DNA from: a bacterium
GTDB taxonomy: Bacteria > ARS69
Assembly (NCBI GenBank): GCA_025774805.1
Contig: JALGZR010000038.1
Coordinates: forward strand, 1 to 37,879
Reading direction: 5' to 3'
DNA length: 37,879 nt
Within the stretch, counting starts at the first letter, position 1. The number at the start of each line of letters is the position of its first letter. A program made the position numbers and the translations under genes. The notes under the pieces are model-generated. The model was not told the DNA's origin. It did no database searches and worked only from the letters and a program-made list of their open reading frames with translations. This document shows, piece by piece, positions 1-37,879 of the stretch.

Positions 1-526
1 ACTTCCCGGCACCGCCGGGATTCGTTGTTGCCAAGAGACCATGAGCTGCCAGGCAATCGGCGTCCTTCTCCCCTTCTACGACATAGACGATCTCATCGGG
101 TCGGCTACTCAGGTCCTGGAGTCGGTAGAGGATTCGTGGCACCCCTCGGAGATTCCACGCCCAGGAGCCGTTTCCCGCAGGCTGTCTAAACCGGAAGTCC
201 TTGCCCGGCTTGCGCACGGCTTGGAAGAGTAGTTTCCCACTCTCATCCCTGTAGTCGTACGTCACCCATGAGTCAGCATCTGGACTTGCCGAAACCGGAA
301 TTCCCAGGCGCATTGCCAGCCTCCACAGAGCACCGTGCGCATGGCAGACGTGGCAGTAGAAGCCGCGCTCACTGACCCATAGATTGGGCTGGTGTGGTGG
401 CTTCCCTCGCCCGTCGGCATGGAACGGACACCACGCCACATACTCCCCACGGGAGTCCGGCCCCTTCACCACGTCCAGGCGCTCGAGGACGACTTTCAGC
501 CAATCACCGCCGTGGCCCGTCATCAT
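1..526 (-). CDS. Element-encoded DNA primase, zinc finger plus Toprim (partial, runs off left edge)
   Basis: I translated this by hand; 175 codons are present and the C-terminal part lies beyond base 1. The protein starts MMTGHGGDWLKVVLERLDVV. It has a CHC2-type zinc-finger pattern (WCPFH near residue 33 and FYCHVCHAHG near residue 60), as in DnaG-type primases. A Toprim-like start follows near residue 150, reading EIVYVVEGEKDADCLAAHG, with the catalytic Glu of the Toprim fold in VVEGEKDAD. Such primases occur in phages and integrative elements and would prime element DNA replication. The ATG at 526 has GGGGA just upstream and lies 15 bases after the stop of the small XRE gene, so the two are probably one operon. 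The second ATG at 523 is an alternative start. The family call is confident, but the exact subfamily (phage alpha-type or DnaG-like) cannot be fixed from the fragment. Confidence 0.8.
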   Translation of the reverse strand, partial: MMTGHGGDWLKVVLERLDVVKGPDSRGEYVAWCPFHADGRGKPPHQPNLWVSERGFYCHVCHAHGALWRLAMRLGIPVSASPDADSWVTYDYRDESGKLLFQAVRKPGKDFRFRQPAGNGSWAWNLRGVPRILYRLQDLSSRPDEIVYVVEGEKDADCLAAHGLLATTNPGGAGK

Positions 527-541
527 TCCCCACTGATCAGA

Positions 542-754
542 TCAGCCCCGCACCTCGAAGAGCTGGTCAAACCCCACCCCATCCAGCACCTCGAGAATGC
601 CGCGCCGAACACGAGGCGAGGGAGGGCGAGCGCCGCTCACGATCTGGGACACGTATCCCGGACTCAATCCCAGTCTCTCGGCCAATTCCTTCTGCGACAG
701 ACAGTTACGGTCCAGTGCCAGTCGCATCATTCGGCTCTTGACCAGAACGCTCAT
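542..754 (-). CDS. Small XRE-family HTH regulator (Cro-like)
   Basis: The product is 70 residues, almost entirely one helix-turn-helix domain. QKELAERLGLSPGYVSQIVSG (residues 21-41) is a typical Cro/C1 HTH with recognition helix around SPGYVSQIV. An AAGGAGGAG ribosome site sits about 5 bases before the ATG at 754. The gene is transcribed away from a larger XRE regulator at 864, the arrangement of a lysogeny-type switch in temperate elements, and it lies directly upstream of the primase gene. I infer that it controls the primase/replication operon. An extended -10 box lies in the divergent intergenic region. No second domain is present, so DNA binding is the only supported function. Confidence 0.82.
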   Translation of the reverse strand: MSVLVKSRMMRLALDRNCLSQKELAERLGLSPGYVSQIVSGARPPSPRVRRGILEVLDGVGFDQLFEVRG

Positions 755-863
755 TTCTCTCCTCCTTCTCTGGACACCTTATAGCACTTTTCTCTGGCGC
801 AAGCCATCTTTTTCGTTGACCCTGCGACGCGTCTCGGGGACTCTGGGGGACCGGAGGGGACAG
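755..863. promoter_or_regulatory. Divergent control region of the element's two XRE regulators
   Basis: This 109-base gap separates the divergent XRE genes. On the minus strand an extended -10 box, TGCTATAAG, has its hexamer at 778-783 and would start transcription near 771, giving a very short leader before the ATG at 754. The octamer TTCTCTGG occurs twice in direct orientation (766-773 and 790-797, 24 bases start to start), flanking that -10 box. This spacing suits an operator pair, though I infer the operator role. On the plus strand TTGACC at 816-821 is a possible -35, but the -10 17 bases downstream is poor. Confidence 0.4.
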
Positions 864-1796
864 ATGAGCGAGCTAGGCAAACGGCTGAGGGAGCTTCGAA
901 AGAAGAGCGGTCTGACTCAACGGGACGTGGAGCGGCTGGCGGGAATGTCGAGCTCATACTTGTCTCAAGTCGAGAGCGGGAAGCGCGAGGTTCCGAGCGC
1001 ACGGTTCATTTCAAGGCTTGCCGAGCTATACGGCGTACCGCGAACGGACCTGCTTAGGCTCGCTGGTCACCTCGACGCCTCGCCCCAACTTCAAAGCGAG
1101 CTGGACCGTGTGTTCGCTTTCGTTCAGAGAGAGGAGCTTGCCGGCTACGGGAGAAGCCTGTGGGAACCAGCACCACCTGAGTCGGTTCCGGACGGAGTCA
1201 AGCTACTCACGATTAGGCAGTACGAGAGACTGACAGGGAAGAGACTGCTCACGGACACCTTCGAACGGCCATCGATCGCGAGCGATGTCGTATGGAGTAA
1301 GAGAGCGCCTCTACACGGATTCTGCAAAGAGCTCTTGAGCACTCTCGGCATTGACGAGATCCCTTCGCCGCAGCGGGTTGCTGCGCGTTTCAGGGACCGC
1401 TTCGATATCCACCCGGAGTTGTCAAGACAGGAGTTCGCACGGGCAATTCGCTCCATAACGCAGGTGGCACTCACATACGCTCCCCCAGGGGATGAGGACC
1501 TCAACACTCAAAGTCAGAAGTTCTGGCAAAGGACGGAGCTCCCGCCCCTATCTGATTTCAGTCTTGCCGGGATGCCCGTCGCGTTCATCCCCTATCGTGA
1601 TTCGGTAGACGAAACAGCATTTCGATCACAGGTCATGACGGGGGTCGGCAGCATCATACTCCAGTGCTTCTCGGAACTCGACTCGCGATTCGAGATTTCA
1701 GGCGCTGAAAGAGAGCATTGGAGCAAGGCATTTGCAGCAGCAGGGCTGTTACCCAGCCAGTCTACCGGTCAGGAGAATACCCGTGGTCAGAATTGA
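864..1796 (+). CDS. XRE-family regulator with uncharacterised C-terminal domain (repressor-like)
   Basis: The product is 310 residues. Residues 4-60 form a clear HTH_XRE domain (ELRKKSGLTQRDVERLAGMS, then SSYLSQVESGKR). The remaining 240 residues match nothing I recognise. I looked for the HExxH zinc motif of ImmA/IrrE-type regulators and for the Ser/Lys dyad context of LexA-like peptidases and saw neither clearly. The ATG at 864 is preceded by GGAGG at a 6-base spacing; longer in-frame starts from 597 lack this and run over the divergent gene. Position opposite a Cro-like gene suggests the element's main repressor (inference). Its 3' end overlaps the start of the excisionase-like gene at 1783, which suggests co-expression with excisionase and integrase. 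Confidence 0.78.
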   Translation: MSELGKRLRELRKKSGLTQRDVERLAGMSSSYLSQVESGKREVPSARFISRLAELYGVPRTDLLRLAGHLDASPQLQSELDRVFAFVQREELAGYGRSLWEPAPPESVPDGVKLLTIRQYERLTGKRLLTDTFERPSIASDVVWSKRAPLHGFCKELLSTLGIDEIPSPQRVAARFRDRFDIHPELSRQEFARAIRSITQVALTYAPPGDEDLNTQSQKFWQRTELPPLSDFSLAGMPVAFIPYRDSVDETAFRSQVMTGVGSIILQCFSELDSRFEISGAEREHWSKAFAAAGLLPSQSTGQENTRGQN

Positions 1797-1989
1797 CGAT
1801 CTCCCAGACATACTTACGGCTGGTCATGTAGCCGAATTCCTCAGTCTCCCCAGTCGGAAAGCAGTCTATTCCATGGTTGAGCGAGGACAGCTGCGATGTT
1901 TTCACATAGGACGTCGCCTCCGTTTTCGCCGCGAGGATGTGCTGCATATGATACAGAAGGACTGTCGTGCGTCGTCGCCGAAGGAGTAA
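1783..1989 (+). CDS. Excisionase-like helix-turn-helix protein
   Basis: The product is 68 residues with the MerR/excisionase-type HTH_17 layout: LTAGHVAEFLSLPSRKAVYSM, then a wing and the hallmark IGRRLRFRREDVLHMIQ. The GTG start at 1783 has AGGAG 7 bases upstream and overlaps the end of the XRE regulator gene by 14 bases. An upstream TTG at 1732 in the same frame has no comparable site. The TAA stop at 1987-1989 touches the first possible ATG of the integrase, so the two are translationally coupled. Such proteins act as recombination directionality factors or as element regulators; excision control is inferred from the integrase next door. Confidence 0.78.
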   Translation: MVRIDDLPDILTAGHVAEFLSLPSRKAVYSMVERGQLRCFHIGRRLRFRREDVLHMIQKDCRASSPKE

Positions 1990-1994
1990 TGGCG

Positions 1995-3122
1995 ATGAGC
2001 GTGAAAGTTAGACCTTACAAGCGTGGAGGCTGGGAAGTGGACATCCGCTGCATGCTTCCTGACGGAACGGAGATTCGAGAGCGCAAGAAGTCTCGTGTCT
2101 CCTCGAAGCAGGGTTCGGTGCGGTGGGGGCGCGCTCGTGAGAGTGAGCTTCTGGTCCAGCAACAGCCGAAGCCGAGAAAGGAGGTGCCTACCCTAGCGCG
2201 TTTCGCATCTCGGTTCCTGGAACATCACTGCCGGGCGAACCGACAAAAGGCCTCCGGGATTCAGCGCAAGGAATCCATCCTTCGCGTTCACCTCAAGCCA
2301 ATGCTCGGCCGCAAGCGCCTGGATGAGATCAGCAACGAGGACGTCCAGCGATTGAAGCGAAAGCTGAAGCGCAAGGCTCCCTCAACGGTCAACAACATCC
2401 TGACCGTGCTGAGCAAGCTCCTCAAGGTGGCGGTCGAGTGGCGTGTCATCGATACACTGCCCTGCACGATCAAGCTCCTCCCCCGCCCCCAGGCGGAGGC
2501 GGACTATTGGGATTTCCACGAGTTCGATCGGCTCGTGGAGAAGGGCACTGACGGCAGCCCGAATGCCAGGCTTGTCGTGCTCCTCGGTGGACAGGCCGGG
2601 CTTCGCATGGGCGAGATGATCGCTTTGCGCTGGGAGGATGTGGACCTTGAGCGGAGACACCTGCGCGTCCAGCAGAACGACTGGCGAGGGCATTTGGACA
2701 CGCCCAAGGGTGGCCGAAGAGGCGTGGTGGACTTGTGCGATCGGTTGGCCTCGGCCCTCCGAGAGCATCAGGCTCACTCTCGCTTACGGTCCAAAGACGG
2801 CCGAGTGCTATGCCGGGAAGACGGCTCCCCGCTGACGGAGCGAATCGTCCGCCGCCTCGTAGAGCGGGCGGAGCATCTCGCTGGACTCCCCCACAAGGGC
2901 GTCCATGCGCTTCGACACACGTTCGGGGCGCACCTTGCGATGCGCGGAGCTCCACAGAAGGCGATTCAGGAACTGATGCGACACGCAGACCTGTCGATGA
3001 CTCAGCGGTACACGCATCTCAGCCCCGCGGCGCGTCAATCGGCGGTCCGACTTCTCGACGAAAAGGCCCCGCCCGTTGGAGACATCGTGGAGACGGGCGA
3101 GGCCGGTTTCGGAAGTCTTTGA
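1995..3122 (+). CDS. Tyrosine recombinase / site-specific integrase
   Basis: The product is 375 residues. Residues about 65-150 form the SAM-like core-binding domain (phage_int_SAM). Residues about 175-355 form the catalytic domain with every expected residue: Arg204 in GLRMGE, Lys238 in TPKGG, His304 and Arg307 in HALRHTFG, His330 in LMRHADL and nucleophile Tyr339 in TQRYTHL. The N-terminal 60 residues resemble an arm-type DNA-binding region. The ATG at 1995 is 8 bases after AAGGAG; an ATG at 1989, overlapping the previous stop as TAATG, is the alternative. The gene ends 16 bases before the CCA of ssrA, the usual place for an integrase of an element inserted at the ssrA 3' end. Confidence 0.93.
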   Translation: MSVKVRPYKRGGWEVDIRCMLPDGTEIRERKKSRVSSKQGSVRWGRARESELLVQQQPKPRKEVPTLARFASRFLEHHCRANRQKASGIQRKESILRVHLKPMLGRKRLDEISNEDVQRLKRKLKRKAPSTVNNILTVLSKLLKVAVEWRVIDTLPCTIKLLPRPQAEADYWDFHEFDRLVEKGTDGSPNARLVVLLGGQAGLRMGEMIALRWEDVDLERRHLRVQQNDWRGHLDTPKGGRRGVVDLCDRLASALREHQAHSRLRSKDGRVLCREDGSPLTERIVRRLVERAEHLAGLPHKGVHALRHTFGAHLAMRGAPQKAIQELMRHADLSMTQRYTHLSPAARQSAVRLLDEKAPPVGDIVETGEAGFGSL

Positions 3123-3138
3123 TCTACAACAAGAAGGA

Positions 3139-3171
3139 TGGTGGAGGCGGCGGGAATCGAACCCGCGTCCG
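3139..3171 (-). other. Probable attachment site: 3' end of ssrA
   Basis: This stretch is the T-arm, acceptor strand and CCA of ssrA, immediately beside the integrase gene. ssrA 3' ends are well-known targets for integrating elements, which restore the RNA's 3' end on entry. It should therefore be one of the two att repeats. The other copy would lie beyond the left edge of the window, so the repeat length and crossover point cannot be seen here. Confidence 0.55.
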
Positions 3172-3489
3172 AAGAACCCTCCCCGACGATTCATCCGTGC
3201 GCTCTCCGCCTTTTGATCTCGCCCCTTCCGGCTCCGACGGATGGGATCCGGAAGGCACCAGTCTCAGTGAAGTTTGACCGCCCCGGCTGAGACGCCCGGG
3301 AGCGGCGAGCCCGCGAGATCGACGGCGGCATCCTCCCCCGCGGGCGCGGGAGAAGCCGCCGCTGGCCTACTTAAGCGGCCAGTGCCAGATTTTCATCGGC
3401 AGTTGTGGTGTTGCCCATTTTTAACGAGGCCTGGGCGCCTCGGCACGCAACCATCGGTTCAGTGAACCCCGTCGAAACCTATCGCCCCC
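3139..3489 (-). ncRNA. ssrA: tmRNA (transfer-messenger RNA)
   Basis: The RNA rescues stalled ribosomes with SmpB, whose gene lies at 7912. Its 5' end reads GGGGGCGATAGGTTTCGACG, the tmRNA signature, and its 3' end reads CGGGTTCGATTCCCGCCGCC then TCCACCA. GGGGGCG pairs with CGCCTCC over 7 bases and includes the G3-U70 wobble needed for charging with alanine; CCA is encoded. The length of 351 bases is normal. The tag frame occupies 3415-3371 on the minus strand: resume codon GGC after the upstream context TTAAAAATG, tag GNTTTADENLALAA, then TAA. A glycine resume codon is less common than alanine but is known in other bacteria. A weak TACAAT -10-like box is at 3574-3579; the exact 5' end is inferred from base pairing. 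Confidence 0.95.
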
Positions 3490-3623
3490 TTTTCTCGGTG
3501 GATGGTCCTGCGTTCGTTCAACCCCCTCCGCAGGCGGCGGTTCCGCGTCCGACGAAGGGTCATACGGACCTCGATTGTACCTCCGATCGGCGGGTGGGTC
3601 GTCGAGCTTGATCCGTCGGTGCC

Positions 3624-3672
3624 CCGAGGAGGTCGCGGTCGGTTCCTCGGAAGGCCCGGTCCGCCGGGGCCA
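3624..3672. other. Two hairpins between tRNA-Lys and ssrA
   Basis: CCGAGGA (3624-3630) pairs with TCCTCGG (3644-3650) over 7 bases with a 13-base loop. Close behind, GGCCCGG and CCGGGGCC (about 3654-3672) form a second GC-rich stem with one extra base. Neither is followed by a T run on either strand. They may stop or process the tRNA transcript before ssrA; this is structure by eye only. Confidence 0.3.
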
Positions 3673-3726
3673 TCCCGTTGAGCACCGTCTTGAAGTGACC
3701 CTACTCGAGCCCGGAGGAGAGAGGGG

Positions 3727-3802
3727 TGGTACGCCGCCAGGGAATCGAACCCCGAACCCACTGATTAAGAGTCAGTTGCTCTGCCAGTTGAGCTAGCGGC
3801 GC
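3727..3802 (-). tRNA. tRNA-Lys (anticodon CTT)
   Basis: The 76-base cloverleaf is on the minus strand. The acceptor GCGCCGC pairs with GCGGCGT (G-U at the first pair), the discriminator is A and CCA is encoded. The D-arm begins TAGCTCAACTGGCAGAGC, the anticodon loop is ACTCTTAAT with CTT, and the T-loop is TTCGATT. It is the last tRNA of a four-gene cluster that leads into ssrA. Confidence 0.95.
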
Positions 3803-3857
3803 ACACGATACCGGACCGGAATCTACCACCGGCCCCAGAGGCGATCAACCGGGAGAC

Positions 3858-3934
3858 TGGGGTGGGTGACGGGGCTCGAACCCGCGACAACCTGAGCCAC
3901 AGTCAGGTGCTCTACCTACTGAGCTACACCCACC
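3858..3934 (-). tRNA. tRNA-His (anticodon GTG)
   Basis: The 77-base cloverleaf includes the extra G at -1, which pairs with C73 to give the 8-base acceptor stem typical of tRNA-His (GGTGGGTG with CACCCACC). CCA is encoded. The anticodon loop CTGTGGC sits between CCTGA and TCAGG and carries GTG. Confidence 0.95.
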
Positions 3935-4001
3935 GTCTGATTTGGGGACCGGTCCGGTCCGAATCGCCGGCTCTCCGCCTCCGCTTTGGACCCGGCCAAT
4001 C

Positions 4002-4078
4002 TGGCGCGCCCGGCAGGACTCGAACCTGCGACCTACGGCTTAGAAGGCCGTTGCTCTATCCGGCTGAGCTACGGGCGC
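4002..4078 (-). tRNA. tRNA-Arg (anticodon TCT)
   Basis: The 77-base cloverleaf has acceptor GCGCCCG paired with CGGGCGC, discriminator G and an encoded CCA. The anticodon stem ACGGC/GCCGT encloses CTTCTAA with TCT, which reads AGA/AGG codons. Confidence 0.95.
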
Positions 4079-4118
4079 GCGGTTCGGATCCGACGGCCCA
4101 CGGATCACCCGCCGGAGC

Positions 4119-4195
<77 letters not shown>

Positions 4196-4247
4196 CCCAG
4201 TCGATCGGGCCATCCGCCGAAATCCCGGTTTCGAGCGAAGACGGAAA

Positions 4248-4277
4248 AGGGTACGTAGGGCGGCTGGTGAGTGTCAA
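4248..4277 (-). promoter_or_regulatory. Sigma-70-type promoter of the tRNA cluster
   Basis: On the minus strand a perfect TTGACA (4272-4277) is followed after 18 bases by TACCCT (4248-4253), about 50 bases before tRNA-Pro. The -35 is exact and the -10 is only fair (3 of 6). The gap of 181 bases between rdgB and tRNA-Pro holds no gene, which fits a separate tRNA transcription unit. Confidence 0.5.
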
Positions 4278-4376
4278 GGGCGCCGCCTCCGACCGGCCGT
4301 AGAGCACGAGAGAGACGCCCCGGGCCGGCGGCCGCGTACCGACCACGCGGGCGAGTCCCGACCCCGCGACCGACCC

Positions 4377-5045
4377 TCACCCACTCCACTCCGTCCCCCC
4401 CCGCAACATCTCGCCGAACCGCTCCCGCGCCGCCCGTAGCGCTTTCCCCCGATGCGACAGCTCCGCCTTCTCGCGACGGCTCATCTCCGCGAAGGTCCGC
4501 TTCCTTCCCCGCGGAACGAAGAGCGGATCGTAGCCGAAGCCCTGATCGCCTCGTTCCTCGTCGATGATGACGCCCTCGCAGCTCCCGGTCACCACCGCCA
4601 CCTCGCCCGACGGCCGGGCCAGACAGAGGGCGCACACGAAGCGGGCCGACCGGCTTCCCTCGGGCACCCCCGCCATCTCGCGCAGGAGCTTCTCCCGGTT
4701 CGATGCCGACGTGGCGTCGGGCCCGGAGTAGCGGGCCGAGTGCACCCCCGGACATCCTCCCAGGGCGTCGACCACCAGTCCGGAGTCGTCGGCGAGCGCG
4801 GGCCGTCCGGTCGCGGCGGCCACCTCCGTGGCCTTCTTCCGGGCGTTGGCCTCGAAGGTGTCCCCGTCCTCGACGACCTCGCCGACTTCCGGGTACGCGT
4901 CCAGACCCTCGAACACGATCTCCGGCAGGTCGAAGACATCGACGATCTCCTCGACCTTGTTCCGATTCCTCGTCGCGAGGACGACGCGGATCGGCTCGCC
5001 GGCCGACTCCCGTCCGCCCGGCCCCTCCGACCGCCGACTCGACAC
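4377..5045 (-). CDS. rdgB: XTP/dITP diphosphatase (RdgB/HAM1 family)
   Basis: The enzyme hydrolyses non-canonical purine triphosphates (dITP, XTP) to monophosphates, keeping them out of DNA and RNA. The family signature [14 protein letters not shown] is near residue 22, followed by [13 protein letters not shown], the metal-binding [14 protein letters not shown] near residue 85, the substrate loop [10 protein letters not shown] and the C-terminal SHRGKAL. Homologues begin at the LATxN strand, so the open frame back to 5384 is mostly shadow of rph. I chose the GTG at 5045 (222 residues); a GTG at 5111, overlapping the rph stop as GTGA, would add 22 residues. The gene follows rph, a very common pairing in bacteria. 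Confidence 0.92.
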
Positions 5046-5107
5046 ACCCTCACCCACCGGCGGGCTCCCCGCCGCCCGACCCGCCCGCCCGTCGCCCTCG
5101 CACCGGC

Positions 5108-5830
5108 TCACCCACCCGCCGACTCCAGTCCGAGAGCGTCCCGCTGGATCTCGAGGATCTGCGCGATCCCCCCTCGAGCGAGATCGAGCATCGTGCTCAA
5201 CGCCGCGTCGTCGAAGGGACTCGCCTCCGCGGTTCCCTGTAGCTCCACGAACTGCCCCCCGGCGGTCATCACGACGTTCATGTCCACGTCGGCGATCGAG
5301 TCCTCCGCGTACGAGAGGTCGAGGACCGGGGTCCCGTCCGCGATTCCGACCGAGACGGCGGCCACGAGCTCGCGAAGAGGCCACGTGCTGATCATGTCGT
5401 TGCGCCTCAAGTACTCGCAGGCTTCGAAGAGGGCGACGCTCGCCCCCGTGATGGCGGCGGTCCGGGTTCCCCCGTCGGCCTGCAAGACGTCACAGTCGAG
5501 GGTGATGGTCCGGTCGCCGAGTGCGCTCCGGTTCGTCACCACCCGGAGGGATCGACCGATGAGGCGCTGGATCTCGAGCGTCCGGCCCCCGCCGAGATTC
5601 CGGCGCGTCCGCGTGTTCGTGCTGCGCGGCAGCATGCCGTACTCGGCGGTGACCCACCCCTCCCCTCGCCCGCGCAGGAACGAGGGCACGCCGTCCTCTA
5701 CGCTCGCGGTGCAGTGGACGCGGGTGTTTCCCATCGTCACCATGCAGGAACCCTCGGCGTGCTTCGCCACGCCGAGCTCGAGCGAGACCGGCCGAAGCTC
5801 GTCGGGCGCTCTCCCGTCCACTCTCGTCAT
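5108..5830 (-). CDS. rph: Ribonuclease PH
   Basis: This is a phosphorolytic 3'-to-5' exoribonuclease that trims tRNA 3' ends. It is 240 residues, the normal family length. It starts [20 protein letters not shown] and contains [60 protein letters not shown] (phosphate and substrate site) and [19 protein letters not shown]. The ATG at 5830 has GGAGAG upstream; the longer in-frame start at 5872 adds residues not found in the family. The gene is co-directional with rdgB downstream, and tRNA genes lie further along the same strand. Confidence 0.95.
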
Positions 5831-5960
5831 CGATTCTCTCCCGGGAACGAGGGATGCGGACCTGACCTGCATTCCTGCCCCGCGTTCCTCATCATCCTCT
5901 CCTGTGGCGGCGGCCGGCCTCAGCCTCGCGGCGAGCCCGGCAAAAGACGCGGACCAGCGA

Positions 5961-6479
5961 TTACCGATAATCCTCCACCTTCAGCGATCGCGTCAGGTCG
6001 GAGTGACCGGCGAGCGACTTCACCCGCTCCCCGTCGATCAGGATTCGGACCCGGTCCGTTCCGGGAAAGTTGGCTCCGATGGTCGAGACGATGCACCGCA
6101 GCGTCGCGAACTCGGCCGCGGAGCCTCCGGGGTGATCGAGCCGCAGGTGGTCGGAGAAGTTGACCGTCACCTCTCCGTCGCCGTCATGAAACACGTTGAG
6201 AACCCGCGTGGTGGCGGGAAGCGCGCGGGCCCCCGTCCGGCTTCCTCCCACGAGCTTCTCGAGTGCCAGGCGAACGTCTTCTTCGAGATTGTCGCCCGCG
6301 ACGATCTCCCGGGTCTCGCGCGCCAATCCCCCCCGGACCCCGGGGAAGAGTAAATCCACCGAGCGCGTTCCCCGGACGACCTCCGCGGGAGGATCGAGGC
6401 CGATCGCCCCCTCCCGCTTCAACGCGAGGCGGAGCGGGATGATCATCCCGAGGAACGCGATCACGCCGAGAGGGACCAT
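5961..6479 (-). CDS. GerMN-domain membrane-anchored protein
   Basis: The product is 172 residues with an N-terminal membrane segment ([18 protein letters not shown]) and an external GerMN domain (about residues 37-155). The typical core reads [20 protein letters not shown], then [20 protein letters not shown] and [20 protein letters not shown]. GerMN domains occur in spore GerM and in envelope proteins near amidases and are thought to bind cell-wall ligands. Here the gene directly follows, and overlaps by 19 bases, an N-acetylmuramoyl-L-alanine amidase gene. That is a recurrent pairing and supports a peptidoglycan role. The ATG at 6479 has no strong ribosome site, consistent with translational coupling. 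Confidence 0.78.
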
Positions 6480-7915
6480 CCGGAGAGGAAGCGCGCCTCC
6501 TCCGGGTTCGTGAGGAAGCCGCACTCGACGTGGACCCCCGGCATGCGCAAACCGTACAGCTCCGTGTAGTCGGCGGTCCGAAGTCCCCGGCTGGCGAGCG
6601 GAAGCCCTTCGGCGAGATACTCGAGAAGGATCTCGGCGAAGCGGGTCGCGTTCCGGTGCGTGCCCGGCGGCGTCGTCCCCCAGTCCGCGAGCCCGCCATC
6701 CTCCGATATCGAGGGGCGGGCCACTCCGACCGAGAGGCCCTGCATGTCCTCGTGGAACCACCCGTCCGCATGAATCGAGAGGTACAGATCGGCGTCGGCC
6801 TGGTTCGCCTTCGCGACCCGTTGCTCCGCCGCGAGGAACCGATCGTCGCTCCGCGTGAGCTGCACGTCCCAGTCGCCCTCGCTCTGGAGAATCGTGGCGA
6901 GGTCCTTGGCAATCGCCAGGGTGATGTCCTTTTCGGAGACCCCGTTGCTCGACACGGTGCCCGGATCGGAGCCGCCGTGTCCGGGATCCACGACGATTCG
7001 CCGGAGCGGTCGCCGAAGGGTCCCCTCGCCCGAGGAGCGCTCGAACTCGGGCAACGGGATGTCCTCCGGAAGCCCCTCGCTGATCGCGAGAAGGAGTCGA
7101 GGGGGCGACGTCCGGGGGAGCAGCTCCGCCGTTCCCCCCAGAGGACCGAGATGAAACGTCAGCGTCGCCTCCTGCGGCTCCTGCTCGGTGACGAGACTGT
7201 CGATGAGTCCGCGGCCGGAGAGGTCCGCATCCACGGCCTGCGTCAGCACCCCCCCCGGGATCCGGACCACGATCCGATCGGGGCGAGGAAACTCCAGCTC
7301 CCCGCCCAGCGGCTCGCTGAGGCGGATCTCCACCACGGTCCCGTTCTTCCGGACGTCGTAGCGAACCCCGAGGATGTTCGGATCGCCGCTGACGAGCCGC
7401 AGGGAGAGCGTCTTCCGATCCCAGGCGACGCTCTCGGGAATCAGAGGATCGAGCACGTCGGTGACGAGCCGCACCGGCGCGACGATCCTCCCAGCGTGCC
7501 ACCGGACGGGGACCATGAGGTTTCGGCCCTCGTCATCGACGTAGACGAAGGGGCTGCCGACGGTGAGCCGCACCCGGCGATCGTTCACCCGGAGCACCAT
7601 CTTCTCGAGCTCGGACCGCCAGTACTTCGTCGCTCGGACGAGGCGGGCGATGTCGTTCACGTCGAGGTAGTCGACCCCGTCGAAGCGGTACACCGCCAGG
7701 GCGCGCGGGGCCGGCCGTTCCGGGGTGCGCACGACCCCGGAGAGACGGGTCTCTTCGTCCGCGCCGAAAGCGGGCTCGACGGGGGTGGCGACGAGGGAGA
7801 TTCCCGCGAGAGCGACCGCCGAGAGAGCGCGAGACGCGACGGCCGGAAAGGCGCGGCGGGTCGCCGACGGGAGGGCGCGGAGAGCGCCCGCAGTGAGAGC
7901 GCGGAATCCCCTCAT
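6461..7915 (-). CDS. N-acetylmuramoyl-L-alanine amidase (Amidase_3) with AMIN-like and copper-amine-oxidase-N-like domains
   Basis: The enzyme cleaves the amide between MurNAc and the stem peptide in the periplasm. It is 484 residues. An Arg-rich start and hydrophobic run to about residue 50 (ending in PAFGA) look like an export signal. Residues about 72-155 resemble a copper amine oxidase N-terminal domain, often a wall-binding module, and 175-280 resemble AMIN. Residues 305-480 are Amidase_3 with zinc ligands His313 (VVDPGHGG), Glu328 (GVSEKDI) and His382 (YLSIHAD) and catalytic Glu464 (HVECGFLTNPEEARF). The ATG at 7915 overlaps the smpB stop as ATGA. The Amidase_3 call is firm; the two N-terminal domain names are by pattern. 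Confidence 0.92.
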   Translation of the reverse strand: MRGFRALTAGALRALPSATRRAFPAVASRALSAVALAGISLVATPVEPAFGADEETRLSGVVRTPERPAPRALAVYRFDGVDYLDVNDIARLVRATKYWRSELEKMVLRVNDRRVRLTVGSPFVYVDDEGRNLMVPVRWHAGRIVAPVRLVTDVLDPLIPESVAWDRKTLSLRLVSGDPNILGVRYDVRKNGTVVEIRLSEPLGGELEFPRPDRIVVRIPGGVLTQAVDADLSGRGLIDSLVTEQEPQEATLTFHLGPLGGTAELLPRTSPPRLLLAISEGLPEDIPLPEFERSSGEGTLRRPLRRIVVDPGHGGSDPGTVSSNGVSEKDITLAIAKDLATILQSEGDWDVQLTRSDDRFLAAEQRVAKANQADADLYLSIHADGWFHEDMQGLSVGVARPSISEDGGLADWGTTPPGTHRNATRFAEILLEYLAEGLPLASRGLRTADYTELYGLRMPGVHVECGFLTNPEEARFLSGWSLSA

Positions 7916-8391
7916 GCCGGGTCCTCTCCCCGCCGCCTCCGGGAGAGCGCCCGGTCCATCTCCCGGCGCGCCTCTCGCTTCGCGACGTCGTCCCGCTTGT
8001 CGTGCTCCCGCTTGCCGCGGGCGAGGGCGAGCTCGACCTTGGCGCGACCGTTCTTCCAATAGAGCCGGATCGGCACGAGCGTCAGTCCCTTCTCGAGGAC
8101 CTTTCCCCGGAGCCGCTCGATCTCCCGCCGGTGCAGCAGCAGCTTTCGCTTCCGGGTGGGATCGTGGTTTTCCCGGTTCCCGTGCGAGTACTCGGGAATG
8201 TGCGATCCCACGAGGAAGACCTCGTCCCCCTCGATCCGGGCGTACGCCTCCTGGAGGCTCGCCTTCCCCGCCCGCAGGGACTTCACCTCCGTGCCCTTCA
8301 GGGCGAGCCCCGCTTCGATCCGGTCGAAGAGATGGTAGTCGCGCCGCGCCTTCCGGTTCGTCGTGATCAGTCGGGTCCCGTCGTCGCCCAT
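7912..8391 (-). CDS. smpB: SsrA-binding protein SmpB
   Basis: SmpB binds the tRNA-like end of tmRNA and brings it to stalled ribosomes. It is 159 residues and typical throughout: TTNRKARRDYHLFDRIEAGL, LKGTEVKSLRAGKASLQEAY, SHIPEYSHGNRENHDPTRKR, KLLLHRREI, LYWKNGRAKVELALARGKRE, and the basic C-terminal tail (RREMDRALSRRRRG) that enters the mRNA channel. The ATG at 8391 begins MGDDGTRL. Its RNA partner, ssrA, is encoded 4.4 kb away on the same strand. It is translationally coupled (ATGA) to the amidase gene downstream. Confidence 0.97.
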   Translation of the reverse strand: MGDDGTRLITTNRKARRDYHLFDRIEAGLALKGTEVKSLRAGKASLQEAYARIEGDEVFLVGSHIPEYSHGNRENHDPTRKRKLLLHRREIERLRGKVLEKGLTLVPIRLYWKNGRAKVELALARGKREHDKRDDVAKREARREMDRALSRRRRGEDPA

Positions 8392-8440
8392 CGGACAGCC
8401 CCATCGGACAGCGCTGCGGAGGGAGTGGCGCGCGAGGATA

Positions 8441-10003
8441 TCACCCCGGCCCCCCTCCCGGCATCACCTCCCACACCGGCTCCCCGCGCGGTCTCTCCCA
8501 CCGGACCCGCAGCACGAGGTCGGGCTCCGCCCCCTCTGCCGGCGGCTCGACCTCCACTCCGAGGCGGTGGCGAAGCACGAACGCGTACTGGTGGGGGATC
8601 ACTCCCCGGTCGCGCGGGACGTCGACGGCAAGGCGGAGCGGCGCGTCCTCGGTCCCCCGGCCGATCTCGGCGGCCCGCTCCGCGACCTCTTCGCAGGCTC
8701 TCGTGAGCTCTCCGTAAGGCAAGCCATATCCGTCACTTCCACTGTGAGAGCTCATGTAGCTTTGGAAGAGAATCCAGGAGAGCACGTGGACTCCGAGGAG
8801 GACGGGCAGAGGCGGCACCCACCGTCTCCGGCGGGGGGCCATCCCCCGGATCCGACGGGCCCCCACCACGATCAGGGCGGAGAGCAGGGGGAAGATCGCG
8901 AGGAAGTAGTGGGCCACGCCCCGCACCCTCATCACCAGGTAGAGCGCGGGCAACCCCAGCCCCAGACCGAGGAGGAGCCGGCGTGCCCCCGGGGGAAAGC
9001 TCGCGCGCGCCGAAAGGTCCCCCGCCGGCGACCGGCGCGTCGCCGTGTCGGCCGACGAGGGACCGCCCGCCGTCGGGGCCTCCCTCGTCTTCCGCGGAAG
9101 GCCTGCCTCGCCCCGCACCGCGCCGACATAACCCGCGATCAGATACACGTAAAACGGGATGGCGGCGAGCTGGACGAGAAGACCCAGCGGCGGGAAGGGC
9201 CAGAGGAGCAGCCACCCCGCGTCCCGGCTGGCCGCCTGGAGGATGTTGTGCCCCGACGCGTCGAGCAGGAGGTTCGTCACCACGTCGATGTCGGGAAGGC
9301 GGGACGTGGTGACCGGGGCGAAGCCCCCGGGTCGACCGAAGATCTCGCGGACGAGGTGCAGTGCGTAGGGCGCCGCGAGCAGAACCCCTCCCGCGACGCC
9401 GACCCCGAGAGGCGCCGGTCCCAGACGGCGCGGATCGCTCAACAGAGTCGCGACCAGCACGATTCCGAAGAGGGCTCCCGACTGGTGGGTCTGCCCCGCG
9501 AGAGCAAGCAGGGGAATGAGCCCGGCGAGGGCCCAGGATCCCCGGCCCTGCAGGACGCGCGCGGCGAGGGCCAGAGCGGGCACCGCGAACAGCGGCACGA
9601 GACACGGATCCCAGAGCTTGCGCGAGTGCCAGATCGCCACCGGGTTCGTGGCGTAGAGCGCCAGCGCGAGCTCCGCCTCTCCCCTTCCCGGGAGCAGCCG
9701 CCGAAAGAGCGGCACTGCGAAGGCAAGGGCCGCGACGTTGACGAGCACGATGACCATGGTGCCCACGACCGGGTCGAGCGTGAACCGACTGATCGTCGCG
9801 AGGAACCAGACGAAGACCGGGCCGTTCGGGACGCCCACGCTCGAGGGCCAACCGTGGGTGAGCCACTCGCCGTCCCGAGAGACGCGCAGGCTGTATTGAA
9901 AGTGCTCCGCCTCGTCCTGACGGAAGAGGAAGTCCGTCGGCCAGAGCAGACGCAGCAGGAGCCCGATTCCGATCCAGAGCGCGGCCGTCCGGCGCGGGCT
10001 CAG
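8441..10003 (-). CDS. GT-C-type membrane glycosyltransferase (ArnT/PMT-like)
   Basis: The product is about 520 residues with roughly ten hydrophobic segments, a GT-C membrane glycosyltransferase that would use lipid-linked sugars. After the first membrane segment it has FRQDEAEHFQYSL, the acidic Asp-Glu pair in the first extracytoplasmic loop that is the catalytic hallmark of the superfamily. The C-terminal 100 residues are soluble. The start is unclear: there is no ATG, GTG or TTG between the ligase stop and the first membrane segment. A CTG at 10003 overlaps the ligase stop as CTGA and is preceded by GGAGG, but very close; a GTG at 10087 inside the ligase gene is the alternative. It lies downstream of an O-antigen ligase-like gene, so surface polysaccharide or lipid decoration is likely. 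Confidence 0.75.
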   Translation of the reverse strand: MSPRRTAALWIGIGLLLRLLWPTDFLFRQDEAEHFQYSLRVSRDGEWLTHGWPSSVGVPNGPVFVWFLATISRFTLDPVVGTMVIVLVNVAALAFAVPLFRRLLPGRGEAELALALYATNPVAIWHSRKLWDPCLVPLFAVPALALAARVLQGRGSWALAGLIPLLALAGQTHQSGALFGIVLVATLLSDPRRLGPAPLGVGVAGGVLLAAPYALHLVREIFGRPGGFAPVTTSRLPDIDVVTNLLLDASGHNILQAASRDAGWLLLWPFPPLGLLVQLAAIPFYVYLIAGYVGAVRGEAGLPRKTREAPTAGGPSSADTATRRSPAGDLSARASFPPGARRLLLGLGLGLPALYLVMRVRGVAHYFLAIFPLLSALIVVGARRIRGMAPRRRRWVPPLPVLLGVHVLSWILFQSYMSSHSGSDGYGLPYGELTRACEEVAERAAEIGRGTEDAPLRLAVDVPRDRGVIPHQYAFVLRHRLGVEVEPPAEGAEPDLVLRVRWERPRGEPVWEVMPGGGPG

Positions 10004-11184
10004 ACCTCCGACCCCCTCTCGATTCCCAGCACTCCGCCGACGAGGAAGTAGAGCAGCCCCAGGACCTCGGAGTCCCCGAAGTTCCACTCGAACAGGCCGT
10101 TCACGAGAAGCGCGACGAGGGCGGCCGGGAACGCGCCCACGAGCCCCTCCTCCCAGAGATTCCGGAGGGGCGCCCGCGCCGCCCGACGGCCGAGGCGGAA
10201 GAGACCGATCACCAGCCAGAGGAAAACGGCCAGACCGGGGATCCCCATCGCCACCGCGATCTGCAGGTAGGCCATGTGCATGTGACTGTGGGGAACGAGC
10301 GTGACGCCCGCATCGGTGACGAACGTCCCCTCCTCCATGAGGTGGCGGGGGATGACGAGTCCGGCCCCGGTGAGGGGACGCTGCAGAACGAGACGCGCGC
10401 CGTACTTCCAGGTCTCGATTCTCTCGACGTTGTGCGTGTGGCTGGGATCGAACATGGAGTGAAAGCGGTCCCGGCCCGATGGGGGACCGAGCGCGTAGAC
10501 CAGCACGGCCCCGACGGCGAGCAGCCCGAGGGCGAGCCGACGTTTCCGCAGCAGAAAGAGCGTGCCGAAGGCGAAGCCGATCCAGCTCCCCCGGGTGTAG
10601 GTGCCGAGCAGAGCGGCGACGGTGAGGAGTCCCGATCCGGAGAGGAAGAGAATGCGGCGCGGATGCGGATCCTTCAGAGCGGCGAGGAGCTCGCCGAGGA
10701 TCACGATCGAGACGACCATGAGAATGCCCGCGATCGTCATGTAGTGGCCGGAGATGCCCCGGACCCGCTCCTCGAGACCTCCCCCCGCCCGGAAGTGCGC
10801 GATCAGCCCCCAGGCTGCGATGATCGCGGTGGAGGCGATGAGAACGCCCAGAATGGGGCGCAGTGATTTCCGCACGACGGGCAGCGCGCCGAGAGGGAGC
10901 AGCGGGATCAGCGCGAGCTTCTTCAGCTTGACGACGGACTCCCCCCGATCCATCGCGAACACGACCGCGAGGATGCTGACGAGGCACCAGGCGATCAGGG
11001 GGGCGGAGAGCGGATGGGAACGGAAGAAGTCGACCGTCCGGGATCGGCTCTCGGGGTGCAGGAGGAGAAGAACGACCGCGAGTGCGAGACTCGTGTGCGC
11101 GCCGGCGATGCTGAGCGGAGTGAAGAACCCGAAGAGACCGAAGAGGACGGCAAGAGCGGCGAGGGCGAACCGAGAAGCTCCCAT
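10000..11184 (-). CDS. O-antigen ligase/polymerase-like membrane protein (Wzy_C family)
   Basis: The product is 394 residues with about ten membrane segments and a periplasmic loop near the end containing RPLTGAGLVIPRHLMEEG and the His-rich PHSHMHMAYLQIAVAMGIPG. That loop is the Wzy_C signature seen in WaaL-type ligases and O-antigen polymerases, which transfer or polymerise undecaprenyl-linked glycans at the outer face of the inner membrane. Two ATGs (11187 and 11184) follow AGGGAGGG; the second has the better spacing. The open frame back to 11265 overlaps tRNA-Leu and is not real. The stop overlaps the start of the GT-C gene, suggesting one polysaccharide unit. Whether it is ligase or polymerase cannot be told from sequence. 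Confidence 0.82.
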   Translation of the reverse strand: MGASRFALAALAVLFGLFGFFTPLSIAGAHTSLALAVVLLLLHPESRSRTVDFFRSHPLSAPLIAWCLVSILAVVFAMDRGESVVKLKKLALIPLLPLGALPVVRKSLRPILGVLIASTAIIAAWGLIAHFRAGGGLEERVRGISGHYMTIAGILMVVSIVILGELLAALKDPHPRRILFLSGSGLLTVAALLGTYTRGSWIGFAFGTLFLLRKRRLALGLLAVGAVLVYALGPPSGRDRFHSMFDPSHTHNVERIETWKYGARLVLQRPLTGAGLVIPRHLMEEGTFVTDAGVTLVPHSHMHMAYLQIAVAMGIPGLAVFLWLVIGLFRLGRRAARAPLRNLWEEGLVGAFPAALVALLVNGLFEWNFGDSEVLGLLYFLVGGVLGIERGSEV

Positions 11185-11221
11185 CATCCCTCCCTGTCCC
11201 CCGCGCCGCTCATCCCCTGTC

Positions 11222-11308
11222 TGGTGCCGAAGGTGGGATTCGAACCCACACGGGGAAAACCCCACACGGCCCTGAACCGTGCGCGTCTACCAATTCCACC
11301 ACTTCGGC
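11222..11308 (-). tRNA. tRNA-Leu (anticodon CAG)
   Basis: The 87-base type II tRNA has acceptor GCCGAAG paired with CTTCGGC, discriminator A and an encoded CCA. The D-arm begins TGGTGGAATTGGTAGACGC and the anticodon stem CACGG/CCGTG encloses TTCAGGG with CAG. A long variable arm (TGGGGTTTTCCCCG) precedes the T-arm GTGGGTTCGAATCCCAC. Confidence 0.95.
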
Positions 11309-11452
11309 CCGATGACTTCGGCGGATCGTTTCGCCGCGCCGCGAAGATACCGGATCCCGGCCTGGAAGGGAACCCCTGCCGGATGGGGACGATCGGACTC
11401 CCGCCCTCCCCCACCGACCGGCCTCCGAGGCTTCCGGGGAGGGACGCGGGGG

Positions 11453-12091
11453 TCAGATCCGGATGACGCGGGTGTCGGCCATGCGGTCGTGCCAGCAGCG
11501 ACTCTCGGAGTCCCAGAGCATCGCGAGGAAACCGAGTCCGAACACGAGCGAAGAGACGATGTAACCGAGATAGCGAACGAACGATCTCGATTTGGACATC
11601 GAACCGCCGCCCTGCGCGACGACCCGGATGCCGAGCGCCACCTTGCCCGGCGTGGATCCGGTCTTCGTCCAGAACCAGACGCAATACGCGATGGGAATCG
11701 CCACGCTGATCAGCCAACCGACGACGGAGAGGATCGAGGGTTCCACGAGGCCGACGATGCCGGGCCCCACGACGAAGATCAAGCTCACGAGGATCAAGAC
11801 CACGTTGAGGATGAGCCCGTCGATGAGGTGAGCCCCGAAGCGTCGCCAGAACGACGCGTACTCGACGGCCACCGGGAGGTGCGGAAAGGACGTCCCGATC
11901 GCCCGCCCCGATGCCGGGGACAGAGAGCCGACTCCACCGCTCCCCGTCGGACCCGGGACCGCGGTGGCGGTGCCGGCCCGGCCGGCCCGATGGCACTCTC
12001 GATGGAAGAGGTCCGATCCTCGGGAGATCGCGGATCCCCGACGGATCATCTGGGTCGTGACTTGCCTCTGGCAGACGGAGCAGGTCTTCAT
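11453..12091 (-). CDS. RDD-family membrane protein with N-terminal zinc-ribbon-like motif
   Basis: The product is 212 residues. It opens with Cys4-x2-Cys7 (MKTCSVCQRQ) and a later FHREC (His30, Cys33), a plausible small zinc-binding knuckle. It then has an RDD domain: FWRRFGAHLIDGLILNVV with the Arg/Asp signature in and after the first membrane segment, a second segment (IPIAYCVWFWTKTGSTPGKV) and a third. TGSTPGKVALGIRVV is characteristic of RDD proteins. The family's function is mostly unknown, with some members linked to ion or toxin transport. The ATG at 12091 has GGAG 6 bases upstream; the open frame back to 12361 lacks a site. Confidence 0.8.
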   Translation of the reverse strand: MKTCSVCQRQVTTQMIRRGSAISRGSDLFHRECHRAGRAGTATAVPGPTGSGGVGSLSPASGRAIGTSFPHLPVAVEYASFWRRFGAHLIDGLILNVVLILVSLIFVVGPGIVGLVEPSILSVVGWLISVAIPIAYCVWFWTKTGSTPGKVALGIRVVAQGGGSMSKSRSFVRYLGYIVSSLVFGLGFLAMLWDSESRCWHDRMADTRVIRI

Positions 12092-12274
12092 GGTCGACTC
12101 CGGGGGCGTTCGGGGGGCGGGGACGCGGCCTCCCCTTGAATCGACTTCGCGTCGGGACCCCTTGAGCGGGCGGAGCTTGACGGAAGGCGGGGGGCGGGGA
12201 GACTTGTGCCACGGCATCGGACCGGTCCGGGGGCCCCCGGGGCGGGCGACCGACGGTTCGATCTCTTGGCTCCT

Positions 12275-12293
12275 TTGTCGCCGGTCGCGACAA
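12275..12293. promoter_or_regulatory. Inverted repeat, possible operator
   Basis: TTGTCGC-CGGTC-GCGACAA is a perfect 7-base inverted repeat with a 5-base spacer in the divergent gap between the RDD gene (minus) and the hem genes (plus). It could be a dimeric repressor site. There is no direct evidence for a regulator, and apart from this and the element at 12353 I see nothing else in 12092-12532. Confidence 0.3.
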
Positions 12294-12352
12294 TGTTCTC
12301 TATCTCTGGCATTCTTCGGGGGGAAGTGATCGCGTTCGGGAGATGTTTCCCA

Positions 12353-12530
12353 AGCCTGCATTTCTCACCAGGCTCGTCGCGAGGCTGCGGATAGCCGTGT
12401 CTGGCGAGGAGATGGGGTGCATTCTCCCGAGGCGGGGCCGTAGCCCCGTCGCAGTGCGGAAGCGTCCCAACGACGAAGCCAGGCGCGGCTTCGCCGCTGC
12501 CGTAGCAGAGGCTGGTGAGATATGCAGGCT
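12353..12530. mobile_element. MITE-like element with imperfect terminal inverted repeats
   Basis: The left end GCCTGCATTTCTCACCAG (12354-12371) is the reverse complement of the right end CTGGTGAGATATGCAGGC (12512-12529) at 17 of 18 positions, with weaker matching for a few bases further in. The 178-base interior has no long open frame in keeping with a transposase. It does have two small hairpins: GGGGC-CGTA-GCCCC around 12434-12447 and GCGGC-TTCG-CCGCT around 12484-12498. A short non-autonomous element or internally deleted insertion sequence fits best. No convincing target duplication is visible. Its right end abuts the orphan coding tail upstream of hemC. Confidence 0.5.
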
Positions 12531-12532
12531 AG

Positions 12533-12658
12533 GTTCACCTCGAGATCGAGTTTCTCCACTCCGTCAACAATCTCAAAGGGCTCGTGAACCTGAACGTGGG
12601 CCGGCGGGAAGGCGACATGCTGAAGTTCGAGGAGATCGTCGGCGAGGAGATCGCGTGA
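12533..12658 (+). pseudogene. Orphan 41-codon C-terminal fragment upstream of hemC
   Basis: Immediately after the right end of the inverted-repeat element, and after an in-frame TAG at 12530-12532, a frame stays open for 41 codons: VHLEIEFLHSVNNLKGLVNL, then NVGRREGDMLKFEEIVGEEI and Ala. It ends TGA, overlapping the hemC GTG as GTGA. The composition is protein-like and the overlap with hemC is typical of a real operon gene. It looks like the C-terminal tail of a gene whose upstream part was cut or displaced by the element. I do not recognise the protein. hemA is the gene most often found here, but this tail does not resemble a HemA C-terminus. It could also be a small intact gene with an unusual start. 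Confidence 0.4.
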
Positions 12659-13575
12659 TCCTGCGCATCGCGTCGCGGGCCAGCCTCCTCGCGCGTTGGC
12701 AGGCGGATCACGTGGCCGAGCTCCTGCGGAAGACGGACCCGACGCTCACGATCGAGACTCTCGTCTTCACGACGCGCGGCGACCGCGAGCGTGATCCCGC
12801 GCTCTCCGAGATCGGAGGCCAGGGGCTGTTCACCGCGGAGGTCGACCGCGCGCTCCTCGCCGGGGAGGCGGACCTCGCCGTGCACAGTCTGAAGGATCTT
12901 CCGATCGAGGATCCGGACGGTCTCGAGATGGTGGCGATTCCTCCCCGGGCGCCGATCGAGGACGTGGTCGTGTCGGTCGGCGGCGTGTCCCTCGCGGAGT
13001 TGCCCCCGGGTGCCCGGGTCGGCACGTCCAGCCCCCGGCGAGCCGGGTTCCTGCGCTCCGAGCGGTCCGACCTCGAGATCGTGAACCTGCGCGGAAACGT
13101 GCCTACGCGCCTGGAGCGCGTCTCCGAGGGGGATCTCGCGGCGACCCTGCTGGCCCGCGCCGGACTGCAGCGCCTCGGCCTGGAAGACGGCCGCGTGGGA
13201 GAGGTGCTCGCCCCTCCGCGCCTGCTCCCGGCGCCCGGTCAGGGAGCGCTCGCGATCACCGCCCGCCGCGGTGAGGTGGCCGTGCACGAGCGGGTCGCCG
13301 CGCTGGATGACGCCGATACGCGCCGGGCGGTCGAGGCGGAGCGCGCGGTCCTGGCCGGGATCGGCGGAGGCTGCTCACTCCCGCTGGGGGCGTACGCGGA
13401 GCGCCGGGGAGACGGGTGGCTCGTCTCCGCGATGCTCGTGCGGGAGGACGGGACGCTCCGGTTGGACGAGGCCGCCGAGGGGAGCGATCCCACGGCGCTG
13501 GCCGCGCGGTGCGCGCGCGCCTTGCTCGATCGGGGAGCCCGGGAGCGCATCGGGATCGGAGAGCCGACGCCGTGA
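12655..13575 (+). CDS. hemC: Porphobilinogen deaminase (hydroxymethylbilane synthase)
   Basis: The enzyme joins four porphobilinogen units into hydroxymethylbilane for haem and other tetrapyrroles, in the cytoplasm. It is 306 residues, the normal length. Motifs include LRIASRASLLARWQADHV, LAVHSLKDLP (with active-site Asp), VGTSSPRRAG, NLRGNVPTRLERV and LLPAPGQGALAI. Cys240 in GIGGGCSLPLGA anchors the dipyrromethane cofactor. The GTG at 12655 overlaps the preceding fragment's TGA and has GAGGAG 5 bases upstream; the open frame back to 12343 crosses the mobile element and is not coding. It is followed by hemD with a GTGA overlap. Confidence 0.95.
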   Translation: MILRIASRASLLARWQADHVAELLRKTDPTLTIETLVFTTRGDRERDPALSEIGGQGLFTAEVDRALLAGEADLAVHSLKDLPIEDPDGLEMVAIPPRAPIEDVVVSVGGVSLAELPPGARVGTSSPRRAGFLRSERSDLEIVNLRGNVPTRLERVSEGDLAATLLARAGLQRLGLEDGRVGEVLAPPRLLPAPGQGALAITARRGEVAVHERVAALDDADTRRAVEAERAVLAGIGGGCSLPLGAYAERRGDGWLVSAMLVREDGTLRLDEAAEGSDPTALAARCARALLDRGARERIGIGEPTP

Positions 13576-14363
13576 CGGCTCCGGTCGTCCTCGTCACGCG
13601 GGAGGAAGCCCCCGACGGGCCGCTCGCCTCCGCGCTCGAGCGCCGGGGGCTTCGCGTGCGGAGCCTCCCGCTGCTCGTCACGCTCCCCCCCGAGGACGCC
13701 GCCCCGCTCGAACGGGAGGCGGCCCGCCTGGAGGCGTACGACTGGGTCGTCGTGACGAGCGCGCGGGCGGCGCGGGCGTTGCGAGAGGCGATGCGAGACC
13801 GGGCCGGCGAGGAGGCCGGCGCCCTCGCGTCTCCGCCCCGCTGGGCCGCGGTCGGCGAGGGCACCGCGCGGGCGCTGCGGGAGGCGGGCGGAGGGACCGC
13901 AGTCGCCGGTGCGGCCGGCGGTGAGGAACTCGTCCGCGAGATGAGCGGGAGCATGGGGGGCCTGGAGGGGGCCGCGGTTCTCTTTCCCGCCGCGGATCGG
14001 GCGAGGCGAGGTACGATCGCCGCTCTGGAGGCAGCCGGGGCCCGGGTCACGGTCGTGACCGCCTACCGCACCGTCGAGACGCCGGGAGCGATCGAGAGGC
14101 TGGACTCCCTGCTGAGGAAGGACCCTCCCGACGCCATCGCGTTCACGAGCCCGTCGGCGGTCGAGGTCTTCGCCCGGGCCGCGGGCGCGGTGCCGCCCGA
14201 CGCGCTCCCCCGCCTCGCCGCCATCGGAGCGACCACGGCGCGGGCGCTCGAGGAGGGCGGCTTCCCCGTGTGGATCGCGCCGGGGGCGCCCGGCTTCGAG
14301 ACGCTGGCGGACGCGCTGGCCGAGGGCTTCGCCCACGAAAGGAAGGGCCGATGCTCGACCTGA
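13572..14363 (+). CDS. hemD: Uroporphyrinogen-III synthase
   Basis: The enzyme cyclises hydroxymethylbilane with inversion of ring D. The family is weakly conserved, but the two-lobe pattern is clear: [20 protein letters not shown] at the start, [17 protein letters not shown] near residue 57, [62 protein letters not shown] and [19 protein letters not shown]. It is 263 residues. The GTG at 13572 overlaps the hemC TGA (GTGA) and the 3' end overlaps hemB by 13 bases. That synteny makes the call firm. Confidence 0.93.
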
Positions 14364-15322
14364 TTCACCGCCCGCGACGTCTGCGGGCGAACCCGAACTG
14401 GCGGCGGCTCGTGGGTGAGACGCGCCTCTCGGTGGACGATCTGATCTATCCCCTCTTCGTTCGACCCGGCGAGGGCGTTCGCGAGGAGATCGAATCGATG
14501 CCGGGGTGTCACCGTTTCTCGATCGACGAGATCGTGAAGGCGGCGGCGGAAGTGCACTCCCTGGGCATTCCCGGGATCATCCTCTTCGGCATTCCCGAGA
14601 CGAAGGACCCCGAGGGCACTCCGGGCTACGACCCGGACGGCATCGTGCCGCGCGCGGTGCGCGCGATCCGGGCCGAGGTTCCCGAGCTCCTCGTCTGGGC
14701 CGACGTCTGCCTCTGCGAGTACACGAGCCACGGACACTGCGGAATCGTCGCGGACGGAGAGGTCCTCAACGACGAGACCGTCGAGCGCCTGGCCCGTGCC
14801 GCCGTCGTTTACGCCGGCGCCGGGGCGCACGCCGTCTGTCCCTCCGACATGATGGACGGCCGCGTCGGCGCGATTCGCGCGGCCCTCGACGCCGCCGATC
14901 ATCTCGACACGGTGATCGTCTCCTACGCCGCGAAATACGCCTCCGCCTACTACGGTCCGTTTCGCGAGGCCGCCGACTCCACCCCCGCGTTCGGGGACCG
15001 GCGCTCGTACCAAATGGACCCGGCCAATGCGATCGAGGCGTTGCGGGAAGTGGAGCTCGATCTCGCGGAGGGGGCCGACGTCGTGATGGTGAAGCCGGCG
15101 CTCGCCTACCTCGACGTGATCCGTCGCGTGGCCGACCTCGTCACCGCCCCGGTCGCCGCCTACAACGTGTCGGGGGAGTACTCGATGCTCCTCGCCGCGG
15201 TCGCCGCCGGCTGCTTCGATCGAAAGCGGGTCGTGCTCGAGACCCTCGGATCGATTCGCCGCGCGGGTGCCGGGATCCTCCTGACCTACCACGCGAAGGA
15301 GGTGGCCCGTTGGCTCGCGTGA
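14351..15322 (+). CDS. hemB: Delta-aminolevulinic acid dehydratase (porphobilinogen synthase)
   Basis: The enzyme condenses two 5-aminolevulinates to porphobilinogen. It is 323 residues. The zinc-type active site is intact: Cys120, Cys122 and Cys130 in [14 protein letters not shown]. The Schiff-base lysines are Lys195 ([15 protein letters not shown]) and Lys248 ([10 protein letters not shown]). The ATG at 14351 follows GGAAGG by 4 bases and gives the family N-terminus ([20 protein letters not shown]). It is the last gene of the hemC-hemD-hemB unit and is followed by the structured repeat at 15345, which may mark or cause the end of the transcript. hemA and hemL are not in the window. Confidence 0.97.
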
Positions 15323-15344
15323 GGTCTTCGGGGCGTCGATGGGT

Positions 15345-15457
15345 GCCGGGTGGGGGTCCCTCTCAGGCCGAGTAGCGAGCCGCGAGACAGGCGAGTCGAG
15401 TCGTAACGGGCGATTCCATCGGCGAGGTCCGAGGATCGAGAGGGACCCCCACCCGGC
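15345..15457. repeat. Structured intergenic repeat, copy 1
   Basis: A perfect 20-base inverted repeat, GCCGGGTGGGGGTCCCTCTC (15345-15364) and its complement (15438-15457), encloses a 73-base core starting AGGCCGAGTAGCGAGC and containing TCGTAACGGGCGATTCCATC. The same core occurs at 23046-23118 with about 61 of 73 bases identical. The outer stem differs between the copies but stays paired. It lies between hemB and the ABC genes. No protein-coding frame is convincing. It could be a hairpin MITE, a REP/BIME-like element or an RNA. Confidence 0.75.
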
Positions 15458-15528
15458 CCGCCCTCCCCCCCTTGCTCTCCCCCGCCCTTCCGGTCTACGG
15501 TCGCCGGATCGTTTCCACGGAGGCGCCC

Positions 15529-16443
15529 GTGATCCGGGTCGAACACCTCACCCGCCGGTTCGGCGATCTCGTCGCCGTCGACGACATCTCCTTCGATGCG
15601 GCCCCCGGGCGGATCACCGGTCTGCTCGGCCCGAACGGAGCGGGCAAGACGACTACTCTATCCATGGTCTCGGGGCTCCTCCGTCCGACCTCGGGGTCGA
15701 TCCGCCTCGACGGAATCTCCATGGCCGAACGCCCGCGCGAGGCGAAGGCGCTTCTCGGAGTCGTCCCCCAGGAGGTGGCGCTCTACGAGGAGCTCAGCTC
15801 GCGCGAGAACCTCGAGTTCTGGGGAAGCCTGCGCGGGTTGACCGGCCGTGAGCTGAGCGCGCGGATCGAGGAGGTGCTGCACGTCGTCGATCTCGCCGGT
15901 CGGCGGGATCCGGTCTCGAAGTTCAGCGGCGGAATGAAGCGACGCCTCAACCTCGCGGCGGGGATCCTCCATCGTCCCCGGATCCTCCTGCTCGACGAGC
16001 CGACCGTGGGCATCGACGTGCAGGCGCGCGCCCACATCCTCGACGTCATTCGCGCGACGGCCGAGGAGGGAGCCACCGTCCTCTACACGACGCATTACCT
16101 CGAGGAGGCCGAAGAGCTCTGCGATCGCGTGGCGATCCTCGACCACGGTCGCATTCTCGCGGACGACCGGGTCGATGATTTGAAGCGATCCCTGGGAGAG
16201 GGCTCCGTCGTGGCCGTGCACGGGGATTTCGTCGAGAACGAGTTTCGAAGAGCCTTCCCCTGGGACGGGCCGATCCACTTCCCCGAGGATGGACGCGCCT
16301 TCCTCACCACGGGGCGGGGAAGCGTCGCCCGCCTCCTCGAGCAGGTCCTCGGATGCGGCCTTTCCATCGAGGACGTCTCCGTGCGGGAGCCGTCGCTGCA
16401 GAGCGTCTTTCTGCAGCTCACCGGGCGGGAGCTCCGGGATTGA
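15529..16443 (+). CDS. ABC-2 exporter ATP-binding protein
   Basis: This is the ATPase of a two-permease ABC-2 exporter and is 304 residues. Walker A is GPNGAGKT (34-41), Q-loop VVPQEV (79-84), signature FSGGMKRRL (132-140), Walker B RILLLDEP (151-158) with catalytic Glu157, and switch His189. The C-terminal 90 residues are the usual accessory domain (ending SLQSVFLQLTGRELRD), as in NatA/DrrA-type exporters. The GTG at 15529 is 6 bases after GGAGG; an in-frame TTG at 15472 is rejected because it lacks a site. The stop overlaps the next gene's TTG. The substrate is unknown; drugs, lipids, polysaccharide or sodium are all possible. Confidence 0.93.
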   Translation: MIRVEHLTRRFGDLVAVDDISFDAAPGRITGLLGPNGAGKTTTLSMVSGLLRPTSGSIRLDGISMAERPREAKALLGVVPQEVALYEELSSRENLEFWGSLRGLTGRELSARIEEVLHVVDLAGRRDPVSKFSGGMKRRLNLAAGILHRPRILLLDEPTVGIDVQARAHILDVIRATAEEGATVLYTTHYLEEAEELCDRVAILDHGRILADDRVDDLKRSLGEGSVVAVHGDFVENEFRRAFPWDGPIHFPEDGRAFLTTGRGSVARLLEQVLGCGLSIEDVSVREPSLQSVFLQLTGRELRD

Positions 16444-17672
16444 GAGTTCTCGCCGCGATCCTGAAGCGGGACTTCCGCCGCACGGTGAGATCCCCCCTCA
16501 CGACGATCCTCCTTCTGATCCTTCCGCTCGCGATGGGGACGCTTATCGCGTTCGCCTTCGGGGAGGGGCCGCCCCGGGTCCGTCTCCTGGTCTCGAACGC
16601 GGATGAATCCTTCGGCGGATCCCTTCTCGAGGAGGGGCTCGCGCGCATGCCGTCCGACCGTTTCGAGGTGACGCGGGTCGACTCCGCCGAAGGGAGATCC
16701 CGTCTCGCGGACGGCGAGGGCTCCGCGCTCGTCCACATCCCGGCCGGGTTCTTCGCCGACGTGCTCGACCGGGAGGAGGCGACGCTCTCCGTCTGGAAGA
16801 ACTCGCGGGAGAGCATCATGCCCCAGGTCGTGGAGGAGGGAGCGCTGATTCTCGCGGACGGCCTCTCCGCCGCGGCCACGCTCTTCGAGGAGCCCGTGCG
16901 CGAGATCCGGGACATGGTCCGCCTCGAGGAGGATCCTCCCGAGGACCGCGTGGTCGCAGTGTCCTTGCTCTTCCATCGGGCCATGGATCGATCCGGCCGG
17001 TTTCTCTTCCCCCCCGCCGTCGGAGTCGAGACGGAGGAGGCCGAGGGAAGCGGTGGCGCGTCGCCGGGACGCGTCTTCCTCTTCGTTCTTCCCGGGCTGG
17101 CGGTGATGGCGCTCCTCTACATCGCCGACCAGACGATGCGGGACCTTCTCCACGAGATGGCGTCGGGGACCCTGGCCCTCTCCCTCACCGCGCCCATCAC
17201 TCCGAGCCTCCTCGTCGCGGGAAAGATCCTCGCGACGGTCGCCCTCGGCCTGGTCAGCCTCGCCCTGCTGGTTCCCTTCGGCCTGCCGTTCCTCGAGAGC
17301 GAGATCGACATCCCCTCGTTTCTCGCCGTGTCGGTCGCCTTCTGTCTCGCCGCCGGAGGATTCGCGGCGATCACGTACGGGCTCGCGAAGAACGAGCGGC
17401 AGGGCGGGCTGGTCGGCAACGTCGTGATGCTCGTGATGGCGTTTATCGGCGGCAGCTACATCCCGCTGAGCGCGCTCCCCGCCGGAGTGCGAGCCCTCTC
17501 CCCCTTCACGCTGAACTTCTGGGCGGTCGACGGCTACATCAAGGTCGTCCAGGCGGGTGCGGGGCTCGGCGCGATCGCTCCGAACCTCGGCGTGCTCCTG
17601 GCGATCGCGGTCGTCCTGACGTTGGCGGGCGGCGGCCTCCTGCGGGCGCGGATCGGGAGAGGCCTCCAATGA
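16440..17672 (+). CDS. ABC-2 type permease, subunit 1
   Basis: The product is 410 residues with the ABC-2 membrane pattern: one N-terminal segment (TTILLLILPLAMGTLIAFAF), a periplasmic domain of about 200 residues, then five or six segments (VFLFVLPGLAVMALLYIADQ onward). The loop RDLLHEMASGTLALSLTAPI is the coupling region typical of this family (a variant of ER..GTL..L). The TTG at 16440 overlaps the ATPase stop as TTGA, with GGGAG 8 bases upstream; longer frames run into the ATPase gene. It pairs with the next permease, a related protein of similar layout, to form a heterodimeric channel. Confidence 0.88.
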   Translation: MRVLAAILKRDFRRTVRSPLTTILLLILPLAMGTLIAFAFGEGPPRVRLLVSNADESFGGSLLEEGLARMPSDRFEVTRVDSAEGRSRLADGEGSALVHIPAGFFADVLDREEATLSVWKNSRESIMPQVVEEGALILADGLSAAATLFEEPVREIRDMVRLEEDPPEDRVVAVSLLFHRAMDRSGRFLFPPAVGVETEEAEGSGGASPGRVFLFVLPGLAVMALLYIADQTMRDLLHEMASGTLALSLTAPITPSLLVAGKILATVALGLVSLALLVPFGLPFLESEIDIPSFLAVSVAFCLAAGGFAAITYGLAKNERQGGLVGNVVMLVMAFIGGSYIPLSALPAGVRALSPFTLNFWAVDGYIKVVQAGAGLGAIAPNLGVLLAIAVVLTLAGGGLLRARIGRGLQ

Positions 17673-18841
17673 GGACGATTCTCGCCTTCACGCTTCTCGA
17701 CTTCCGCCACATCCGGCGCGACCGGGGCTCGATCTTCTGGATGCTCGTCATGCCCTTCGCGTTCATGGCCTTCTTCGGGACGACGTTTCGGGAGGCCGCC
17801 GACGACACCCCGCAGGACGTGCGCGTCGGACTGGAGGTTCGTGACGAGGACGGGAGCGAGATCTCGCGGGCCGTCGTCGCCTCGTTCGACACGACGCGAT
17901 TCGACATCCTCGCCCCGGTGGATTCGTCCGCCTTGAGCGAGGGAGAGGAGGCGCCCCGGCGTTCCCGCGTCCTGACGATCCCCGCGGGGCTCGAGGACTC
18001 CGTCCTCGCCGGCGGGGAGGCGAAGATCCGGGTGATGCGTCAGGGCGGATCCGGCAGCCGCTTTCTCGCGGCGGAGGCGGGCGTGCTGCGGGCGCTGATC
18101 CGCCTGCACGGGGCGCTCGCCGCCGCGGCCCCGGACGAATCGGGATGGACGGACTCGACGCGGGCGCTCTTTCGAGAGGCCGTTGCGAGTGAGCCCCACG
18201 TGAAGGTGGACGCGCGCTGGACCGCGCGGCCGGCCGTCGCGGGTGGATTCGGGCAGAGCGTCCCCGGAAACCTCATCACGTTCGTGCTGATGTCCACGAT
18301 CCTGCAGGCCGCCGTCCTCCTCGTCTCGGAGAAGACCTCGGGCACGCTGCGACGCGTCGCCACGCACCCGTTGACCGGGTGGCAGATCCTCGCGGGGAAA
18401 GTGCTCTCCCGCTACGTTCTCTCGTTATTGCAGATCGTGCTCCTCCTCGTCGGCGCGCGGTTCCTCTTCGGCTACGTTCCGGGGCCGTCGCTCCCGGCAT
18501 TCGCCCTGGTGAGCGCCGCGTTCGCGCTGTCCACGGTGGGCCTTGGTCTCCTCGCCGGCGCGGTCTTCTCCACGGTCAAGCAGGCCGCGATGGTGGGATG
18601 GATCTCCGCGCTTCTCATGGCGGCGATCGGCGGGGCGTGGTGGCCGCGGGAGCTCGTCGGCGAGCCCCTCCGGTCGTTCGCCTACGCCTTCCCCACCGGC
18701 TGGGCGATGGACGGGCTCCTCATCGTCACGAAATTGGGCGGCGGACTCGCCGACGTCGCTCTGCCTCTCGCGGTCCTGCTGATGATGAGCGTCGGGCTGC
18801 TCACGGCGAGCGCATTGCTTCTGAGGACCGACGAGCGGTAG
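17669..18841 (+). CDS. ABC-2 type permease, subunit 2
   Basis: The product is 390 residues with the same architecture as its upstream neighbour: an N-terminal segment (IFWMLVMPFAFMAFFGTTF), a soluble extracytoplasmic region, then six hydrophobic segments. The coupling motif VSEKTSGTLRRVATHPLTGW is a textbook ABC-2 ExxxGTL element. The ATG at 17669 overlaps the previous stop as ATGA. The three genes 15529-18841 form one translationally coupled exporter operon. The cargo cannot be deduced; the adjacent secreted propeller protein, which starts 24 bases later, may simply be co-transcribed. Confidence 0.9.
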   Translation: MRTILAFTLLDFRHIRRDRGSIFWMLVMPFAFMAFFGTTFREAADDTPQDVRVGLEVRDEDGSEISRAVVASFDTTRFDILAPVDSSALSEGEEAPRRSRVLTIPAGLEDSVLAGGEAKIRVMRQGGSGSRFLAAEAGVLRALIRLHGALAAAAPDESGWTDSTRALFREAVASEPHVKVDARWTARPAVAGGFGQSVPGNLITFVLMSTILQAAVLLVSEKTSGTLRRVATHPLTGWQILAGKVLSRYVLSLLQIVLLLVGARFLFGYVPGPSLPAFALVSAAFALSTVGLGLLAGAVFSTVKQAAMVGWISALLMAAIGGAWWPRELVGEPLRSFAYAFPTGWAMDGLLIVTKLGGGLADVALPLAVLLMMSVGLLTASALLLRTDER

Positions 18842-18864
18842 ACTTCGGTAGCGGGGGTACGAGC

Positions 18865-21321
18865 ATGAAATGGGTCGAAACCGTTTCCACTGCGCTCGTG
18901 TTGAGCGGCCTTCTCGCTCCCCCGGCGGTTCGGGGCCAGTGCATCGACTATGCGGACTACCTGCACGGGGTCGGCGGCATCGATTCGGTGGGACCGGTCA
19001 CGGGCGTGGCGGTATCCGGGGACTACGCCTACCTCGCCGCCGGAACCTGGGGACTTCAAGTCGTGGACGTCTCCAGTCCGGCCTCCCCGGTCATCGTGGG
19101 AGGGGTTTCCACACCGGGAGACGCCCCCCGGGTGGCGGCAGCCGGGGTCTACGCCTACCTCGCCGCCGGGACCTGGGGACTTCGAGTGGTGGACGTCTCC
19201 GACCCGACCTCGCCCGCGTTGCGGGGTAGCGTCCAAGCGCCGGGCTGGGAATACGACGTCAACGTCACGGTGTCGGGGAGCTATGTCTACGTCGCGGCCG
19301 GGACCTCCGGGCTTCACGTGGTGGACGTCTCCGACCCGGACGCCCCCTGGGTCGTGGGAACCGCCGACACCCCGGGTACGGCCCGGGGAGTTGCGGTGTC
19401 GGGAAGTCATGCCTACGTCGCGGACGGGATCCCGGGGATTCAGGTCGTGGATGTGTCCTCCCCTACCTCGCCCGTGATCGTGGGCGGCGTCGAAACACCC
19501 CACGTGGCCAAGAAGATCGCCGTTCAGGGGAGTCTTGCCTATGTCGCGGACGAGTTGCTGGGTCTCAGTGTCGTGAGCGTCTCGAACCCGACAGACCCCA
19601 CGATCGTGGGAAGCGTCGACACGCCGGGATTTGCTCGGGACGTGAGGGTATTGGGAACCCACGCCTACGTCGCCGACTGGGGCGAGGGGCTCAAGGTCGT
19701 GGATGTCTCGGACCCGGCGGCCCCGGCGATCGTGGGCAGCTTCCGACCGAGAGGCCTGGTCTACGGCGTGACGGCATCGGGGAGCCATGCCTACGTCGTG
19801 GGAGCGGTGGGGCTTCACGTCGTGGACATCTCGGAGCCGGCCGCCCCCCCGATCTTCGCGAGCGTCCCCGCACCGGGCAAGGCCGGAGCCGTGGCCGTGT
19901 TCGAGAGCCTCGTCTACCTCGCGGCACTACCCTGGAACCAGGATCCCTCGAACCTCCAGATCATCGATGTGAGCACGCCATCCTTGCCGCAGGCCATTGG
20001 AGAATTGGAAACGCCGGACGCGGCCGTGGCCGTCGCCGTGTCGGGCAGTCACGCCTACCTCGCGGACCGGTATTCCGGTCTCCAGGTAGTGGACGTCTTC
20101 GACCCCACCTCGCCCGTGATCGTGGGCAATGCCGACACACCCGGCTATGCCCGGGGCGTGGCGGTATCGGGAAGTCGCGCGTACGTGGCCGACGGGGGGG
20201 CCGGGCTTCAGGTGGTTGACGTCTCGATACCGACCGCCCCCGCGATCGTGGACAGCGTCCTCACCCCGGGCTCGGCCCGGGATGTCGCGGTGTCCGGGGA
20301 CTACGCCTATGTGGCGGACGGGGGCTCCGGGCTTCACGTGGTCGACGTCTCCGGGCCCGCCGCCACCGCGATCGTGGGGAGCGTCGAAACGCCGGGCTAT
20401 GCCTCGGGGGTCGCCGTGTCGGGAGACCATGCCTACGTCGCCGACGGGGCGTCCGGACTCCTTGTGGTTCACGTTTTCGACCCGGCCTCGCCGACCGTCG
20501 TGGGGAGCATCGACACGCCGGGCTCGGCCTGGGGTGTGAGCGTATCGGGACGCACCGCCTACGTCGCCGACGGAAGCTCCGGTCTCCAGGTGGTCGACGT
20601 GTTCGACCCGACCTCTCCCGTGATCGTGGGCAGCATCGACACCCCCGACACGGCCTTGGCAGTCGCGGTTTCGGACAGCAACGTCTACGTGGCGGACGGA
20701 AGGTCGGGACTTCAGATCCTCCCCGCACAGTGCGATGACCCTCAGCCGGTCCTCCTTTCCGGTTTCCGCGCCGAGGTCCAGGGACGCACCGTTCTTCTCT
20801 CCTGGTTCACTTCATTCGAGCACATGCACGATGGATTCAATGTCTACCGGAGCGGGTTTCTGGAATCCGGTTACGCCAGGCTGAATGATTCCCCGGTCCG
20901 AGGACGCAGCCCCTACTCGTACGTCGATCGCAACGTTCGATCATCCACGACCTACTTCTACCGACTCGGGGCCGTGGATCTCCGAGGACATGAAGTCCTG
21001 CACCCGCCCACTTCCGTGACGACCCTCGACTGGGGACCGCGAACGGCATTGAGTCTCGCCTCTCCCAGTCCGTTCCGACGGGAGACGTTGCTCACCCTCA
21101 CGCTGGCGGCGCCGGCGGCGGTGAGGCTCGACATCTACGATGTTCGGGGGCGCCTCGTTCGAAGACTCGTCCACGAGACGCTTCCCGAGGGTGACCACTC
21201 CGCGGCCTGGGATGGCCGGGATGACCTCGGAAGTCGCGTGGGAGCCGGCACGTACTTCATCCGGCTGGAAGCGGGAGAGTCGACCGGGACGACGAAGGTC
21301 GTCTTCCTGGGTTCCCGCTAA
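18865..21321 (+). CDS. Secreted LVIVD-repeat beta-propeller protein with FlgD-like C-terminal sorting domain
   Basis: The product is 818 residues. An N-terminal signal peptide (VSTALVLSGLLAPPAVRG, then QC) is followed by 14 LVIVD repeats of about 42 residues. The consensus is GVAVSGDYAYVADGxSGLQV, then VDVSDPTSPVIVGSVDTPG. Blades 7 and 8 are irregular and blade 14 is cut short. Around residues 635-720 is a fibronectin-III-like domain (VLLSWFTSFEHMHDGFNVYR). The last 80 residues match the FlgD Ig-like/type IX sorting-type domain (VRLDIYDVRGRLVRRLV, then WDGRDDLGSRVGAGTYFIRL). It is probably exported and surface-bound; ligand and function are unknown. The ATG at 18865 lies 24 bases after the permease stop with GGGGGT upstream. 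The stop overlaps that of tyrA tail to tail. Confidence 0.88.
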   Translation: MKWVETVSTALVLSGLLAPPAVRGQCIDYADYLHGVGGIDSVGPVTGVAVSGDYAYLAAGTWGLQVVDVSSPASPVIVGGVSTPGDAPRVAAAGVYAYLAAGTWGLRVVDVSDPTSPALRGSVQAPGWEYDVNVTVSGSYVYVAAGTSGLHVVDVSDPDAPWVVGTADTPGTARGVAVSGSHAYVADGIPGIQVVDVSSPTSPVIVGGVETPHVAKKIAVQGSLAYVADELLGLSVVSVSNPTDPTIVGSVDTPGFARDVRVLGTHAYVADWGEGLKVVDVSDPAAPAIVGSFRPRGLVYGVTASGSHAYVVGAVGLHVVDISEPAAPPIFASVPAPGKAGAVAVFESLVYLAALPWNQDPSNLQIIDVSTPSLPQAIGELETPDAAVAVAVSGSHAYLADRYSGLQVVDVFDPTSPVIVGNADTPGYARGVAVSGSRAYVADGGAGLQVVDVSIPTAPAIVDSVLTPGSARDVAVSGDYAYVADGGSGLHVVDVSGPAATAIVGSVETPGYASGVAVSGDHAYVADGASGLLVVHVFDPASPTVVGSIDTPGSAWGVSVSGRTAYVADGSSGLQVVDVFDPTSPVIVGSIDTPDTALAVAVSDSNVYVADGRSGLQILPAQCDDPQPVLLSGFRAEVQGRTVLLSWFTSFEHMHDGFNVYRSGFLESGYARLNDSPVRGRSPYSYVDRNVRSSTTYFYRLGAVDLRGHEVLHPPTSVTTLDWGPRTALSLASPSPFRRETLLTLTLAAPAAVRLDIYDVRGRLVRRLVHETLPEGDHSAAWDGRDDLGSRVGAGTYFIRLEAGESTGTTKVVFLGSR
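18990..20720 (+). repeat. Tandem coding repeats of about 126 bases (LVIVD blades)
   Basis: Fourteen in-frame units of roughly 120-130 bases recur, each with variants of GGCGTGGCGGTATCGGGAAG, GCCTACGTCGCGGACGG and GTGGACGTCTCCGACCC. Identity is highest among the later units (about 20040-20700), which suggests recent expansion there. Such arrays can change copy number by recombination. Confidence 0.8.
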
Positions 21322-22409
21322 AGTTCCTCGATCAGCCGCCGTGCCCGCTCCATCTCGTCGGCGAGCTTCTCGGGGCGCCCGTCGGCGACATCCGAACGAA
21401 ACGACTCCACTGCCACGGCCAGGCGTTCCAACGCGGCTCCGGAGTGGGGATTCAGTCTCTGGATCTGATAGTAGAGCTCGGGGTTCTCGGACACGACCTC
21501 GCGAGTGGTCGTCATCTGCTTCTTGAACGTGGTGGATGCCACCTCCGCCATCTCACGCGCGTCGAGGGGTGAGGAGAGCAGCGCCCGCGCGAAGACGAGG
21601 CTGATGGCATGGGACAAGCCGAGAACGTCGGCCATCCGCCGATCGTGCTCGTCGAGGGGGATCTCCACGACTTCGAGGCTCGTGGCCTCGAAGAGCTCGC
21701 GGACGCGAGCCAGGGCTTCCGCGGAGCTCGTGTCGCAGACGATCAGCGCGCGACCGGAGAGGAGGCGTGCGGTCGGTCCGAACATGGGGTGCACACTCGC
21801 CACGAGATGACCCCGGAGAACGGCCTCCGCGATGACGTCGGCCACGTGGGATTTGAGGCTGAAGATGTCGAAGACCAGTGGTCCCGGAGGGAGCATCAGA
21901 ATCTCCCCGTAGACCTCCGGCCCGATGTCGAGCGGGACCGCGAGGGCGACGACATCGGAGGTGTGCCAGCTCTCCGCCAGGGAGTCCACGCGCCGGAAGC
22001 CCTCGGGCGCACCCCGCGGATCCATCACGGAGACCTCGTGTCCCTGCGCTTCCAGGTAACGGCACAGCCACCCTCCCATGCCGCCGCCACCGCCCACCAC
22101 GAGCGCTCTCTTGGGGCCGGATTGTGGACTCCGTTCACGAAGTTCCTCTTGCACCCGGACGGCCTCTTCGACGAGAACGTGGAGCACACCCTCGCCGAGC
22201 TCGAATGGAAGCCCGAGCTCTTCACAGTACTCGCGGGTCCGGTCGAGTACGACGCGCTCGGTTCCGTAATCGCGGAGCGGCAGATCCGCCCTCATCTTGA
22301 TATGCCCGATCTCGCGCGCGGCGTCGATGCGCTCACGCGCGAGCTCGAGGATTCCCCGGTCGATCTCCGCGATCTTGCGGCGCAGTCCCTTCAGATCAGG
22401 CTCGTTCAC
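21318..22409 (-). CDS. tyrA: Bifunctional chorismate mutase / prephenate dehydrogenase (T-protein)
   Basis: The enzyme makes prephenate from chorismate and then 4-hydroxyphenylpyruvate, towards tyrosine. It is 363 residues. Residues 1-90 are an AroQ chorismate mutase (LRRKIAEIDRGILELARERI, then DAAREIGHIK). Residues about 100-363 are prephenate dehydrogenase with the NAD fold ALVVGGGGGMGGWLCRYLEA, the GPLVFDIFSLKSHV loop and SVHPMFGPTA. The GGGGGMGG and HPMFGP motifs and the fused order match enterobacterial TyrA T-proteins. The GTG at 22409 is preceded by GAGGAGGT at 7 bases. It stands alone on the minus strand; the stop TAG overlaps the TAA of the opposing propeller gene within CTAA. Confidence 0.92.
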   Translation of the reverse strand: MNEPDLKGLRRKIAEIDRGILELARERIDAAREIGHIKMRADLPLRDYGTERVVLDRTREYCEELGLPFELGEGVLHVLVEEAVRVQEELRERSPQSGPKRALVVGGGGGMGGWLCRYLEAQGHEVSVMDPRGAPEGFRRVDSLAESWHTSDVVALAVPLDIGPEVYGEILMLPPGPLVFDIFSLKSHVADVIAEAVLRGHLVASVHPMFGPTARLLSGRALIVCDTSSAEALARVRELFEATSLEVVEIPLDEHDRRMADVLGLSHAISLVFARALLSSPLDAREMAEVASTTFKKQMTTTREVVSENPELYYQIQRLNPHSGAALERLAVAVESFRSDVADGRPEKLADEMERARRLIEEL

Positions 22410-22517
22410 TCCACGACCTCCTCTGACCCACTCGTGAGCGCGTCCTTGCCCGCCGGTCGAACGGGCCCCGTGTTCGGAACCGTCAATCCGGCCCCCCGAT
22501 TCTGCAGCGTCATCACG

Positions 22518-22970
22518 TCACCCCCCGCGCCGAATCGCCTGCACGATCTCGTCGAGCCGCTGCAGGAACTTGGACCGGTCCTTCTTCCCGAGAGGCGGAG
22601 GTCCGCCCGTCATGGTGCCCGCTTCCCGGAGATGGGCCGAGAGATCGCGAATCGCGAGAGCGTCCCCGATGGATTCCTCGGTGAACACGCGGCCGCGCGG
22701 TCCGAGCACCCGCGCTCCCTTCTCGAGACACCGCGCCGCGAGCGGGATGTCCGCGGAGATCACGATGTCGCCGGCATCCGCGTGCTCCGCGATCCAGTCG
22801 TCGGCCTCGTCGAGCTTGTCGCCCACGATGACCATCTCGACCCGACCGTCGCGCGGAACCCGCATCCACGAGTTCGCGACCAGGACCACCCGGAGCTCGT
22901 AACGACGGGCGACGCGAAAGACCTCCTCCTTCACGGGGCACCCGTCCGCATCGACGTAGATGTCCAGCAC
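22518..22970 (-). CDS. YaiI/YqxD (UPF0178, DUF188) family protein
   Basis: The product is 150 residues and matches the family from end to end: MLDIYVDADGCPVKEEVFRV, VVLVANSWMRVP, VGDKLDEADDWIAEHADAGD, VISADIPLAARCLEKGA and GGPPPLGKKDRSKFLQRLDE. The fold is PIN-like with conserved acidic residues (Asp7, Asp9, and the Asp pair in DEADDW), so a nuclease activity is suspected, but the family has no firm function. The ATG at 22970 is 56 bases from the structured repeat. The gene follows a methyltransferase gene on the same strand; the 108-base gap to tyrA (22410-22517) shows nothing I can assign. Confidence 0.9.
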   Translation of the reverse strand: MLDIYVDADGCPVKEEVFRVARRYELRVVLVANSWMRVPRDGRVEMVIVGDKLDEADDWIAEHADAGDIVISADIPLAARCLEKGARVLGPRGRVFTEESIGDALAIRDLSAHLREAGTMTGGPPPLGKKDRSKFLQRLDEIVQAIRRGG

Positions 22971-23023
22971 TCGCTCACCCCTTGGAAGCGCTCATCATAG
23001 CTCTTCCGGCGATGAGCGACACC

Positions 23024-23140
23024 GGGGACGGGTGGGGACCCTCCCAGGCCGAGTGGCGAGCTGCGAGAAACGCGAATCGTTTCGTAACGGCCGATTCCAT
23101 CAGCGAGCTTCGAGGCTCGGGAGGGTCCCCACGCGTCCCT
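23024..23140. repeat. Structured intergenic repeat, copy 2
   Basis: The outer stem pairs 23024-23045 with 23119-23140: GGGGACCCTCCC (23034-23045) is fully complementary to 23119-23130, and seven further pairs plus a G-T lie outside one mismatch. The 73-base core (23046-23118) begins AGGCCGAGTGGCGAGC and contains TCGTAACGGCCGATTCCATC, aligning without gaps to copy 1 at 15365-15437. It lies between two minus-strand genes, so its orientation relative to transcription is opposite to copy 1. Confidence 0.75.
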
Positions 23141-23145
23141 GTTGA

Positions 23146-23883
23146 CTACCCCCTCTTCCGCGCCAACGCGAAAAGTGACGTCCCGGTCGGAAACTCGAAT
23201 CGCCGCAGCCACTGCGCCTCCGCTCTCAGCACGAGCGTCAACAGTCCGGGGAGCGGCCACGGAAGTTCCAGGTAGGTCGACTCCTTCCCCTTTCCGCCGG
23301 ACAGAAGTCCGGACAACCCGCGGTACGCCGCCACGGCGGGCAGGATGGTGAACATGGTGTGGATGAGGCGGAGGATCTCGAAACCGTTTCGCTCGAGAAC
23401 GTCCGCGAGCTCGCGCCTTACGTACCGGCGCCGGTGGTGCAGCACCTCGTCGTGGCGGGACCAGAGCCAGCGGTGGGCGGGGACGGTGAGGAAGACGAAG
23501 CCGCCGGGCCGGAGAACGCGCTCCACCTCGGAGAGGAATGCGTCTTCTCTCTCGATGTGCTCGAGAACGTCGAAGAACGTGCACAGTCCGAGCGATCCGT
23601 CCGCGAACGGGAGGGCCTCTCCCCGGGCCTGGACGACGGGGCGGTCGGGCCGTTCGAATCCGGCGGCGAAGAGCTCTCCCGAAGCCTCGCTGCCGACGAA
23701 GCGACCCCAGGGGGCGAGGAGGCGGAAGTTCATTCCGGTGCCGCACCCGATGTCGAGCGCGGGACGGGAGGGGTCTTTCGGGAGGCCGGTCTCCAGGACG
23801 GCGCGAAGCATGGCCCGGCGTCCCACGTGCCACCAGTACGTTCGTTCGTAGTCCCGCAGCCTCCGGTATTCCCGCGCTTCCAC
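23146..23883 (-). CDS. Class I SAM-dependent methyltransferase
   Basis: The product is 245 residues with a Methyltransf_11/23 fold: an N-terminal YERTYWWHVGRRAMLRAVL, motif I LDIGCGTGMNF (SAM-binding glycines), acidic loop GSEASGELFAAGF, LPFADGSLGLCTFFDVLEHI and VLRPGGFVFLTVPAHRWLWS. The YWWHVGRR opening and HHRRRYVRRELADVLERNGF stretch are typical of methyltransferases in cell-surface glycan and lipid loci. The substrate is unknown. The ATG at 23883 begins MEAREYRRLRDYE. It is 9 bases downstream of the exported M1-N-like protein gene and may be co-transcribed with it. Confidence 0.85.
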   Translation of the reverse strand: MEAREYRRLRDYERTYWWHVGRRAMLRAVLETGLPKDPSRPALDIGCGTGMNFRLLAPWGRFVGSEASGELFAAGFERPDRPVVQARGEALPFADGSLGLCTFFDVLEHIEREDAFLSEVERVLRPGGFVFLTVPAHRWLWSRHDEVLHHRRRYVRRELADVLERNGFEILRLIHTMFTILPAVAAYRGLSGLLSGGKGKESTYLELPWPLPGLLTLVLRAEAQWLRRFEFPTGTSLFALARKRG

Positions 23884-23892
23884 GATCCGACC

Positions 23893-25350
23893 TCAGCGGG
23901 CGGACCGGTCGTCCGCCCCCTGCTCCGCGTCGCGGTCAGAATCGTCGAAGACCTCGTCGAGAGCGTCGGAGTCGAGGGGAAGAAGATCCGCGAGCTCCGA
24001 CGCCAGATCACGGGTGGAGGCGGTGACCACCGTCAGGAGGGGATCCACGATCGAGCGGCGGGAGCGGGGATGCGGATCGAGGGGGAACTCGGGGGTGGGT
24101 CGCACGAGCTCCCCCCAGCGCAGCACCGTGCCGGATCGGGTCGGGAGCGGCAGGGACGGAAGCCGATCGCCGGCCGGCCGGGCCATCCGGGAACGCCAGG
24201 TGATCGAGCCCTCTCGGATCGCCCGTGCTCCTTCTCCGGGCCTTCCCAGCAGGAAGTCGAGGCTTCGGTACGCCTCGGCCACGGGCGAGGGGAGAACGGT
24301 CATCTCGACGACCCGCTCCTCCGCCCAGTTCACGGTCTCCCGCTCGTCGCGCGCGTCGGGACCGGTCGCGAAGGCGCTCGTCTCGAACGCCCCCTCCGGC
24401 CATCGCACCGACCAGTCGATCCGCGTCCGATCGGTTTCACTCCCGGCCGCGGTGGCCGGCGCGAAGATCGGATACCACGCCCGCACCTGGAAAGAACCGG
24501 GACGCAGGGGTAGCGAGGTGACGATTCCCTCGTCCCCCATGTGAACGAGGGGAGAGCGAATGCGGAACTCGACGCGGACCTCCTCGTCCTCGCCGAGGGG
24601 GCGGGGGAACCGGAGGGAGGACTCCATCTCCGGAGTGAATCCCTCCAAGCCGAAGGAGCCGAGCTCGTCTCCGCGGACGAGCTCGACCGGCCGGCCGTCC
24701 ACGTGCAGGCGGTAGATCTGCGCCCTGCGATCCAAGAAGAACCGGAGGGTCTCCAGGTTCTCCAGACGCGAGCGAAGCGTGTAGGTCGCTCCCACGAGCA
24801 TCGCATCTTGCTCCGGGTAGATCCCCACCGAGAGGTCGAGATCGGAGACCCTCACGGGAGAGAGGGAGATCCGATCGACCGCAGCCCATCCGTCACCGTG
24901 GGGGGCGAGGCGCCAGGCCTCCCGGCGGACGACGCGGTTGCTCTCCCGCCTCTCGTCGAGCTGGAGCGTCCAGAGGGACCGTGCCACCGCGAAGGCCTCC
25001 GGCTTCCAGGTGGCGAGACCCGACACGCGCAGCGTCACGACTACGTCCTTGTCGAGCGCACGGGCCTCCTCGACCCGGACGGACAGGTCGGACCACTGGA
25101 ACAGCGCCTGCGCTCGGAGATCGTGCCAGCGACGCGTCGAGTCACGGGCCCCCGGAAGCCACAGCCGATCCCAGGCCACGGTGCCCGTGCCCAGGGCCTC
25201 CACGAGACGGGAGGAGAAATCCGCCGCGAGGTCCGCGGGAGCCCCCCCGCCGGAGACCGGTGACGCCGCCACCGCGATCCCGGCGATCAGGAGCGGGATG
25301 GCCGACGCGGCACGGGAATGGAAGGGGGAACGGGCGCGAAGGCTTGTCAT
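23893..25350 (-). CDS. Exported hypothetical protein with M1-aminopeptidase-N-terminal-like beta domain
   Basis: The product is 485 residues. The signal peptide is clear (SRAASAIPLLIAGIAVAASP after a basic start). Residues about 40-180 form a region with alternating strands and no recognised family. Residues about 190-330 resemble the N-terminal beta-sandwich of M1 peptidases (DLSVGIYPEQDAMLVGATYT, LRFFLDRRAQIYRLHVDG, LGEDEEVRVEFRI). There is no HExxH or GxMEN, so it cannot be a peptidase by itself. The C-terminus is acidic. I chose the ATG at 25350 over 25410 because it begins the signal peptide. Function is unknown. A divergent symporter gene lies 149 bases upstream. Confidence 0.65.
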   Translation of the reverse strand: MTSLRARSPFHSRAASAIPLLIAGIAVAASPVSGGGAPADLAADFSSRLVEALGTGTVAWDRLWLPGARDSTRRWHDLRAQALFQWSDLSVRVEEARALDKDVVVTLRVSGLATWKPEAFAVARSLWTLQLDERRESNRVVRREAWRLAPHGDGWAAVDRISLSPVRVSDLDLSVGIYPEQDAMLVGATYTLRSRLENLETLRFFLDRRAQIYRLHVDGRPVELVRGDELGSFGLEGFTPEMESSLRFPRPLGEDEEVRVEFRIRSPLVHMGDEGIVTSLPLRPGSFQVRAWYPIFAPATAAGSETDRTRIDWSVRWPEGAFETSAFATGPDARDERETVNWAEERVVEMTVLPSPVAEAYRSLDFLLGRPGEGARAIREGSITWRSRMARPAGDRLPSLPLPTRSGTVLRWGELVRPTPEFPLDPHPRSRRSIVDPLLTVVTASTRDLASELADLLPLDSDALDEVFDDSDRDAEQGADDRSAR

Positions 25351-25483
25351 GTCGCCTCGAAGCTGGGGATCCGGCAGGAGCAGGGTAGCAACGTGGGGAG
25401 GTCCCGGCAAGCCGGAGGTGGCACGCCACCGCCCCGTCGGCCGCGCAACCCCCGCGCACCTCCTTGACTCCCTTGACTCCCTC

Positions 25484-25495
25484 GGGAGGCCTCCC
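25484..25495. promoter_or_regulatory. Palindrome at the AGCS translation start, with upstream direct repeat
   Basis: GGGAGGCCTCCC is a perfect 12-base palindrome lying 4 bases before the GTG at 25500, and it contains the likely ribosome site GGGAGG. Just upstream CCTTGACTC occurs twice in tandem. A hairpin here would hide the ribosome site, and a dimeric repressor could bind it; either is inference. Confidence 0.3.
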
Positions 25496-25499
25496 TAAC

Positions 25500-26903
25500 G
25501 TGCGGGCCGTGAACTGGCTTTTCGACCGAGCCGATGCGTTCCTGGCCGCGGCCGTGGACGCGGTCTGGGGAATTCCCCTCGTCATTCTCCTCATCTCGTC
25601 CGGTCTCTACTTCTCGGTGGCCGGCCGGTTCGTTCCGATCCGTCGCTTCCGGCACGCGATCGACGTCATCCGCGGCGAATACGACGACCCGAGCGATCCG
25701 GGGCAGATCAGTCACTTCCAGGCGCTCAGCTCCGCCCTTTCGGCCACCCTCGGGATGGGGAACATCGCGGGCGTCGCGATCGCGGTCTCGGTGGGCGGTC
25801 CGGGCGCGGTGTTCTGGATGTGGATCGCCGGCCTCGTCGGCATGGCCACGAAGTTCTTCACGTGCACGCTCGCCTGCCTGTACCGCCGACCGGACTCCCG
25901 CGGAATTCCCCAAGGCGGTCCGATGTACTGGATCGAGGTCGGTCTCGGTCCACGGTTTCGCCCCCTGGCGATGATGTTCGCAATCTGCGGCATGATCGGC
26001 TGCCTCGCCCTCTTCCAGATCAATCAGCTCGCGAGCCTTCTCGAGACGAACCACCGCGTGCCCGCCTGGGGCACCGGGCTCGGCGCGATGACTCTCGTGA
26101 CGATCGTGATCCTCGGGGGGATCGTGCGCGTGGGTCAGGTCGCCTCGCGAATCGTCCCGGTGATGGCGATCCTGTATCTCGTGACCGCACTCTTCATCAT
26201 CTACCGGAACGCCGAGTCGGTCCCCGGCATCCTCGCCTCGATCGTCACGTCGGCCTTCGGCGGCGGAGCGGTCCTCGGAGGGGCGGTCGGGGTCACGATG
26301 AAGGAGGCGCTGATCACCGGAGTTCGGCGCGCCGCCTTCTCGAACGAGGCGGGCATCGGCACCGCGCCGCTCGCCCACGGAGCGGCGAAGACCGACGAGC
26401 CGGTTCGGGAGGGGCTGGTCGCCATGGTCGGTCCCTTCATCGACACGAACGTGGTCTGCACGCTGACCGCGCTGGTCGTCCTCAGTGCGGGAGGCGAGGG
26501 GTCGCAGGACGGAGTGATCTTGACCGCGCGCGCGTTCGAGGCGGCCATGCCCCGGATCGGAGGCTTCCTCCTCACGATCGTGATTCTCCTGTTCTCCGTC
26601 TCCACGCTGATCTCGTACTCCTACTACAGCCTGAAGTGCGCGAAGTACGTACTGGGGGAGGGTCCGGGGGCCCGGTACATCTACGTCTATCTGGGGTCGA
26701 TCTTCCTCGGCGCGGTCTGGTCGCAGGACATGGTGATCAACCTGCTCGACACCGCGTTCGCGCTGATGGCGATTCCCACGGTGGTCAGTACGTTGATCCT
26801 CTCGCCCCGGGTGGTGGAGGCGACGCGCGACTACTTCGAGCGCATGGGCTCGGGGGGACCGGGCGGTTCCGCCCGCCGGGAGCGATCGGGAGGAGGAACC
26901 TAA
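25500..26903 (+). CDS. Alanine/glycine:cation symporter (AGCS family)
   Basis: The product is 467 residues with about ten membrane segments. It carries the family signature SATLGMGNIAGVAIAVSVGG, then PGAVFWMW, and conserved GGPMYWIEVGLG, AFSNEAGIGTAPLAHGAAKT and DTNVVCTLTALVVL. Such proteins import alanine or glycine with Na+ or H+ (AgcS, AlsT, DagA). GTG at 25500 follows GGGAGG by about 10 bases; a second GTG at 25509 would shorten it by three residues. It is a single gene divergent from the exported hypothetical protein, and its TAA overlaps the stop of the hydrolase tail to tail. Confidence 0.93.
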   Translation: MRAVNWLFDRADAFLAAAVDAVWGIPLVILLISSGLYFSVAGRFVPIRRFRHAIDVIRGEYDDPSDPGQISHFQALSSALSATLGMGNIAGVAIAVSVGGPGAVFWMWIAGLVGMATKFFTCTLACLYRRPDSRGIPQGGPMYWIEVGLGPRFRPLAMMFAICGMIGCLALFQINQLASLLETNHRVPAWGTGLGAMTLVTIVILGGIVRVGQVASRIVPVMAILYLVTALFIIYRNAESVPGILASIVTSAFGGGAVLGGAVGVTMKEALITGVRRAAFSNEAGIGTAPLAHGAAKTDEPVREGLVAMVGPFIDTNVVCTLTALVVLSAGGEGSQDGVILTARAFEAAMPRIGGFLLTIVILLFSVSTLISYSYYSLKCAKYVLGEGPGARYIYVYLGSIFLGAVWSQDMVINLLDTAFALMAIPTVVSTLILSPRVVEATRDYFERMGSGGPGGSARRERSGGGT

Positions 26904-27751
26904 GACCCCCCCAACCAGCGCGAGAACCAATCCCCGGTCTCCCGGACCGCGGCCTCCCACGCCGGCGTCGACCCGGCCCACGGATGCGAGGCGCCGAAGG
27001 TGTGGCCCGCGCGCGGGACGATCACCTTCCTCGTCTCCGTCCCCTTCGCCCAGCCCACGATCCGATCGGCTTCCCGCACGTCGACCGCCTCGTCGACCTC
27101 CCCGTGGACGACCAGGAGAGGGGACCGAAGACGTTCGCACGCTCTCTCGATGTCGTACTCCTCGCGGTGGGCCTCCAGATCCTCCAGCACGTCGAGCGAG
27201 AGCCACATCATCTGACCGGTGCGCGCGTTCGGGACGTCGAGTCTTCCCCTTTGCCGCCAGTCTCCCACGGCGCGCTCGGTGTATCGGAAGAAGGTCGCGA
27301 TGGACGACCACGTCACGACGCAGTGGACGCGGGGATCCGCTCCCGCCACCAGGAGGACCACTCCCCCGCCCCGGCTGTGCCCGAGGAGCCCGAGGCGATC
27401 GGCGTCGATCGATCCGTCGACGGCGCCGGCCGTGATCGCGGCGAGAACGCAGTCGACGTCGAGAATCTCGCGCCCCGTCGTGTTGTGGGAGAAGGCCTCG
27501 AGATCCGTGAACTCCGTGAGCTCCTCCTCGACGCCGTTTCGAGAGACGTTCAACGCGACCGTCGCGATCCCCCGTGCCGCGAGGGCGCGGCCCGTCGGGG
27601 GGAACATGCCCCAGTCCTTGAAGCCCTTGAAGCCGTGCAGGATCACCACGACGGGAAAGGGCCCGTCCCCCGGGGGAAGTCGGAGATCACAGCGGATCGG
27701 CAGTCCGATCTCGTTCGTGAGCCGGAAAGACCTCTCTCGGATCGTCGTCAC
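26900..27751 (-). CDS. Alpha/beta-hydrolase (dienelactone hydrolase / BAAT-like)
   Basis: The product is 283 residues with the hydrolase fold. VVVILHGFKGFKDW forms the oxyanion region and LLGHSRGGGV the nucleophile elbow with Ser126. The acid is probably Asp224 or a near neighbour in LLVVHGEVDEAVDVREAD, and the base His250 in VPRAGHTFGASHPW. It resembles cytoplasmic dienelactone-hydrolase-type serine esterases. The GTG at 27751 overlaps the bshA stop as GTGA, placing it at the end of the bacillithiol operon. A role in bacillithiol-conjugate or thioester hydrolysis is possible but only inferred from that position. Confidence 0.85.
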   Translation of the reverse strand: MTTIRERSFRLTNEIGLPIRCDLRLPPGDGPFPVVVILHGFKGFKDWGMFPPTGRALAARGIATVALNVSRNGVEEELTEFTDLEAFSHNTTGREILDVDCVLAAITAGAVDGSIDADRLGLLGHSRGGGVVLLVAGADPRVHCVVTWSSIATFFRYTERAVGDWRQRGRLDVPNARTGQMMWLSLDVLEDLEAHREEYDIERACERLRSPLLVVHGEVDEAVDVREADRIVGWAKGTETRKVIVPRAGHTFGASHPWAGSTPAWEAAVRETGDWFSRWLGGS

Positions 27752-28866
27752 CCCAGGGCGTCCTCGTAGACCTTCAGGTAGCGATCGACGGCCTCGTCGA
27801 GGCCGTACTTCTCGACGGCGGTTCGCCGGGCCGCCTCCTCCACGCGAGCGAGGCGGGACGAATCCTCCAGGAGCCCGGCGATCGTTTCGACCATGCCGTC
27901 CACGTCGTCCGGCGCGTGGAGGAATCCGTTCTCCCCGTGGCGAACGATCTCGCGCGTTCCGCCGACGTCGGTGACGACCACACCCACGCCGGCGCTCATC
28001 GCCTCGAGGGCGGCGAGACCGAAGCTCTCGTGCTCGCTCGGCAGGAGGAAGAGATCGGCGAGAGGGAGGATGTCCTCCAGGTACTCCTGGGCCCCCAGGA
28101 AGTGCACCGACTCGGCGAGGCCGGCGCTCCGCACCATCTCCTCGGCGGGAAGAAGCCGGGGGCCGTCGCCGACCATCAGCAGCTTGACCGGGTAGCGCGC
28201 CCGAAGGCGCTCGAAGACGCGGATCACGGTCTCCACGTTCTTCACCGGACGGAAGTTCGACGCGTGCATGAGGACGAACTCGCCTTCGGCCGCGAAGGGC
28301 GCGCGCTCCTTGGTGCCCGGGAACGGGCGGAACTGCTCCGAGTCCACGAAGTTGGGAATCACCTCGATGTCTTTTTCGCGCCCGAAGCTCTCGTAGGTCT
28401 TTTCGCGAAGCCAGTCGGACACGGCCGTCACCCGATCGCTGCGCTCGATGGAGAACTTCGTGATCTCGTAGAAGGAGGGCTTCACTCCCACGAGCGTGAT
28501 GTCGGTCCCGTGCAGCGTCGTGACGGTGCGGACCTCCTCCGGACGGTGCATCTCCTTCGCCAGGTAAGCGGACGTGGCGTGGGGCACCGCGTAGTGGGCG
28601 TGGAGGACGTCGAGCCCGTGGGTGTGGATGACCTCGAGCAGCTTGGCCGCGAGGTTGAGCGAGTAGGGTGTGTAGGGGAAGACCGGGTAGGTGTCGACCT
28701 CGACCCGATGGAAGAAGAGGTTCTCGCGGTAGCGGTTGAGACGCACCGGGACGTCGTTCGTGATGAAGTGGACCTCGTGTCCGCGGGTCGCAAGGGAGGC
28801 GCCGAGCTCGGTGGCTACGATGCCGCTTCCGCCGTGGCTGGCGTAGCAGACCATTCCGATTCTCAC
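27748..28866 (-). CDS. bshA: N-acetyl-alpha-D-glucosaminyl L-malate synthase BshA
   Basis: This is the first enzyme of bacillithiol synthesis, a GT4-family retaining glycosyltransferase joining UDP-GlcNAc and L-malate. It is 372 residues. The N-terminus VRIGMVCYASHGGSGIVATE is the BshA signature, followed by VLHAHYAVPHATSAYLAKEM, VTTLHGTDITLVG, VIPNFVDSEQF, HASNFRPVKNVETVIRVF and LLPSEHESFGLAALEAMSAG (donor-binding Glu motif). The GTG at 28866 overlaps the bshB1 stop as GTGA; the frame back to 29385 is shadow. bshB1 and bshC lie directly upstream, making the assignment firm. Confidence 0.95.
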   Translation of the reverse strand: MRIGMVCYASHGGSGIVATELGASLATRGHEVHFITNDVPVRLNRYRENLFFHRVEVDTYPVFPYTPYSLNLAAKLLEVIHTHGLDVLHAHYAVPHATSAYLAKEMHRPEEVRTVTTLHGTDITLVGVKPSFYEITKFSIERSDRVTAVSDWLREKTYESFGREKDIEVIPNFVDSEQFRPFPGTKERAPFAAEGEFVLMHASNFRPVKNVETVIRVFERLRARYPVKLLMVGDGPRLLPAEEMVRSAGLAESVHFLGAQEYLEDILPLADLFLLPSEHESFGLAALEAMSAGVGVVVTDVGGTREIVRHGENGFLHAPDDVDGMVETIAGLLEDSSRLARVEEAARRTAVEKYGLDEAVDRYLKVYEDALG

Positions 28867-29585
28867 GTCGCGTCCTCCGGCGCGAGGGGTGCGAGGTGAA
28901 GTGGATCGCGCACCGCCTGCGGCCCGTCCCGCTTGAAGCCCTCGGCCCACGTGACTCCGATCCGCGCTCCGTGAGCCCGGGAGCGGGCGGCGAGCGCCTC
29001 GTGAAACTCGGGATCGGAGACCTCGGTGCGAACCGGATCGTCCGGATCGCGGAAGAACTGGGTGGCGAACGCGCGGATCGCCGCCCTCTTCGTCTCGATG
29101 TCGGGCGTGATGTCCACGACGACGTCCGGATCGAAGGGGAGCTTCTGCTCGTAAAAGAGGATCGGTCCGGGACGACACGGCTCGCCCGCGGCTTCGAACC
29201 GGGGCATGCGCGCCAGGAAGCGGGCGCGGCCCACGAGCCGCGCGGCCTCGCGGTGGTCGGGATGGAGATCCACCTCCCAGGGAGCCAGGATCAGATCCGG
29301 GCGGTGACGGCGCAACGCCTCCACGATGGTCCTCGTCTGTTCCGGATCGCCGTCCCGCAGTCCCCCGTCCGGCAGGCCGAGGCACTCGCGCGACCGCACG
29401 CCGAGGATGCGGGCGGCCTCCGCCGCCTCGCGGGCCCGGCTCGCGGGAGTGCCCCGTGTCCCGAGCTCTCCGGCGGTGAGATCGAGCAGCGTGACGCCCG
29501 CCCCCCGTCGGACCAGCCCCGCCACGAGGCCGCCGGCGTACAGATCGACGTCGTCGGGATGGGCGCCGACGGCGAGGACGTTCAC
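28863..29585 (-). CDS. bshB1: Bacillithiol biosynthesis deacetylase BshB1
   Basis: A zinc-dependent LmbE/PIG-L deacetylase, it removes acetyl from GlcNAc-malate to give GlcN-malate. It is 240 residues. The AHPDD motif (His9 and Asp12) and LHPDHREAARLVG (His111) supply the zinc ligands. Other conserved stretches are LDLTAGELGTRGTPASR, ECLGLPDGGLRDG and FYEQKLPFDPDVVVDIT. The GTG at 29585 overlaps the bshC TGA as GTGA; an ATG at 29606 in the same frame has no ribosome site. Paralogues act on mycothiol or other sugars, but position between bshA and bshC settles the role. Confidence 0.93.
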   Translation of the reverse strand: MNVLAVGAHPDDVDLYAGGLVAGLVRRGAGVTLLDLTAGELGTRGTPASRAREAAEAARILGVRSRECLGLPDGGLRDGDPEQTRTIVEALRRHRPDLILAPWEVDLHPDHREAARLVGRARFLARMPRFEAAGEPCRPGPILFYEQKLPFDPDVVVDITPDIETKRAAIRAFATQFFRDPDDPVRTEVSDPEFHEALAARSRAHGARIGVTWAEGFKRDGPQAVRDPLHLAPLAPEDAT

Positions 29586-31222
29586 GGGCCCGTCTCTTCG
29601 TCGCATCCGTGGTAGTCGAGGAGCCAGTGGACGGGACGGCCGGCCCGGATGCCCTCGAGGTGCTCTTGGACGGCGCCCCCGAGGCAGCGCAAGGGATCGA
29701 CCCGCGCCTCGAGGAACAGCGACAATGTCGAGAGCACGCGCTCCTGGGGCACCCCCCGGGGCCGCAGGAACTCGCGGTAGTGCTTCACCGCGGGATCGCG
29801 GCGGGCCTCCTGCGACCGGGCGGATGCGGCCGCCTTCTCCCGCAGGCGCCGCACGCCGTCCGCGATGCGACGGGCGGCGTCCGAGACCGCCGCGTCCAGC
29901 TTCGCGTCGAATCCGGATGCCGCCTGGCGCACCCGTTCCAGCGCGGACTCCAGACCCGCCTCCAGATCGTCGAGCGCTCCGGCGAGCTCGGCGGGCAGGG
30001 CGCCTCCCGTCGTGTCCCGCAGGGCGCGGTCGAAGTCCCGTACGAACGACTCCAGCGGGGCGTCCCTTCGACGGGCCAGCTCGCGGAGGCCCGGGGGAAT
30101 CAACGTCGCCTCGAACCGCGGAACGAGCACCGGCATCGGCACCTCGAGAAGCGCGTACTCCGGGGCGAGCTGGGCGTGGTAGGAGATCTCCCCCGGTCCG
30201 CCGACCGTGGCGACGTTCGGGAAAAGGGAGTCCTGGACGAGCGGGCGGAGCGTCACGTTGGGCGACAGAGTCTCCGGTTCGGACTCGATGTGCGCCAGCA
30301 GCTCCTCCTCCGTGCCCTCGAACGGAACGCGGGCCCCGCGGCGGATCCGGAAGAGCGCGTTCCGGCTCGACACGGCGGCGATGCGGGCCCGGTATCCGGT
30401 GGAGACGAGCGCTTCACCCGCCGCGCCGACCACCTGCTCCGCTTCGGTGCGGCGGTCGACGTAGCGCCGGAAGAGCGGAGCGGCCGCCCGGCGCAGCTCG
30501 GGCCAGCGACCGTCGACGACGACGAGCCCCGCCTCGCGAAACAGGTCGTAGAGGAGAGCCGTCGTGAGCTCGCCATGATCGTCCGCCCGGGCAATCGCCC
30601 GCTCGAGGGACTCGATGAGCGCGCTTCCCCGGGGAAGAGCCGCCCAGTCCGTTCGCAGGGCCTCGAGCTCCCTCCGGGTACCGGAGACCCCCAGCCCTCC
30701 GACCATGCCGCCGGCGGGGAGCTCACCCCCGTCCAGCGCGTGACGGATGAGCCGGAAGTCCTCCCCGGGGAAGAAGGCGCTTCTCACCTCGCCGAAGTCG
30801 CTGTCGTCGGCCGCGTTCCAGAAGACGGGCGCCGTCTTCCGCGCGGTCTCCTCTTGGAGCTGGCGCGCCAGCTCGATCACCGTCAGCACTTTGTAGGCCA
30901 CGTAGAGGGGACCGAGGAAGAGGCCGGGTTGCTGACCCGTGGTCACGCAGAGGGCGTCTCCTTCCGCGAGCGCCCTCGCGTTCGTGAGGGCCGCCTCTCC
31001 CGCGCCGAGCCGCTCCCCTTCCTCGAGCGCGCGGCGCCAGACGTCGGAGGCCGGCGGTCGCGCCGCGACCTCCTCGATCCGGGCGGTCCAATCCCGTTCG
31101 CGCGAGGGATGGCGCGGGAGAAAAGCGAGCGCCCGCGTCTCGCCCCGAACGTAGTCGCCGTGGAAGCCCTCCGCCTCGGAGGCGATCGCCTGGGGGGCGC
31201 GCGTGGAGGGAGCGGCCTTCAT
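29582..31222 (-). CDS. bshC: Putative cysteine ligase BshC
   Basis: This is the last step of bacillithiol synthesis, adding cysteine to GlcN-malate. It is 546 residues, the family length. Hallmarks are VTTGQQPGLFLGPLYVAYKV, VFWNAADDSDFGEV, TALLYDLFREAGLVVVD, SPNVTLRPLVQDSLFPNVAT and VGGPGEISYHAQLAPEYALL. A long helical region (about 390-470) forms the coiled coil seen in the family. The ATG at 31222 has GGAGG 4 bases upstream and overlaps the preceding methyltransferase stop as ATGA. With bshA and bshB1 it makes a complete pathway in one transcript, so the cell very probably uses bacillithiol as its redox buffer. Confidence 0.95.
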   Translation of the reverse strand: MKAAPSTRAPQAIASEAEGFHGDYVRGETRALAFLPRHPSRERDWTARIEEVAARPPASDVWRRALEEGERLGAGEAALTNARALAEGDALCVTTGQQPGLFLGPLYVAYKVLTVIELARQLQEETARKTAPVFWNAADDSDFGEVRSAFFPGEDFRLIRHALDGGELPAGGMVGGLGVSGTRRELEALRTDWAALPRGSALIESLERAIARADDHGELTTALLYDLFREAGLVVVDGRWPELRRAAAPLFRRYVDRRTEAEQVVGAAGEALVSTGYRARIAAVSSRNALFRIRRGARVPFEGTEEELLAHIESEPETLSPNVTLRPLVQDSLFPNVATVGGPGEISYHAQLAPEYALLEVPMPVLVPRFEATLIPPGLRELARRRDAPLESFVRDFDRALRDTTGGALPAELAGALDDLEAGLESALERVRQAASGFDAKLDAAVSDAARRIADGVRRLREKAAASARSQEARRDPAVKHYREFLRPRGVPQERVLSTLSLFLEARVDPLRCLGGAVQEHLEGIRAGRPVHWLLDYHGCDEETGP

Positions 31223-31974
31223 CGATCCTCCCGGGTGCTCAGGATCACGAGCCGCGAGCTCACCGCCGGACGGTGCGGAGAACCGTCGTACTCCCCCCAG
31301 ACCTCCCGGGCGGAGAACCCCGCCTCGGCCAGAAGGGTCTCGAGCTCCGTCCGACCGTAGAGCGTGACCCGCTCCTCGTAGTCGGCCAGGATCTCCTCTC
31401 CCGATTCGGGTCGTACGACGACGCGTTTCACGACGCGCGGAACGTCTTCCCCCGTCTCGATCGTCCGTCGCTCCTGAATGCGGTAGGCCCCCGAGACGCG
31501 CTCACCGTCGTGAGTGGGATGCGCCAGCACTTTCTCCCGGTTCAAGAAATCGAGCACGTGAAGGCCTCCTGCCGCGAGGACCCTCGCCCACTCGCGCGCG
31601 ATCGCGCGATCCTCTTCGGGCGTGAAGTAGCCGAAGCTCGTGAACAAACTCGTGACGACAGCGAAGCTGCGGGAATGGAACGGCAGGCGCCGCATGTCGC
31701 CGCGGATCAGGGCCCAGTCTCCTCCCGCCGTGTCGCGGACCTTTCGGGCCTCGGCCAGCAGCGTCGAGGAGAGATCGAGGCCGACGGGCCGAGCCCCGGC
31801 CTCCCGAAACCGGCGGAGGTGCCGTCCCTCGCCGCAGCCCACGTCGAGGAGGCGCCGCCCCGCGAGCGGCTCCGAGTCGCTCAGCGTCCGCACCAGCCGG
31901 GCCGCCTCCCGATCGTCCCGATGCGGGTAGACGGTCGGATACCAGGCGCCGAAGGCCTGCCGAACCCAGGACAA
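31219..31974 (-). CDS. Class I SAM-dependent methyltransferase, first gene of the bsh operon
   Basis: The product is 251 residues. Motif I is RLLDVGCGEGRHLRRFREAG, followed by PVGLDLSSTLLAEARKV, ALIRGDMRRLPFHSRSFAVV, SFGYFTPEEDRAIAREWARV and a C-terminal TLYGRTELETLLAEAGF. It resembles small-molecule methyltransferases of the Methyltransf_25 type. The TTG at 31974 is 7 bases after AAGGAG and is the most likely start; the frame extends to 32022 without a site. It overlaps bshC by ATGA. A link to thiol metabolism, for instance methylation of a bacillithiol adduct, is inferred from the operon only. Confidence 0.85.
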   Translation of the reverse strand: MSWVRQAFGAWYPTVYPHRDDREAARLVRTLSDSEPLAGRRLLDVGCGEGRHLRRFREAGARPVGLDLSSTLLAEARKVRDTAGGDWALIRGDMRRLPFHSRSFAVVTSLFTSFGYFTPEEDRAIAREWARVLAAGGLHVLDFLNREKVLAHPTHDGERVSGAYRIQERRTIETGEDVPRVVKRVVVRPESGEEILADYEERVTLYGRTELETLLAEAGFSAREVWGEYDGSPHRPAVSSRLVILSTREDR

Positions 31975-32079
31975 GCGCGGTCTCCTTCGACCCCGGCGGC
32001 GGGCCGGGGGCCGGCAGAGCATAGCACGGGCCCGGCCGATCCCGGGTCGTCCGGCGCGTGGGTCGGGACCAGGGGATCG

Positions 32080-32451
32080 TCAGGCGGCCTCGCCGAGGGC
32101 GGCGTTCACGGTCTCCCGCACCCGTTGGATCGTGCAGGGCTTCGGGATGTAGCCGTCGGCGCCGTGGGAGAGGACCTGTCTCTCGGTGTGAAAGGTCCCG
32201 TAGCCGGTGATCACGACGACCGGCATCCAGGGGACGCGGGACTTGATCTCCCTCATGAGCTCCACGCCGTCCATGACCGGCATGTTGAGATCGGTGATGA
32301 CGAGATCGATCCCGCCCTCCTCCAGCACCTGGAGGGCCTGCGGGCCTCCCTCCACCGCTTGCGGCAGATGGCCCATGACATCGAGCAGGTCGGAGAGCAT
32401 CTCTCTCATGCTCTCCTGGTCATCGACGACGAGAATGCGCTTGGAACTCAT
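32080..32451 (-). CDS. Single-domain response regulator (CheY-like receiver)
   Basis: The product is 123 residues and just one receiver domain: acidic pocket Asp10/Asp11 (ILVVDDQESMREML), phosphoacceptor Asp54 (VITDLNMPVMDG), switch Thr82 (VVVITGYG) and Lys104 (DGYIPKPC). There is no output domain, so it signals through protein contacts, as in phosphorelays or chemotaxis. The ATG at 32451 gives the usual start just before the first strand; an in-frame ATG at 32490 would add 13 residues and neither has a strong ribosome site. No histidine kinase is in the window. Confidence 0.9.
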   Translation of the reverse strand: MSSKRILVVDDQESMREMLSDLLDVMGHLPQAVEGGPQALQVLEEGGIDLVITDLNMPVMDGVELMREIKSRVPWMPVVVITGYGTFHTERQVLSHGADGYIPKPCTIQRVRETVNAALGEAA

Positions 32452-32588
32452 CGGGAGCTCGTCGGAAGCGGGTTCTCTGGGATTCGGCATCTCGGGGCCC
32501 GTTCTTGAGTTGCGGCATCGACCGGGCCGCCGGTTCGCGACCGGGAAATCCTGATCGGGCCGCTGACCGGCATCTCTCGCGACGCGGG

Positions 32589-33611
32589 TCAGCCCGCCGC
32601 GAGGACGAAGGCCCCCAAGAGGATCCCTCCGGCCAGGACGAGGGTTGCCAGGGACGCCCGGTCCGGGCCTTTCTCGCCCCGCTCGAGCAGGTCCCGGGGC
32701 AGGGCCCGGAAGGGGGGCACTCGGTCGGGGCCGGGCGGGCGGCCGGCCTCCTCCCAGGCCGCCAGGTAGAGCGCCGCGAGGTCCGAGATCGCCCGTTCCA
32801 CCTGCGCCTCGGCCACCCCGCGGGTCCCCTGCCAGAGAAGCCCGTAGTAGCGATCGCCGTGGTCCGGATCGGCCGTCGAGGCCGCGGTGTCGGCCGCCAG
32901 GATTTCCTCGATCCCCTCGTAGGCCGCGGCGATCCAGTCGAAGCAGGCCTCGAGAGGACCCTCCTCCGGTCGCTGCGGGGTCGGGCACGGCCGGAGACTC
33001 GCGGGGTCGAAGTGGCGGTTCATCAGGTGCACCTCGAACCGGAGGTGGACGCCACGATTGCCCGTCCTCTGACCGTCGTAGTTCAGCGTGCAGTGCAGTG
33101 GCTGGTGCGTGTCCGCGACGTAGTGACCGAGGTCGGCGGCCCAGGCTACGGCGGATCCCCAGTCGCCCAGCTCGAGCGATCGGACGACCATGCGGTAGCA
33201 CTCCTCGATCGCCCAGGGTGCGACGCCCCAGTGCCTCCCCGAGCTGTCTCCGAGACGGCCCGCGAGCTTTTCCCGATCGCGGGGCACCCGATCGAAGGGG
33301 GGCGTGTCGTACAGGTCGATGTCGATGTAGTGCCGCGGCGGCTCCTCGGACGAGCGGCCCTTTCGATGGTCGGCGTCACCGGCGTGAGCGCCCAGGGAAG
33401 ATGCGAGGGACGCCCAGGCGGTGCGGGCGGGGTCCGGAAGGCAGTCCACCGCACGCCGGTTGACGATGTCGTGGATGCGCTCTCCCCAGGCCCCGGCGAT
33501 CGAAGGGAGGGCGAGCCCCGTGATCCCCATGGCAAGGCCGGCGAGAGCGAGTCGTCGCCGGCCGCCGGAGCGGGGACCACCGTCACCCGCGCGCGATCTG
33601 GGGAAGGTCAC
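32589..33611 (-). CDS. Exported zinc-dependent S1/P1 nuclease or phospholipase C superfamily protein
   Basis: The product is 340 residues. The twin Arg-rich start and hydrophobic run (LALAGLAMGITGLALPSIAG) form a signal peptide ending AGA, leaving Trp42 near the mature N-terminus, as the superfamily requires. The trinuclear zinc pattern is visible: Trp42, His47, Asp79 or Asp81, His94 (RHYIDID), His163 and Asp167 (LGHYVADTHQPLHC), His173, and His189 with Glu193. HQPLH and the GN that follows are shared with S1/P1 nucleases. A C-terminal hydrophobic segment (ASLATLVLAGGILLGAFVLA) may anchor it. Nuclease against phospholipase C cannot be decided. It lies 4 bases downstream of the tetrahaem metallophosphatase gene. 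Confidence 0.8.
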   Translation of the reverse strand: MTFPRSRAGDGGPRSGGRRRLALAGLAMGITGLALPSIAGAWGERIHDIVNRRAVDCLPDPARTAWASLASSLGAHAGDADHRKGRSSEEPPRHYIDIDLYDTPPFDRVPRDREKLAGRLGDSSGRHWGVAPWAIEECYRMVVRSLELGDWGSAVAWAADLGHYVADTHQPLHCTLNYDGQRTGNRGVHLRFEVHLMNRHFDPASLRPCPTPQRPEEGPLEACFDWIAAAYEGIEEILAADTAASTADPDHGDRYYGLLWQGTRGVAEAQVERAISDLAALYLAAWEEAGRPPGPDRVPPFRALPRDLLERGEKGPDRASLATLVLAGGILLGAFVLAAG

Positions 33612-33615
33612 CGAC

Positions 33616-34998
33616 TCAGTGCACCCCGTACTCGTAGTAGGTCTCGAAGTCGAAGTCGGGGCTGTTCTCCGAATCGTGGCACTTCCGGCACAGCTCCTCC
33701 CCGATGGTCACGTAGGACCCGTCCCGCGCGTGCTGCAGACCACTTCCGTGACACTCCTCGCACTGTACGTTCCAGACCTCCGGGGCGACGTTCACGTCGT
33801 CGACGAAGTGCTTGTCATCGATCCCGGTGACGTGGCAGCCGATGCAGTCCGGGTTGTCCCAAGCGTCGGCCTCCGCCAAGGTCGCGAACGCGGTGGCGTG
33901 CGGTGTCTCCATCCACGATTCGTAGACCGGCTCGTGGCACGCCTTGCACGACTCCGCCCCGAAGACCCCGCCTCGATCCTGGACCTTCGCGGTCTTCTCT
34001 TGCTGACGCGCCGCTTCCCGCTCACGCTGGGCGGCGAGCTGCTTCTGCCGTCGCTCCTCCTTTTCCCGTCGATCGGCCTCCTGGGCCATCAGAGTGATCT
34101 CGGCGACTTCCGGCCCCTTGGCCATGAGACGGATCGCGTCGCCCTCGTGGCGGAGAATCTCGCCGCCCTCCGGCCCCAGGGTCAGATCCAGGATCCCGAA
34201 CCGGTCGGACTTGCTCCCGGCCATGGCGACGAGCGTCCCGCCGATCTCCTTGGGCTGGGCCTGGATCGCCGGGTAGTGCCCCACCACCAGCACGTCGACG
34301 TCCAGATCCTCGGCGAGGAACTCAGAGGTCTCGATGCCGGTGTGAGAGAGAAGCACGACGAGATCCGCCTGCTCCCGCACTTCGGGCAAGACCTTCGACG
34401 TGTACTCGGTCGGATCCCCGATTTCGAGCTTCGAATCGAGCTTCGTTTCCACCTGGGCGATGATGTGTCGCTCGGGAGAGATCACTCCGACGAAGCCGAC
34501 CCTCACCCCGTCGACCTCTCGCACGACGTAGGGATCGAAGATCGGCTCTTTCGTCTTGTGATCCACGACGTTGGCCGAGATCAGGGGCAAGTCGTACTTC
34601 TCGGCCATCTCCTCGAGGAATGGCCGTCCGAACGCGAGGTCCATTTCCCCGACGGCGATCGCGTCGTAGTCCATCATCCCCATCACGCGAGCCAGTTCCT
34701 CGGCCTTCAGCCGCGTGTCGGAAATCGTCGCCCGCTGAGCGGGGCGGTACTCGAAGATGTCCCCCGCACTGCACTTCAGAACCCGGGGGTGTATCTTTTC
34801 GAACTCCTTGATCTCGCCGGCCCGCCGGGCCAGCCCGCCCTTGTCCTTCGACTTTCACCCGCAGGGGTGGAGCTCGGACCTCTCGTCGGACGAGTAGATC
34901 AGGAAGACATTGCGACCGTCCGGGTCGGCCTGATCGGCGCCGAGACCGAACAGGAGACCGAGGAGAGCCAGCAGCGTGGTGGGAAGGATCCTGCGCAT
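33616..34998 (-). CDS. Periplasmic 5'-nucleotidase-like metallophosphatase fused to tetrahaem cytochrome c, probable selenoprotein (in-frame TGA)
   Basis: Read with one TGA as selenocysteine, the frame from the ATG at 34998 gives 460 residues. A signal peptide (RRILPTTLLALLGLLFGLG) is followed by a metallophosphatase domain (about 30-275) of the UshA/5'-nucleotidase type: LIYSSDERSELHPCG-U48, KDKGGLARRAG, YDAIAVGEMDLAFG, ISANVV, VVLLSHTG, VVGHYPA. A coiled coil (300-338) comes next. Four haem motifs follow: CKACH (351), CIGCH (385), CEECH (413), CRKCH (437). The TGA at 34857-34855 falls where related proteins, as I recall the family, have the second Cys of PCGC, before the conserved GGLARRA. 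The frame is open and protein-like on both sides, so a dead gene is unlikely. GGAAAGAG precedes the ATG. If Sec is not made, translation would end at 47 residues. Confidence 0.8.
34816..34834 (-). promoter_or_regulatory. Candidate bacterial SECIS hairpin
   Basis: Beginning 20 bases after the TGA, GCTGGCCC pairs with GGGCCGGC (8 pairs, one G-U) around the apical loop GGC. The loop's first G is 29 bases after the TGA. Bacterial SECIS elements are hairpins just downstream of the UGA with a G in the first two loop positions, so position and loop fit. The stretch also encodes the conserved GLARRAG residues and is GC-rich, so a chance hairpin is possible. Confidence 0.5.
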
Positions 34999-35169
34999 GA
35001 TTCGCTCTTTCCCCAGGGAGTGGTTCGATTCCGATTCGCGATCGATTCGCCTCAGAAATCAGATTCGTCTCGAATCCGGGTCGGCTTGACTTCCGCCTTC
35101 GGATCCGCCTCGGGCCCGTCACGGTGCGAGTCCGCTCCGACTCTCTCCCTCCGAGAGACCGAGTCAGAG

Positions 35170-35198
35170 ATTCTAGCACGAGCCTCCGTCTCCCGGAA
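35170..35198 (-). promoter_or_regulatory. Candidate promoter of the tetrahaem metallophosphatase gene
   Basis: On the minus strand, TTCCGG (35193-35198), 17 bases, then TAGAAT (35170-35175) with an extended TG one base before it (TGCTAGAAT). The -10 is good and the -35 weak. It lies about 170 bases before the ATG in the 319-base gap 34999-35317. That gap otherwise shows only a GC-rich inverted repeat near 35211-35237 (GGCGGC/GCCGCC) that might end the upstream transcript. Confidence 0.4.
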
Positions 35199-35317
35199 GG
35201 GAGGGAGGGCGGCGCGAGCCGGCCGCAAGCCGCCTTCCTCCCGATCTTTACGACATCTTGACGCGGCCGGTCTGCATCTCTCACCGGGCTCTGCTGCGGC
35301 CGCCGGTCGCCGCGCGG

Positions 35318-37879
35318 TCATCTCAACAGCAGGACCTTTCGCGTGGCCGTCTCGGTCCCGCTCTCGAGGCGGTAGAAGTAGACCCCCGACGAGAGCTTGT
35401 GTCCCTCGTGATCCCGCCCGTCCCAGACCACCCGGTTCTGGCCGGCCTTCGCCGGCCCGTTCACCAGAGTCCGGATCAGACGACCGGTCACGTCGAAGAT
35501 CCGGAGCAGCACGCGTCCCTCCGCCGGCAGCGTGTAGCGGATCGTCGTTCCGCCGGCGAACGGGTTGGGCGCGTTCTGGGCCAGCGAGAACGAGAACACC
35601 GGGCTCTGCGCGGGATCGACCCCGACCTGATACGGCATCAACTCCCCGTAGACCGACGGACGGTATTGGCTCCCGGCGTAGGTCGCCCACTCGTAGGCCG
35701 CCGGGGTGGACGCCCCGGAGAAGTCGATGATGTTCACGGTCTGATCGTACGAGGCGAACGCCACGTCGACGTCTCCGTCGTTGTCGATGTCACCCGCCGC
35801 CGCGGTGGAATAGATTCCCGCGTTCGTGGGAATCGGCAGCCCCAACACCGGGGAGGCGTCGTGGTGGAATCCGTAGAAGTACCCATTGCGGTGACCGACC
35901 AGGATCTCGAAGTCGGAGTCGCCGTCCACGTCCACCACGATCGGGCTCGCGCTCATCGGAGCGCCGCCGTCGATCGACGCGAACAGTCCGCCCGCGTTCA
36001 GGAATCCTGACCCGTCGTGATTGAAGGCGTAGAGGTGTCCGTCGAAGCAGGAGACCACGATCTCCAGCTCCGGATCCCCGTCGAGGTTGCAGAGCGCCGG
36101 AATGGAGCGGATGTCGCCCGGCAGGGTCGCCAGGATCCCGTTCCCGCCCGTTCCGTAGTCGCCCCCGTTGTGGTTGTACGCGTAGAGGTTGCCGTCGTTG
36201 TTTCCGACGACGATCTCCAGCGTTCCGTCGTTGTCGAGGTCTCCGAGCGCCGGTGCCGACTGGAACAGGTCGCCGGCCACCCTCGGGAAGCCGGGCATGT
36301 CGTTCCCGTCGGGGTCGCTGACGTAGATCTCGTTGTTGAAGCTCGTGAAGACGATCTCGCGGGTCGTATCGTTCGCGAGATCCGCGACCCCGATCGCCCC
36401 CCAGATGCGGGCGCTCGTGTTCCCCGGCGGGGCGGTGTAGAGAAGCCCCAAGGAGTCGGCGCCGGCCAGGGGGGTCCCGTCGTGGTTGAACGCGTACAGG
36501 CCTCCCATGTCGGTGCCGAAGATGAACTCCAGCTCGTTGTCTTTGTCCACGTCGGCCAGTGCCGCGGCCGATCGCATCATGTAGTCCGATCCGAAGACGA
36601 AGAGATCGAGAAAGACGATGTCGTCGTTGTACACCGGCTGCCCGTCGTGATGGACGACGTAGAACTTCGAGTCCATCGATCCGAAGAAGATCTCCTGGTC
36701 CCCATCGCTGTCGATGTCGACCGCGCTGGCGGCCGCCCAGATCTCGTTCCCGGTCGCGATCGGGAACCCGTCGAGTTGTGAGGCGTCGTAGTCCCACCCG
36801 TACATGCTGTGGTCCTTGGAACCGACGTAGATCTCGCCCGTTCCGTTCCCGTCCGCATCCACCATCAGGATGGAGGGGAACACGTTGTTGCCCGCGTACT
36901 GCGGCCAGCCCGCGACCTGCTGCAACGTGGTCCAGGCCATCAGCTCCGCGGAGGCGGGGCCCTCGTTCCCCGAGGAATCGACCGCCGCGACCTTGTAGTA
37001 GAACTGGGACCCGATGGCGAGCCCCCCGTCCGTGAACCGGGTTCCGGTCCGCAGAAGCTCGAAGTTCTGCCGCTCGAAGCCGGTCCCGCTGGAGTCGCTC
37101 CGGTACACGATGTACCCGGCCAGGTCCGACTCGACGTTCGGCGACCAGAACAGGTCGATCATGTCGGAGCTCGAGAGGAAACGCAGGCTCTCGGGAGTCG
37201 CCGGGGCCACGAAGTCGATCGTCTTCGGCCACGTGCGACCCATGTCGTCGGTCAGGACGAGGTCGAACTCCACGGCGGACGAGTCGTCCAGGGTCAGCAC
37301 GTAACCGTCGGTCCCCGACGTCTCCATCAGGCTCGCGATGTCGCCGTAGGAGTCGCCGGAGTCGATGAACGTGATTCCCGTCGTCGCGGACGCCGATCCC
37401 GTCACCCCTCCCGCCTCGCCGGAGCCCCGGTTGAGCACCTTCGGAGTGATCCGTACCGTCTCTCCCACCTCCGCCACCCCGTCACCGTCACCCGACACCG
37501 GCGGATTGTTCGTGTCGTCCAGCGCGAAGACGTACGCCTCCAACGACGGAGCCGCGAACACCACCGGTACCTCCGCCGTCCACGGACCGCCCGACGTCGA
37601 GGTGTACTCCAGATCCACGTACGCGATCCGCTCGTCCTGAGCGGTGCTCGCCACGTCGAACACCACCGTCGCGTCTCCCGTGCCCGACGGTGGAACGTCC
37701 CCGATGGAGTCCGTGGTGACGCTCAGCGAGAGCACGGTGCTGTCGGCCATCGCGAACCCGAATCCGTCCACGACGTCGTCGAGGTGAGTCATCCCCGTGA
37801 AGGTCAGCGAGTCCTCTCCCGCGGAGATCAACACCGCGTCGACCCCGCTCTCCATCTCCAGAGAGTGGCTTCCCCGGAA
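35318..37879 (-). CDS. Secreted FG-GAP/FN3 surface protein with FlgD-like C-terminal sorting domain (5' end beyond window)
   Basis: At least 853 codons; the frame is open to the right edge, so the true start lies outside. From the N-terminal side: Ig-like strands with a DTNNPPVSGDGDGVAEVGET stretch typical of surface proteins, a fibronectin-III domain (SLRFLSSSDMIDLFWSPNVE, DLAGYIVYRSD), and seven or more FG-GAP/VCBS propeller blades with calcium-type Asp loops (VDADGNGTGEIYVGS, VDIDSDGDQEIFFGS, LDNDGTLEIVVGNNDGNLYA, VDVDGDSDFEILVGHRNGYF). The C-terminal 90 residues (AQNAPNPFAGGTTIRYTLPA, VLLRIFDVTGRLIRTLVNG, WDGRDHEGHKLSSGVYFYRL) form the FlgD/type IX sorting-like domain. It is very likely exported and attached to the surface; substrate is unknown. 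It shares its C-terminal domain type with the LVIVD protein at 18865. Confidence 0.88.
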   Translation of the reverse strand, partial: FRGSHSLEMESGVDAVLISAGEDSLTFTGMTHLDDVVDGFGFAMADSTVLSLSVTTDSIGDVPPSGTGDATVVFDVASTAQDERIAYVDLEYTSTSGGPWTAEVPVVFAAPSLEAYVFALDDTNNPPVSGDGDGVAEVGETVRITPKVLNRGSGEAGGVTGSASATTGITFIDSGDSYGDIASLMETSGTDGYVLTLDDSSAVEFDLVLTDDMGRTWPKTIDFVAPATPESLRFLSSSDMIDLFWSPNVESDLAGYIVYRSDSSGTGFERQNFELLRTGTRFTDGGLAIGSQFYYKVAAVDSSGNEGPASAELMAWTTLQQVAGWPQYAGNNVFPSILMVDADGNGTGEIYVGSKDHSMYGWDYDASQLDGFPIATGNEIWAAASAVDIDSDGDQEIFFGSMDSKFYVVHHDGQPVYNDDIVFLDLFVFGSDYMMRSAAALADVDKDNELEFIFGTDMGGLYAFNHDGTPLAGADSLGLLYTAPPGNTSARIWGAIGVADLANDTTREIVFTSFNNEIYVSDPDGNDMPGFPRVAGDLFQSAPALGDLDNDGTLEIVVGNNDGNLYAYNHNGGDYGTGGNGILATLPGDIRSIPALCNLDGDPELEIVVSCFDGHLYAFNHDGSGFLNAGGLFASIDGGAPMSASPIVVDVDGDSDFEILVGHRNGYFYGFHHDASPVLGLPIPTNAGIYSTAAAGDIDNDGDVDVAFASYDQTVNIIDFSGASTPAAYEWATYAGSQYRPSVYGELMPYQVGVDPAQSPVFSFSLAQNAPNPFAGGTTIRYTLPAEGRVLLRIFDVTGRLIRTLVNGPAKAGQNRVVWDGRDHEGHKLSSGVYFYRLESGTETATRKVLLLR

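Follow-up and report, generated by a model that had tools for sequence, protein, structure and literature searches.

A 460-codon gene in the window (the whole stretch of DNA analysed, 37,879 nucleotides in length) very probably encodes a periplasmic selenoprotein of the already known PCGU family, in which UGA at codon 48 specifies selenocysteine (Sec) and which most likely acts as an oxidoreductase; this joint explanation draws on comparison of sequences. The gene starts with an ATG at 34998 on the reverse strand and has a sole internal stop, the TGA at 34857–34855, the frame being otherwise open (Table 1). An earlier preliminary description of this DNA gave the coordinates, the TGA at codon 48, the open frame through to four CxxCH motifs and the length of 460 codons exactly.

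The product is a secreted (periplasmic) protein containing, in order, a signal peptide, an UshA/5′-nucleotidase-like domain, a helical linker and a tetrahaem cytochrome c554-like domain. The PCGU motif occupies codons 45–48 within the sequence HPCG-U-KSKDKGGLARR, and the haem-binding motifs CKACH, CIGCH, CEECH and CRKCH lie at codons 351–355, 385–389, 413–417 and 437–441, respectively. The predicted structure model of the 460-codon product (mean pLDDT 84) matches structures of 2′,3′-cyclic-nucleotide phosphodiesterases/5′-nucleotidases, followed by a long helix and then the cytochrome part, which is akin to cytochrome c554 (PF13435; 1bvb).

Table 1. Positions of the Sec gene, its features and its paralogue; coordinates are those of the window unless a locus is named.
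Feature	Coordinates	Strand	Comment
UshA-like tetrahaem gene, 460 codons	33616..34998	-	Read through TGA at codon 48
In-frame TGA, codon 48, predicted Sec in PCGU	34855..34857	-	Codons of homologues and Sec machinery
Bacterial SECIS-type hairpin	34816..34834	-	8-bp stem; conservation and covariation
Four haem-binding CxxCH motifs (stretch)	33676..33948	-	Invariant in 53 aligned homologues
Terminal TGA (codon 461)	33616..33618	-	True stop, same place in orthologues
Second TGA paralogue, same genome	L018 (G000:C130) 991-2280; TGA 2179-2181	-	PCGUSRNRRGGLARR

The TGA at codon 48 almost certainly encodes selenocysteine, as judged from its distribution among homologues. Homologous loci from other genomes, 80 in all, have TGA (45 loci) or a Cys codon (35 loci) and nothing else at this position, and the predicted Sec takes the place of a Cys in PCGC, as the preliminary description had proposed. 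Each of the five phylum genomes examined carries TGA copies of the gene, and four of them, including the source genome, have two TGA paralogues. A tree of 85 proteins requires four Sec/Cys changes compared to 27 when the labels are shuffled; long branches are involved in several of the joins at which these changes fall. Residues 29–47, upstream of the TGA, are 12–14/19 identical in three orthologues and are conserved like the remainder of the protein. Because these residues are conserved and the TGA recurs both in the phylum and in 45 of the 80 loci, its presence at codon 48 is not a matter of chance. Were the TGA instead an error of sequencing or a stop left by decay, the only product would be that of a downstream open reading frame (GTG at 34686, 356 aa). 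This would fit the list of open reading frames (translation table 11), which starts the downstream frame at 34686; it is nevertheless extremely improbable given the many independent assemblies in which the TGA is found, its occurrence throughout the phylum genomes, the conservation of the residues before it, and a frame with no other lesion.

Reading of the TGA as another amino acid (e.g. Trp) through a changed code or a suppressor is likewise barely credible. The frame would be open under any reassignment of TGA, but the gene itself ends at a TGA, as do four of the six other window genes checked, and since TGA still terminates genes in the window there is no genome-wide change of code. Moreover, homologues have Cys and never Trp at codon 48, the codon is followed by a conserved hairpin, and the genome encodes Sec machinery.

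The source genome contains matches to selA (535.7 bits) and selB (382.9 bits) as well as a tRNA-Sec with anticodon UCA (72.3 bits). The Sec machinery is borne out in these three components; selD was sought twice in the source draft genome (96% complete) and not found. All four relatives contain selD (loci L051, L052, L053 and L054), in each case with an in-frame TGA such that SelD is itself a selenoprotein. The genomic Sec machinery expected of a bacterial selenoprotein is in place, with selD missing from the draft but present in 4/4 relatives.

The hairpin noted in the preliminary description is present and has the organization found in bacterial selenoproteins, lying just 3′ of the UGA with a loop that begins with GG. 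The stem pairs 34834–34827 with 34823–34816 and the GGC loop (34826–34824) starts 29 nt past the UGA; in TGA homologues the loop is GGC or GGA at the same distance. A plain energy test of the region is weak (z −1.68 for 60 nt; across members, mean z −0.67 for TGA versus −0.12 for Cys, p 0.013), and a synonymous-recoding test with a fixed stem was therefore used. The complete eight-pair stem is formed by 30 of 50 TGA homologues compared to 2.0 expected, and by 0 of 23 Cys homologues, a comparison confined to the 23 of 35 that could be placed and in which the amino acids differ from those of TGA members. Among 26 distinct sequences there are 14 doubly changed cells versus 3.1 in shuffles, and the covariation is 0.302 versus at most 0.075 in slid controls, these hairpin statistics being drawn from sequences that are related to each other. 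An Rfam scan of the TGA region yielded chance matches only. Judged by these alignments, the stem is conserved among TGA homologues much more strongly than the encoded amino acids demand, and its changes include compensatory ones. SelB and tRNA-Sec would decode the codon-48 UGA as Sec, aided by this hairpin just downstream, whose part is supported by its conservation.

The predicted product adds one well-supported member to a selenoprotein family that is already catalogued; it does not represent a new kind of protein. It matches the NCBIfam model NF041198 (UshA_like_PCGU, 'UshA-like (seleno)protein') with 300.4 bits, passing the curated cut-off of 275, and a search of the genome with the profile gives 292.5 bits. 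The Sec/Cys of the PCG[U/C] motif is present, and profile positions 354–519 match the cytochrome part, such that the C-terminal multihaem region, like the nucleotidase-like part, is contained in the model. There is no essential difference from the family, the source protein coming from a lineage with few sequenced genomes. The Global Ocean Sampling study (PMC2398784) had reported the family as a UshA-like selenoprotein (COG0737) with a CxU motif, and it appears in the selenoprotein tables of PMC9312934 and PMC13188914, these listings dating from 2008, 2022 and 2026. The preliminary description had regarded the gene as a probable new selenoprotein with no described counterpart; this novelty fails because NF041198 includes the cytochrome part and the family has been in print since 2008. 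Neither the selenoprotein nor the fusion of nucleotidase-like and haem domains is new. No function is described for the UshA-like PCGU family in the literature searched.

Two other groups share some of these features. NF049981 (UshA_like_Sel_2, UshA-like selenoprotein family 2) also represents UshA-like selenoproteins, but the product scores 44 bits, below the cut-off of 140, and the model is shorter (262 positions) with a listed motif of CxxU. ExtKL (NF040886) and MccSep are likewise Sec-containing c-type multihaem cytochromes; they differ in that the match is weak and restricted to the cytochrome part, with no UshA-like part matched. ExtKL and TIGR04315 are catalogued as multihaem cytochrome selenoproteins in PMC13188914, and structures have been solved for the protein named 'Multiheme cytochrome c selenoprotein (MccSep)' (PDB 9wt8), so that the placement of Sec beside c-type haems, put forward earlier as new chemistry, was already on record.

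The fold of residues ~29–290 is common to the 5′-nucleotidases UshA, CD73 and YfkN and to SoxB. These enzymes have an intact dinuclear metal site and, to our knowledge, lack both the Cys-Gly-Sec/Cys pair and the haems. When the source protein is aligned to 5′-nucleotidase, D-x-H corresponds to DER, GNHE to GEMD, with replacement of the Asn-His, and GHxH to GHYP; the conserved dinuclear ligands of calcineurin-like metallophosphatases (DxH, GD, GNH, H and GHxH) are not found as a set. Its earlier naming as a metallophosphatase holds for the fold and not for the metal ligands, which are unconserved in the family: among 53 homologues the ligand columns retain D38 in 37, D80 in 29, H219 in 31 and H241 in 19. 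In contrast, Cys46, Sec/Cys48, the four CxxCH motifs, H367 and H423 are invariant in this set and H460 is nearly so. With the ligands variable and the Cys-Gly-Sec/Cys pair and haems invariant, selection appears to maintain the redox parts rather than the phosphoesterase site, and the likeliest role is therefore that of a periplasmic redox enzyme and not a phosphatase.

An active metal-dependent phosphoesterase or a SoxB-like thiosulfohydrolase, in which Sec/Cys helps to bind metal or a sulfur substrate and the haems are accessory, is unlikely. The domain is nucleotidase/SoxB-like and the source protein, in common with some other members, retains D38, D80, H219 and H241, so that members of this type may have residual metal binding. 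However, ligands are missing from many members, including the Sec paralogue of the same genome in which several have been lost, GNHE is GEMD here, and every member retains both the Cys-Gly-Sec/Cys pair and the haems.

For the favoured oxidoreductase, we infer a redox function on the nucleotidase scaffold, as well as the class of substrate and which way the electrons flow. The Cys-Gly-Sec pair sits in the loop that follows the first metal-ligand motif in 5′-nucleotidases, on a nucleotidase-type scaffold joined through the long helix to the tetrahaem domain. The substrate with which the pair reacts would probably be a thiol or a sulfur compound, and electrons would pass through the haems to, or arrive from, a partner in the periplasm or the membrane. 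The more specific proposal, that in this family a nucleotidase scaffold, deprived of its metal centre, has been repurposed as a haem-wired selenol/thiol oxidoreductase acting on a sulfur (or selenium) compound of the periplasm, has about an even chance of being correct. Five Eiseniibacteriota-type loci (L066, L067, L068, L069 and L072) have the gene order DUF1573 – rhodanese – MauE/DoxX – PCGU cytochrome – Fer4_5 ferredoxin, a thiol/sulfur redox setting that suggests a sulfur-type substrate. Comparison between lineages found no conserved gene neighbourhood, other lineages having other neighbours, and the link to sulfur is therefore local evidence only.

Directly downstream of the Sec gene in the window is a leftwards-transcribed 340-aa gene (32589–33611, reverse strand) with a weak match to S1/P1 nuclease (21.7 against a cut-off of 29.5), and this S1/P1-like gene adjoins the Sec gene also in close relatives (loci L026, L027, L064 and L065). 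Elsewhere the window encodes two large repeat proteins, one with LVIVD repeats (18379–21321, forward strand) and one with FG-GAP repeats (35318–37855, reverse strand); both have a FlgD_ig-type C-terminal domain and their C-termini are 44% alike over 93 aa.

The second TGA paralogue falls below the NF041198 cut-off (250.8 versus 275 bits) and has lost most of its phosphoesterase ligands; two TGA copies are also present in three of the four relatives. On the same contig a cobalamin riboswitch (RF00174, 104.8 bits; L018 2765–2924, forward strand) lies upstream of a gene that diverges from the Sec paralogue and whose translation resembles a putative TonB-dependent receptor.

These findings open no new class of selenoproteins. 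They add to a functionally uncharacterised family a lineage with few genomes, in which four of five genomes have two Sec paralogues each, and the UshA-like PCGU family gains an insertion hairpin supported by covariation, together with evidence that selection maintains something other than its phosphoesterase site.
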